Of a DNA stretch of 46,986 nt, positions 1-46,986 are shown in pieces. The DNA lies in the IMG/VR virus record IMGVR_UViG_3300027917_000067, positions 1-46,986 of that record; one strand, written 5' to 3'. The notes under the pieces are model-generated. The model saw only the letters and a program-made list of their open reading frames with translations, was not told the DNA's origin and made no database searches. Made by a program: the position numbers and the translations under genes. The stretch comes from a virus. Numbering within the stretch: the stretch's first letter is position 1; every line of letters begins with the position of its first letter.

Positions 1-1456
1 TCCAATCTCCAGTATTAGGTAAATCTAAAACATAGCCATCTAATTTCATTCTTAATGTTCCACCAGTATAGAAATTATGTCCAGACATATTAGAACTTGC
101 ACCATAATACATTCTTCCACCTGCATAACTATCTATTGGTCCTATGTAAGTAGTATTACTCCCATTTATTCCTAACACTCTTGTTAGTGTATTTGCAGAA
201 TCTCTTTGATATATATAGTTAGCATTTGCATTAAATACTAAATCATCTCCAACTCTTACATCGTCAGTAAATTGACCAGTTCCTATAACATCGAGCGAAT
301 AGCTTGGTGAGTTAGTTCCTATACCGACTCTATCAGTTCCACCATCTACCCATAAAGTATATAAACTACCAGTAGTTGCAAATCTTGTATTAATATCTGC
401 TTGTGAATTATTAAATTGAATATTACCAGCACTATTAAATTTTATCCTTTCTGCTCCTCCTTGTTTAAAGAACATAGCAGTTCCACCTGATTCTATATAA
501 TCATTAGTTCCATTGTGATAAATTTGCAAATCATTACCTGCACCAATTCTTAATTTTCCACTATCTGACAATAAATTTAAATTGCTACTTGCATCAAAAG
601 TAAGAGTTGATTCTACATCTGCTGTGGTACTATTACCATAAGTCAATAATCCATTAGCAGTAGACCCATTAAAAGATACTGTTCCAGTATTTGTAGTAAA
701 TCCAGAGTCATTATTAAACTTACTTAATCCAATAGATGATAATGCAGTTGATACAGCTTGATTACTTGCATTCCCTAAAAATATTTTATCTTGATTTAGA
801 TTTGGTGTTGCATTACTTCTACCAGCACCACCTACTTTAATACGACCAACACTAGAATCTCTTCTTAGCACTTTACCAATGTTTTGTATTAATGATGATT
901 CTCCACTAGGAGGAGTAGCTGTTAGCGTATTTCCAGTAGTACCACTTGTACTAACATATAATACATCTCCTTCTTCGTAAGAAAATGTATTTATATTAGA
1001 TAAATCACCAAATGTAATAATTTCTATACTTGCATTAGCACTTACTGTTTCTTGAGCAATACCAAACGCAGGCATCTTATTACTATCATTTGCATCAGCA
1101 ATATCTACAGTAGGAGTATTTCCACTAATACCAGATACATATACCGCATCACCTTTTGTAATAGCTACATCTGCTTTTGCTGTAAACTTTACTGGACCTC
1201 TTAATGGACCAATAAATTCAGCAGCAGTTAATTCACCGCTTGTTTCATCATCGGCATCTGAACGTAAAAATTGTGTAGAGTCTAATCCATCTAAAGTGTC
1301 TGCATCTCCACCACCACCAATAGGCACCATAGTATTACTAGCACCATCGTGTATGTATAGAATATCAGCACTATAATCGTATGCTAACTCATATGCTTCT
1401 GTATTACTTGTAGTGGGTGTACCAGACCCTCTTCTAATTTTAATGCGATTAGCCAC
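1..1456 (-). CDS. Tail fibre / appendage protein, C-terminus beyond left edge
   Basis: The reading frame is open from a GTG at 1456-1454 to base 1, giving 485 visible codons. An AAGGAG ribosome site lies 8 nt before the GTG, which decides the start. The N-terminus (about residues 1-50: R-I-K-I-R-R-G-S-G ... Y-E-L-A-Y ... L-Y-I-H-D-G) matches the short module found at the start of many phage fibres (Mtd N-terminal-like), which attaches the fibre to the tail. Later residues are low-complexity, rich in G, S, N and T, and include the fibre-type motif D-R-V-G-I-G-T-N-S-P followed by S-L-D-V. The receptor-binding or chaperone C-terminus is outside the window. It is the most downstream leftward gene and directly follows a second fibre gene. 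Fibre assignment is confident; the receptor is unknown. Confidence 0.8.
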   Translation of the reverse strand, partial: MANRIKIRRGSGTPTTSNTEAYELAYDYSADILYIHDGASNTMVPIGGGGDADTLDGLDSTQFLRSDADDETSGELTAAEFIGPLRGPVKFTAKADVAITKGDAVYVSGISGNTPTVDIADANDSNKMPAFGIAQETVSANASIEIITFGDLSNINTFSYEEGDVLYVSTSGTTGNTLTATPPSGESSLIQNIGKVLRRDSSVGRIKVGGAGRSNATPNLNQDKIFLGNASNQAVSTALSSIGLSKFNNDSGFTTNTGTVSFNGSTANGLLTYGNSTTADVESTLTFDASSNLNLLSDSGKLRIGAGNDLQIYHNGTNDYIESGGTAMFFKQGGAERIKFNSAGNIQFNNSQADINTRFATTGSLYTLWVDGGTDRVGIGTNSPSYSLDVIGTGQFTDDVRVGDDLVFNANANYIYQRDSANTLTRVLGINGSNTTYIGPIDSYAGGRMYYGASSNMSGHNFYTGGTLRMKLDGYVLDLPNTGDW

Positions 1457-1471
1457 TAAAATAACTCCTTA

Positions 1472-3103
1472 TTAATAACTTCCACCATCAATGTAAGCAC
1501 CATCTAGGTTTCCTGAAGTATTGTTTAACGTCATTGTACCAAATGCTACATCTCCAGCACTACCACTAAATACTTCACTTGAATTAGTTGCATCAGCAAT
1601 AAATGTAAATTTACCAGCACTATCATCATATCCAAAGAATCCTACTTTAGCTGAAGTACCATTATGGTATTTAAATTCTATACCTCTATCTTTATCATCA
1701 TCTCCAGTTAGTGCTTCACCACCAAGTGTAAAGATAGGGTCTTCAATAGTAACTGTAGTAGAATCTACTGTTGTAGTAGTACCTTCTACTTGTAAATCAC
1801 CTTTAATAACTAATGTCTTATCAGACTTTAATCTCATAGATTCAGTTGCTACACCACTTGTTGCGGTATAGAATACTAAATCAGTAGTATTTGTAGTAGT
1901 ATTAAATGTTCCTTTTGCTTGAGCTGCAATAGAAGCCGCTAGTTGTCTAGCATCTCCAGTATCAGCTTCACTAGGTGCTGCAAAATCAATTCTACCTAAT
2001 ATATCGTTGTTTAATACATCAGTTTCACTAGTGTATAATCTTAAAATTGCACCAGTTCCAGTAGTTACAGTTAAATTGTTGTCAAGTGATAACGCCGCAT
2101 TAAAGGTTACACCACCAGATGCACCAATGCTAAACGCTTCAGCTCCTAAATAATAACTTCCAGGAGTACCAGCTAAGTAATGAAAACTATTAGAGCCTAC
2201 ATTTGCTGCATAAATATTATTTAGTTCTAATGCACCGCTTACAGTTAAATCGTTTGCTACAGTAGTATTACCAGTACCAGCATCTACTGTAAACGCCGCT
2301 ACACCTGAGGTATCATCTACAATAAAATCTACATCAGAAGTTCCATTACCAATAGTTACATCATTATCAGTAATATTAATAGCATTAATTGAAGCTAAGC
2401 CCATCATAATACGTATAGTATCAGCTTGTGTAAAATCTATAATATTATCGTTATCTGCATTACCAATCTGTAAACTTGAATTATAAATATCAGTAATAGT
2501 AGTTTGTGTTGGATTAATAGCAAATGTTCTTGCTGTAGCACCATCAAATGCACTACCAGTTAATCCACTACCTGTACTTAATTGATTTGGTACTTTTAAT
2601 ACTGATAAACTATCCGTAGATAGTTCCATTGTTGTTCCATCAGCCGCATTGGTATTTAACATAGTACCTTCTACTGAGTCAGCTGAGATAGTTAATGCAC
2701 CACCACCAGATATAGTAGCATCACCAGAAACGCTACCATATATAGCATCTCTTAAATTACCAAATGTTATTTTCTTTTCAGTACCCGCATCAGAAAATGC
2801 AAGATAATCAGTTGCCGCTATTCCTGTACCACCTAATGCCGTAAGATTGTCAATGTTTAATGATACGCTTAATGAATTGTCATCATTTCCACTACCTAGT
2901 GATACTGCAATACCATTACCAGCACTTACATCAGATAAAGTTGATAAATGAAATGGTTGTACAGTACCATCAGAAGCTGTTTGTTTTCCTATAAATAACT
3001 TAGTTCCCTGATTATTCCAAGCTAATTCACCATAAGTTAAAGAAGATGGATTTGTATCTGAGTTCCAAGTAGTATTTCTTTTAATTTGAATTAAATTAGC
3101 CAT
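1472..3103 (-). CDS. Tail fibre-like structural protein (543 aa)
   Basis: The N-terminus (residues 3-45, I-Q-I-K-R-N-T-T ... L-T-Y-G-E-L-A-W ... K-L-F-I-G) is the same Mtd-N-like attachment module as in the neighbouring fibre gene. The middle is repetitive and rich in D, G, S, T and N, as in beta-helical fibre shafts. The C-terminal 130 residues contain a V-E-G-T-T-T-T-V-D-S-T-T-V-T-I-E-D-P element followed by D-R-G-I-E-F-K-Y-H-N-G and G-F-F-G-Y-D-D, a pattern I know from structural proteins of marine cyanophages and related phages. The protein ends in Y-I-D-G-G-S-Y. A strong ribosome site (GAGGAAC) precedes the ATG. It lies between two other fibre-type genes, so it is probably a component of the adsorption apparatus. 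The exact position in the particle is inferred. Confidence 0.75.
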   Translation of the reverse strand: MANLIQIKRNTTWNSDTNPSSLTYGELAWNNQGTKLFIGKQTASDGTVQPFHLSTLSDVSAGNGIAVSLGSGNDDNSLSVSLNIDNLTALGGTGIAATDYLAFSDAGTEKKITFGNLRDAIYGSVSGDATISGGGALTISADSVEGTMLNTNAADGTTMELSTDSLSVLKVPNQLSTGSGLTGSAFDGATARTFAINPTQTTITDIYNSSLQIGNADNDNIIDFTQADTIRIMMGLASINAINITDNDVTIGNGTSDVDFIVDDTSGVAAFTVDAGTGNTTVANDLTVSGALELNNIYAANVGSNSFHYLAGTPGSYYLGAEAFSIGASGGVTFNAALSLDNNLTVTTGTGAILRLYTSETDVLNNDILGRIDFAAPSEADTGDARQLAASIAAQAKGTFNTTTNTTDLVFYTATSGVATESMRLKSDKTLVIKGDLQVEGTTTTVDSTTVTIEDPIFTLGGEALTGDDDKDRGIEFKYHNGTSAKVGFFGYDDSAGKFTFIADATNSSEVFSGSAGDVAFGTMTLNNTSGNLDGAYIDGGSY

Positions 3104-3117
3104 AATTGTTCCTCGGT

Positions 3118-3816
3118 TTAACTATTAAATAATCCCCCGTCTATTCCATCAGCATCTACCCATTTAGAACTAGTATTGTTATATACAAGTATAGCTCCAT
3201 CTACTGGTGATGTTATATCTGTATCATTCAATTCTAAAAGTGTATCTTCTCCTTGAACTGAATTATCAACATAAGTTTTTGTTGCAATTGTATCATCAAC
3301 GGCAACGGTAATTGTATTTCCTGAACCAGAAGTGTCAATTCCAGTTCCTCCAGATACTAATAATGATTCACTATCTAAGTCAATAGATAATGCACCACCC
3401 GTATCTGCTTGAAAGTCTAAATCTTGTGCTGTAACTTGAGTATCTACATAATCTTTTACCGCCGCTGTAGTTGGTAAACTTGTATCATTATCTGATGAAC
3501 CTAAGCCCTCAGTCTCCGTTACAATTGCAGTTTCTTTAAAATTATCTACTTCTAAATTAGAAATAGTATTGTTATCAGCGTCAATTGTTTTGTTTGTAAG
3601 TGTTTGTGTTGCACTACTTGTTGTAGTATCGTTTAAAGCATCTCTAACATTAGTTGCTGTACTATTATCTAAACTTACAGGTATTTTTGCTGCATCAATA
3701 GTAAAACTTTCTTGTGTTTTAACACTATTTTGTATTCCTACAGTTTTTGTAGCTGTATTATTTTGTAAATCAGCTTTTACTACTGGATTAGATTGTAATT
3801 TTACAGTAATAGCCAT
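3118..3816 (-). CDS. Fibre-like structural protein (232 aa)
   Basis: It contains the phrase S-S-A-T-Q-T-L-T-N-K-T-I-D-A-D-N-N-T-I (about residues 67-86), then S-L-P-T-T-A-A-V-K-D-Y-V-D, then I-L-V-Y-N-N-T-S-S-K-W near the C-terminus. All three are recurrent in phage fibre and baseplate-associated proteins of marine phages. It ends D-G-G-L-F-N-S, similar to the end of the next fibre (D-G-G-S-Y). Its ATG overlaps the upstream stop as TAATG, so translation is probably coupled. Likely a short fibre or fibre connector; specific function unknown. Confidence 0.65.
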   Translation of the reverse strand: MAITVKLQSNPVVKADLQNNTATKTVGIQNSVKTQESFTIDAAKIPVSLDNSTATNVRDALNDTTTSSATQTLTNKTIDADNNTISNLEVDNFKETAIVTETEGLGSSDNDTSLPTTAAVKDYVDTQVTAQDLDFQADTGGALSIDLDSESLLVSGGTGIDTSGSGNTITVAVDDTIATKTYVDNSVQGEDTLLELNDTDITSPVDGAILVYNNTSSKWVDADGIDGGLFNS

Positions 3817-4262
3817 TATTCTACCGAATCAGTAAATTGCATATCTAATTGTACTGCTCCCTTTGAAATTACTACATCACCTTGTATTTGTCTTATATAT
3901 GCACCGCCACCAGTACTATCTTTTTCTACTAAATCCCAATATCCTTCAAAATCATCAGCAAAATATTGTATAGCTTCTGCTGGTAATGTTATAATTACGT
4001 GATTAGAACTTCTATCCGCAACAACGTCAAAATGTACTTTTGTTACATTACCAGATTCCCATACATCACTACCACTTGCTGTACCATCAGTTCCTGTAGT
4101 TTTGTTAGGACCAGTAAATGAAGTATGGTCATAATCTGTAACAATAACTGCTGAATAGCTCATTGTTGAAGACATTGTATGCGTGTCATCAAACTCAATA
4201 GTAGCTGAAAAATCTGAGTTTTGTTGTAATTCTAAATCTTGATATTGATTTGCTGAAATCAT
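3816..4262 (-). CDS. Putative virion structural protein (148 aa)
   Basis: I do not recognise a named family. The protein is predicted to be mostly beta strand (S-A-T-I-E-F, S-Y-S-A-V-I-V-T, N-H-V-I-I-T-L-P, Y-I-R-Q-I-Q-G-D-V-V-I-S) and has the general look of the immunoglobulin-like adaptor proteins that precede fibres: a polar term, a 'spread between limits' term, then an I-x-G-x-V-x-I-S strand. It is placed between tail or connector genes and fibres, and its stop overlaps the next start (TAATG). The role as a fibre adaptor is inference only. Confidence 0.55.
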   Translation of the reverse strand: MISANQYQDLELQQNSDFSATIEFDDTHTMSSTMSYSAVIVTDYDHTSFTGPNKTTGTDGTASGSDVWESGNVTKVHFDVVADRSSNHVIITLPAEAIQYFADDFEGYWDLVEKDSTGGGAYIRQIQGDVVISKGAVQLDMQFTDSVE

Positions 4263-4271
4263 TGAATACTC

Positions 4272-4508
4272 CTAATATAAAAATACAACGTTTGTTGAAC
4301 TAGATTTTGTTGCACTAATTTGATATGTTCTACCCTGAACTAGGTAAATACCTACATCAGTATCATCAATTGTAAGTGTTACTTCAGCACTTGTACCATT
4401 CATATGAACAGCTCTACAAGGGTCCATATCAGAACCAGTTGCATCTACTGCTTTTACGTATGGCGAAACACTTTCACGTACTTCATAATCATTTAATTTC
4501 TTAGCCAT
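4272..4508 (-). CDS. Small virion protein (78 aa)
   Basis: A 78-residue protein with D-A-T-G-S-D-M-D-P-C-R-A-V-H in the centre, G-I-Y-L-V-Q-G-R-T-Y-Q-I after it, and a hydrophobic terminal V-V-F-L-Y. Short phage structural proteins of the pattern 'A-T-G-x-D-x-x-P-C-R ... L-x-V-x-x-T ... A-L-Y' are common among capsid or tail decoration-type proteins. It sits in the structural cluster with a good ribosome site (AGGAGAAC). The decoration or spike role is inferred from size, position and pattern. Confidence 0.55.
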   Translation of the reverse strand: MAKKLNDYEVRESVSPYVKAVDATGSDMDPCRAVHMNGTSAEVTLTIDDTDVGIYLVQGRTYQISATKSSSTNVVFLY

Positions 4509-4520
4509 TTTGTTCTCCTA

Positions 4521-4982
4521 TTATTTAACTGCAAATGTTTTAATTGTACTGGTAAAAAAGACTTTATTTTTATTGCCTTCGTTATCAGAAACTTTTTTAT
4601 AAAATTCTCTCATATAATATTCTTTTTCTTGAAGATTCCCCATACGCTCAGCTAATTGTGCTTTTACATAACATACAATTGCTAATGACAACACTCTATT
4701 TACATTAACGTGTGTACTTTCATCAGGCGCTAAAACTTCTGTTAAACTTGAATCAGCAGTTGTTTCTGGGTCTTCTTCTACAAATATTTTTTCTAGTTTT
4801 GTATATTCAATGCGCAATCCATTAGTAATATTTTCATCTGGATAAATAATATCATCTAATGAACCACCCTTTACTCTACCTTGGTTGTCAATAATTCTAC
4901 CAGCACTACGAACTATTTTGTATAAACGTAGTTTTCTACCAGCTTGTATAAATGCATAGGTTCTATTTGTATCATAGCTCAT
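4521..4982 (-). CDS. Hypothetical head-tail / tail protein (153 aa)
   Basis: No family recognised with confidence. The second half is helical (N-V-N-R-V-L-S-L-A-I-V-C-Y-V-K-A-Q-L-A-E-R, then K-E-Y-Y-M-R-E-F-Y-K-K-V). This resembles small connector proteins, which place one long helix pair after an extended N-terminus. Its start overlaps the upstream stop by ATGA, and it follows the 92-aa and 292-aa adaptor-like genes, so a connector or tail-completion role is plausible but inferred. Confidence 0.55.
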   Translation of the reverse strand: MSYDTNRTYAFIQAGRKLRLYKIVRSAGRIIDNQGRVKGGSLDDIIYPDENITNGLRIEYTKLEKIFVEEDPETTADSSLTEVLAPDESTHVNVNRVLSLAIVCYVKAQLAERMGNLQEKEYYMREFYKKVSDNEGNKNKVFFTSTIKTFAVK

Positions 4983-5257
4983 GGATTGGTATCCTCAGTT
5001 ACTAATGGTTCTGAAGACATTCTTCTAATTTGTTTATACTTATTATCATCTTCAGTATCTAACACACTTATAGATTTGATAGCAATTAATCCAGGAGGTA
5101 AATCATAATCTCTTGTATCTTTTACAATGTTTTGTTTATTTACTTCTGTATCTAATTCGTTGTTAGATTGTATTTCCATTATTGCATCTTTAATATATGC
5201 TATTGTTAAATTTGTATCACGAGTATTTGCTCGTTCCATTATTTCTAAAACTTTCAT
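4979..5257 (-). CDS. Hypothetical adaptor-like protein (92 aa)
   Basis: A short protein with an N-terminal helical segment (I-A-Y-I-K-D-A-I-M-E-I-Q) and then D-T-R-D-Y-D-L-P-P-G-L-I-A-I-K-S-I-S-V-L. The 'Y-x-L-P-x-x-x-x-x-I' turn is frequent at the start of phage head-tail adaptor and tail tubular A-like proteins. It is much shorter than tubular A proteins (usually near 200 aa), so it could be a minimal version or a split one. Both ends overlap their neighbours by 4 nt (ATGA), giving a coupled three-gene run. Confidence 0.5.
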   Translation of the reverse strand: MKVLEIMERANTRDTNLTIAYIKDAIMEIQSNNELDTEVNKQNIVKDTRDYDLPPGLIAIKSISVLDTEDDNKYKQIRRMSSEPLVTEDTNP

Positions 5258-6132
5258 CGTTGAACCCTTTCTGGTCTACGTTGTGATTGTTGTTGTGGTT
5301 CAGCAGCCGCTACTGCACCAGTAATACTTCTTAATTCAGCAATAGCACGTTGATAAAAATTTAATGATTGTTGTACTCGTGTATTTGCTAAACTTAAATC
5401 TCCTTGAGATACTGATATAACACTAGCCGCCATTTCTGGGTCTTCATCTTCTAGCCAATGTATAGCACTTAAACTTGTTTTACTTGTTGCATCAGTACTC
5501 TTTACCCCACCTTCTAAAATCTTTTCAGCATCAGCTACATTAGACAAACGCAACATATCCAAAGAAGCCGCATATAATATAGCGACATTCTCATATTCCG
5601 TTAATATCCAAGCATCTGTGTTTTCATCAATAATTGGCGGTGCTGAATAAACAATAACTCCTTTATCACCATTTCCAGCTGTAACTGTGGTGTCTGCTAC
5701 CGCCCCTGGTTTTGTATAAACCAAATCTGAAGTAGTATCATTATAATCAGGGTCTGGTTTAATAAATATCTTTCCACTTAATTTATAATATTTAGGAAAC
5801 ATTTTTGTTGGAAAGTTTAAGCTATCACTTTCATCAGTTAAATGAATCATTCTATCAGGGATTTCTTGTGCAATTCTTCTTTTTGTTCCATCATAACGAT
5901 ATACTGCTAATACTTTATCATAAGCAATAGAAGAACCATTACCTATAATATTTGTATCTACATCATCTACTACATCTTGTCCATATATTTCTATTTCAGA
6001 AGCAACAGACCATAAAAACTTTTCAGGTAGTGATGAAACAATAAATTTTGCACCAGCATTCAAATATTCTACTAAGAAACGAGCTTTGGATTCGTTTCCA
6101 GTAATATTATTTACTTTTTCCCATAATCTCAT
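5254..6132 (-). CDS. Head-tail adaptor-like structural protein (292 aa)
   Basis: It lies directly after the capsid gene. It starts M-R-L-W-E-K-V-N-N-I-T-G-N-E-S-K-A-R-F-L-V-E-Y-L-N (broken here for clarity): a helical N-terminus, followed by a beta-rich central part (Y-Y-K-L-S-G-K-I-F-I-K-P-D-P), then two helices (Y-E-N-V-A-I-L-Y-A-A-S-L-D; Y-Q-R-A-I-A-E-L-R). The tail is rich in Q, R and P. Proteins of this layout just downstream of the capsid gene are usually head-closure or adaptor proteins. The function is inferred from position and layout. Ribosome site AAAAGGA before ATG 6132. Confidence 0.6.
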   Translation of the reverse strand: MRLWEKVNNITGNESKARFLVEYLNAGAKFIVSSLPEKFLWSVASEIEIYGQDVVDDVDTNIIGNGSSIAYDKVLAVYRYDGTKRRIAQEIPDRMIHLTDESDSLNFPTKMFPKYYKLSGKIFIKPDPDYNDTTSDLVYTKPGAVADTTVTAGNGDKGVIVYSAPPIIDENTDAWILTEYENVAILYAASLDMLRLSNVADAEKILEGGVKSTDATSKTSLSAIHWLEDEDPEMAASVISVSQGDLSLANTRVQQSLNFYQRAIAELRSITGAVAAAEPQQQSQRRPERVQR

Positions 6133-6155
6133 AATTCAATCCTTTTCGCAGTCCA

Positions 6156-6195
6156 CCCCCCAAAGGGAGAAAGGAGGTAAAGAACCTTCAGGGGG
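6156..6195 (-). promoter_or_regulatory. GC-rich hairpin after the capsid gene
   Basis: In the gap between the capsid stop (6222) and the next start (6132), bases 6157-6161 (CCCCC) pair with 6191-6195 (GGGGG), and 6163-6166 (AAGG) pair with 6185-6188 (CCTT). That is nine base pairs with one small internal loop. It is the most GC-rich patch in this region. No U-run follows on the leftward strand, so it may be an attenuating or processing stem rather than a classic terminator. Its location suits raising capsid mRNA relative to downstream genes. Confidence 0.5.
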
Positions 6196-6221
6196 CGACC
6201 ACAAATTACCTACTTAGTACT

Positions 6222-7778
6222 TTAGTACCAAATAGCGTGTGATTCTGGCATCATAAATTCGAAACCAGCCTCAGTTAATATCATATCGACTCTTTTATCG
6301 ATACCTGAGTTCTCAAGAGTTTGAACTCCGACATAGATAGAAGTGTCTCTATTAACCCCATTAGCAACAAGAGGTCTGTATTTAACATTGTTCATGTTAA
6401 CAGCTAAGATTTTAACGTGAGAACCATCTAGTGCAATACATCTTGATACATTTAAATCACCATATACTGTTGAGATAGTTGTTACATCTAAGCCCATAAC
6501 TTTCTTACGTCCAGTTACAGCTAAGTCAGCTCTAAATTGTCCGTCAATGCCAATGTTGTTACCAAAGAATCCACCTAGTTTGTGTAACCAAGTGTAAACC
6601 TCAGTAGAACATAGGAATACAGTCGCTTTATCATTGTTGTATCTTGGGTCTTGATATTGAGACATATCTTGTAGGAAGTCATCAATACTCTTACCACTTG
6701 TCCAAGAGAAGATGTTTCCATAATTCAAGACATAGTCAACCGCACCCTGGGTATGTTGAATCCCAGCAGAATCACTCATTTGACTTGAGAATAATCCAGC
6801 GTGTTCAATGTCCCATTTGTGTTCAATTAACTTTTCTTTCCAAGTTCTTGCCCACTCGTTTGGTTCATATTTAAGAGCTGTTGCTCTAGCTGTATTAGTC
6901 ATACCAAATTCAGTTCTGAAAATCTGAGTTTGTCCATAACCAGTTGAATAAGGGTTGTCTTTCCAACTTTTATTTAGAAGTGAAGAACCTTCAGCGTAAG
7001 ATGTACCTACAACCATAGTTCTTTTACCTTCTAGGTTTTCAGCAATGTCTAGATTGTATACTTCACAAACTGGGTCATCGCCTGAAAAGGAAGCCAAATA
7101 AATGTTAGCAGTTGAGTTGTTTGCAGCTTTAAGAACTGTTGCTTCAACTTTTTTAACTTCAGCAGTTGCTGAACCGCCACCACCTGATAGGTCTGCAGCT
7201 TCTTGAGCGCCTACAACGTCAATTCTTACAAGAATGTAATCTTTAACTGCGCCACCGCCATCAACATCAGAAACAGGTACTTTAAGAATTTGATTTGGCA
7301 TCAAAAACTCAGGAGCTGTTCCTGCATCACCTACGTGAATTTCGGTATTTGAATTTCCTTGAATGTTTTGAATGTTACCTGCTGAATAGTAATCACTAGC
7401 AACAAATAATTCAACACTTTGATTAGCCGCTGTAATAGGAGCATCACTTGTGTCTTTAATATCTGCTGAAGTAAATACATCAGTTGTACCATTATTAAAA
7501 CCTACTACATAGACGTATCTTTTCATAAAAGAATGTCTTTTTTCGGTATATTTGAATTGTGGGTCATCAGTTGGTTTTTTCGCTAAAGTTGAAACCAATC
7601 TGAAGAAAGGTGTCTGAGATAGAGCTAATTCTGAAAATCTTTCAGAAAAGTCATATCGTCTACGTAAATCTCCAGTATCTAACGCTGAACCAGCAATTCC
7701 GCTAAAACCACCTTGGCTTAATGCTGTACTATCAACAATTGCCAAAGGGCTTGTTTTGGGATAACTTGTATCTGCCAT
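6222..7778 (-). CDS. Major capsid protein (SU10 / DUF5309-like)
   Basis: 518 aa. The N-terminal region has F-S-E-L-A-L-S-Q-T-P-F-F-R-L-V followed by K-P-T-D-D-P-Q-F-K-Y-T-E-K-R. This is the 'T-P-F ... F-x-W/Y-x-E' element typical of HK97-fold capsid proteins of the SU10/DUF5309 type. The long central domain (R-T-E-F-G-M-T-N-T-A-R-A; A-T-V-F-L-C-S-T-E-V-Y) and C-terminal strand (D-K-R-V-D-M-I-L-T-E-A-G-F-E) agree. The order portal-scaffold-capsid is standard. The ribosome site GGAGGGAC precedes the ATG. A hairpin follows the stop. It forms the icosahedral shell. Confidence 0.88.
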   Translation of the reverse strand: MADTSYPKTSPLAIVDSTALSQGGFSGIAGSALDTGDLRRRYDFSERFSELALSQTPFFRLVSTLAKKPTDDPQFKYTEKRHSFMKRYVYVVGFNNGTTDVFTSADIKDTSDAPITAANQSVELFVASDYYSAGNIQNIQGNSNTEIHVGDAGTAPEFLMPNQILKVPVSDVDGGGAVKDYILVRIDVVGAQEAADLSGGGGSATAEVKKVEATVLKAANNSTANIYLASFSGDDPVCEVYNLDIAENLEGKRTMVVGTSYAEGSSLLNKSWKDNPYSTGYGQTQIFRTEFGMTNTARATALKYEPNEWARTWKEKLIEHKWDIEHAGLFSSQMSDSAGIQHTQGAVDYVLNYGNIFSWTSGKSIDDFLQDMSQYQDPRYNNDKATVFLCSTEVYTWLHKLGGFFGNNIGIDGQFRADLAVTGRKKVMGLDVTTISTVYGDLNVSRCIALDGSHVKILAVNMNNVKYRPLVANGVNRDTSIYVGVQTLENSGIDKRVDMILTEAGFEFMMPESHAIWY

Positions 7779-7810
7779 TTTTAGTCCCTCCTAAGGGTAT
7801 GTTTAGGTTA

Positions 7811-8698
7811 TTATATTATACTATCTAACCCAGTACCTGTCGAAAGCAACTTATCAAAGACGGCATCGTCTACTGATTTTTCTTCTCTTTGTGCGTTCCC
7901 TGATGATGCAATACTTGTTGGCATTTGCCTAACGTTCTTCATCTGATTAATTACTTCATTTCTAGTATTATTAGCTACCGCTTGGTCTCTATTTTCTCTA
8001 TTCTTTAAGTAATAAACATCTTCTAAAGTAAGTTTGTGTGATTTTGCATAATCAATTAAATCTTCGTATTGTTCTTCAGAAACATTATGTTTAACTTTAA
8101 ACTCTTGTTCCTCAGAAGCTCTACGTGATTGTTCTGATTGTTTTTGAGCAAAATCATTCAATCTTCTTTGCACCACTCCATCAACAGTTGCATTAAACAA
8201 CTTTGCTGATTCTGAATTAGGGTCTGACACAGCTTCGTCATAATCAAAGACAAAATCTTCGTCTAATCCTAATTGCTCTTTTACACTTGTAGGTGCTGAG
8301 CCACCACCCTGAAAATAACCTCTAACGTGAGAAATTAAATTCGGGTCCTCTTTCATAGCATTTAGTAAAGGCATATAAGGTTCTAACTCTTTTAAACGAG
8401 TGTTAAGTCGTTTAGCTTCACGAGAAGAATCACTATATCTCTTTTCTAAATTTGCTACATCCATTTCTGGATTAGCTACTTGCTCTTGTTGTTCAGGGTT
8501 CCCTTGAGGGGAAGTTATCTGCGTCTGTTGAGCTGGTTCTGGACTATCTTGGTCCAGGGTTTCACCCATAACTTGTTTATCAAGCTGAGAAAAAAAATCT
8601 TCTGCAACAGTATCATTACCTTCATCTTGAGGGGCTAACTCTTGATGCTGTTTTCTTTCCGCATCATCAATCATTAGGTTGTTCTCTATGTTTTCCAT
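7811..8698 (-). CDS. Scaffolding protein
   Basis: 295 aa, located between portal and capsid genes, where scaffolding proteins normally lie. Acidic and Q/E-rich N-terminus (about residues 1-80, with P-E-Q-Q-E-Q-V-A-N-P-E), a coiled-coil segment (N-L-E-K-R-Y-S-D-S-S-R-E-A-K-R-L-N-T-R-L), then long charged helices (about 150-260). Low-complexity composition and no enzymatic motif. It would direct capsid assembly and be lost from the mature head. The assignment rests on position and composition rather than on a sequence motif. Confidence 0.75.
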   Translation of the reverse strand: MENIENNLMIDDAERKQHQELAPQDEGNDTVAEDFFSQLDKQVMGETLDQDSPEPAQQTQITSPQGNPEQQEQVANPEMDVANLEKRYSDSSREAKRLNTRLKELEPYMPLLNAMKEDPNLISHVRGYFQGGGSAPTSVKEQLGLDEDFVFDYDEAVSDPNSESAKLFNATVDGVVQRRLNDFAQKQSEQSRRASEEQEFKVKHNVSEEQYEDLIDYAKSHKLTLEDVYYLKNRENRDQAVANNTRNEVINQMKNVRQMPTSIASSGNAQREEKSVDDAVFDKLLSTGTGLDSII

Positions 8699-8725
8699 AC
8701 TGTAAATCTCCTTAATTTACTATTA

Positions 8726-10951
8726 TTATTCTGTATTATCAACGTTTTTATTTGATAATTCTTTTTCTCTATCTGTCATACGTTGTTGCAATAGTTTTTG
8801 TTGTGCAATAGTCTTAGTAATTTGTGAATCTATTTCTCTACTACCTTCGTCTATTCTATTTTGTATTTCAGATTGAACTACTTGTCGTTGTAATGTTTCA
8901 ATAGTACTTTCTCTATCTTTCAATGTTTCAGTTAGACTTTCTAGCTGTGATTGTAATTGGCTATAAAGTGATTTACGTTGTAAAATAGATTTCTTGTTAC
9001 GTATATCAGTATGTTCTAGCATTGCTATATCATCTATAAGACCAGATTGATACCATTTGAAGTATTCATCTAATAATGCCCAACGATTAATTGGTTGTGT
9101 TGCACCAGCTACAATACGAATATCAAATTGAGCGGCGCTATAATCGTTAAAGCGTTCTACAACTTCTCCAAAATCATTGTACATAGGAATATTAATAGAT
9201 ACTTGTTCTATTTCACCTTGTGTTTGACCAGCTTCTGGTTGTACAATTCTAAACACTTTCTGTGATGTATAGGTAAATTGTGCAATATCTTTAAACACGT
9301 GTCCTAAATGTTCTAGGGCTGGTTCTACACAATTGTTTACCCATTGTCTAATTCTTCTTGTTCCATATTCATCCATTGCTAACATACCACGATAAGTTTC
9401 GTGGCTATCTTGACCAACACCTTGCATACTAGATGAAATACCACTAATGTATTCTATATCTGCTTTACCTTGTTGAGTTACAGTATAAAACGCATTATTA
9501 ATTGGTAATGGTTGTACTGGTGTAGGTGGAGTAAATCCTTGTCTAAATTTTAACATCGCACCTGGAGCAGATGAATATTTTTCCCATTCTTCTTCATCTA
9601 CAGCACCTTCGGTGTATAACCATCTTAGATTACTTGCAAGATTTGCATTATGTAGCATAATTTGATGTGCTTTATTGATTTCTCTTTGTTTACCAATCAT
9701 AGGCAATACTGCACTCATAGGAAATGGAGTATTAGTATGCATATATGGTATTGGAACAATTGGATAATCTTTAATTGGCAATATTGTTTCGTATAAATAC
9801 ATATCACCAGCACTTGCACACATTTTTACTTGTGTTTTGTAAAACTCTACCGCTTCTACTAATTTATTTCTAAACATTGGACTTTTATTCAAATCATCAA
9901 ACTCGTCTTTTGTCATTACTTCTTGTATAGTTTGTGTCTGAGCTTGAACCATTTGTGCTTCCATTAATGCCATTTGTTCATTAATCTGAGCAGCCATTTG
10001 TTCTTGTGTTTTTTGTAATTCAAGTTCCATACGTTCTTCAAGCATTTCACCTTGTGCTACAAGTCCAGCTAATTCTGTTTCACGTTCTTTTAAACGCACA
10101 TCATTTTCTTGAGCCATCATTTCAACATTTGATTTAGCTTGTTGTTTAATAGCTTCTAATTCTTCAGGGGTCGGTGTTTTCTTTAAAAATACATTAACAA
10201 AAGGTACACGTTCTTTTGTGTACACTTCATAGTAATCTAGAATTTCATCTTGTTCGCCTTCTAATGTATATGCTTCTTGCTCTACATCGCCTGGTTGTAT
10301 ATTTGTAGATTCGTGTATATCACGCATTGAATAATTTTTTGTTTCAGCATTTCCTGAAGCTCTAACAATTTTACGTTTAAAATCAGGAAACATTTTTAGA
10401 AGTTGTGTTTTAGGTAAATTCTTTTGAACGATGATATAACTTGCATCTCTATAAAGAAAGTCTCTACTCATAGGGTCTACATAGACATCATAAGGGTCAA
10501 TAGTTTTGAATACTACTTCACCCATACCTTTATCAGCATCAGGGTCAATATCTACTCTAAAAAATCCTACACCTTTTACTAAAGCATCTTGTATAACATT
10601 ACCAAACAAACTTTTACCACCAGATAAATGCCAACAATATTCAGCAACCATAGAGTGTACGTGTGCAATATCAGTATCACTACCATCTGTACCTATTGCT
10701 TGCCACTTTGGATTGTTTGCTGTAACAAAGTATTTCATAATTTCAATCGCTGGTGTAATACGATTGATAATAAAGTCTGGCATACCACCTTCTCTTAAAT
10801 CTTCTTGTTCCTCAGCAGTAAGTTGTTCGTTTAAATAAAAATCCATACATTTTTGAGAATCCATAAACCATTTTTTACGATAATAACTATTTGATTTTTG
10901 AAACAATTCTCTATTTTGCAATGCTTTGTTTTTTCTACCTTTTTTAGCCAT
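8726..10951 (-). CDS. Portal protein (P22-like family)
   Basis: 741 aa, the usual size of P22-type portals. The N-terminal part contains F-I-I-N-R-I-T-P-A-I-E (about residues 59-69), A-I-G-T-D-G-S-D-T-D-I-A-H-V-H, and D-A-L-V-K-G-V-G-F-F-R-V-D-I-D-P followed by D-P-Y-D-V-Y-V-D-P. This D-P-x-x-V-x-x-D-P signature is shared by portal proteins. Residues about 260-340 form a long E/Q/M-rich coiled coil inserted in the clip or wing region, which is longer than I expect. The C-terminal 100 residues are a further coiled coil, probably the barrel. The portal is the dodecameric DNA gate and packaging motor dock. It follows terminase and lysis genes and precedes scaffold and capsid. Confidence 0.9.
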   Translation of the reverse strand: MAKKGRKNKALQNRELFQKSNSYYRKKWFMDSQKCMDFYLNEQLTAEEQEDLREGGMPDFIINRITPAIEIMKYFVTANNPKWQAIGTDGSDTDIAHVHSMVAEYCWHLSGGKSLFGNVIQDALVKGVGFFRVDIDPDADKGMGEVVFKTIDPYDVYVDPMSRDFLYRDASYIIVQKNLPKTQLLKMFPDFKRKIVRASGNAETKNYSMRDIHESTNIQPGDVEQEAYTLEGEQDEILDYYEVYTKERVPFVNVFLKKTPTPEELEAIKQQAKSNVEMMAQENDVRLKERETELAGLVAQGEMLEERMELELQKTQEQMAAQINEQMALMEAQMVQAQTQTIQEVMTKDEFDDLNKSPMFRNKLVEAVEFYKTQVKMCASAGDMYLYETILPIKDYPIVPIPYMHTNTPFPMSAVLPMIGKQREINKAHQIMLHNANLASNLRWLYTEGAVDEEEWEKYSSAPGAMLKFRQGFTPPTPVQPLPINNAFYTVTQQGKADIEYISGISSSMQGVGQDSHETYRGMLAMDEYGTRRIRQWVNNCVEPALEHLGHVFKDIAQFTYTSQKVFRIVQPEAGQTQGEIEQVSINIPMYNDFGEVVERFNDYSAAQFDIRIVAGATQPINRWALLDEYFKWYQSGLIDDIAMLEHTDIRNKKSILQRKSLYSQLQSQLESLTETLKDRESTIETLQRQVVQSEIQNRIDEGSREIDSQITKTIAQQKLLQQRMTDREKELSNKNVDNTE

Positions 10952-10953
10952 AA

Positions 10954-11082
10954 TTATTTCTTCTTAACTATTTTTTTAATTTTACCATTATGTGTTCTTG
11001 CAAATTTATGTTTTTTAGTTTCTCTAATTAAAGTTCCACTATAACGTTTGCCTCCCCACATCCAACTTACTTTTTTAGTCAT
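10954..11082 (-). CDS. Very small basic protein (42 aa)
   Basis: ATG at 11082, TAA at 10956-10954, only 2 nt before the portal start. The sequence begins M-T-K-K-V-S-W-M-W-G-G-K-R-Y and ends K-I-K-K-I-V-K-K-K; about a third of the residues are K or R. Its start overlaps the upstream stop as ATGA, which supports it being translated. Function unknown; a nucleic-acid-binding or virion-DNA-associated peptide is a guess from charge alone. Confidence 0.6.
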   Translation of the reverse strand: MTKKVSWMWGGKRYSGTLIRETKKHKFARTHNGKIKKIVKKK

Positions 11083-11165
11083 TTCTTTTTTTTGCCTTTT
11101 CCTGTTTTTCTTTTTTTAGGCGGTCTACCTACTTTAGTTCCGTATGTTCCTTTTCCGTATGGCAT
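11079..11165 (-). CDS. Tiny basic peptide (28 aa)
   Basis: ATG at 11165, TGA at 11081-11079. The peptide is M-P-Y-G-K-G-T-Y-G-T-K-V-G-R-P-P then a K/R-rich tail ending G-K-K-K-K. A ribosome site (AGGAG) lies 9 nt upstream, and the stop overlaps the next start (ATGA). Short peptides starting with M-P-Y-G-x-G-T-Y-G are found in many phage structural regions, in my experience without known role. Confidence 0.6.
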   Translation of the reverse strand: MPYGKGTYGTKVGRPPKKRKTGKGKKKK

Positions 11166-11177
11166 AATAATCTCCTA

Positions 11178-11570
11178 TTAATCTTGTATCTCAAAATGCG
11201 GTAAATCATCAAAGTTATTATCTTTGACTTGTGTATCAGAATCCCAATCTCCACCCCAACGAATATTATATCCTAATGAAGTAGCTATTCCTTTTACAAA
11301 TCCAGCAAAATATGTAAATCGTTCTCTATCTTTCCAATCTACTGGATAAGGAGCAACGTCTACAGCCATTGATGGATATTGATTATGTTTTCCTTTTGGA
11401 TATTTTAGTTTACTAAATCCTTCTTCAAATAATTTGTTCTGTTCTTCTTCTCCACGATGTCCTTGTAATACAGTACAATCAAAATCTTCTACAACTTTTT
11501 CAAATATCTCAATTAATCTTGGGTCGCAAGTATTTAATCGTTTCTTTGATGTATTTCCAAATTCAGCCAT
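11178..11570 (-). CDS. Endolysin, M15 peptidase (L-Ala-D-Glu / VanY type)
   Basis: 130 aa, the standard length of single-domain M15C endolysins. Zinc ligands are visible: H62 and D71 in K-H-N-Q-Y-P-S-M-A-V-D-V-A-P-Y-P, and H125 in D-L-P-H-F-E-I. L-Q-G-H-R-G-E-E-E-Q (35-44) and R-W-G-G-D-W-D (104-110) are also characteristic. It cleaves the peptide cross-links of host peptidoglycan to release progeny. There is no signal peptide, so it depends on the holin encoded two genes upstream. The start overlaps the upstream stop as TAATG. Confidence 0.92.
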   Translation of the reverse strand: MAEFGNTSKKRLNTCDPRLIEIFEKVVEDFDCTVLQGHRGEEEQNKLFEEGFSKLKYPKGKHNQYPSMAVDVAPYPVDWKDRERFTYFAGFVKGIATSLGYNIRWGGDWDSDTQVKDNNFDDLPHFEIQD

Positions 11571-12250
11571 TATTGTTTTTTAATTGCCTCAAAAATATTA
11601 AATTTATTTAATTTACTTTTAGCTCTTTGAACAGTATCGTTATAAATTTCTCTATTTGTTCTTGCTTCAGGAAATACTATTTTATATTCTTCGTCTGTTA
11701 AATTATTAATACCACTTTGCCATTTTTTGTACAATGCTTCGTTTCCGCTTTCTAATAAATGTGCTGGGTATCCTTGTTTTTTTGCATACATAATATTTGA
11801 AATGTATTGGTCATCAAATCCTTTTTGCAAATATTCATTATATTGTCTATCAGCTTTTGCAGTTTGTGGACCATAAATTCCATCTACTTGAACATTAAAA
11901 TTCATATTTTTTAATTTTTGTTGAAATTCCATATCCTTTTGATTTTTTGTATATGGTTGTGCGGCAGTACCCATTTGACTAAAATCTTGCATATATCTAG
12001 GAGTTTTCATTGGAGCAGCTTGTGAAGGACCAGGATTTTTAATAGAACCATCTTGATTGTATTCTATTGTACCTATAGGTTTTTCTAGCTTTGGAGTAGG
12101 CATTGGTTTAAATGCATTATCTCCAGGACCATCATTAAATTCCAAACCAGTCATTATAGGTTTTTCCATTCTAGGTAAATCTCTTTGTTTCTGTTGTCTT
12201 AATAAAAATGCCTCCATTGTCTCGTTTGCGTATTTTTTGTCTTGTGGCAT
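11570..12250 (-). CDS. Protein with peptidoglycan-binding-like segment (226 aa)
   Basis: The first 100 residues are P/Q/M-rich and probably disordered (K-P-M-P-T-P-K-L-E-K-P-I-G). Residues 108-142 read M-E-F-Q-Q-K-L-K-N-M-N-F-N then V-D-G-I-Y-G-P-Q-T, close to the PG_binding_1 pattern (x-L-Q-x-x-L-x-x-x-G-x-x-x-x-x-V-D-G-x-x-G-P-x-T). It has no catalytic motif of its own. It lies between holin and endolysin genes and ends in TAATG coupling to the endolysin. It could assist lysis or be a virion protein that touches the cell wall. The domain call is by eye. Confidence 0.6.
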   Translation of the reverse strand: MPQDKKYANETMEAFLLRQQKQRDLPRMEKPIMTGLEFNDGPGDNAFKPMPTPKLEKPIGTIEYNQDGSIKNPGPSQAAPMKTPRYMQDFSQMGTAAQPYTKNQKDMEFQQKLKNMNFNVQVDGIYGPQTAKADRQYNEYLQKGFDDQYISNIMYAKKQGYPAHLLESGNEALYKKWQSGINNLTDEEYKIVFPEARTNREIYNDTVQRAKSKLNKFNIFEAIKKQ

Positions 12251-12260
12251 AACTTATTCC

Positions 12261-12476
12261 TTATTTTTTATAAACTTTTTCCGCACCTGCAATACCAAAC
12301 GAACCTAAAGTAACCCAAACAAACGAATTGTAAATATAATCATTAACTACTAATTCTACACCTGCAATACCTAATACTAAATCTACAATTCCAAATACAC
12401 ACATTAGTGCAAAAGAAATAAATCCAATAATAGCTTTTTCGTTATATTCGTTGTCGTCTTTAAATAAATCCCACAT
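12261..12476 (-). CDS. Holin-like small membrane protein (71 aa)
   Basis: I choose the ATG at 12476 (M-W-D-L-F-K-D-D-N-E) because it overlaps the terminase stop as TAATG; an upstream in-frame ATG would add five residues. Two hydrophobic segments are clear: about 16-40 (A-I-I-G-F-I-S-F-A-L-M-C-V-F-G-I-V) and about 49-65 (N-S-F-V-W-V-T-L-G-S-F-G-I-A-G). The C-terminus is short and basic (K-V-Y-K-K). Size, two membrane segments and neighbouring lysis genes point to a holin that times lysis at the inner membrane. Confidence 0.75.
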   Translation of the reverse strand: MWDLFKDDNEYNEKAIIGFISFALMCVFGIVDLVLGIAGVELVVNDYIYNSFVWVTLGSFGIAGAEKVYKK

Positions 12477-14050
12477 TATGCTGTTACCCAACTTTTTGCT
12501 TTTCGTTTTGGTTTATACCATTTAGGCTTACCACTTGCACCATCTTGTTTATAATTAGGCGGAAAAGCGTGTAAATTCGCATAATATAAACTCTCAATGG
12601 TGTCATCGTGCGCCATTCTTGGTCCAAATGTAATGATTTCGTTAATTAAATCAAACATATTTTCTCTTAAATATAAAGAACCTGTACTAAAAATGCCAGA
12701 TAAACCTGAATAAATTCTATTTCTTTTCTGTTGACCTCCTGGTTTTTCAGGAATTACGCTAATATCATAACGATTAATTCTTCTCCTTTCGTCATTTAAC
12801 GCTTGAAAAATACTTCTATTCATAGCAACATCTTCTACAGTAGCACTTACACAATTATACTTGTTATATAATTCAATAATATAATCTACTACTCCTTTTT
12901 TATCCATAATACTTCCATCAGGATTTTTTGTACCAATAGTTGGAATACTACGATGACGTTCATATTCTAATACATAGCGATTGTTATTAGTGTCTACCGC
13001 AATTATCATAATAGCACTAAAGTCTGATTCTTTTGTATTAATATCCGTAGCAGGGTCGCAGCCAATAAATACATTGACTGGTTTTCTATCTCCGTCCATT
13101 ACTAAATAACTTTGTTTTTCTTCGCTATTATATTCGTAATACCCTTCCCAATACTTCAAATGTTTTTGTGTCCAAACAGAATCTTCTTCTGATTGTACTT
13201 CCATCATATACTCCTGATAAAATTTTGAAGGTGTACCAGAATCGTGATAGAATTTTTTCTTTTCTTCTAATTTTGATATTGGAAACCAACTATCCCACAA
13301 GGACGTACCATCGGGTTGAATTGCCTTATACGTAATTACTCTCCACGCAAAATCTTCTTGCTTTTTCTGACTACGTTCGTAATTAATGATGAGATTATTG
13401 ATAAAGCTATCAAAGTGCACAGGAGTACCATTGACCCTAAGACGACCAGTATGAGGCTCAATAGCAGGATAAACAACAGCAGTAACGAGGTTGCTGTTTT
13501 TAGCCCTTGCTTCAGCCGTGATAGTATTTGCTTCGTGTTCAAAGTCGTCCAAAATGATGAGGTCGTATCTTTTATGTAGTTTACTACCTCCTCTAATACC
13601 CGCAACATTCGATTTACTAATAAGTTTACATCCATTTGTTAACTCCACATCTTCTTCTGTCCATTTTTTTCCTTTAAGATTCCCAAAATAATATTTGATA
13701 GAATCGTTGTACTCAAAATGGTATTTAATATAATCCATATTACCCGTACTTAGTTTTTGTGTCGCAGACACCCACGCATAAAATAGCATATCGTCTTTGG
13801 GACAAAAACAAAAGTCTTTGATAATAGAGCATTTCGTAAGAACTGTCTTCCCGTGTCCTCTTGGTAGAATTACTGCTAATTGTTTGACGCTATTATCATC
13901 AATTGCATCCGCCATTTCATAATGAAACGCAGGAGTTTCACTACGCATGAAGTCATCGGGAAGAAACAGTTTTCCAAACGCTATTAAGTCTTTACTCGCT
14001 AGGAGTAGAGCTTCTTCCGCTTTGCTTACGTTTTTCTTGTTTATGTTCAT
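12476..14050 (-). CDS. terL: Terminase large subunit
   Basis: 524 aa. ATPase domain: Walker A P-R-G-H-G-K-T at 63-69 and Walker B Y-D-L-I-I-L-D-D-F-E at 162-171. Nuclease domain: V-F-I-G-C-D-P-A-T-D around D332 with a second acidic site near D343, and further acidic residues in A-T-V-E-D-V-A-M-N and M-A-H-D-D-T-I-E. It drives DNA into the capsid and cuts the concatemer. The first 59 nt overlap the preceding 81-aa gene. It ends in TAATG coupling with the holin. Which packaging type (headful or fixed ends) is not decided by the sequence alone. Confidence 0.93.
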   Translation of the reverse strand: MNINKKNVSKAEEALLLASKDLIAFGKLFLPDDFMRSETPAFHYEMADAIDDNSVKQLAVILPRGHGKTVLTKCSIIKDFCFCPKDDMLFYAWVSATQKLSTGNMDYIKYHFEYNDSIKYYFGNLKGKKWTEEDVELTNGCKLISKSNVAGIRGGSKLHKRYDLIILDDFEHEANTITAEARAKNSNLVTAVVYPAIEPHTGRLRVNGTPVHFDSFINNLIINYERSQKKQEDFAWRVITYKAIQPDGTSLWDSWFPISKLEEKKKFYHDSGTPSKFYQEYMMEVQSEEDSVWTQKHLKYWEGYYEYNSEEKQSYLVMDGDRKPVNVFIGCDPATDINTKESDFSAIMIIAVDTNNNRYVLEYERHRSIPTIGTKNPDGSIMDKKGVVDYIIELYNKYNCVSATVEDVAMNRSIFQALNDERRRINRYDISVIPEKPGGQQKRNRIYSGLSGIFSTGSLYLRENMFDLINEIITFGPRMAHDDTIESLYYANLHAFPPNYKQDGASGKPKWYKPKRKAKSWVTA

Positions 14051-14237
14051 TTGCTTTTACTTCTTTTTCGATAAATTTGGTTAATTTATCTTGGTGTTTA
14101 TTCATTCGTATATATTTATCTAACACATCATCTAGCATACGCATATGATTTGCAACAAAGTTAATACGATTTTCCAACTCTTTGATAGAACGAACAATGT
14201 CGTGCTTTGTAAGAGTCGGTTTATTACGTTTTGCCAT
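13992..14237 (-). CDS. Coiled-coil hypothetical protein (81 aa)
   Basis: Almost entirely helical with heptad-like spacing (I-V-R-S-I-K-E-L-E-N-R-I-N-F-V-A-N-H-M) and a K/E/R-rich C-terminus. It starts 1 nt before the upstream stop codon ends and overlaps the terL start by 59 nt, an unusually long overlap for this genome. It lies between terS and terL, so a packaging accessory role is possible, but nothing in the sequence proves it. Confidence 0.6.
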   Translation of the reverse strand: MAKRNKPTLTKHDIVRSIKELENRINFVANHMRMLDDVLDKYIRMNKHQDKLTKFIEKEVKANEHKQEKRKQSGRSSTPSE

Positions 14238-14384
14238 TTATCCTCCTTGACCTACGTAGCGTTTCTTATAATATTTCTTAGACAATTTGTTTCCAAATTT
14301 GGTGTTCTTTGATTGTCCTTGTCGTGTTTTTTTCTTTTGCACGTTTCGGATTTTCTCATTACCAAATACTTGTCTACGAGCCAT
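14238..14384 (-). CDS. Small basic protein (48 aa)
   Basis: ATG at 14384 (part of a TAATG overlap with the upstream gene), TAA at 14240-14238, directly followed by the next ATG. Sequence M-A-R-R-Q-V-F-G-N-E-K-I-R-N-V-Q then K-K-K-T-R-Q-G-Q-S-K, ending Y-V-G-Q-G-G. Strongly basic. Function unknown; coupling on both sides supports it being a real gene of the packaging cluster. Confidence 0.6.
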   Translation of the reverse strand: MARRQVFGNEKIRNVQKKKTRQGQSKNTKFGNKLSKKYYKKRYVGQGG

Positions 14385-14536
14385 TATTTTTTCACCTTTC
14401 TCTTAGTCGTTCTTTTTTTGGTTGTTTTCTTTTTGCCTGTAGCATACTTTCTTCTACTATTACCTGTTTTTAATTCGTCTCCGTTCATAGTAAACATCTC
14501 CACAATTGCTTTTTTTATTTTATTTAAATTAAACAT
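14384..14536 (-). CDS. Small basic protein (50 aa)
   Basis: I take the ATG at 14536, which overlaps the phosphoesterase stop as TAATG, rather than earlier in-frame starts inside that gene. It begins M-F-N-L-N-K-I-K-K-A-I-V-E-M-F-T and ends with alternating K, T and R (K-K-T-T-K-K-R-T-T-K-R), like a histone-tail-type nucleic acid binder. Its stop overlaps the next start (TAATG). Function unknown. Confidence 0.55.
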   Translation of the reverse strand: MFNLNKIKKAIVEMFTMNGDELKTGNSRRKYATGKKKTTKKRTTKRKVKK

Positions 14537-15423
14537 TAGTTCTCCCAACAGTTTATTTGTTCTTTTGTAAATTCCATTGTAATCCAACCCGTACGCTGAA
14601 TGCCATAAAATGAGTATCGTGCATAATCTGCGTAACGCATAAACGACCCTCCTCTTACATACCATTTACGTTTAAGTGTTTCTTCTCCGTTATCGTCAAT
14701 CGTTAACGAATCCATTGGTTTACAATATAGTTGGTGATTATGTCCTAAGAAAAAGACATCTCCGTCGCTATAGACAGATGCCATTTGATTTAATTCATTA
14801 TCACCATTCTTTGCGCCGCTTTTTCCGTGTCCACTTACTAAAAACCAGTCTTTACCTTGAATACTAATCTTTGCATATCCTGGTAATCTAAAGTAAGGTA
14901 CATCCATTTCAGCCGCTAAAGTCTTACAGACATCAAAGTCTAAAATATTAAAACTACGTAAGTAGTCGTGGTTCCCGCCACGAATAAATAGGCATTTATC
15001 CGCAATTGGTTGCACCAATTTTAAAAAGGCGGTGTATTGGTCCTCAGGAGCCATAGATTGTCCACGCTGATTAATATTATAATTTGGTGGAATCAGTTCA
15101 ATCAAATCACCATTACCAAACCATCGTGCATTGGGGTCTTCGTAGATAATCTTAATTGCTTGTTGAAACTTTTGCAAATCAAATTCGTTCGCCCCAACGT
15201 GTATATCCGTCAACCCGTGAATACGCAACCTTTCATCACTTGACACCTGAAAGATTTTTCCAGGTTCAATATGTTTGGCATCATATTCTTTTACATCAGA
15301 AGGAATAGGTATAGAAAACCATTTCCCACAAGACTTACAACTAAATTGTTGTTTGACTGTTTCTTTGTTTCGTTTTTTCCCTTCTTTTTTTGTTAGCATA
15401 CTGCTACAATGTGGACATATCAT
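14536..15423 (-). CDS. Metallophosphoesterase with N-terminal zinc ribbon (295 aa)
   Basis: Start chosen at ATG 15423 because AGGAGG lies 6 nt upstream; a longer frame reaches 15486 without a ribosome site. N-terminus: zinc ribbon with C3-x2-C6 and C29-x2-C32. The phosphoesterase core follows with all family blocks: D73-I-H75, G-N-G-D106, G-G-N151-H-D, G-H199-G and G-H228-N-H230. Calcineurin-like enzymes with two metal ions cut phosphodiesters; many phage members act on DNA or nucleotides. The ribbon suggests a nucleic acid substrate. It lies between terS and terL, so processing of DNA ends during packaging or of recombination intermediates is possible, but this is inference. Confidence 0.85.
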   Translation of the reverse strand: MICPHCSSMLTKKEGKKRNKETVKQQFSCKSCGKWFSIPIPSDVKEYDAKHIEPGKIFQVSSDERLRIHGLTDIHVGANEFDLQKFQQAIKIIYEDPNARWFGNGDLIELIPPNYNINQRGQSMAPEDQYTAFLKLVQPIADKCLFIRGGNHDYLRSFNILDFDVCKTLAAEMDVPYFRLPGYAKISIQGKDWFLVSGHGKSGAKNGDNELNQMASVYSDGDVFFLGHNHQLYCKPMDSLTIDDNGEETLKRKWYVRGGSFMRYADYARYSFYGIQRTGWITMEFTKEQINCWEN

Positions 15424-16222
15424 CAGTTTCCTCCTGTGGTTCCACTTCATCTTCAAAGGCATCAGGTAATGCTTTACGCTGTGCACTTTCTATTTGGTCT
15501 GGTGAAAATCCTTGGAACAACCCTACAACACCTGTGTCAATTTTCTTGACTTGGTTTCCTAAAGTACCAATTGCTTTTCCCAATTCTTTTAATGATTGTA
15601 ATGCAATATTTTGGTCTTCACTAGTATCAGCTAGTTGTTTTAGCGACCCTAAGATATATGCGTGGTCAATTCCTAATTGCTTTGCTATATCCTTTGCACT
15701 TTTCTCTACTTCACTCATCACTCTCTCCTGTTTAAGTAATATTACTGCTTTTTTTCGTGCTTTTTGTGCATTGTCTTCTTTAAACGTTTGCATATATGCA
15801 CTAACTGCATCCGTTCCTACCGCAACTTGTGTTGCAAATAATTTTTCTCTTTGAGTACATTTGGTTCGTTTCTTCATTCGTTGCGCACCCGTTAATAAGT
15901 CTGGATTGGTAGAAAACGTATATCTATTTGGGTGTTTATCAAAATCTGTATCCATAAAAGTTTTAGGTTTATTTAGAAATGTACCTACAATTGTTCGGAC
16001 ATATCCGTTTGTAAGTTTATAATTTTTTGTATCACCAGGGTGGGACATTGATTTTGCTTTTAAGATTTGAACAATATTACCATCATCACTATATACCCAA
16101 TCCCCCTCTTTAGCTGTTCTCCAATCTTTCACAATAGGAGTATCTTTATCATAGTGTTCGTAAAATTCTTCCAAGGTTTCATAGACATAATGGCGTTTAT
16201 ATTTAATGGTATTCGATTTCAT
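15404..16222 (-). CDS. terS: Terminase small subunit-like protein (272 aa)
   Basis: Residues about 120-215 match the Terminase_2 small-subunit pattern: T-Q-R-E-K-L-F-A-T-Q-V-A-V-G-T-D-A-V-S-A-Y (helix-turn-helix), K-A-R-K-K-A-V-I-L-L-K-Q-E-R-V (the 'L-L-x-x-x-x-V' helix) and a following helical oligomerisation part. The first 110 residues are an extra domain of unknown role, beta-rich with D-W-V-Y-S-D-D-G-N-I-V-Q-I. The C-terminus is acidic. The protein recognises phage DNA and delivers it to TerL. Its stop overlaps the phosphoesterase start by 20 nt. Confidence 0.78.
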   Translation of the reverse strand: MKSNTIKYKRHYVYETLEEFYEHYDKDTPIVKDWRTAKEGDWVYSDDGNIVQILKAKSMSHPGDTKNYKLTNGYVRTIVGTFLNKPKTFMDTDFDKHPNRYTFSTNPDLLTGAQRMKKRTKCTQREKLFATQVAVGTDAVSAYMQTFKEDNAQKARKKAVILLKQERVMSEVEKSAKDIAKQLGIDHAYILGSLKQLADTSEDQNIALQSLKELGKAIGTLGNQVKKIDTGVVGLFQGFSPDQIESAQRKALPDAFEDEVEPQEETDDMSTL

Positions 16223-16482
16223 TTCTTTTTACTTAATTGTTTGTGCAACGACTCAATTAAATACATTACTTCTTTATCTACCCAATATTTATTTCCATTA
16301 ATTTCTAGCGGTACTTTTTTTATTTCTTCTTCCATATCAATTGTAGACAATACCATATCTTCATCTTCTAAGTCGTCATTTTTAAGCCACTTATGAATTT
16401 TAGATAGTTTTTCTATCTCTTCTAAGATATTCAATTGGTCCTCTACAGGAAGCCTTGATAACCATAATATTCCGTATGCCAT
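16219..16482 (-). CDS. Hypothetical protein (87 aa)
   Basis: Start at ATG 16482 (M-A-Y-G-I-L-W-L-S-R-L-P), which has AAGGA 8 nt upstream; a GTG- or ATG-type extension to 16515 lacks a site. Helical, acidic centre (W-L-K-N-D-D-L-E-D-E-D-M), basic end (K-Q-L-S-K-K-K). The stop overlaps the terS start as ATGA. No family recognised. Confidence 0.6.
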   Translation of the reverse strand: MAYGILWLSRLPVEDQLNILEEIEKLSKIHKWLKNDDLEDEDMVLSTIDMEEEIKKVPLEINGNKYWVDKEVMYLIESLHKQLSKKK

Positions 16483-16545
16483 ATTTTTTTCCTTGACAAG
16501 CACGTCCAAACCCATTAACTTAACAGGGTTATCTACCCGTTATCT

Positions 16546-16579
16546 ACTAGTATATACTAGTAAATAATTAGTAAATAAT
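16546..16579. promoter_or_regulatory. Palindrome and direct repeats, operator-like
   Basis: In the 99-nt gap 16483-16581, bases 16546-16561 form the perfect 16-nt palindrome ACTAGTATATACTAGT. Overlapping it, the 11-mer TAGTAAATAAT occurs twice in tandem (16558-16568, 16569-16579). Just to the left, TTATCTAC is repeated twice, 11 nt apart. Such packing of symmetrical and direct repeats upstream of the leftward packaging genes suggests a protein-binding site. No matching protein can be assigned from sequence. Confidence 0.45.
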
Positions 16580-16581
16580 AT

Positions 16582-16722
16582 TTATTTCTTTTTCTTTGGT
16601 ACTTTCTTTTTCTTTAAAAGTTCGACCAACTGTTTATTCAGACGTTTTTCAGATTCTTCTTGTTGTCTACGAGCAACACCTGTTAATCCGTCTCTACGAA
16701 TATCTTTAGAAGTTATTGTCAT
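16582..16722 (-). CDS. Small basic protein (46 aa)
   Basis: ATG 16722, TAA at 16584-16582. Sequence begins M-T-I-T-S-K-D-I-R-R-D-G-L-T-G-V-A-R-R-Q and ends in a K-rich tail (L-L-K-K-K-K-V-P-K-K-K-K). It would be the first gene of the leftward block. There is no clear ribosome site; the predicted promoter lies so close that translation could be nearly leaderless. Moderate support only. Confidence 0.45.
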   Translation of the reverse strand: MTITSKDIRRDGLTGVARRQQEESEKRLNKQLVELLKKKKVPKKKK

Positions 16723-16730
16723 AATACACT

Positions 16731-16760
16731 AATATAAGTAATAAAACCCATGTGTTCCAA
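16731..16760 (-). promoter_or_regulatory. Sigma70-like promoter, leftward (candidate)
   Basis: On the leftward strand, TTGGAA (16760-16755) and TATATT (16736-16731) are separated by 18 nt. It lies in the divergent gap between the leftward packaging block and the rightward early block, where a promoter is expected. AT-rich sequence yields chance matches, so confidence is low. Confidence 0.35.
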
Positions 16761-16861
16761 CATTTTTTTTAAGCATTTTGAAATAGACCTATACACACAC
16801 ACCCTACCCCCCTTAGTGGGATTATCGATATCAATTTTTCAATTATGAGGAGAAATCAATT

Positions 16862-17131
16862 ATGGCTAAAGCGAATACAAACGCTACTTCTCCAGCAATA
16901 GATGAGAAACAGTTAATGTTAAGATTGTTCAATGTTCAGGTACAACTGAAGATGGCTGGTCTTACTAAGCGTCTCAACTCTAGAGCTGGATTACCAGGTT
17001 GGTTAGTAGATAAAGAGATTAACTCTTTGATAGACTCAGCGAAGCAAATGGGACTTACAGGTGAAGGCTCAGATGTGAAAGCATCGCTAGAGGAATTTAA
17101 AGAGATAGCTTCATCTATCCAACCTAGTTAG
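16862..17131 (+). CDS. Hypothetical early protein (89 aa)
   Basis: The first rightward gene. A strong GAGGAG ribosome site lies before the ATG. The N-terminus is low complexity (A-K-A-N-T-N-A-T-S-P-A); the rest is predicted helical (L-M-L-R-L-F-N-V-Q-V-Q-L-K-M-A-G-L-T-K-R; W-L-V-D-K-E-I-N-S-L-I-D-S-A-K). Its codon and base use are less AT-rich than its neighbours. No family recognised. Its place as leading gene suggests early, abundant expression. Confidence 0.7.
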   Translation: MAKANTNATSPAIDEKQLMLRLFNVQVQLKMAGLTKRLNSRAGLPGWLVDKEINSLIDSAKQMGLTGEGSDVKASLEEFKEIASSIQPS

Positions 17132-17478
17132 TCTAGTAGCTAGTTATGAATTAAGATTCGGGGTTTAGTGCACCTGGCAACAGAACGCACTTAGTTACTT
17201 TATTTATTATTATTATTATCATTCTATTACAGATACAGTAATATTGTAGGTGATATGGCATATATACTTACATATTTTAGGTAGATACGATAGATATAGT
17301 TTAATAAGTAAAGATAAACACCCTATATACTATAAACTTTTAAGTAAACATGGGTAAACAACAATAGATTTACACAAATCGCTTAAATACGGCGTTATTT
17401 TCTAAATGTGATATGTCGAGTCGCACTAGGAAATATAATACAACCTATGCATATTCTTATGCGTAAAAAGGAACAAAT
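17132..17478. other. Intergenic stretch, no gene seen
   Basis: 347 nt without a convincing frame. It holds a short stem (AGTGC 17167-17171 with GCACT 17187-17191), a small ATT microsatellite near 17204-17218, and the word TTTACACAAATCG near 17371, which recurs almost unchanged (TTTGCACAAATCG) near 17820. It may be a leader or replication-related region. I see no clear promoter. Confidence 0.4.
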
Positions 17479-17658
17479 ATGAAAGTAGAACAAGTAAAAA
17501 TAGTTCGTAAGATGAATAACTTACTATGCGGTGGTTATATGACCAAAGGCAAAGTAGAGATTGTTTGTGATTTCATGCGTAAATATAATATCGATTGTAC
17601 TAATGAAGATATTGATACGTTCTTACGCACTATTAGTGTAATAGAAGATTACAATTAG
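17479..17658 (+). CDS. Small hypothetical protein (59 aa)
   Basis: ATG at 17479 with AAGGA 8 nt upstream; TAG at 17656-17658. Begins M-K-V-E-Q-V-K-I-V-R-K-M-N-N-L-L and contains F-M-R-K-Y-N-I-D-C-T-N-E-D-I-D-T-F-L. The mix of residues looks like a real globular small protein. It is flanked by two long non-coding stretches. No family recognised. Confidence 0.55.
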   Translation: MKVEQVKIVRKMNNLLCGGYMTKGKVEIVCDFMRKYNIDCTNEDIDTFLRTISVIEDYN

Positions 17659-17665
17659 TATTCAT

Positions 17666-18173
17666 ATAACTTGGCGGAGTTATGCCTCTTGTGGGCGACC
17701 GTAAACTACGTGGTTAATCCAGGAAAGTAGTTGAAACGTGACCAGTCTTATATAGTATTATTTATAATGCATAGTAAATAATCATTTACAATCACGGTAT
17801 GTATAAGATGAATGAAATATTTGCACAAATCGGTTATATAAATCCAGGCATCAATGCATAACAAAACCAATAAGTTTTTTTTCTCGTAGTAAGGACCTTT
17901 ATCGCTCATTACCTCGTTCCTTTTCTTAGTTGTTTATCAGTTAGGTTGGTAAGGGTCCAAAAATTATTAAAATACGGCTATATAAGTGGATAATAATGTA
18001 ACACCGCACATAATCCACCTTGAGGCAATTGGATATCAAAAGTATATCTGAGTAGTTAGGCAATGGTCAAATGACTGAGCAAACCTATGCTAATCAAGAT
18101 ACCGAACAAAGATAAGCGCAGGTGTATCTTAAGTGGTATTGTAGGGGGATAGCTTCCCAATGCGTAGTCCTAC
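17666..18173 (+). ncRNA. Candidate large structured RNA
   Basis: The 565-nt gap contains at least eight compatible helices in the rightward orientation: 17666-17671/17678-17683 (6 bp); 17704-17709/17727-17732 (6 bp, extended by CGT/ACG); 17893-17904/17947-17958 (12 pairs including three G-U); 17986-17991/18013-18018 (6 bp); 18031-18036/18044-18049 (6 bp, one G-U); 18057-18060/18084-18087; 18096-18102/18124-18130 (7 bp); 18141-18146/18168-18173 (6 bp, one G-U) enclosing a GGGA/TCCC-type hairpin. There is no gene-length frame, and the patch is richer in G and C than its surroundings. I cannot match it to a known RNA family. Large ornate RNAs (GOLLD and ROOL types) do occur in phages. Boundaries are approximate. 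Confidence 0.5.
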
Positions 18174-18223
18174 TATAGACGTATTTTAATATGTTTAATC
18201 AAGTAAAATGAAAGTAGGTAATT

Positions 18224-18838
18224 ATGAAAGTAAAAAAATGGGAGTATCAGCAACGTCAAACTCCAAATAAACAATCGTTGCATTATAAGAACTTTATGAA
18301 ACAATATAGAGCTTATAATAGATTTATTGACAGATGGGGTAGATTACCAATGCAAAGTAATACTAGTAATCGTAGACCTATTGCAGAACGTAGATTATAT
18401 CAATGGGCATCACAGATAAAACATAAAATGCAACAACGTAAACTTCCGCAATGGAAATATAATCTATGTACAAATATTTCTGGTTGGGAATGGAATAGAC
18501 AAAGTAATGTGTGGACACAACGTTATTTAGAGTGTAAAGCATACATAGAACAATATGGTCATACTCCAACACAGATACGACCAGAACGCTTTCCAAAAAG
18601 AATATATAAAGGAAAATGGATTTCACCAATAGATGCACAACTACATACGTTATCTATATGGGTAATGTGTCAACGTAGAAAGTTTAATAAAGGTGAATTA
18701 TTGCCACAAAGACTTAATGCATTGATAGACATTGACTTTGATTTTGAGCCTAATATGGGACCAAGAGACGGTAATATAAACGGAATGGACACTATGGAAA
18801 ACATCAATAGAATAGTAGAGGAGAATGATTATGTCTAA
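18224..18838 (+). CDS. Helicase-associated (HA) domain protein, two repeats (204 aa)
   Basis: Two repeats of the helicase-associated domain are visible. The first spans about residues 25-90 (Y-R-A-Y-N-R-F-I-D-R-W-G-R-L-P ... L-Y-Q-W-A-S-Q-I-K-H-K). The second spans about 97-172 (Y-L-E-C-K-A-Y-I-E-Q-Y-G-H-T-P ... L-S-I-W-V-M-C-Q-R-R-K-F-N-K-G-E-L ... R-L-N-A-L-I-D-I-D-F). These tryptophan-rich helical modules are usually appended to helicases and are thought to bind nucleic acid. Here no helicase domain is attached. A DNA- or RNA-binding accessory role is likely. The next gene starts inside its last codons. Confidence 0.72.
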   Translation: MKVKKWEYQQRQTPNKQSLHYKNFMKQYRAYNRFIDRWGRLPMQSNTSNRRPIAERRLYQWASQIKHKMQQRKLPQWKYNLCTNISGWEWNRQSNVWTQRYLECKAYIEQYGHTPTQIRPERFPKRIYKGKWISPIDAQLHTLSIWVMCQRRKFNKGELLPQRLNALIDIDFDFEPNMGPRDGNINGMDTMENINRIVEENDYV

Positions 18839-18995
18839 ACCTTATCATCAGTATTATAATGAGATACAAGCTACTGATAAACGTAAAAGTATCGCTGTTC
18901 TTTCAGCATATAAACGATATAGACAAGAAACAATGTTAGGTCGTATTGCAGTTAGAATGGATAGTTTAATTGATTTACTAAGAAGGAGGACTTAG
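18831..18995 (+). CDS. Small basic hypothetical protein (54 aa)
   Basis: ATG 18831 (8-nt overlap with the preceding gene, GAGGAG just upstream), TAG 18993-18995. M-S-K-P-Y-H-Q-Y-Y-N-E-I-Q-A-T-D-K-R-K-S at the start and S-L-I-D-L-L-R-R-R-T at the end; probably two helices. Function unknown. Confidence 0.6.
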   Translation: MSKPYHQYYNEIQATDKRKSIAVLSAYKRYRQETMLGRIAVRMDSLIDLLRRRT

Positions 18996-18996
18996 T

Positions 18997-19527
18997 ATGG
19001 GATTTGATTTAATAGCAAAAAAACCAAGCTCAGAACAATATAGCGACTATCGATTTAATGTCTGGGGATGGAGATTACCTTGGAACTATATTTGTCATTT
19101 TGCACACGATGAATTACTCAAGAATAAAAAACCAGTAATTATAGATGAATCTATATGTAAAGGTGGCGGATATAATGACGGAACTACAGTTTCAAGTGAA
19201 CAAGCAAAAAAGATAGCAGAAATTATCTTTAAACACGATAAAGATGGTACGCTGGACGAATTGGAAGACTCAAATAGAAATGATAGACTTGAAGCAAATA
19301 AAATTAATAAAGAACTAGAAAAAAAGATGGATAAGTTAAAACAAGAAGTAGAAAAAGAGACTGGAAAGTCTGGACTTGCTCCTATAAACTATCCAAAGAA
19401 ATTTCGAGTAAAGTATGATGAGTTATCAAATCAAAGAGATTGGCGTTCTTATTATGGATTTAATAAAGAAAGTATGTTATCATTTGCAGAATTTATGAAA
19501 CAATCTGGAGGGTTTGAAATATGGTAA
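18997..19527 (+). CDS. Conserved phage hypothetical protein (176 aa)
   Basis: Starts M-G-F-D-L-I-A-K-K-P, followed by Y-R-F-N-V-W-G-W-R-L-P-W-N-Y-I-C. The 'M-G-F-D-L ... N-V-W-x-W-R-P/L-x-W-x-Y' start is shared by a family seen in phages and some bacteria, without known function. The middle (about 85-125) is a charged coiled coil (L-E-K-K-M-D-K-L-K-Q-E-V-E-K-E). AAGGAGGA lies upstream. It overlaps the next gene by 7 nt. Confidence 0.65.
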   Translation: MGFDLIAKKPSSEQYSDYRFNVWGWRLPWNYICHFAHDELLKNKKPVIIDESICKGGGYNDGTTVSSEQAKKIAEIIFKHDKDGTLDELEDSNRNDRLEANKINKELEKKMDKLKQEVEKETGKSGLAPINYPKKFRVKYDELSNQRDWRSYYGFNKESMLSFAEFMKQSGGFEIW

Positions 19528-19790
19528 ATAAACAAAGCCAAAAATATCGCATCTTAAAGCATTTAAAAAAACATAGACGCATCACGTCAATGGAAGCGTT
19601 TACAAAATTTAATGCTACAAGACTTAGTGGTATTATATACAATCTTAGAGAAGATGGATTTAACATTAATACAGAGCGTATTGTTAAGAATGGAAAATCG
19701 TTTGGACGATATTATCTAATTGAAAACGATACAAATGAATCATTGTTACATCAATATTTCTTACAAGATTGGGCAGTAATTAATGGTTAG
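19521..19790 (+). CDS. Winged helix-turn-helix DNA-binding protein (89 aa)
   Basis: Residues 5-65 fit the HTH_39 type: K-Y-R-I-L-K-H-L-K-K-H-R-R-I-T-S-M-E-A, then T-R-L-S-G-I-I-Y-N-L-R-E-D-G-F-N-I, then a wing (V-K-N-G-K-S-F-G-R-Y-Y-L). It is a likely transcription regulator acting within this region. It is the last gene before a predicted terminator and promoter, which would put it at the end of the first early unit. Its target site is not identifiable, but the repeats at 16546-16579 are candidates. Confidence 0.75.
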   Translation: MVNKQSQKYRILKHLKKHRRITSMEAFTKFNATRLSGIIYNLREDGFNINTERIVKNGKSFGRYYLIENDTNESLLHQYFLQDWAVING

Positions 19791-19802
19791 CACTCTACTT
19801 GT

Positions 19803-19820
19803 TTTACTTGGTGCGTAAAC
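19803..19820 (+). repeat. 18-nt inverted repeat, copy 1 (flanks recombination/replication module)
   Basis: TTTACTTGGTGCGTAAAC here is identical to the reverse complement of bases 31132-31149. It lies 13 nt after the end of the HTH gene and before the promoter of the nuclease gene. The sequence is itself a partial hairpin (TTTAC/GTAAA around TTGGTGC). Confidence 0.7.
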
Positions 19821-19830
19821 GAAAGGTTGG

Positions 19831-19864
19831 GGTATATTCTTAGTGGATATACCTTGACTTTTTC
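19831..19864 (+). terminator. Possible intrinsic terminator
   Basis: GGTATAT (19831-19837) pairs perfectly with ATATACC (19847-19853) around a 9-nt loop, and a T-rich run follows (TTGACTTTTT). The stem is AT-rich and weak by itself, though two more G-U pairs can extend it. It would end the unit that stops at 19790. It overlaps the -35 box of the next promoter. Confidence 0.42.
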
Positions 19865-19882
19865 TATTGATATTGCTATATT
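19854..19882 (+). promoter_or_regulatory. Sigma70-like promoter for the recombination operon
   Basis: TTGACT (19854-19859), a 17-nt spacer and TATATT (19877-19882) match the bacterial consensus at 5/6 in each box with ideal spacing. The start site would fall near 19889, just before the AGGAGG ribosome site and the ATG at 19908. This is the best host-type promoter I see. Confidence 0.62.
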
Positions 19883-19907
19883 TAGAAACATTTCTAGGAG
19901 GAAATAT

Positions 19908-20657
19908 ATGATAGATATTCCAAAAATATATAACGATTATCTACAACAAAAAAACAAAGAAAATCGTGAAAAGTACAAAGATTACCAAGGGTGGTTTAGT
20001 GCTAGTAGCGCAGGTAGTTGTTATAGAAAGCAGTTGCATAGACAACAAGATTTGACATTAGAGCCTTTAGAAGAAAAAAGTGCAAGACTTTTACGATTAG
20101 GAACTCTAGTACATGCAGACTTTGAACAAGCATTAAAAGATTGGGACATACAAGAACACGTAGATAAACCTGATGAGATACAAGTATTTACAGAACATAG
20201 AATAGAAATACCTGAACTCAATGTAATGGGGCATCTAGATATTGGTGTTGTCAATCGTGAAGGTGAAATGATACACGTATATGATATTAAAACCGCAGGT
20301 GCTTGGAAATGGCGTATGAAGTTTGGTAGAAATCCAGACAAGAATCCTAGTACAAATTATGAGTTACAGTTAGCTACATATGCTATAGGACTAGGTAACC
20401 AAGAAGATATAACTGATGTGAGATTATCCATTATGTGGTATAATAAAGATAATTCACAAATGAAAGAAGAGCCAATTTCTAATATGTATATGGAAGCGGC
20501 TTTCGACTATTGGACAGATTTAAATGAAACAAGCGATAATATAAAGGGTGAGGCAGAAATGCTAGACCCTGGAAGTGAAAATGTTCCCGTATATAATTGG
20601 GAATGCAAATATTGTGAGTTCCAAGGAAAATATTGTCCTGGATTATATAATATTTAA
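19908..20657 (+). CDS. Cas4/RecB-like PD-(D/E)XK nuclease with Fe-S cysteines (249 aa)
   Basis: Start at ATG 19908 (AGGAGG 6 nt upstream). The frame is open further upstream but has no ribosome site there. Nuclease motifs: L-G-T-L-V-H69, G-H-L-D111, V-Y-D126-I-K128-T and Y-E-L-Q-L-A-T-Y at 151-158 (the Q-x-x-x-Y motif). Four cysteines that can hold an iron-sulfur cluster are placed as in Cas4 and AddB: C38 (G-S-C-Y-R-K), C233, C236 and C243 (W-E-C-K-Y-C ... Y-C-P-G). Enzymes of this kind chew DNA ends to single strands for annealing. It shares an operon with a Sak3-type annealing protein and an SSB, forming a two-component recombination system. No Cas1 or Cas2 is present. Confidence 0.85.
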   Translation: MIDIPKIYNDYLQQKNKENREKYKDYQGWFSASSAGSCYRKQLHRQQDLTLEPLEEKSARLLRLGTLVHADFEQALKDWDIQEHVDKPDEIQVFTEHRIEIPELNVMGHLDIGVVNREGEMIHVYDIKTAGAWKWRMKFGRNPDKNPSTNYELQLATYAIGLGNQEDITDVRLSIMWYNKDNSQMKEEPISNMYMEAAFDYWTDLNETSDNIKGEAEMLDPGSENVPVYNWECKYCEFQGKYCPGLYNI

Positions 20658-20679
20658 ACACTAGAAAGGAGGAAATCTA

Positions 20680-20910
20680 GTGGAAGAAGTAACGATACAA
20701 GAATGTAGTATTTGTCATCAAGATATAGATACACAAATACTATCAAGGATAAATCCATCTACAGGAGTAGAAGTAAGAGATGTATACTGGACGGAGGGAC
20801 ACAACGCTGAACCAGTTACAGATGGTAGATGTTGTACAAGTTGTAATAATGATGTTGTAGTGCCTGAACGCATTAGAAGACTTCAGGTGGAGAATGCATA
20901 TGACGCTTGA
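20680..20910 (+). CDS. Small zinc-ribbon-like protein, paralogue A (76 aa)
   Basis: GTG start at 20680 with AAAGGAGG upstream. C9-x2-C12 (C-S-I-C) and C51-C52-x2-C55 (G-R-C-C-T-S-C-N), with the intervening element E-G-H-N-A-E-P and the following V-P-E-R-I. The next gene repeats this plan (G-F-N-A-E-P, G-R-C-C-A-V-C-N, L-P-T-R-L), so the two are tandem paralogues. Small phage proteins with this layout are common; their role is unknown, and zinc binding is inferred from the cysteines. Confidence 0.68.
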   Translation: MEEVTIQECSICHQDIDTQILSRINPSTGVEVRDVYWTEGHNAEPVTDGRCCTSCNNDVVVPERIRRLQVENAYDA

Positions 20911-21103
20911 TACATATAAGAATCCTAAGAATTGTTGTCTTTGTGGAGAGAAATTAGGAAATCCTTATGGATTCAACGCAGAGCCAATAAAAAATGGAAG
21001 ATGCTGTGCAGTATGTAATTACCAAGCAGTATTACCAACACGATTAAAACTATTCGTAAATCAAACAAAGAAAGAAGGTAAACACGATGGCAAACGTAAA
21101 TAG
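20900..21103 (+). CDS. Small zinc-ribbon-like protein, paralogue B (67 aa)
   Basis: I choose ATG 20900 (GGTGGAG 7 nt upstream) over the ATG 6 nt earlier, which sits on the ribosome site. C-C-L-C-G-E-K-L-G, G-F-N-A-E-P-I-K-N-G-R-C-C-A-V-C-N and L-P-T-R-L-K-L match paralogue A. The C-terminus is basic (K-K-E-G-K-H-D-G-K-R-K). It overlaps the previous gene by 11 nt and the next by 17 nt. Confidence 0.66.
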   Translation: MTLDTYKNPKNCCLCGEKLGNPYGFNAEPIKNGRCCAVCNYQAVLPTRLKLFVNQTKKEGKHDGKRK

Positions 21104-21296
21104 TAAAACTTTTGGAGATGTAGTTGTTTATGAAACTGAATGGCGTTCATTTCTAGAAGTGCAGAAGTCTGGAAATCATAATATGATGAGTCCAGCAGCA
21201 AGAGTAGAAGGAGGTTGCGACAAGGAAACTTGGTTTGCAATGCTATCTAATTATGAAACACTTGAAAAAGAATGGGGTAACAATGAAACAGAATAA
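21087..21296 (+). CDS. Hypothetical protein (69 aa)
   Basis: Starts M-A-N-V-N-S-K-T-F-G-D-V-V-V-Y and contains E-W-R-S-F-L-E-V-Q-K-S-G and M-M-S-P-A-A-R-V. Similar short proteins occur beside recombination genes of other phages, with no function known to me. AAGAAGG precedes the ATG. The annealing gene starts inside its last codons. Confidence 0.6.
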   Translation: MANVNSKTFGDVVVYETEWRSFLEVQKSGNHNMMSPAARVEGGCDKETWFAMLSNYETLEKEWGNNETE

Positions 21297-21858
21297 CGTA
21301 TTTGAAGTACTAAGTAAAATAGACGTCAAAGAACACATTGAGAAGAAAGGTAATTTTAGCTATCTTTCTTGGGCTTGGGCTGTAAGAGTATTACTACAGC
21401 ACTTTCCAGAAGCAACTTGGCAAGTACATACTTTCTTTGATAACAGCGTAGAAACACCTTATATGCGTACTGAAGCTGGTGCATTTGTACAAGTATCAGT
21501 AGATGTAGAAGGAATACGAAGAACTCAAGTACACCCAGTATTAGACCATACAAATAAAACTGTATTAGAACCTAATGCTTTTCAAATAAACACAGCAATA
21601 CAACGTTGTTTAGCAAAAGCAATAGCATTACATGGATTAGGATTGTATATCTATGCTGGTGAAGATTTGCCAACAGCTCCTGATAAATTAAATAAAGAGC
21701 AATATGAATCAATCTTTGGATTGTTGAAAATAATTGACGATAAAGAGTTAGAGGCAAAAGTAATTGAACAAATTGGTGATGAAACTATCAATGATGCTAA
21801 CTTTAAAGCGGCGTATGCAAAACTGAAACGCAAAGCTAATAAGGTAGGTGCAAAATGA
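21283..21858 (+). CDS. Single-strand annealing protein, Sak3 / DUF1071 family (191 aa)
   Basis: ATG 21283 is preferred because earlier in-frame starts lie deep in the upstream gene. The conserved blocks are clear: Y-L-S-W-A-W-A-V-R-V-L-L (about 24-35), E-A-G-A-F-V-Q-V-S-V, and then I-N-T-A-I-Q-R-C-L-A-K-A-I-A-L-H-G-L-G-L-Y-I-Y, which is the hallmark of DUF1071 recombinases. The protein anneals complementary single strands for phage recombination and repair. It works with the Cas4-like nuclease two to three genes upstream and the SSB-like protein downstream. Confidence 0.87.
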   Translation: MKQNNVFEVLSKIDVKEHIEKKGNFSYLSWAWAVRVLLQHFPEATWQVHTFFDNSVETPYMRTEAGAFVQVSVDVEGIRRTQVHPVLDHTNKTVLEPNAFQINTAIQRCLAKAIALHGLGLYIYAGEDLPTAPDKLNKEQYESIFGLLKIIDDKELEAKVIEQIGDETINDANFKAAYAKLKRKANKVGAK

Positions 21859-22115
21859 AGTTAGAAGAAATCAACAATACAGACAATTATAGAGATGATG
21901 TATACAAAGTAAACGCAAAATACACAATAGGTGTCAATGATGGTAAAGAATTTCGTGAAGCTACCTTTACTGGTACAAAGCTATATCACGGAAAACCAAT
22001 AATGACATTTGTTATGTGGGGTGGTACACGTAATGGTCATCTAAACTTAAATATTAACCAAAGTTATCTATCCTATGCGATAGAAGAGCCAATGGAGGTA
22101 GACCAAGATGGGTAA
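21855..22115 (+). CDS. Hypothetical protein (86 aa)
   Basis: ATGA overlap with the annealing gene. Mostly beta (Y-K-V-N-A-K-Y-T-I-G-V; I-M-T-F-V-M-W-G-G-T-R-N-G-H-L-N). No family recognised. Its place between annealing protein and SSB suggests a recombination accessory, by context only. Confidence 0.6.
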   Translation: MKLEEINNTDNYRDDVYKVNAKYTIGVNDGKEFREATFTGTKLYHGKPIMTFVMWGGTRNGHLNLNINQSYLSYAIEEPMEVDQDG

Positions 22116-22386
22116 ATTTACTCGTGAAGACGCAAAAGCGATGCTAGATGCTGGGAAAATAGACCAAGAAACTTTTGACGAAATGGAAAAAGATGGTGCG
22201 TTTTCTAATTCTAGAAGAAGTACAACACGTTTTATTGAAACAGCAGATGGAACTTGGGTTTCTCCAAGACTCTATTTTGATGGATTAGGTAAAGCACAAT
22301 ACAGCGAAAAAATGCTTGAATTAAAAACAAAGGTAAATTCTTTATTTCAAGAATATACCACAACTGAAACTGGAGACACTAAATGA
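22108..22386 (+). CDS. Hypothetical protein (92 aa)
   Basis: The N-terminus is helical (T-R-E-D-A-K-A-M-L-D-A-G-K-I-D-Q-E-T-F-D-E-M), resembling a short linker-plus-EF-like helix pair without calcium ligands. Then T-A-D-G-T-W-V-S-P-R-L-Y-F. Overlaps the previous gene by 8 nt and the next by 4 (ATGA). Function unknown. Confidence 0.58.
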   Translation: MGKFTREDAKAMLDAGKIDQETFDEMEKDGAFSNSRRSTTRFIETADGTWVSPRLYFDGLGKAQYSEKMLELKTKVNSLFQEYTTTETGDTK

Positions 22387-22949
22387 AACCGATAGAAAAT
22401 GCAATATACAATGAAAGTAAAAACACATATAAACCAATACCTGAAGGTACATATCCAGCTCATATTAGCAAGTTTGAGTCAAAAGAATATAATGGTGCAT
22501 ATGTATTTAATGTAACTTTTAAAGTAGCAGAAGAAGCCAAAGATATTGAGTTTGCTGAACAGCAGAAAGATAACAATGGTAAATTAGTACCAACAGGTGC
22601 TAGTGTTACTGGACAACAAGCTGTAGGCAAGGAATATCGTACTGATAAAGGTATATGGTTAACACCAAACTTATCTGAAGAAGATTCTTGGAAAAACAAA
22701 CGTTATGCTGAGTTCTTTGCAAGTATTGGTATGGCTTTTGGTAAAGACGACAATGGTAATACGCAATTACAAATGGTTGAAGAAGCTGATGTAATGGGTT
22801 TACCTTGTTTAATTCAGTTAGTCAATACTGAGTTCAAAAATGCAGATGGCGAAACTCGTTCATCACTTAAAGTAGGTAAAGTACATAAGTGGGAAGACGG
22901 AGAACGCATTAGTTCTGATGAATTGGAAGCAGATGACTTACCATTCTAA
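22383..22949 (+). CDS. Single-stranded DNA-binding protein-like (188 aa)
   Basis: Predicted OB-like beta protein beginning with I-P-E-G-T-Y-P-A-H-I-S-K-F-E (about 18-31) and F-N-V-T-F-K-V-A-E, as in DUF669-like phage proteins. The C-terminus is strongly acidic and ends D-D-L-P-F, the tip typical of bacterial SSB proteins (D-D-I-P-F) that recruits partner proteins. It would coat the strands exposed by the nuclease. The family call is by eye; the acidic tip and operon context are the best evidence. Confidence 0.68.
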   Translation: MKPIENAIYNESKNTYKPIPEGTYPAHISKFESKEYNGAYVFNVTFKVAEEAKDIEFAEQQKDNNGKLVPTGASVTGQQAVGKEYRTDKGIWLTPNLSEEDSWKNKRYAEFFASIGMAFGKDDNGNTQLQMVEEADVMGLPCLIQLVNTEFKNADGETRSSLKVGKVHKWEDGERISSDELEADDLPF

Positions 22950-22953
22950 TTAC

Positions 22954-23018
22954 TAGACAGCGGGGTCGGTGAACTATAATCAATTGATTATCTTCATATA
23001 TAACAGACCCCAAGTCTA
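22954..23018 (+). ncRNA. Structured RNA element after the SSB gene
   Basis: Directly after the SSB stop, TAGAC (22954-22958) pairs with GTCTA (23014-23018) and GGGGTC (22962-22967) with GACCCC (23006-23011), an 11-bp interrupted stem. Inside lies the perfect 16-nt palindrome ATAATCAATTGATTAT (22976-22991). There is no T-run after the stem, so it is not a typical terminator. It may be an mRNA stabiliser, a processing site or a small RNA. Confidence 0.5.
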
Positions 23019-23036
23019 ATATTAAAGAGAGCTTCT

Positions 23037-23192
23037 ATGGTAGCGAAACTCCACATAAACAATGAAATATATCTGATGGATTCATTTATCTCTTTGAAAT
23101 ATAATGTAAAAAATGTAATTTATATGAGGGTTCAACGTATTGAGATTAACCAGGATATTCCTGGTCATGTAAATACTGGTATGGCTACTTAG
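23037..23192 (+). CDS. Possible small protein (51 aa)
   Basis: An open frame from ATG 23037 to TAG 23190-23192, M-V-A-K-L-H-I-N-N-E-I-Y-L-M at the start. The ribosome site is weak (AGAGAG). The frame overlaps a well-paired hairpin at 23126-23199, so either the frame is chance within an RNA element or the RNA stem sits in the gene's end. Low confidence. Confidence 0.3.
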   Translation: MVAKLHINNEIYLMDSFISLKYNVKNVIYMRVQRIEINQDIPGHVNTGMAT

Positions 23193-23199
23193 AGCCCTC
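23126..23199 (+). ncRNA. Structured RNA element, three stacked stems
   Basis: GAGGGTTC (23126-23133) pairs with GAGCCCTC (23192-23199), eight pairs with one G-U; GTATT (23137-23141) with AATAC (23172-23176); ACCAGG (23149-23154) with CCTGGT (23160-23165) around a 5-nt loop. It ends 9 nt before the ribosome site of the next gene, so it could control its translation. Confidence 0.5.
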
Positions 23200-23216
23200 G
23201 TATAAAAGGAGGAATT

Positions 23217-23396
23217 TTGGATAAACTTAAACAAGCACAAGAATTGTTGCGTGTAAATACTGTTTGGAATGGAATCATAAAACGAATAAAAGATAGTTTG
23301 GATATTGGTTCTAGTGAAAAAGATTTAATAGACGATATTGTGCAAATTGAATGGGCGAAGGAAAAACGCAATGAACGAAGCAGTAATAACAATTAA
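23217..23396 (+). CDS. Small hypothetical protein, TTG start (59 aa)
   Basis: TTG at 23217 with AAAGGAGGA just upstream, TAA 23394-23396. Translates as M-D-K-L-K-Q-A-Q-E-L-L-R-V-N-T and includes K-D-L-I-D-D-I-V-Q-I-E-W-A-K-E-K-R; helical. The strong ribosome site supports the rare TTG start. Function unknown. Confidence 0.55.
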   Translation: MDKLKQAQELLRVNTVWNGIIKRIKDSLDIGSSEKDLIDDIVQIEWAKEKRNERSSNNN

Positions 23397-23610
23397 ATTA
23401 AGCGATAGTGAAGTAAACTTACTTACAGAATGCTTAACAAACACCACCTTAAATGGTGAACACAAACAACCAATTAAAAAACTAACAGATGATTTCTTAG
23501 TAATACAAGAACTTGTAAAGACTGAAAGAAGAAAACGTCAATTATTAGATAGTAGAAAATCAATGGATTTATCAATTGTAAATCCTAATTGTGAGGTATG
23601 CGATGACTGA
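23371..23610 (+). CDS. Hypothetical protein (79 aa)
   Basis: ATG 23371 with AAGGA 9 nt upstream, overlapping the preceding gene by 26 nt. Begins M-N-E-A-V-I-T-I-K-L-S-D-S-E-V-N-L-L-T-E, helical afterwards, and ends N-C-E-V-C-D-D, a lone C-x2-C pair. No family recognised. Confidence 0.58.
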   Translation: MNEAVITIKLSDSEVNLLTECLTNTTLNGEHKQPIKKLTDDFLVIQELVKTERRKRQLLDSRKSMDLSIVNPNCEVCDD

Positions 23611-23830
23611 ATGGAAACCAGTTCCAAAGAAAGGATTAGTATACTTAAAAGACTTACCAATTGGAAGTAAATGTGAAGTAAATGGTCTTACCGTAATGTT
23701 AGTAGATAAGGGAATTAATTGCGATGTAGTTATTTTGAGTAAAATAAATAATGAGTGGTATAATATGCACGAATCTTATTATAGCGGTAAACATACTTGG
23801 TCTAATAAAACCGAAGTAAAACCATTATGA
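23603..23830 (+). CDS. Hypothetical beta-rich protein (75 aa)
   Basis: I choose ATG 23603 (M-T-E-W-K-P-V-P-K-K-G), with GAGGT upstream, over the ATG 12 nt earlier. Short beta strands (L-V-Y-L-K-D-L; V-N-G-L-T-V-M-L-V-D; C-D-V-V-I-L-S-K-I) suggest a small barrel. Function unknown. Both ends overlap their neighbours. Confidence 0.55.
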   Translation: MTEWKPVPKKGLVYLKDLPIGSKCEVNGLTVMLVDKGINCDVVILSKINNEWYNMHESYYSGKHTWSNKTEVKPL

Positions 23831-24249
23831 AGTGTGAATGTTGTGGACATATTAACGGAAGAAAATATAATCCACAAAGAAGAATTATCGAACTAATAGA
23901 AGCAAGAACACATAACGAAAAATTAAAAGATGTGATACGCTTAATTAGAAAAGAAATACCTTCTGATAAAGATAACCAGAAAACATTTTATTTCTTACAG
24001 GCAATATCAAAGATACCTGATGATGCAGTTGAAAAGGTTATACATAATTATATAACAGATGAACACGCATATAAAGGCAAAGGATTTGCTTATTTGCAAA
24101 GAATGATTATTGATGGATACGCAAATAGAACTAAGATGTTAGAAAATGAAATTAAACGTTTTGGTAAAACACCAAAAAGAGTAAAAGTAGAAAGAGGAGA
24201 GTATAAAAATGTCTATAGTAGCAATGGAGGAAACCCTATTTCCAGTTAA
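23827..24249 (+). CDS. Hypothetical protein with N-terminal zinc knuckle (140 aa)
   Basis: ATGA overlap with the previous gene. The start M-K-C-E-C-C-G-H-I-N-G-R-K-Y contains three cysteines and a histidine close together, a likely metal site; the remainder is helical and basic (L-K-D-V-I-R-L-I-R-K-E-I). The plan resembles small phage proteins linked to replication (helicase loader or replisome organiser size), but no motif proves this. Overlaps the DUF932 gene by 41 nt. Confidence 0.55.
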   Translation: MKCECCGHINGRKYNPQRRIIELIEARTHNEKLKDVIRLIRKEIPSDKDNQKTFYFLQAISKIPDDAVEKVIHNYITDEHAYKGKGFAYLQRMIIDGYANRTKMLENEIKRFGKTPKRVKVERGEYKNVYSSNGGNPISS

Positions 24250-24994
24250 AGAAGTTCCAGCGACATTTATGAAAGCTGAAGGAAAGAAAAGAACTTTAGT
24301 AACTGGTACAGGTCATAAATTCATCATAAGAGAAGATACAGGAGATGTATTGTCTTGTATGACTGAAGAATATAAAGTTGTTGATAATAGGTCAGTTGTC
24401 AACAAGGTTCAAAAAGTATTAAGAGGTACACAAACAGAACTCGTAGAAGCCAAAACATTTTCTGGTGGACAACGTGCTATCTGGAAGTGGAACTTTCCTA
24501 AAACTGAAGTAAAAGTAAACAAAGGCGATTTAATTAATCCACAATTAATTGTTTCTAATAGCTATGATGGTAGCACATCAGTTAATATTATGGGTGGTGC
24601 ATTTAGATTGGTTTGTTTAAATGGTTTAACTATTGGTAATGTATTGACTAGTAAAAAAGCAGTACATAAAAATAGTAACACTAGTATTGACCAATTAGAG
24701 GATAATATTTCTCGAACAGTAGGTATGTTAGTGGAAATCTTTGAAACAGAATTTCCTAATCTGATTAATACCAAGTTAAAGAAAAGACATATTATTGAAA
24801 TGAGTAAACTTATGCCAAGTGTATACCTTGAAGAGTTTACTAGATATGTTTTGAATAACGATATGAATAATTATTGGGATTTATTGAATGCGGCTACATA
24901 TGTGTCTACACATTCTACAAATCGTGATAGAGAATCTGTTCATATTATGGAGAATCAGATATATCCTACAATAACAAAATTAGCAAGAGCGTAG
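24209..24994 (+). CDS. DUF932 / phage-plasmid-like protein (261 aa)
   Basis: The family is recognised from Y-K-V-V-D-N-R-S-V-V-N-K-V (about 54-66), L-I-V-S-N-S-Y-D-G-S-T-S-V (113-125), F-R-L-V-C-L-N-G-L-T-I-G (about 132-143) and the C-terminal helical part (A-A-T-Y-V-S-T-H-S). DUF932 proteins are frequent on phages and plasmids; the function is not settled. GAGGAG precedes the ATG. The final codons form one arm of a 9-bp stem with the following non-coding region. Confidence 0.8.
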   Translation: MSIVAMEETLFPVKEVPATFMKAEGKKRTLVTGTGHKFIIREDTGDVLSCMTEEYKVVDNRSVVNKVQKVLRGTQTELVEAKTFSGGQRAIWKWNFPKTEVKVNKGDLINPQLIVSNSYDGSTSVNIMGGAFRLVCLNGLTIGNVLTSKKAVHKNSNTSIDQLEDNISRTVGMLVEIFETEFPNLINTKLKKRHIIEMSKLMPSVYLEEFTRYVLNNDMNNYWDLLNAATYVSTHSTNRDRESVHIMENQIYPTITKLARA

Positions 24995-25313
24995 GTTCCT
25001 GAAACGTAAAAGGTCCCTGAGATTAGACCACTTGATAGAGACTGGCTACTGTACAGAAGTCATATAGAGAACGTAGCGTGACCCTCTCTACAAAGTCTAT
25101 TCTCTTGCTAGTAAAACTACAGAAGACGCACATGTAATCATTCCTTGTGATAGTTAAAGACCGATAACTATTTAATACCAGGTACACAAGGTTTTGCCTT
25201 ATTCTGTAGTTAAATTGGGCGGTGATGGATTAGCCAGTAGACTCTAGAGTTTATAAACCGCCTAAATAACCAGGGTAGTATGTAAAGCCGTCACCGTGAG
25301 GTATTACTACCCT
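24981..25313 (+). ncRNA. Candidate structured RNA filling the whole gap
   Basis: A chain of long perfect stems: 24981-24989/25102-25110 (9 bp, first arm in the last codons of the DUF932 gene), enclosing 25012-25015/25026-25029, 25039-25043/25094-25098 and 25045-25049/25073-25077; then 25115-25122/25204-25211 (8 bp), enclosing 25143-25156/25165-25171+25185-25191 (7 bp plus 7 bp, with a 13-nt bulge on the 3' side); then 25217-25223/25257-25263 (7 pairs, one G-U), which contains the palindrome ACTCTAGAGT at 25241-25250; then 25272-25280/25305-25313 (9 bp). No frame of gene length exists here. The last stem lies 5 nt before the ribosome site of the next gene. I do not recognise the family. Confidence 0.6.
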
Positions 25314-25330
25314 AAACCTTTGGAGATAAA

Positions 25331-25627
25331 ATGAAATTAAATAGTAGAGAACAAGCGTGGCAACGTAGAAATGAAGGAAAATTAAAAAAAGAATCGCACC
25401 CTTCATATAAAAAAATGCAAACAAAAAAAAGCTTTGAAGAAAGGTTAAAAGACTTTAAATTTGTAGACCCGTGGAGTGAGGAGGGTCTTAAGATAGCTGA
25501 AGAAAATGCACAAAAGTACGGACGTGCTTGGTGGATATTTGCAGGATTACCTAGAAAATATGGAGCTACTTATCAATCTACTTGGATTGAACAATTTAGA
25601 GTAGAACACGTAGAGGAGGATGTATGA
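25331..25627 (+). CDS. Hypothetical protein (98 aa)
   Basis: TTTGGAG precedes the ATG, which follows the structured RNA. Basic N-terminus (R-E-Q-A-W-Q-R-R-N-E-G-K-L-K-K-E), then F-V-D-P-W-S-E-E-G-L-K-I-A-E-E-N and a W-rich part (R-A-W-W-I-F-A-G-L-P). No family recognised. ATGA overlap with the next gene. Confidence 0.58.
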   Translation: MKLNSREQAWQRRNEGKLKKESHPSYKKMQTKKSFEERLKDFKFVDPWSEEGLKIAEENAQKYGRAWWIFAGLPRKYGATYQSTWIEQFRVEHVEEDV

Positions 25628-26025
25628 CAAGTAAATTTGTATGTAAATCTTGTAAAAGCGAAAATGTTTCTCAAAGTGCTTGGGTAAATATTAATACAGA
25701 AAAACTTGTAGATTTTGTAGACGATAGCAGTTATTGGTGTGATAGTTGTCAAGAAGAAACAAGTCCAGAAAAAATATTTGATTTGAGAGAAGCTGAGTTT
25801 TATGAAGATGGTGTAGATAAATATCCTATCTCATATACACCAACGAAACAAGAAATACAAGATACTAAACAAAATACTGCGTGGAGTATTAAACACGAAG
25901 GACACTTGAATAAAAATAATATAATTTTTCATACTAATAAATATCAAAAAATAGTAGAAAAAATGAAAAAAGTTGATGATAAATTAAAAAATGCTTGGAA
26001 GAAAAATGATGAAAGTAATAGATGA
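25624..26025 (+). CDS. Zinc-ribbon-like hypothetical protein (133 aa)
   Basis: C7-x2-C10 (V-C-K-S-C-K-S-E-N-V) and C39-x2-C42 (W-C-D-S-C-Q-E-E-T) form a likely zinc ribbon at the N-terminus. The C-terminal half is charged and helical (K-M-K-K-V-D-D-K-L-K-N-A-W-K-K). Function unknown; nucleic acid or protein binding are both possible. The next gene begins inside its end. Confidence 0.6.
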   Translation: MTSKFVCKSCKSENVSQSAWVNINTEKLVDFVDDSSYWCDSCQEETSPEKIFDLREAEFYEDGVDKYPISYTPTKQEIQDTKQNTAWSIKHEGHLNKNNIIFHTNKYQKIVEKMKKVDDKLKNAWKKNDESNR

Positions 26026-26188
26026 TATTGGGCAAATTTACGACCCAACAAAAGTAAATGAAGATAAAAATATAGATACATTAATAAAAGAACTTGAATT
26101 AAAAATTAAAAATCAAGGTATGATTACAAATGCAAGAGATGAGGAATTATTAAGTAATTTAAAGTCTATAAAAAATAATGAAAGGTGA
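26006..26188 (+). CDS. Small hypothetical protein (60 aa)
   Basis: Two adjacent ATGs (26006, 26009) follow GGAAGAAAA; I place the start at the first. Begins M-M-K-V-I-D-D-I-G-Q-I-Y-D-P-T and continues as a charged helix (T-L-I-K-E-L-E-L-K-I-K-N-Q). Overlaps the previous gene by 20 nt. Function unknown. Confidence 0.5.
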   Translation: MMKVIDDIGQIYDPTKVNEDKNIDTLIKELELKIKNQGMITNARDEELLSNLKSIKNNER

Positions 26189-26194
26189 GGAAAA

Positions 26195-26425
26195 ATGGAA
26201 AATAAAATGGAATTTATATCTATTAAACTAAATTATAGAACAGATGAAAACGGAATTAGAATATATGATTATGATGAAATGAGAAATCAATTTGAACAGC
26301 ATATGTTACAATGTGCGGCTAATACACAGGGTGATTTAGATGGTTGGTCTGATAAACAGGCAGATTATGCTATGGATAATATGACGGCTGATGAAGCATT
26401 CTTATACGCAAAGGAAATATTCTAA
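26195..26425 (+). CDS. Hypothetical acidic protein (76 aa)
   Basis: GTGAGGAAAA upstream. N-terminal strand pair (F-I-S-I-K-L-N-Y-R-T-D-E-N), then helices (M-R-N-Q-F-E-Q-H-M-L-Q-C). The stop overlaps the radical SAM start as TAATG, so it may work with or regulate that protein. No family recognised. Confidence 0.55.
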   Translation: MENKMEFISIKLNYRTDENGIRIYDYDEMRNQFEQHMLQCAANTQGDLDGWSDKQADYAMDNMTADEAFLYAKEIF

Positions 26426-27288
26426 TGATAAAAAGAGTTAATCGTAAATCTATGTTAATTAGAGAGTCTGGTAGAAGTAGTGATTTTATTACACCCAGTT
26501 TTGGATACGGTTGCTTATTTAAATGTAATTATTGTTATATGAGAAGACACGTAAAGTCTGGTGTAACGATTGCTGATAATACAGATGATATAATAAAAGC
26601 TATTATACAACACAGTATTACACTACCTTACCCAAAAACACCAAATCAAACACACGAAACATATTATACATATGATTTTAGTTGCAATGAAGATTATGTA
26701 TTACACGCAAAATATCACGATTGGAAAAAGTTGTTTGGTGTATTTAAACATAACGAACAGATTATGGGTACTGCAGCAACAAAATATGTAAACAATGACT
26801 TATTATCTTTCAACCCTTTACAGAAAGTTCGTATTAGATTTAGTCTAATGCCACAAGAGTTGTCTGATAAACTAGAACCAGGAACAAGTAAAATTATAGA
26901 TAGGATAAAAGCTATTAATGATTTTATAGAAGCTGGTTATGATGTACACGTAAATTACTCACCAATAATAGTATATGAAAATTCTAAAAAAGCATATGCA
27001 GAATTATTTGACTTAGTAGATACGCACGTACATAACTTGTTTAAGCATAAAGTAAAGGCAGAATGCATTTTCTTAACCCACAACGAAGATATGCATAAGT
27101 TTAATCTTACAGAAGGCGTAGAAGGCGAAAACTTATTATGGAGAAGTGAATTGCAAGAAGCTAAAACAAGTCAATATGGAGGTCGTAATATCAGATATAA
27201 ACACGATATTAAAAGACATTATATAAACGCATTTCGTAATGCTATGAAACGACACGTTCCGTGGCAAGAAATAAGATACATATTTTAG
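26425..27288 (+). CDS. Radical SAM protein, spore photoproduct lyase-like (287 aa)
   Basis: The radical SAM cluster motif C30-x3-C34-x2-C37 (Y-G-C-L-F-K-C-N-Y-C-Y) is intact and followed by M-R-R-H. Further on, F-S-C-N-E-D-Y-V-L, V-R-I-R-F-S-L-M-P-Q and an A-G-Y-D-V-H-V-N-Y-S-P-I-I-V segment fit the SplB-like barrel strands. Spore photoproduct lyases reverse thymine dimers; relatives in phages are untested. The neighbouring adenine methyltransferase suggests a DNA repair or DNA modification role. The last residues lack the extra C-terminal cysteine that I could place with certainty, so the reaction cannot be named. Confidence 0.75.
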   Translation: MIKRVNRKSMLIRESGRSSDFITPSFGYGCLFKCNYCYMRRHVKSGVTIADNTDDIIKAIIQHSITLPYPKTPNQTHETYYTYDFSCNEDYVLHAKYHDWKKLFGVFKHNEQIMGTAATKYVNNDLLSFNPLQKVRIRFSLMPQELSDKLEPGTSKIIDRIKAINDFIEAGYDVHVNYSPIIVYENSKKAYAELFDLVDTHVHNLFKHKVKAECIFLTHNEDMHKFNLTEGVEGENLLWRSELQEAKTSQYGGRNIRYKHDIKRHYINAFRNAMKRHVPWQEIRYIF

Positions 27289-27297
27289 GAGGAAAAT

Positions 27298-27699
27298 ATG
27301 GAAGAAACATTAAAACAAAAATACGATAGAACTAAAATGTGGTATAATTCAGCACAGAAATTACTTATGGGTAGAACCATTGAAAATGTATGGTGGCAAG
27401 AATGGGATGAAGACTATCCAGAAGAAGGAACTGGATTAGTATTTGTTACAGACAAAGGTGATGCATTCTTTGTAGGAATGGATGATGAAGGTAATGGTCC
27501 AGGTGCTTTACACATTGGTATGGATGAAAAACGTCAAAAGAAACTTAAAAAAGAAGGAATATGTACTTCTTGTTTACCAGTAGGCGTAGAAAGTAATTCA
27601 TCATATAAAAATATGTGGCTAAAAATGCATGGTTTAGATAATAAAAGCTGGGATGAATCTGGTCATACTGAACTAGAAGAGGTTAAAGATGATAGTTGA
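27298..27699 (+). CDS. Hypothetical protein (133 aa)
   Basis: TTAGGAGG upstream. Helical start (Y-D-R-T-K-M-W-Y-N-S-A-Q-K-L-L), then a beta region with G-L-V-F-V-T-D-K-G-D-A-F-F-V-G-M and one C-x2-C (I-C-T-S-C). Acidic C-terminus. No family recognised. The next gene overlaps its end by 11 nt. Confidence 0.56.
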   Translation: MEETLKQKYDRTKMWYNSAQKLLMGRTIENVWWQEWDEDYPEEGTGLVFVTDKGDAFFVGMDDEGNGPGALHIGMDEKRQKKLKKEGICTSCLPVGVESNSSYKNMWLKMHGLDNKSWDESGHTELEEVKDDS

Positions 27700-27925
27700 A
27701 AAAGATATGGTAGGATTAAAAACAAGAAGTAATAATCCAAAACATATATCTGAAGCAATATCTTATATAATAGATAACACTGATTTAAATACTTGTGATG
27801 AATGTGGTGTATTAGAATATTCAGATGATTTGAATTGGTGGGAATATATGAACGAAAAAGACCAAATGTTTTGGAGTCAACACAAAAGCGGTGATGCTTT
27901 ATGTGATAACTGTTGGAGGGATTAA
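27689..27925 (+). CDS. Small zinc-ribbon-like protein (78 aa)
   Basis: C36-x2-C39 (T-C-D-E-C-G-V) and C72-x2-C75 (L-C-D-N-C-W) are spaced like a zinc ribbon interrupted by an acidic, tryptophan-rich loop (L-N-W-W-E-Y-M). Function unknown. Stop and next start overlap as TAATG. Confidence 0.56.
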   Translation: MIVEKDMVGLKTRSNNPKHISEAISYIIDNTDLNTCDECGVLEYSDDLNWWEYMNEKDQMFWSQHKSGDALCDNCWRD

Positions 27926-28140
27926 TGATTAAGAAATATACATTTGAAGAGTTTTTAAATAATAAACTTGAAAATGCGCAATCATATGCAGGGTGGTTTT
28001 GGTTGCAAAACGTTTCAAAGATAAAACAATATCTAAACGAAGACGGAAGCCTTGATGAAATAACAATGCAAGGTGAGTTTAATGAAGAAATAGATATTAT
28101 TAAAGAATGGATTAACGAATGGAAAAAAAATGAAAAATGA
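27925..28140 (+). CDS. Small hypothetical protein (71 aa)
   Basis: Start at the ATG in the TAATG overlap (M-I-K-K-Y-T-F-E-E-F-L-N-N-K), with GGAGGG upstream. Acidic and helical (I-D-I-I-K-E-W-I-N-E-W-K-K). The methyltransferase start lies in its last codons. Confidence 0.53.
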   Translation: MIKKYTFEEFLNNKLENAQSYAGWFWLQNVSKIKQYLNEDGSLDEITMQGEFNEEIDIIKEWINEWKKNEK

Positions 28141-28951
28141 TTGTCCAACTATATTCCCATATTACGGAGGTAAGTTTTCTTTATCTAGACAACTTGTTCC
28201 TTTATTATATCGTCATCAACGATATATTGAAGTATTTCTTGGTGGTGGGAGTATGTTCTTCCGCAAAAACAAAGCGCAAATAAATATATTAAATGACTTG
28301 CATAATGATATAATTAATTTGTATATTTCAGTTGCGGAGGATTTCGATAAATTTAGATACTATTGTAAACACATTCTGTTATCTAGAACTCTTCACGAAA
28401 ACTTTAGAAAAGAGATACACAACACAACACTAACACAATATCCAGATTACAAAAGAGCGGCATCATACTTTTTTGTATTAAAAACTGCTTTTAACAAAAA
28501 CCCATATTTGCCACTATCAAATGCGGCTAAATGGAATGATGAAATACTGGATGGCTTAGAAGCAAGTAGAAAAAAGCTAAATGATGTATTTATTGAAAAT
28601 ATGGATTTTAGAAAGTTAATTGACAAGTATAAACCAAATGAAGATGATATGTGGTATTTGGACCCACCTTATTGGGCGGCTACAGATAGAAATGATTACT
28701 ACATACATTCGTTTACAGAGCAAGACCATATAGACTTAAAACAAATCTGCGACGATATAGATAAAGGCGGGGGAAAGTTTATGGTATCTTATGATGATAG
28801 ACCTGAGATTTGGGAAATGTATAGATATTATAATATTGATACAATATCAATTAAATATGCTGGTCAATTACATAGCGATGAAGAAAAGAATGAAATCGTG
28901 ATTACAAATTATATACCAAAAAAAGAACAAATTAGCTTATTTGATGATTAG
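28130..28951 (+). CDS. DNA N6-adenine methyltransferase, D12 (Dam-like) class
   Basis: 273 aa. Motif order of the D12 class: F-P-Y-Y-G-G-K (9-15), E-V-F-L-G-G-G-S-M-F-F (34-44, AdoMet loop), N-D-L-H-N-D-I-I-N-L-Y and the catalytic D-P-P-Y at 178-181 (Y-L-D-P-P-Y-W). It methylates adenine in a short DNA site, most likely to shield phage DNA from host restriction; the site cannot be read from the protein. No restriction enzyme gene is next to it, so it is an orphan methyltransferase. Confidence 0.88.
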   Translation: MKNDCPTIFPYYGGKFSLSRQLVPLLYRHQRYIEVFLGGGSMFFRKNKAQINILNDLHNDIINLYISVAEDFDKFRYYCKHILLSRTLHENFRKEIHNTTLTQYPDYKRAASYFFVLKTAFNKNPYLPLSNAAKWNDEILDGLEASRKKLNDVFIENMDFRKLIDKYKPNEDDMWYLDPPYWAATDRNDYYIHSFTEQDHIDLKQICDDIDKGGGKFMVSYDDRPEIWEMYRYYNIDTISIKYAGQLHSDEEKNEIVITNYIPKKEQISLFDD

Positions 28952-28959
28952 GAGGAAAT

Positions 28960-30309
28960 ATGTCTGATAAGAAAGACTTTAAAGAACTAACTGATATGCA
29001 TGAAATGCCTAAAAATGAAGAGGCTGAAATTGCAGTATTAGGTTGTATTCTATTAAAGGGAAATGAATTATTTGAACAAGCAAAAACACATATAAGAAAC
29101 CCAGAAGCATTTTACACAGATAAACACAAAATAATATGGAACGCTTTTCATAATCTATACAAGAATGATACTGCAATTGACTTGGTTACAGTAAGCGGAG
29201 AGCTAAAGGACAATAAAGCAGATGTATCAATACATTTCTTGAGTGGATTAACAGAAATGGTTCCACATACCCATCACGTTGAAGCCTATGCTAAAGACGT
29301 ATGGATGAAATTTATACAACGCAAAGTAATTCATAGTTCAAGATTACTATTCAATGCAAGTATGAATAATAAGAAAGATGTCTTAGAAATTATTCATCAA
29401 CACGAAAAAGCCATTGAAGATTTGAAAGATACTACACCTAATAAAACTGTAGAAACTGAAGATATTATTGGCGATACAATAGAAACATTGAAAACAGGTA
29501 GTAATCTAATACCATTTGGCATTGAACAGCTTGATAAAGCAGCAGGTGGTATGACTAGAAGTGAAGTTACAGTTCTTGGTGGTAGACCAGGACACGGTAA
29601 AACAACGCTTGTAATTAATATTGTAAAACGATTATTAGAACAAGGCTTTAAAGTAATGTTATTTAATCGTGAGATGACTAATGTCGAGATGATGAAAAAG
29701 ATATTAGTTATGGAGTTTCCAGAATTTAGTTATGAAAAGATTCGTAAAGCTGGAAACATTGATACTGAAATTAGTAAGATTGCATTAGCAAAAGAACGAC
29801 TAGGTGAAAAATACAAGAATCTTATAATGCACGATGATTGTAAAACTCTTGCAGATGCTATGAAAGAGATAGCTAAAGAAAAACCAGATGTTGTTCTTGA
29901 TGACTATATTCAACTTATTCGTACAGATAATAGTAGTAATAAAGATAGACGTTTTGAAATTGAAGATATTATGTTAGATTATAAGTGGATTTGTAAGAAA
30001 ATCAATTGTAGTGCTATATTAGTATCTCAATTAAATAGGGAAATTGAAAGACGTATAGACCCTAGACCAAAACTATCAGACTTTGCGGAAAGTGGTGTAA
30101 TTGAACAAACTGCTGAAGCGGCGTTCTTTGTTTACTATCCTTATGCGGTAGATGATAGAGAAAATGATAAATATGAGTCTGAGATTATTTGTCAAAAGGC
30201 TAGATATGGTCAATTAGGTAGTTATACTATGGGCTTCAATGGAGATAAATGTAGCGTTTACTTTGATAGAACAGAAGCTATTAGTGTAATGTCTAAGTAT
30301 AAGGAATAA
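28960..30309 (+). CDS. dnaB: Replicative DNA helicase, DnaB family
   Basis: 449 aa, full length. N-terminal domain starts with E-A-E-I-A-V-L-G-C-I-L-L (about 21-32). RecA-like domain: Walker A G-R-P-G-H-G-K-T at 208-215, catalytic E in N-R-E-M-T (236-240), Walker B V-V-L-D-D-Y-I-Q-L (about 311-319) and L-V-S-Q-L-N-R-E-I-E (sensor and arginine region). It unwinds the fork and would recruit host primase and polymerase, since none is encoded here. TAGGAGG upstream; the stop overlaps the next start by 1 nt (TAATG). Confidence 0.93.
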   Translation: MSDKKDFKELTDMHEMPKNEEAEIAVLGCILLKGNELFEQAKTHIRNPEAFYTDKHKIIWNAFHNLYKNDTAIDLVTVSGELKDNKADVSIHFLSGLTEMVPHTHHVEAYAKDVWMKFIQRKVIHSSRLLFNASMNNKKDVLEIIHQHEKAIEDLKDTTPNKTVETEDIIGDTIETLKTGSNLIPFGIEQLDKAAGGMTRSEVTVLGGRPGHGKTTLVINIVKRLLEQGFKVMLFNREMTNVEMMKKILVMEFPEFSYEKIRKAGNIDTEISKIALAKERLGEKYKNLIMHDDCKTLADAMKEIAKEKPDVVLDDYIQLIRTDNSSNKDRRFEIEDIMLDYKWICKKINCSAILVSQLNREIERRIDPRPKLSDFAESGVIEQTAEAAFFVYYPYAVDDRENDKYESEIICQKARYGQLGSYTMGFNGDKCSVYFDRTEAISVMSKYKE

Positions 30310-30833
30310 TGAAAACAAATAAACTATTAAGTATAGACCCTGGATGGAATGGAGCGATTGCTGTTTTCGAATACCATCGTAATCACATATACCTCCAATC
30401 TACCAGTAATTGTCCATCCTCCAGGGACGAAAATGATTTAGCAGAAGTATTTAAAGAATGTATGGGCGACTCTGTATCAACAACTCGTAATGAAATTGAT
30501 ATTAGTTCCGAATCGACACCTAAAGTCGTAATTGAAAGGGTATGGAGTCGTCCGTATGAAAGAGGTGCTTTTGCTTTTGGTAAAAACTATGGAATGTGGT
30601 TAGGTATAGCGGCTTCCTTTGGGTGTGAAATTATAAGAGTATTACCTAGAGAATGGCAACTTACTATTGGTGGAGGTAAAGAATCTATTCCAAAAGATTA
30701 TCAAGAACGAAAAAGATATTTTAAAGAACTTGCACAAAATTGGGCAGGTGATAAACATAAAATTACGTTAACTAATGCAGATGCTGTTTGCATAGGCATA
30801 CATACAGTACAGGAGGTATTGTTTAATGAGTAA
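30309..30833 (+). CDS. RuvC-like Holliday junction resolvase
   Basis: 174 aa. Acidic residues typical of the RuvC fold: D10 in L-L-S-I-D-P-G-W-N-G-A, E76 in K-V-V-I-E-R-V, D158 in T-N-A-D-A-V-C-I-G. Phage RuvC-like enzymes cut branched DNA left by recombination before packaging. It sits directly after the helicase (TAATG overlap) and so joins replication with recombination. Confidence 0.86.
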   Translation: MKTNKLLSIDPGWNGAIAVFEYHRNHIYLQSTSNCPSSRDENDLAEVFKECMGDSVSTTRNEIDISSESTPKVVIERVWSRPYERGAFAFGKNYGMWLGIAASFGCEIIRVLPREWQLTIGGGKESIPKDYQERKRYFKELAQNWAGDKHKITLTNADAVCIGIHTVQEVLFNE

Positions 30834-31131
30834 AGTAGGAAATGATAGTGAATTATACGCTGAGTATATGCAACAAAAAATGGATGATATTGAATACGAA
30901 AAATATCAACAACAAATAGAAAGAACAAAATATAGACGAAAATTTATTACAGACACTAAAACAGACTTAAAAGACTTATATCGTATTAAAAGACAATTAG
31001 AAAACACAAAGTTTGATGCTTTCTTACATCCTGAAAGATATCAAGATAAAAAAGACATTATTAAAAAAGTTGATAAAGTAATTAAAATTAATGAGTTCTT
31101 CATTAATCATCTTAAAAAATCATACAATTAA
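30826..31131 (+). CDS. Hypothetical helical protein (101 aa)
   Basis: Last gene of the rightward block, overlapping the resolvase by 8 nt. Strongly charged coiled-coil character (Y-E-K-Y-Q-Q-Q-I-E-R-T-K-Y-R-R-K; D-L-Y-R-I-K-R-Q-L-E). No family recognised. The stop codon is directly followed by the repeat at 31132. Confidence 0.6.
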   Translation: MSKVGNDSELYAEYMQQKMDDIEYEKYQQQIERTKYRRKFITDTKTDLKDLYRIKRQLENTKFDAFLHPERYQDKKDIIKKVDKVIKINEFFINHLKKSYN

Positions 31132-31150
31132 GTTTACGCACCAAGTAAAC
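31132..31150 (-). repeat. 18-nt inverted repeat, copy 2, at the convergent junction
   Basis: GTTTAC (31132-31137) and GTAAAC (31145-31150) form a 6-bp hairpin around a 7-nt loop. Bases 31132-31149 are the exact reverse complement of 19803-19820. It lies between the last rightward stop (31131) and the last leftward stop (31199), where a bidirectional terminator would be useful; there is no strong T-run. Confidence 0.7.
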
Positions 31151-31198
31151 AGACAAATCTAGTGGATAGTTATATTAAAAATATTGTACAGACAAGGT

Positions 31199-33904
31199 TT
31201 ATAGCTTATCTAATGCTTCCATTACAGCTTTATTATAATCATATCGCTGTACTTTTTTAGGTTTTTCTTTATCTAAACCATATAATTTTTGAACAGCTGG
31301 TTGTACAATTTGTTTTTTACGAGTTTCACTTCTAGGATATAATCCTAATTCACCTTGTAATAATGTAAAGCTATTAATTCCTTTAGACCATTTAGGTATA
31401 GTGTTAGTAAACAGACGATGTGTTTGTGTGTTTAATACTTTAACAGCTTCAGACATTTTTTCATTACCAGATAACTCAGACATATCTTGGTATCCAGCCA
31501 TAAATGCTAATGCAGAATCTTCATCCATATTATAAAATCCCATAATGTTTCCTATCGATACGGCGTCTGATACAAACGGACCACCAAATGTACCTATAAT
31601 AGGACCTTTACCAAAAAATGCTCTTTTACGAGTTTCTTCATCACCAGCTACTACATCGTGATATGATTTTATTCTTTCCCAAGTATCATTTTGTACAAGG
31701 TTCCCTAAATCCATATTTAATAATGGAGCCATAACACCATTGATTGCTAAATAAGTTAATCCTAAACGATACATTCTCCAAGCAGGTTCACTATTCCATT
31801 GTTTAGTAAATACAGCGTCAGTACCATCTCTTACAATTTTTCTTTGTAGATTAAAAAAGTTAAATCCATAATGTTGGAACTGTGTTAATATTGCTCCTAT
31901 TGGACCACGCATAATTTTTGCTTTTGCAAGAGGCGAATAATCAAAATGTAAATTTCTAGTAGCGGCATTACCTTCAGCTTCAGCTACTTTTCTTTTATAT
32001 TGTTCAAATCTAAATTCATATTCAGTAGCATCGCCTTCTTTAAATATTTTTCTGTTTCTATCTTTACTATTACGTAATTCTTCTACAGTCTCTTTTCTAC
32101 CTTCTCTTTTTAAATCTCTTTGTAATACACGTTCAAATCTATTTTGATACATTTGTAAATTAGATTCAATAGCTTTCCAAGATAATGCATAACCTATTTT
32201 AAATGTCCATCTACGATTAATATTATTTTCAACCCAAGTCATAGGTTTACCTAAAAGCTCAGCAGTCTTTTGTATTTGGTCTCCTATTCTATCACCCATA
32301 GACACATCTATAACTTCTTCATATGTTTTTGTTCTTTCGTTATATTCTGTACGAGTGAACTTCATACTACCATAAATATCTGTAATCTCAGGAAACAATA
32401 CACCATTATTTTTTAGCCCTTCATTAATACGAGCCATCATATCTGTATCTTTATAAATTTCTCTAGCTTGTTTAATTCCATTTCCGCCAAACCAAATATA
32501 GTTAAATAAACTTTGTGTACTATTACGAACCGCACCTCTAATATTTAATCCTAACTTACTTGCAAACTCTAAACTGGTAATCATTCTTGATAGTTGTGTT
32601 CCCATAGTAGGATTTTCAAATCGTGTTCCTACAATATCAGAATAACTATCAGATACATAATTCTTTAAAAAGTTTAATTTTGCTTCTACTTGTTTGTTAT
32701 CACCTCTTAATTGTGTTTCCATTATATCTTTCATTACATCCATATACTTTCTAGTATTAAATGCATTGTAATTAAATCGTATTGCATTATTAGCATATGA
32801 TTGCATAATAGGAAATACATTATAATTAATACGCTCGTGCATTGGCGTAGAGTCTGTTAAGTTTCTATTAATATAAATGTTTTCGTTTAATACTTTTTCT
32901 AAATTATCTATAATATCTGTAGCTTCTTTTACTTGTTTAGGTTTACTTGCAAGAGCTAACTTTTGTGCCGCTTTAGACAATGAAGGAAATATATCTAAAC
33001 TTAATACAGGAAAATATCCATTACGTTGCAAATCAGCATCTTTAAATCTATCTCTTACACTTTCTAGTTTTTGTATAGTTTCATTAAAACCAGGTAAATC
33101 TTTCATTATAGGATTGTTATTTTTTAATCCATATAACATATTATTAATACCTTGTATCATTAATCTTGTTGATTCTGGTTGTAATTGATTACGCCATACT
33201 TCTGCAGCCGCTTTGACATTATTAGAATATTGACCTGTTTTTAATAACTCGTCATATGTTTTTCTATTGTCATTTGCTGTTCTTTCTTTAGGCGCAGATG
33301 CTAGTTCGTGAAATTGTTGTAACACTTTTCCTTCACCTTGTTTCATAAACTCAGCTATTTCGCCGTGATACAATCTATCAGCTTCACCATCTTTTCCTTC
33401 TCTTCTTAATTTATTATATTCCCCATACAATTTTTTTAATTCTTTTTGTGCTTTAGTAAATTTTACTTTATCACTTACTTTAGCACCTTCAATTAATGCA
33501 TCCCCTTTTAACAAACGCAAGATTCTATTTAGTCCTTCGTTTGACATAGAAGTTTGACCTTTCATAAACTCATTGGACTTTTGTACATCTTTAAACCAAT
33601 CAGCAACAAATGGTATATCTTTATACAGCTCTTGTGGCAAATACATATACTCAGCAAACTTACCTCTTGTAGTGCCAACATTTTTTACAGTTCTATCTGT
33701 TAATCGTTTTAATAACTTTAATTCTTCTGTGTATGGTACTCGTGATTCACCATTAGTTACTTGATGTACTAAACGATTAAACATATCAGCAGAATGTGAA
33801 CCAAATTGTTCAATTACTGGTTTGCTTTGAAAATCTTGTGCAATCTTTCTATACGCCATTGCATCTTTTTCTCTTTGTTCTGAGGGATATTTACATTCAG
33901 CCAT
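31199..33904 (-). CDS. Large internal virion / ejection protein (901 aa)
   Basis: Mostly helical. Residues about 430-700 have features of the C-terminal parts of giant phage proteins: L-E-F-A-S-K-L-G-L-N-I-R-G-A-V-R-N-S, then H-F-D-Y-S-P-L-A-K-A-K, then P-I-G-A-I-L-T-Q-F-Q-H-Y-G. Two hydrophobic segments follow (L-G-L-T-Y-L-A-I-N-G-V-M-A-P-L-L; P-I-I-G-T-F-G-G-P-F-V-S), which could insert in the host membrane. The start overlaps the stop of the 2944-aa gene (TAATG), so the two are made together and probably act together. It is likely ejected with the DNA; this is inferred. Confidence 0.6.
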   Translation of the reverse strand: MAECKYPSEQREKDAMAYRKIAQDFQSKPVIEQFGSHSADMFNRLVHQVTNGESRVPYTEELKLLKRLTDRTVKNVGTTRGKFAEYMYLPQELYKDIPFVADWFKDVQKSNEFMKGQTSMSNEGLNRILRLLKGDALIEGAKVSDKVKFTKAQKELKKLYGEYNKLRREGKDGEADRLYHGEIAEFMKQGEGKVLQQFHELASAPKERTANDNRKTYDELLKTGQYSNNVKAAAEVWRNQLQPESTRLMIQGINNMLYGLKNNNPIMKDLPGFNETIQKLESVRDRFKDADLQRNGYFPVLSLDIFPSLSKAAQKLALASKPKQVKEATDIIDNLEKVLNENIYINRNLTDSTPMHERINYNVFPIMQSYANNAIRFNYNAFNTRKYMDVMKDIMETQLRGDNKQVEAKLNFLKNYVSDSYSDIVGTRFENPTMGTQLSRMITSLEFASKLGLNIRGAVRNSTQSLFNYIWFGGNGIKQAREIYKDTDMMARINEGLKNNGVLFPEITDIYGSMKFTRTEYNERTKTYEEVIDVSMGDRIGDQIQKTAELLGKPMTWVENNINRRWTFKIGYALSWKAIESNLQMYQNRFERVLQRDLKREGRKETVEELRNSKDRNRKIFKEGDATEYEFRFEQYKRKVAEAEGNAATRNLHFDYSPLAKAKIMRGPIGAILTQFQHYGFNFFNLQRKIVRDGTDAVFTKQWNSEPAWRMYRLGLTYLAINGVMAPLLNMDLGNLVQNDTWERIKSYHDVVAGDEETRKRAFFGKGPIIGTFGGPFVSDAVSIGNIMGFYNMDEDSALAFMAGYQDMSELSGNEKMSEAVKVLNTQTHRLFTNTIPKWSKGINSFTLLQGELGLYPRSETRKKQIVQPAVQKLYGLDKEKPKKVQRYDYNKAVMEALDKL

Positions 33905-36900
33905 TAACAGTTCCTCTTTAGTTCATCAATATGTCTATTAGCAACATCTTCTGGTTTTGCTTGTTCGTTTCCGTATTTCTTTCTACCAAGATTATCGACT
34001 CCATTATAACTACCTCCAGACATAGTATCACTAGTGTTAAATATACTACCTTTATCTTTTTGATACAAGAACAATGCATCGTCCATTTCTTGAGCTCTAC
34101 GCAATCCTTCTATACCATTAAGTTGCATATGTCTACCATACATACTCATACGTGTAATTACGTGTGTTGGTAGTTGTAGTTCTTTACCATTGGTGATAAT
34201 ATCTCTAATCATACCTACACCAAACATACTTTGTAATCTACTATATTCATCTAACTTACTAAACTCCATTTGTTCTCTCATTTTACTAGCTGTGCCAGGA
34301 TAGAATGCATCTACAAGTTCCGCTTTACTATGTCCTGTTGCAATTTCAAATGGTTCTACAAAGAATGAATGTTCTACATCTTTACCTGTAGCTTCATTTA
34401 ATGCTTTAATATCTGTTTCTCTATTATGTAGTCTATTGTATACATATTCATAACTACGACCAATTCCTTTGACGAATGCATCTACTTGCATCGTGTCAAA
34501 TTTTACCATAGAAGCACTATTTGTTTGTGAGTCTATCATATATCCTAATCCTAGGTTAATAAACTTTTCTACATTTGTTGTAGTTGGTTTAAAGAAAAAA
34601 CTACCATTATAATTTACAAGTCTTGAAGTATCCATTTCAGGTGTCATTAATCGCAACATAAACCAAGTTTGTTGTTGAGAATCTAATCCTTGTAAAAAAC
34701 TATCTATCTGATTATAAAACCAATCTTTAATTTCATTTTCAGTACGCCATCTTACTTTATCTTTAGCAAAAAATTCTTGCCAAGCCGCATTATAATCTTG
34801 TTTGATTTCTCTAATTTTAGATTCAATATATTTATATTGTCCTTCATTCTTAGCAAATCCTATTTCTGCACCTACTTTATATCCATAGAATCCAAATCCT
34901 TCCATAAGAGCTAATGTATTAATCATATCAGAATCTCTTACAGTATCTATCTGCATACCTTTGTCTTGTAGGTCTTTATCTACACGTTTTACAACGGCAT
35001 CAAATTCTTCTTTTGTTAATGCATCTTTTTTAAGATTTGTTTTTTCTTCAAATACTTCTGATTTAATTCTAGCATTTCGAATAGCATCATAATCTTTATT
35101 TGTAATTGGAAATCCTTTTTTATCCATACCAGGTTTATAGATTACTAAGTTATTTAATATACCATCTTTTGCTTTTATTAATTTGTTAATTTGTCTATCA
35201 TAATAATTATAAGAATCATAATTACCTTGACCTTTAATACTAGCTTGTTTAGAACGTATTCTTTTTAGTTTGTCTATTCTATTTTGTATTTCATTTGCTA
35301 CCTGTATACTTCTTGCATCATTTTTAAAATTACTGTTGAATTGTGCAATAGCTTCACCCATATCATTAATTGGCATATTAGTTAATTCAGCTATTTCATC
35401 AGCAAAAGGTATTGTTTCTGATTTGTCTTTTCTACCTACAGGTCTAAACTGAATATTTTTCATATGCATAATTTCAGCTAATACTCTATCGTGATGCATA
35501 AAGTTCTCAGATGTTTTAGATGTATTTGTTAAACGAGCATCTTGTGCAAATCCACCAAAGTAGTCTATATCCTGACTATTCCATTTTTTTCCATTTAAGT
35601 TGTTTGCATAATACTGTGCACGATTCATAGCATAATTAAATTCTTCTGCTTGAGATACTAAGTCTCTCCATCCTACACTTTTAGATTCACCATCTTTATA
35701 AATCTTATTAGATAGTTTTAGTATTTGTTCGTATGGACGTATTAATGCTTTTGTAATAATTTCTTTATCTTTAGAATCAATCTTTGCATTTTCTAATCTT
35801 GTAAGTTCAGATGTTTCTATTTGTTTTCCTTGTACTTTTTGTCTTGTAGTAATTAATTTTGCTTGTACAAAAAATCCGTCTTTTGCATTAAAGAATATAT
35901 CGTCCATAATACTTTGCTTGTCGCTAAACTTATTACGATTATATCCATTTTCATAGTCAAGTATTGCTTGGTTATAATCTGCAATCTTTTGATATACTTT
36001 CTTTAAAGAAGCTCCTTGTCTAATAGTAATATATCTTTTATTTGCTCCTTCACCAAACTCAAATACTACACGTGCTGATTTACCAGTTTCACTATCAATA
36101 AATTTTTGTTTTCTTGTAGTTTGGTTACTTAAGAAATATTGTACAATTCTATTAGCATTCATTAAAGAACCACGTAGATACATAGCATTTTGTTCGTATG
36201 CCATATATTTTTGTATACTTTCAGCTGTGTTTTGTAATCCTTCATAGTTCATCAAACCACCTTCTTTAGGAAGCGGTTGTGAATCTTGTATCATTTCACG
36301 ACCTTTAACATATTCACTTAATGTGTTTTTATTTGAGTTCCACCAATAGTTTACGGTATCAATATCAAAGTCTCCTTCAGCCGCTCTTTTAACATCTACA
36401 CTATTTAAATTAAACTGATTAGACATATCTTTACTTAAGAATCCTTTTAACCCTACTACCATTACACTACTTGGTTTTGTATGTGGATTACGTTCTACAG
36501 CTAATGCTACTTGATATTCACCTTTACCTTTACCTAGTTTATATACCGCTTGTTGTAAGTCATTTAATGAAGAGTTTTGATTAATACCTTCTTTTTCTAG
36601 CGCTTGTTTAATTTTACTATTTTCTGAGGCAAATACATCTATCACTTTATCATAATCACCTTTAACTCTTTGAATTAAATTTACATTTTCATTTTTCCAA
36701 TCAATAGGTTTTAAACCATCAAGATATGGTATTTCAGCTTCACCAAAATTATAAATCTTTTCACCGACAATTAATGTATTCTTTAATCGTTCACCGCTAT
36801 ATATATCTTTTACGCCAAAGTCTGTTGGAGATAATACTGCATTACCACCTACAGTTTTAATTTTAAACATATCATCTACTAGATTGTTTTTAATCATATT

Positions 36901-39900
36901 TTCCCATTGTCTAGTCATAATAGTTGGTAGTACATTATTACGAGCAAATGCCGCCATAATACCTTCACTAGATAACATCTCTTGTCCTAAGCTTAATCGT
37001 GTTTCTGCACGTTGATTCATTAAACTTTTAAAATATGCTTTTGTCCAATTAGATTTACTTGGGTCTTTAAAGTCGCTAATTGCTTGTTTAATTTTAGTTA
37101 CTTTTGGTTCTACATATTGCAAGTAATATGCTTTTCTAGATTCTTTAGTATTTAAATGTGAAGTATGGTTAATAGATAATGTTGCATATTCTTTACTTTT
37201 CTTTGTACTAATAATATTAATGTTTTCTGGTAAAATAGTTTGTTTAAACGCATTGTCAATAACAAAACCTGGTTTCAATACATCTTCAGCACGAAGTAAG
37301 TTAATTTCTCTAGATGCACCTATTTGTTTACTAGCACTAGTAAAAGTTAACCAAGCTACATCTTGATTTGCATCAAATATAGATTTTATTCTAGGATTAT
37401 TTACCATAGCTGTTTTGTTTACAAATAATTGTTGATTAGCACCTGTACCTAATATGATAGGTTTAATACCACCTACTCTTGTAAAATCAGTTTCCCCAGC
37501 TAAATATGCTAGTGCTTTATATACTTTTTCGCTTACAAACGTAATACCATTTACATCTGATGCATCAGAAAATTTTTTACTATCTATTAATTCGTTAAAT
37601 TCTTTTTCAGCTTTATCGCCTAATGTTTTATTTTCAGCTTTTAATTCAGCAATATCTTGTCTAATTTGCTCTATTACTGAGTTCTTTACATCAATACCAT
37701 CAATTACTTCATCAGCTACGGTAACTTGTTTCCAGCGTTTCTTTGTATTAGCTAAATCAGATAATACTTCTATAACATCTTCTTTACCCTCAAAAGTAAT
37801 TTCATACTTTCCTCTAGGTCCTTTACGCTTTAAGGCATTCAAATGCATTTTAATTAACGCATCTGTTTGACTTACTGCACTTATGTTGTTAAACAATGAT
37901 GCACGTTTTAGTAATCCATTTAAATTTTTTCCTTCAAACGTACGCATATTTTCATTCCAGTAACGTTGACCAATAATTCTATCATAGATTAAATCATTCA
38001 TTACTTTGTGCATATTTTCTGTAGCTAATGTTGTATCATTACCTATGTTCCATTCATAAACACCTTCTGATATTTCTTTAATGTTTACTTCTTCTAATAA
38101 TTTATTTCTATCTATATTAACATCTTTATTTGCTTTTAATCTTGCATCTAACATTTTTACATAGTTGTTAGCAATTGCATCTAAGTTTATTTTATCTGAT
38201 TTGATAAGATAAGCATACTCTTGTTTTCCCCAACGAAATGCAATAAATGATTGATTTGCGTTTACATCTGGATTAAAAGAGTTTACGGATTCCCATTCAA
38301 TTTGTTCTTTTGTTTTAAAAATATCGCTAATAGCAAATGCTTTATCTATTGAAGCATAAGTTCCTTGGAATAAGTTTTCTAATGCATTATTACGCAATCC
38401 AGCATCAGATAATGTTTGTCTATTACCTTTATCATTAATTCCCTTACCTTGTAAAATATTTACTTCTTTACCAAATTCTGATTGAGCGCCACGAAGTATT
38501 TGTACTACAATAGGTTCTTGTATTAAATCTTCTGAGGTTAATACATTTTTATTTTCTTGACCATTCCAATCATAACGTACTACTTTAATTTGTTTATTTT
38601 TTGTTTGTATAAATTGACTTAAAGCAATAGTAGCTTCTTGTATGTCTATTTCTTTAGGAGCATTATCCCTATCTACAATCTTTGCTTTTCCTAAATCTTT
38701 TTGGAAATCTTTTATAAATAAATCGTAGTCTTTATTATATACATCTTCTAAAATTCGTTGCATATATTGTACGTGGTCTGCAGTAGTTCTACCAGCTTCA
38801 GGTGGCAATTTAAATCTACTACCTTCAGCAAAATCATACTTATTTAGAATATCAGTTAGCTTAACATCTTTTGGTTCAGGAAAATCTTTTTCAAAGAATT
38901 TATCATTTCTTAACACTTCATCAATTGCTTTGTTTTCATCTTTAAAATTACGATTTAATCTATTGACTAACTTTTCACTATACTCTTTAATAGTTTCAGC
39001 ACTCCAATCTTCGTCTGCAAACTTCTTATCTCCTTTAGGATTGTATAACTTTAATTCTTGTGCTAATGTATATACTTCTGTAGCACTCTTGTAATTGAAT
39101 CGTGAACCTTGTCCCATTAAATTTAGTATTAACAATCTAAAACGCTTATTAGTCATATTTTCTGTACGAGCAATAGACTCAGTAATATCATTTATAAATC
39201 GTTGTGTTTCGTTTGTTAAACCTTCTGTTCTAATAGTTTCAATATGATTCTTCAATTCTAAAAGTTTTGCGGGTGTAATACCAGTTTCGTACTTATTACC
39301 ACCACTTCTATTTAATACACCAGCACCACTAATAACATCTTTACCATCAATTTTTCTTACAGGTTCACCTTTGCTATTTACTGGATTAATTTCATATGGT
39401 CTAATAATTCCTTGTAACGCCGCTAATACATCATCAAAAAACCCTGGAGCTTCATTTGCTTTTAAGGTTCCTCTTTCTACTAATTTTTGCATAGACAATA
39501 ATGCATCTAATATCCCTACATTATTTTCGGTAACTCCTTGTTGTTTTAATGATTCAATAGTTGCTTCAATACCATCCGTATTTGCTTTATCTAACCAACC
39601 TTCTGTTTTGACATCAAACAATACTCTAGACACAGAACGTAATGTAAAGTTTTTCGTAATACCAAAATCTTCTAATGCTTGTAATACGCCAATGTCTTCT
39701 ACATCTATACGCTCACCATTATTCTTTGTGCTATTACGTAAACGCTCTATATTGTATCGTTGTGCTACTTGTTTGCCCATTTCTGTAATACTTAAGGAAC
39801 TATTATTTCTTTTTAATACACCACTAAATGCGTGTATACCAACATTTTCAAGAGTGTTTATAACAAATCTAGCTTGTTCTTGTGTAATGGTTTTAGTACT

Positions 39901-42738
39901 AGCACTTCCTAATGCTGGGTCTAAATTAGAATGCATTTGACGAATAGTTTTTAAGATAGCGTTCATTTGATGTTCTAATTGTCTATCTCTATTTCTACCT
40001 CTTGATACTACAAAATTACCTACAACATTTAATGCTGTATCTGCATCCATAAATACATCAGCAAATTCTGCATTTGTATCAAATATATTTTTCAATCCAT
40101 TAGGACCAGCAGCAGTTCTAATTGCATTATGTAAGTCTAAAAATCTAAATGCATCTGTTAATGTTTCAGTAGAGTAGTCTACTTGTTGTCTAATTTCATT
40201 TAATTTTAAACGACCATTAAGTTCACCTAATCCTTGTTTATAGGTTGCTAATAGTTCTTGCATTTTACCGCTATCAAATTTATCACCAGTTAATTCCCAA
40301 GGAGTGCTGGATTTTGTATGTACACCTTCTGAAGTAATTAGGTTTACTAATTCATTGTATCCATCAATAGCCGCTTCTGTTCTAGCATCTAATTGTTTAC
40401 GTTGTTCTCCTGATAATTTGATACGAATTTGTCTAAATTCTATACGTGAGCTATTAGGTATCTTAGTATACAATCCTACATCTCCAAATACATCAGCTAA
40501 ATTAGTAGCATTAACATCTAATAAATCTCTTAACTCATTAATAAATACAGCATTTGCATCATTAAATCTATCATAGACATCTAAACGAGTCATTAATCCT
40601 TCTTTATCAGCACTTTTAACAAATCTATTTTTTTCAGCTTTTGTTAATTCACTCCAAACTTTAAATCGTCTTTCTTTTTTAGATTTTAATATTTCTGTTT
40701 CGTGAGCCGCACGTTTGATGTTTGTAGATTCTTGGTGTATAATCTCATTATAAATACTTTCATACTGAGAATCATTTTTAATTTGATTATTTTCTTTTGG
40801 TTTTACATCTAAACTTTTTACAGTAGTAAATCCTACATTACCTTTTCCACCTGCAATTACCATATCGTGAATACTATTTAAGGTTTCTAAATTTTCTGGT
40901 GTTTGATTACGTACAATAGAAGGTATTTCAGTTTCAATTAACGCTTTAACATAAATATTAGACCATTCAGGACTATTCTTCATAGAAGTACCAAATGCAT
41001 TCATTAATTGTTCTTGTGCTAATAATTTTTTAGGAAATTCTCCGTGAGCTTTAAACCCTAATACTTGCATTCCTTCATAACTACCATTAATATTTTTATA
41101 TTGTAGTTCTTTTCCGTGTTTCATTAAAAATGCACCAGTCATAAAACTAATTAATTTATCTTCAAATGGTATATTTGGATTTAAGAATACTTCATTCATA
41201 CCACCCATTGTATAACCACCTAATACCATTCTAGGAGTAGATTGTAATATATCTTTTCCAAACTCAGCTACAAACTTCTTTCTCCATTGACCTTGTACTT
41301 GTCTATTTAAATCTCTTAATGCATCACGCATAATAATTGTTGCATCTTCTTTTTGTTGTAATGCTTTTTTACCACGTGATTTGTTCATTATAATATCTCT
41401 AAATGTTTGCGTAGAAGCCGCTTCATCATCTATTCTATTCCATAATGGATGTTTCTTTACAAAATTCTTTAAGTCTAATGCAATAGGACCACCTGTATAT
41501 GCATCATCTTTAATGTTTGCTAATAAATTATATTGGTCATAAATCGCTTGTTGTCCTTTTTTAGTAGTAACATCAATTGTAGAAGAATGGTTTTTACTAG
41601 CTTTTAATATACGTTCTATACGTTGCGCACCATTACCACGCATTAATGGTAACATACCACCTCTAACACCGCCAGGAACAAATCTTACTGCACCTAATAA
41701 ATGTCCCATCATAAGTGCGTGTTTTGTTGTTCCGCCAAAATCAGCTTCTACTTCATCGCCTGTAACAAACTTACCACCTAATACATCAATTCCGTGCATT
41801 AAATTTTCTACACCAGCAAACAATAACGCTTCTTCACCTAAATGACCATATAGGTTTGCGACTTTACCGCCTTGTTGCATCATATTAAATGGAATAAATC
41901 TATGTAAATTTTGTGCAATAAGTGATTGCATACTAGTAATAGGAACACCATCAACCGCTTTCCAAGCATCTTTTACAATAGAATTAATTGCTTTTTCTGC
42001 TACACCTTTATCAATTCTAAATCCTTTTTGCATAGCCAAATCATCTATCATTTTATAAGCGTTATCCATAATTTGTTTTGAAAACTCATTACGCTTTGTT
42101 ACTGTTTGAAACGCTCCATCAAATCCTTTAATAGGATTAATTAATGCAGGGTCTAATACGTGTTTTTTAAATGATTCAATGATGTCATCAGTTTTACTAA
42201 TACCATCTGCTAATTCTCCTTTTTTACCAAATTTTATAGCACCTTTCTTTGATAAAACATTTTCAATATCTTTAGTAATACTTTTTGCAACGTTAGTAGC
42301 ACTTTTTTGTCCAGCAAATGCTCTACCTACACCACGCATAACCTGTGCACCATATTTAAATGGTACTAAAAATCCAGCTGCACTACCTACCGCTTGTCCT
42401 AATTTACCACCTAAACTATCAGATGCACCTTCTGCTGGGTCCCAATCACTCACGGCACTTGGTATTCCTCCTAATGCTAAATCTACAAATGATTCTCCAG
42501 CTTCTCTACCAAAGTCCCATAATCCAGAACCAAGGTTTTCAAACATATTCTTTTCATCTACTTCAATACGTCTAGCACCAATCATACCACCAGATTGTTG
42601 TACAGGTGTTTGACCTATAGGAGAACTAGGTATCTGTGTAGGTGTTTGTGTAGAAATTCCTTTTAAATTATCTTCAAATTGTTTTTCTACTTTTTGTTCT
42701 AAGTTTAAGCCTTTTCTTAACTCACTTAAATCTGGCAT
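33904..42738 (-). CDS. Giant virion protein with DFDID motif, putative virion RNA polymerase (2944 aa)
   Basis: The largest gene, one uninterrupted frame. Seen: D-F-D-I-D at residues 2123-2127 in R-A-A-E-G-D-F-D-I-D-T-V-N-Y-W-W, preceded by V-E-R2083-N-P-H-T-K-P. The spacing (R-x-P, about 40 residues, then D-x-D-x-D) parallels the catalytic barrel of cellular RNA polymerase beta-prime (N-R-A-P ... N-A-D-F-D-G-D). About 320 residues earlier, W-L-T-F-T-S-A-S-K1804-Q-I-G-A could be the lysine-bearing barrel. Known: crAss-like phage phi14:2 gp66, a virion RNA polymerase, has the same DFDID loop. The N-terminus (about 90-130) is hydrophobic and glycine-rich; the rest is helical and charged. Inferred: a packaged polymerase that enters the cell and transcribes early genes. 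Alternative: a giant multifunctional ejection protein without polymerase activity. Virion membership is inferred from its neighbours. Confidence 0.6.
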   Translation of the reverse strand: MPDLSELRKGLNLEQKVEKQFEDNLKGISTQTPTQIPSSPIGQTPVQQSGGMIGARRIEVDEKNMFENLGSGLWDFGREAGESFVDLALGGIPSAVSDWDPAEGASDSLGGKLGQAVGSAAGFLVPFKYGAQVMRGVGRAFAGQKSATNVAKSITKDIENVLSKKGAIKFGKKGELADGISKTDDIIESFKKHVLDPALINPIKGFDGAFQTVTKRNEFSKQIMDNAYKMIDDLAMQKGFRIDKGVAEKAINSIVKDAWKAVDGVPITSMQSLIAQNLHRFIPFNMMQQGGKVANLYGHLGEEALLFAGVENLMHGIDVLGGKFVTGDEVEADFGGTTKHALMMGHLLGAVRFVPGGVRGGMLPLMRGNGAQRIERILKASKNHSSTIDVTTKKGQQAIYDQYNLLANIKDDAYTGGPIALDLKNFVKKHPLWNRIDDEAASTQTFRDIIMNKSRGKKALQQKEDATIIMRDALRDLNRQVQGQWRKKFVAEFGKDILQSTPRMVLGGYTMGGMNEVFLNPNIPFEDKLISFMTGAFLMKHGKELQYKNINGSYEGMQVLGFKAHGEFPKKLLAQEQLMNAFGTSMKNSPEWSNIYVKALIETEIPSIVRNQTPENLETLNSIHDMVIAGGKGNVGFTTVKSLDVKPKENNQIKNDSQYESIYNEIIHQESTNIKRAAHETEILKSKKERRFKVWSELTKAEKNRFVKSADKEGLMTRLDVYDRFNDANAVFINELRDLLDVNATNLADVFGDVGLYTKIPNSSRIEFRQIRIKLSGEQRKQLDARTEAAIDGYNELVNLITSEGVHTKSSTPWELTGDKFDSGKMQELLATYKQGLGELNGRLKLNEIRQQVDYSTETLTDAFRFLDLHNAIRTAAGPNGLKNIFDTNAEFADVFMDADTALNVVGNFVVSRGRNRDRQLEHQMNAILKTIRQMHSNLDPALGSASTKTITQEQARFVINTLENVGIHAFSGVLKRNNSSLSITEMGKQVAQRYNIERLRNSTKNNGERIDVEDIGVLQALEDFGITKNFTLRSVSRVLFDVKTEGWLDKANTDGIEATIESLKQQGVTENNVGILDALLSMQKLVERGTLKANEAPGFFDDVLAALQGIIRPYEINPVNSKGEPVRKIDGKDVISGAGVLNRSGGNKYETGITPAKLLELKNHIETIRTEGLTNETQRFINDITESIARTENMTNKRFRLLILNLMGQGSRFNYKSATEVYTLAQELKLYNPKGDKKFADEDWSAETIKEYSEKLVNRLNRNFKDENKAIDEVLRNDKFFEKDFPEPKDVKLTDILNKYDFAEGSRFKLPPEAGRTTADHVQYMQRILEDVYNKDYDLFIKDFQKDLGKAKIVDRDNAPKEIDIQEATIALSQFIQTKNKQIKVVRYDWNGQENKNVLTSEDLIQEPIVVQILRGAQSEFGKEVNILQGKGINDKGNRQTLSDAGLRNNALENLFQGTYASIDKAFAISDIFKTKEQIEWESVNSFNPDVNANQSFIAFRWGKQEYAYLIKSDKINLDAIANNYVKMLDARLKANKDVNIDRNKLLEEVNIKEISEGVYEWNIGNDTTLATENMHKVMNDLIYDRIIGQRYWNENMRTFEGKNLNGLLKRASLFNNISAVSQTDALIKMHLNALKRKGPRGKYEITFEGKEDVIEVLSDLANTKKRWKQVTVADEVIDGIDVKNSVIEQIRQDIAELKAENKTLGDKAEKEFNELIDSKKFSDASDVNGITFVSEKVYKALAYLAGETDFTRVGGIKPIILGTGANQQLFVNKTAMVNNPRIKSIFDANQDVAWLTFTSASKQIGASREINLLRAEDVLKPGFVIDNAFKQTILPENINIISTKKSKEYATLSINHTSHLNTKESRKAYYLQYVEPKVTKIKQAISDFKDPSKSNWTKAYFKSLMNQRAETRLSLGQEMLSSEGIMAAFARNNVLPTIMTRQWENMIKNNLVDDMFKIKTVGGNAVLSPTDFGVKDIYSGERLKNTLIVGEKIYNFGEAEIPYLDGLKPIDWKNENVNLIQRVKGDYDKVIDVFASENSKIKQALEKEGINQNSSLNDLQQAVYKLGKGKGEYQVALAVERNPHTKPSSVMVVGLKGFLSKDMSNQFNLNSVDVKRAAEGDFDIDTVNYWWNSNKNTLSEYVKGREMIQDSQPLPKEGGLMNYEGLQNTAESIQKYMAYEQNAMYLRGSLMNANRIVQYFLSNQTTRKQKFIDSETGKSARVVFEFGEGANKRYITIRQGASLKKVYQKIADYNQAILDYENGYNRNKFSDKQSIMDDIFFNAKDGFFVQAKLITTRQKVQGKQIETSELTRLENAKIDSKDKEIITKALIRPYEQILKLSNKIYKDGESKSVGWRDLVSQAEEFNYAMNRAQYYANNLNGKKWNSQDIDYFGGFAQDARLTNTSKTSENFMHHDRVLAEIMHMKNIQFRPVGRKDKSETIPFADEIAELTNMPINDMGEAIAQFNSNFKNDARSIQVANEIQNRIDKLKRIRSKQASIKGQGNYDSYNYYDRQINKLIKAKDGILNNLVIYKPGMDKKGFPITNKDYDAIRNARIKSEVFEEKTNLKKDALTKEEFDAVVKRVDKDLQDKGMQIDTVRDSDMINTLALMEGFGFYGYKVGAEIGFAKNEGQYKYIESKIREIKQDYNAAWQEFFAKDKVRWRTENEIKDWFYNQIDSFLQGLDSQQQTWFMLRLMTPEMDTSRLVNYNGSFFFKPTTTNVEKFINLGLGYMIDSQTNSASMVKFDTMQVDAFVKGIGRSYEYVYNRLHNRETDIKALNEATGKDVEHSFFVEPFEIATGHSKAELVDAFYPGTASKMREQMEFSKLDEYSRLQSMFGVGMIRDIITNGKELQLPTHVITRMSMYGRHMQLNGIEGLRRAQEMDDALFLYQKDKGSIFNTSDTMSGGSYNGVDNLGRKKYGNEQAKPEDVANRHIDELKRNC

Positions 42739-42741
42739 TTA

Positions 42742-43977
42742 CTACCATCCTCTCCATAATTTATTGTATGCTGGTTTTATTTCTTGTTTCTTATTTTCTA
42801 GCACATCTAATGTTGTTTCTAATAATAATTTTTCAAGATTGTGCTGTTCTTGCATTTCAGGTCCATAAATATTTCCATTGCTCATATCACTTGTTAATCC
42901 AATACTTTCATTATAATCAATGTATTTATTATGTTGACTTACTTCTTGTTGAATTTCTTTATTTAAATCTTTTAAAGCATTTTGACTTTTACGTATTTCA
43001 TAGTTAATAATATCCATTTGCCCTTTTAATGCATTAAATTTTGTTTTATCATCTGCGTCATAAGGTACAGTCATTTCATCTATTTTTACAGCCCATTCAT
43101 TTAAATAAGGTATTCCTTTTACAATTTGTTGTTTACGTGCTAACATATTAGCTTCGCTATTATCTAAATTAATAAATTGCATCATAGATTCAGAATCTAA
43201 GGTGTTTAATACGCCTTCTAACGTTATTTCTTCGCTTTTATCTGGTTGTAGTATATTTGACTCGTCTGCACCTAGTAATGACTCATCTAATATCATATCT
43301 TTAAGTCCACTTATTTGGTCTTGTAAAATATTAAAATCAAAATCACCTAGTTCTACTTGTTGTAATTCTGCAGTCAATCTATTATATCCATCTCTAAATT
43401 GTTTTCCATCATTATAATTAGTCAATGCAGTTCCAGTTGCTTGTTCCCATTGTCCATATAAAATATCTAATTCACCAGTAGCACTTCCACCACCTTTAAT
43501 TAATTTGTCTATCACACGCATTTGTGTAATCAAATTGTCTGCTGCTGCAACATCCATTGTAATTGGTTTGCCTGTTGCTGTGTCAGTAAATACAAAGTCT
43601 CCATTACCAGTTAAACTTTCTATCATTGCTTTTTTATTTTTATCAGATATAGCACCATCTTCATCTAAAAAGCTACTATACCAACCATCAAAAGTAGTAT
43701 TCCATACAGTTTTTGCTTCTGAACCCCAATTCGTTAATGCTACTTGTGCTAATCCTTTTGCTCTATTAATAAATCGTTCTTCTTTTTTAGCTAACAATTC
43801 TTCTTGTTGTAATCCTAATTGTTCTCTTTTAAAAGCAAGTTCTTTGTCAAATCGTTCTTCTTGTTGCGCCATTTGTAATGCTCTTAATGATGCTTCTGTT
43901 TTAGCGTCTTCTCTTCTAGCACGACTTTCCATCATATAGTTTAATGTTCTAAATATATTTGCGTATTCTACAGCCAT
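42742..43977 (-). CDS. Internal virion-like coiled-coil protein (411 aa)
   Basis: The N-terminal 75 residues form a Q/E/R-rich coiled coil (A-S-L-R-A-L-Q-M-A-Q-Q-E-E-R-F-D; E-L-L-A-K-K-E-E-R). The centre is mixed. The C-terminus has further helices (I-R-K-S-Q-N-A-L-K-D-L-N-K-E-I-Q). It ends 3 nt before the start of the giant gene. The layout and position fit a core or ejection protein; no enzymatic motif is seen. Confidence 0.55.
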   Translation of the reverse strand: MAVEYANIFRTLNYMMESRARREDAKTEASLRALQMAQQEERFDKELAFKREQLGLQQEELLAKKEERFINRAKGLAQVALTNWGSEAKTVWNTTFDGWYSSFLDEDGAISDKNKKAMIESLTGNGDFVFTDTATGKPITMDVAAADNLITQMRVIDKLIKGGGSATGELDILYGQWEQATGTALTNYNDGKQFRDGYNRLTAELQQVELGDFDFNILQDQISGLKDMILDESLLGADESNILQPDKSEEITLEGVLNTLDSESMMQFINLDNSEANMLARKQQIVKGIPYLNEWAVKIDEMTVPYDADDKTKFNALKGQMDIINYEIRKSQNALKDLNKEIQQEVSQHNKYIDYNESIGLTSDMSNGNIYGPEMQEQHNLEKLLLETTLDVLENKKQEIKPAYNKLWRGW

Positions 43978-43987
43978 TGTTTATCCT

Positions 43988-44497
43988 TTAAAATAATACT
44001 TCCCAAAAACTATCTCTTTTTGATAAATTTTGATTTTGTCTTTTTAATAATTTTTTCTGATTTTCAATAGAAGCTAATGTACTAATTTCATATTCATCTG
44101 CTGCTGCAAATCCAGCATCTCTTGTTCGTTCTAGTTGTACATATTGAGATTGAAATGCTCGGTCCATTTTATCAGTTAAAAAATCCATTTCTGATTCTAT
44201 TGCACCTACATTAGCAAATTTATTTAAATCCAATGTTTGTTCCATTGTTCTACCAATGCCTTCCCATTGTGTACCAGATTCTATTCCAGCTTGTTCAAAA
44301 CTAAATCTAAATTCGTCTTCAGCAACTTCACGCTGTGCTTGTGCAGTATCTTTTGTAAATCCTAATGCATCATTTAAAAATTCTATTTGTATATTGTTAG
44401 AAGCTATTTGCGCTCTATTTGCACTTGCTTCAGCACCAGCTCCGCTTAATATACTATATGCTGATAATCCTAATTGTGCTATTGAATATGGGTCCAT
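43988..44497 (-). CDS. Internal virion-like protein (169 aa)
   Basis: Starts M-D-P-Y-S-I-A-Q-L-G-L-S-A-Y-S-I-L-S-G-A-G-A-E, a short hydrophobic alanine/glycine-rich segment, followed by long amphipathic helices (A-Q-A-Q-R-E-V-A-E-D-E-F-R-F). The plan recalls small internal core proteins such as T7 gp14 (similar length, hydrophobic N-terminus), but sequence similarity cannot be claimed. Overlaps its upstream gene by 1 nt (TAATG). Confidence 0.55.
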   Translation of the reverse strand: MDPYSIAQLGLSAYSILSGAGAEASANRAQIASNNIQIEFLNDALGFTKDTAQAQREVAEDEFRFSFEQAGIESGTQWEGIGRTMEQTLDLNKFANVGAIESEMDFLTDKMDRAFQSQYVQLERTRDAGFAAADEYEISTLASIENQKKLLKRQNQNLSKRDSFWEVLF

Positions 44498-45861
44498 TAT
44501 TCTACCTCGTCTTCCATAGTATATATTTGACTTGCATTTGCATCTACATTAAATAATTGTAAATTTTCATCTACAATACCAGCTTTCTTTAATAATTCTT
44601 GTTCTTCGCTATATTCTTCTATAAATGGATTAATATTATCTCTATTTTTATAACGTTTCCACATAGAATTATCACCGTAAAAATCTCCTAAATCTAATCC
44701 TTTTTCTTTACCAGTATATGTTGGAGTACCTTGTGGTAGTTGTTGTCTTTCTGTTTCACTTAAACTACCCATTAACATTGTATCTATTTCAGCCCAAGGT
44801 GCATATACTTTATCTGTACCAGCCATCATTTGAAATGTTCCATCACCAGCAAACAACCATCTTGTATTAATTTGGTATGGACCTAAATCAAACCCTAACC
44901 CAGCTTCATTCTCTCTAATAATCATTTCTCTATCAGCCGATTCTGCTGTACGAATATAAGGAGCAACATCTTCCCAAGCCATATTATCGCTAATCTTATT
45001 ATAATAAGGTTTCATAAATTGTTGTATTTCTTTTATACGAGCTGTTTGTTCTTTTGTTCTTGCGCCTTTTTTAATACTTACTAAGTCTTTATATTCTGCA
45101 TAAGTTTCAGTAAATTCAGTCTTTTCTGTATCAGTAAGTCCTACCATAGATGTTAAATCTGCATCATAGTTTGCACTATCTGGACTAAATTTATCTTGTA
45201 TTAATTTGTCTACGACTTCAGACTTAGAAGACCATTTATCTAAACCATAACTCTTTGTTGACCTATCTGCTTGATAAATAATTTGTCCAGCTTTGTATGC
45301 ATCTTCTTCACGTAATACTTTAGCCGCTTTTACTCCATAATATCCTGTACCTAATATAGGTTGTGTTTCTCCTGATTTATATGTCCATCCACTACCTTTA
45401 GGCAATACAGGTTGTTCGTCTATTTCTCCATTAATAAATTGTTGCATTTTATTTGTTTGATAAGTTTGAGCTAAAGCTCTCATGTCAGCGGCATCGTATT
45501 TTGTTTTACCTATTTGCCAAGATTCCATACCTACTTCACTCAATTTATTTTTACCTTCAAAAACATCCATAAGTGTTACTTTATCATATACAACTGTTCC
45601 ATTAGCTTTTTCTTCAGCAATTGCAACACCTTTTTCTACTTCACGCATACGCTCTTTTTCTTGGCGTCTTGCGTCCATAAAGTTAACTACTTCACCTAAA
45701 GCAGTAATATTACGTTGCTTTTGATTTTCGTTGGCATAGATATTTTCTACAGCCATTTTACCCATTTGTTCTTGCATCATAGCATCATACATAGACGCTT
45801 TTTGCATACCTGAATATGTTGCTTTTCTTCTAACTGCTGATTTGATAGGAGCTTTAGCCAT
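44497..45861 (-). CDS. Virion protein with lysozyme / transglycosylase-like segment (454 aa)
   Basis: Residues about 300-335 read Y-I-R-T-A-E307-S-A-D-R-E ... G-F-D-L-G-P-Y-Q-I-N-T-R-W. The E-S-x pair followed by G-x-x-Q-I-N is the pattern of lytic transglycosylase and goose-lysozyme-like domains, in which the first Glu is catalytic. The rest is helical with E/Q/K-rich stretches. Such domains in internal virion proteins open a hole in peptidoglycan during DNA entry. The domain is judged by eye and is less certain than the endolysin call. Confidence 0.55.
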   Translation of the reverse strand: MAKAPIKSAVRRKATYSGMQKASMYDAMMQEQMGKMAVENIYANENQKQRNITALGEVVNFMDARRQEKERMREVEKGVAIAEEKANGTVVYDKVTLMDVFEGKNKLSEVGMESWQIGKTKYDAADMRALAQTYQTNKMQQFINGEIDEQPVLPKGSGWTYKSGETQPILGTGYYGVKAAKVLREEDAYKAGQIIYQADRSTKSYGLDKWSSKSEVVDKLIQDKFSPDSANYDADLTSMVGLTDTEKTEFTETYAEYKDLVSIKKGARTKEQTARIKEIQQFMKPYYNKISDNMAWEDVAPYIRTAESADREMIIRENEAGLGFDLGPYQINTRWLFAGDGTFQMMAGTDKVYAPWAEIDTMLMGSLSETERQQLPQGTPTYTGKEKGLDLGDFYGDNSMWKRYKNRDNINPFIEEYSEEQELLKKAGIVDENLQLFNVDANASQIYTMEDEVE

Positions 45862-45887
45862 AAATAATCCTAAAGTTTTTTATACTT

Positions 45888-45916
45888 AATATAATACTTT
45901 TATTGTCTATAATCAA
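45888..45916 (-). promoter_or_regulatory. Sigma70-like promoter, leftward (candidate)
   Basis: On the leftward strand TTGATT (45916-45911), 17 nt, then TATATT (45893-45888), in the only clear gap (45862-45920) of this arm. It would drive the lysozyme-like, internal and giant protein genes. AT-rich sequence makes chance matches common. Confidence 0.42.
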
Positions 45917-45920
45917 CATT

Positions 45921-46214
45921 TTATCTTGCCCTTGCCTGTACAAATCTTTTTTGTTTATTTGTATCGTCTTGAGGTCGTCCAGAAGATAAATTTATCCATC
46001 TTCCATCATGTTTAATAAGTTGCTCTACTTTATTATAGTTTTCTTTATTAACAATATACACAATATCACCATCTTGTCCATCTATATCATTTGGTATTTG
46101 TTCTACAAAGCGTGATTGTTTTTGATAATAATGATGATTTCTTCTACGCTCCATTCTATCTTCGCCACCTTGATAGCTAGATAATCTATTATTGTTTTCT
46201 GTTTGTCTTGCCAT
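45921..46214 (-). CDS. Hypothetical virion-associated protein (97 aa)
   Basis: Polar and basic N-terminus (M-E-R-R-R-N-H-H-Y-Y-Q-K-Q-S), then D-G-Q-D-G-D-I-V-Y-I-V-N-K (a strand typical of 'G-D-x-x-Y' fibre-head domains) and R-W-I-N-L-S-S-G-R. Probably a small tail or fibre-junction protein. The start overlaps the previous stop (TAATG). Confidence 0.52.
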   Translation of the reverse strand: MARQTENNNRLSSYQGGEDRMERRRNHHYYQKQSRFVEQIPNDIDGQDGDIVYIVNKENYNKVEQLIKHDGRWINLSSGRPQDDTNKQKRFVQARAR

Positions 46215-46986
46215 TATTTTACACTCTTTTGTCTATATACTATAGTAATATCATTGACTTCAAAGTTTTGTCTTACCGCACCCGCAGATGCTTCTGTAAG
46301 TTGAATACTGATACTTTTTACATTATTGTTATCTATTGGGCTTGTATATAGCTCTATAACGCTCCAATCGCTACTACTAGGTATATTTGTAATAGCATTT
46401 CCATCAGCATCTCTAAATACACCACTATAACTATTAGAACTATCTACTGCATATTGAGGCAACACATTAGTTGTTTCATAGTCTATATCATTAATAACGC
46501 CGCCTTTGTAAGTAATTTCTACTTTATAAATCTTTTTTCTTGATTGATTACCAAAATTAAAAAACTTTGTTTTCATATCCATTGTAGCAATACTAGAAGT
46601 AGGTGTTACTGAATATTTTTGTAATGTAGTTTTAGCAACATCACTTTCATAGCCATATATTAAATCATTATTCCAATCATTTATCAAATTGGTTTTATCT
46701 TCAGCATTGATTTGACTATCTCCTTTTACCCAAGAAGCGCTTACTAAATCATAAATTAATATATCTCCACTATCTGTATCAGAACTATCTACGCCACGAA
46801 CAAAAATAACTTGTTTTGAATCTGGTAAATATCCTACACTTGTTTTTCCTTTAGAATAAAAACTATCCCAAGTTTCTTCAGATACATTGCGTACACCTTC
46901 AGTAATAAATAGTTCGTTAACTGAGCGACCATTGTACATATATACTCCGTGTTCATTACACCATACTATACCATAATCTGTTTCAC
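46214..46986 (-). CDS. Tail protein, tail-tube B / stabilisation-like, N-terminus beyond right edge
   Basis: The frame stays open from the in-frame ATG at 46939 to base 46986, reading E-T-D-Y-G-I-V-W-C-N-E-H-G-V-Y before that methionine, so the true start is outside the window. The G-I-V-W-x-N-x-x-G-V-Y-x-Y-N-G element belongs to beta-propeller-type phage tail proteins (P22 gp10 and T7 gp12-like). The C-terminal part is beta-rich (I-Y-K-V-E-I-T-Y-K-G-G; S-I-S-I-Q-L-T-E-A). It would form the tail nozzle or close the portal. The family call is moderate because most of the protein is missing. Confidence 0.6.
   Translation of the reverse strand, partial: ETDYGIVWCNEHGVYMYNGRSVNELFITEGVRNVSEETWDSFYSKGKTSVGYLPDSKQVIFVRGVDSSDTDSGDILIYDLVSASWVKGDSQINAEDKTNLINDWNNDLIYGYESDVAKTTLQKYSVTPTSSIATMDMKTKFFNFGNQSRKKIYKVEITYKGGVINDIDYETTNVLPQYAVDSSNSYSGVFRDADGNAITNIPSSSDWSVIELYTSPIDNNNVKSISIQLTEASAGAVRQNFEVNDITIVYRQKSVK

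Follow-up and report, generated by a model that had tools for sequence, protein, structure and literature searches.

The window analysed here is a 46,986-nucleotide stretch of viral DNA (IMG/VR record IMGVR_UViG_3300027917_000067, positions 1 to 46,986). It encodes a giant protein which is very likely a virion-ejected, single-chain, two-barrel DNA-dependent RNA polymerase situated inside a larger ejection protein; RNA synthesis and packaging are both inferred. Alignments and a structural model predict that residues ~1560-2345 make up a cellular/crAss-type polymerase core, in which the first barrel bears lysines and the second contains the R-x-P and DxDxD motifs. Computational support for this reading is strong; it consists of sequence inference and model prediction, and there is no experiment behind it.

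Sequence motifs and their conservation

DFDID (residues 2123-2127) is the sole DxDxD in the 2944-aa giant. R-N-P (2083-2085) is found 40 residues ahead of it, and K1804, in the segment TFTSASKQIG, is 319 residues N-terminal to it. An earlier note on this DNA had described a 2944-aa protein with DFDID at these residues, R-N-P about 40 residues before it and a lysine segment about 320 residues upstream; this description held in full. The note gave no strand for the gene, which lies on the minus strand. Features are listed in Table 1; the boundaries of both putative barrels are inferred, those of the first from strands of the AlphaFold model.

Table 1. Features of the giant gene and of its neighbours in the window
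Feature	Position	Strand	Basis
Giant protein gene with embedded putative two-barrel RNA polymerase domain	33904..42738	minus	ORF, 2944 aa; homologues found
Polymerase core as modelled, residues 1560-2345	35704..38061	minus	AlphaFold; Foldseek best match 6VR4
Putative first barrel (DPBB-B, beta-like), ~residues 1725-1860; invariant K1759, K1775, K1804	37159..37566	minus	alignments
TFTSASKQIG segment, invariant K1804	37318..37347	minus	sequence, 21-sequence alignment
Putative second barrel (DPBB-A, beta-prime-like), ~residues 1955-2135; K-x-K..GG, R-x-P, DxDxD	36334..36876	minus	alignments, model
R2083-N-P2085, invariant R-x-P	36484..36492	minus	sequence, 21-sequence alignment
DFDID, residues 2123-2127, predicted metal-binding catalytic loop	36358..36372	minus	sequence, conservation
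901-aa protein, directly downstream of giant; probable ejection-cassette member (inference)	31199..33904	minus	position
411-aa protein, next gene upstream; diverges together with giant; probable ejection or virion protein (inference)	42742..43977	minus	divergence, position
169-aa protein, resembles a T7 gp14-type internal virion protein in size and position (inference)	43988..44497	minus	
454-aa protein, same cassette, no function assigned	44497..45861	minus	

Single-sequence searches with the giant return nothing useful from Pfam, PHROGs, the PDB or 50,697 phage records, and only near-identical copies from IMG/VR. Relatives were first reached with a degenerate DNA pattern for G-D-F-D-I-D-T, which finds giants 25-28% identical over up to ~2600 residues. 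This pattern favours sequences with the motif; to avoid that bias, related contigs were also fetched by their terminase and then scanned with a whole-core profile, not with the motif alone. This route adds 12 contigs with divergent giants; three contigs whose giants are weakly or not detected by the core profile were read directly. At least 599 IMG/VR stretches match the terminase search, and many contigs contain a terminase 75-89% identical to that of the window phage. Nothing useful was obtained by tblastn with two remote family members or by two scans of bacterial/archaeal genomes.

The core was aligned across 21 sequences (residue numbers are the alignment index plus 1559). Most of them share 17-38% identity with the window protein; L045 stands apart at 78%. 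K1759, K1775, K1804, P1938, R2083, P2085, D2123, D2125, D2127 and D2261 are invariant in this alignment. The letters between the three loop aspartates differ among homologues (DFDID, DYDID, DFDGD, DMDGD, DHDYD, DFDLD, DFDFD), as they do in remote giants (DHDGD, DNDGD); the changes go towards forms known in RNA polymerases, e.g. DFDGD. Loss of DFDID in homologues had been named beforehand as grounds for refutation. Every homologue examined retains the three aspartates, although the exact letters DFDID vary, and the polymerase claim passes this check.

DxDxD is present in all 18 full or near-full giants, and 17 of these have R-x-P 33-48 residues ahead of it. The combined signature occurs at 71-77% of chain length in 17 of 18 giants (72% for the loop of the window protein), and composition alone, as judged by shuffled proteins, predicts 0.43 giants with the signature against the 17 observed. 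Giants reached first via their terminase, not via the motif, also carry it. The core is mostly the best-conserved part within the giant. Judged from sequence alone, this is the conservation pattern of a catalytic triad under selection.

Three very remote giants, L281 (G036), L283 (G038) and L284 (G039), contain DFDGD, DHDGD and DNDGD, respectively. G039 keeps its aspartates but has P-I-P in place of R-x-P. By profile score G039 is a clear family member, G038 is borderline and G036 is not a member; G036 and G038 are linked to the family more by motif and position than by profile score.

Predicted fold and relationship to crAss-like polymerases

AlphaFold predicts residues 1560-2345 at pLDDT 79.1 and pTM 0.79 from a 20-sequence alignment; by its mean pLDDT of 79 the core model is good, not excellent. 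Most 10-residue blocks between ~2000 and 2110, around the catalytic barrel, are at pLDDT 87-96. A poor earlier model (pLDDT 54), based on a shallower alignment of 12 sequences, is superseded.

The best PDB match of the core model in Foldseek is 6VR4, the packaged crAss-like RNA polymerase (E 3.5e-10); cellular RNA polymerases come next, and every one of the 14 PDB matches at E<=0.001 is an RNA polymerase. A further match, to plant RDR2 (7w88), has a probability of 1.00. PolD is absent from the 50 best PDB matches. In the BFVD viral library, the model matches many crAss-like phage proteins and two closer ones. Superposed on 6VR4, the model fits only loosely (TM-score by query length 0.42, rmsd 10.9); for this reason nothing beyond the core fold is claimed. 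The cellular enzymes give low TM-scores (0.1-0.14), and their matches count only as a consistent list.

Single-chain two-barrel RNA polymerases are expected to have two double-psi beta-barrels in one chain, an invariant DxDxD loop, R-x-P some 35-45 residues ahead of it in the same barrel and conserved lysines in the first barrel. The giant has the last three. The barrels, whose absence would have refuted the claim of the earlier note, are present by prediction only, with 6VR4 as the best solved match.

The phi14:2 polymerase is KC821624 gp77, which matches 6VR4 across its whole length. In hhalign, the match of the giant family to nine crAss-like polymerases covers 553 columns and spans both barrels, with Prob 92.2 and P 5.9e-7; the score is 68.9, against 21.6 for the best of 197 shuffled controls and 19.1 for a reversed profile. 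A first comparison with four crAss sequences was weak (P 0.006), and deeper alignments gave the strong match. Aligned residues (giant/phi14:2) include K1759-K1012, K1804-K1065, K1959/K1961-K1230/K1232, R2083-R1322 and P2085-P1324; GG1964-1965 and all three aspartates of the giant also align with the same residue types. K1775 is not paired with a lysine in phi14:2. On the strength of this controlled profile-profile comparison, an inference from alignments, it is very likely that the giant family and the crAss-like polymerases are homologous.

Less sensitive comparisons do not recover this relationship. Direct HMM search of the PDB with giant-family profiles gives chance matches only, and 6VR4 is not among them. 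When compared with the giant family as a single sequence, phi14:2 is not above shuffled controls; single-sequence comparisons are therefore without power here. Profile similarity of the single sequences of P23-45 gp64 and gp96 to the giant family is likewise not beyond shuffled controls, in comparisons that are underpowered.

The capsid protein has no match among 50,697 phage records by tblastn, and the portal protein has no crassviral match in the same records (remote similarity is not excluded). At BLAST level, the window phage and its relatives are not Crassvirales. The capsid and portal searches support the proposed extension of packaged two-barrel polymerases to a lineage with a different gene set; the packaging itself is inferred. 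Two other sequences can be mentioned here. L013 is a fragment which resembles a crAss-type polymerase and contains GGDFDID. Flavobacterium phage Fpv1 (L059), whose record places it outside Crassvirales, has a giant structural protein with R-T-P...DYDID.

Genome context and proposed function

The minus-strand arm of the window encodes the terminase, portal, major head protein and other structural genes. The capsid had been called SU10-like; only a match of the capsid candidate to PHROG 1328 'major head protein' (E 1.5e-6) is seen, and likeness to SU10 is not established. The giant gene comes after the 454-, 169- and 411-aa genes and before the 901-aa gene. An ORF of 900-970 aa follows the giant in other family members too. 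A virion location for the giant is no more than suggested, by its gene position among structural genes and by the phi14:2 precedent described below.

Within a contig, the ejection cassette (31199-45861 in the window) is far more divergent than the genes for head and terminase. With one close relative left aside, related contigs have terminases 75-89%, capsids 52-74% and DnaB 52-77% identical to those of the window; cassette genes from the 454-aa to the 901-aa gene are only ~22-46% identical or undetectable. Next to a conserved head module, the giant gene lies within a rapidly diverging cassette whose products are probable ejection proteins.

Some contigs have mixed content. In G007 (71.6 kb) terminase and capsid genes are each present twice and differ in relatedness, G031 (111 kb) contains two terminase genes, and G002 (69.5 kb) combines a closer-group giant with a terminase and capsid that are remote. 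Joining of phages, recombination or chimeric assembly may explain these contigs.

The plus-strand arm (16.8-31.1 kb) encodes DnaB, a Sak-type annealing protein, a PD-(D/E)XK nuclease and a DNA methyltransferase; a gene at 26425-27288 matches the spore photoproduct lyase family (radical SAM DNA repair, E 1.6e-20). No other RNA polymerase is recognised in the window by Pfam/PHROG scans of most larger ORFs; within this scope, the earlier statement that none is encoded held. No primase or DNA polymerase is recognised in the window.

An 18-nt element with its own inverted arms, TTTACTTGGTGCGTAAAC, is found at 19803-19820 and 31132-31149 in opposite orientations. Both copies are just outside annotated-length ORFs and are kept in near relatives; the element could be an operator, promoter or terminator. 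Around the point where the two arms diverge, sigma-70-like promoters are no commoner than in shuffles, and such counts are therefore uninformative. A 25-nt near-identical direct repeat at 8846-8870 (portal gene) and 35269-35293 (giant gene) may be due to chance.

In the proposed mechanism, the giant would be packaged in the capsid and would enter the cell with or before the DNA, both by analogy with phi14:2. It would then, again by analogy, transcribe the early genes of the plus-strand arm, including those for the DnaB helicase and the single-strand annealing protein, without host RNA polymerase; the host enzyme would subsequently transcribe the late genes. The N-terminal part (~1500 residues) and the C-terminal part (~600 residues) may serve packaging and passage through the envelope. 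Coupling of transcription to DNA entry has been proposed for P23-45 (PMC10770324), and by analogy transcription alongside DNA entry is possible in the window phage. The proposal that the giant is a new virion RNA polymerase is supported by motif, fold and profile; in the absence of activity or virion data, both activity and virion presence are inferences, and this limits the packaged-polymerase reading.

Alternative readings, significance and known systems

The best-surviving alternative is that the giant is a two-barrel polymerase that does something else: it could copy RNA templates as QDE-1/RDR2 do, act as a primase, or be a PolD-type DNA polymerase which primes or replicates phage DNA. Double-psi beta-barrel polymerases include QDE-1/RDR2 and archaeal PolD (PMC10770324), RDR2 is among the PDB matches, and the phage has a DnaB helicase yet no recognised primase or DNA polymerase. 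This alternative is unlikely: fold and profile both point first to a virion RNA polymerase that is DNA-dependent, PolD is not among the 50 best PDB matches, and the gene is located among structural genes rather than in the replication arm.

A second alternative is an ejection protein with a polymerase-derived fold that has lost its activity and now has a structural role. The great divergence of the whole ejection cassette and the lack of activity data are in its favour. It is very unlikely, since the aspartates, R-x-P and lysines are invariant or nearly so at ~20% overall identity, as expected if catalysis is selected. Finally, a chance motif in an ordinary tape-measure or ejection protein, for which it can be said that a lone DxDxD may arise by chance at this protein size and that single-sequence searches are empty, is all but excluded and was rejected given the conservation in the 21-sequence alignment, the signature in 17 of 18 giants, the fold match and the controlled profile match.

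An active, virion-ejected RNA polymerase remains the preferred reading. Packaged two-barrel polymerases are already known in crAss-like phages and a Thermus phage; what is new is an undescribed, diverse polymerase family in an uncultured phage lineage with several hundred IMG/VR relatives. No description of this family is found in the open-licence literature searched, which did not cover the supplementary data of PMC10770324. The giant polymerases are likely to be a large, fast-changing and very diverse family in environmental phages.

A bolder reading, towards which the evidence tips only slightly, is that a widespread uncultured environmental lineage outside Crassvirales has its own family of ejected two-barrel RNA polymerases. 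Here the polymerase and neighbouring ejection proteins (~20-35% identity) would diverge far faster than the head/terminase genes (~50-89%), or be exchanged independently of them, as if a module for injection and first transcription were re-adapted to each host. If the giant does work as an ejected polymerase, more phages than now recognised start transcription without the host polymerase. The very divergent loops (DFDID to DMDGD, DHDYD, DFDLD) are natural variants for studying active-site tolerance, and the family adds material on the origin of single-chain two-barrel polymerases. A published comparison covers 23 families of two-barrel polymerases (PMC10770324).

Among known systems, the N4 (Schitoviridae) virion RNA polymerase, of ~3500 residues, is also giant and ejected and has an analogous job (PMC12633501). 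The N4 enzyme is of the T7 single-subunit type; in contrast, the window protein has a predicted two-barrel fold, and a Pfam scan does not find a T7-type RNA polymerase domain in it. A genome search with PF00940 is not counted as evidence, as its controls also missed. QDE-1 and plant RDR2 share with the window protein two barrels in one chain, and RDR2 matches the core model; unlike the window protein, they are cellular RNA-templated enzymes, and the match is weaker.

P23-45 gp96 is a two-barrel polymerase, and it too is embedded in a giant virion protein (PMC10770324). It has R-N-P shortly before DFDGD, like the R-N-P before DFDID in the window protein, and gp64 and gp96 share the pattern R-x-P...DxDGD. 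The gp96 polymerase is at the N-terminal end of the tail tape protein of a long-tailed phage, whereas the window loop is at 72% of the chain.

The phi14:2 polymerase (6VR4) is the best fold and profile match. It transcribes early genes and is rifampicin-resistant (PMC10136315), and mass spectrometry underlies the annotation of the phi14:2 homologue as a structural protein. It differs from the window protein in that sequence similarity is only remote (~14% in the aligned core), the window phage is of a different lineage and the window loop is placed as given above. Both enzymes are single chains with two barrels, predicted in the window protein, and both have the same DFDID loop, as the earlier note had stated. 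R-x-P precedes the loop by 39 residues in phi14:2 and by 40 in the window protein, and in both phages several giant structural genes lie in a row.
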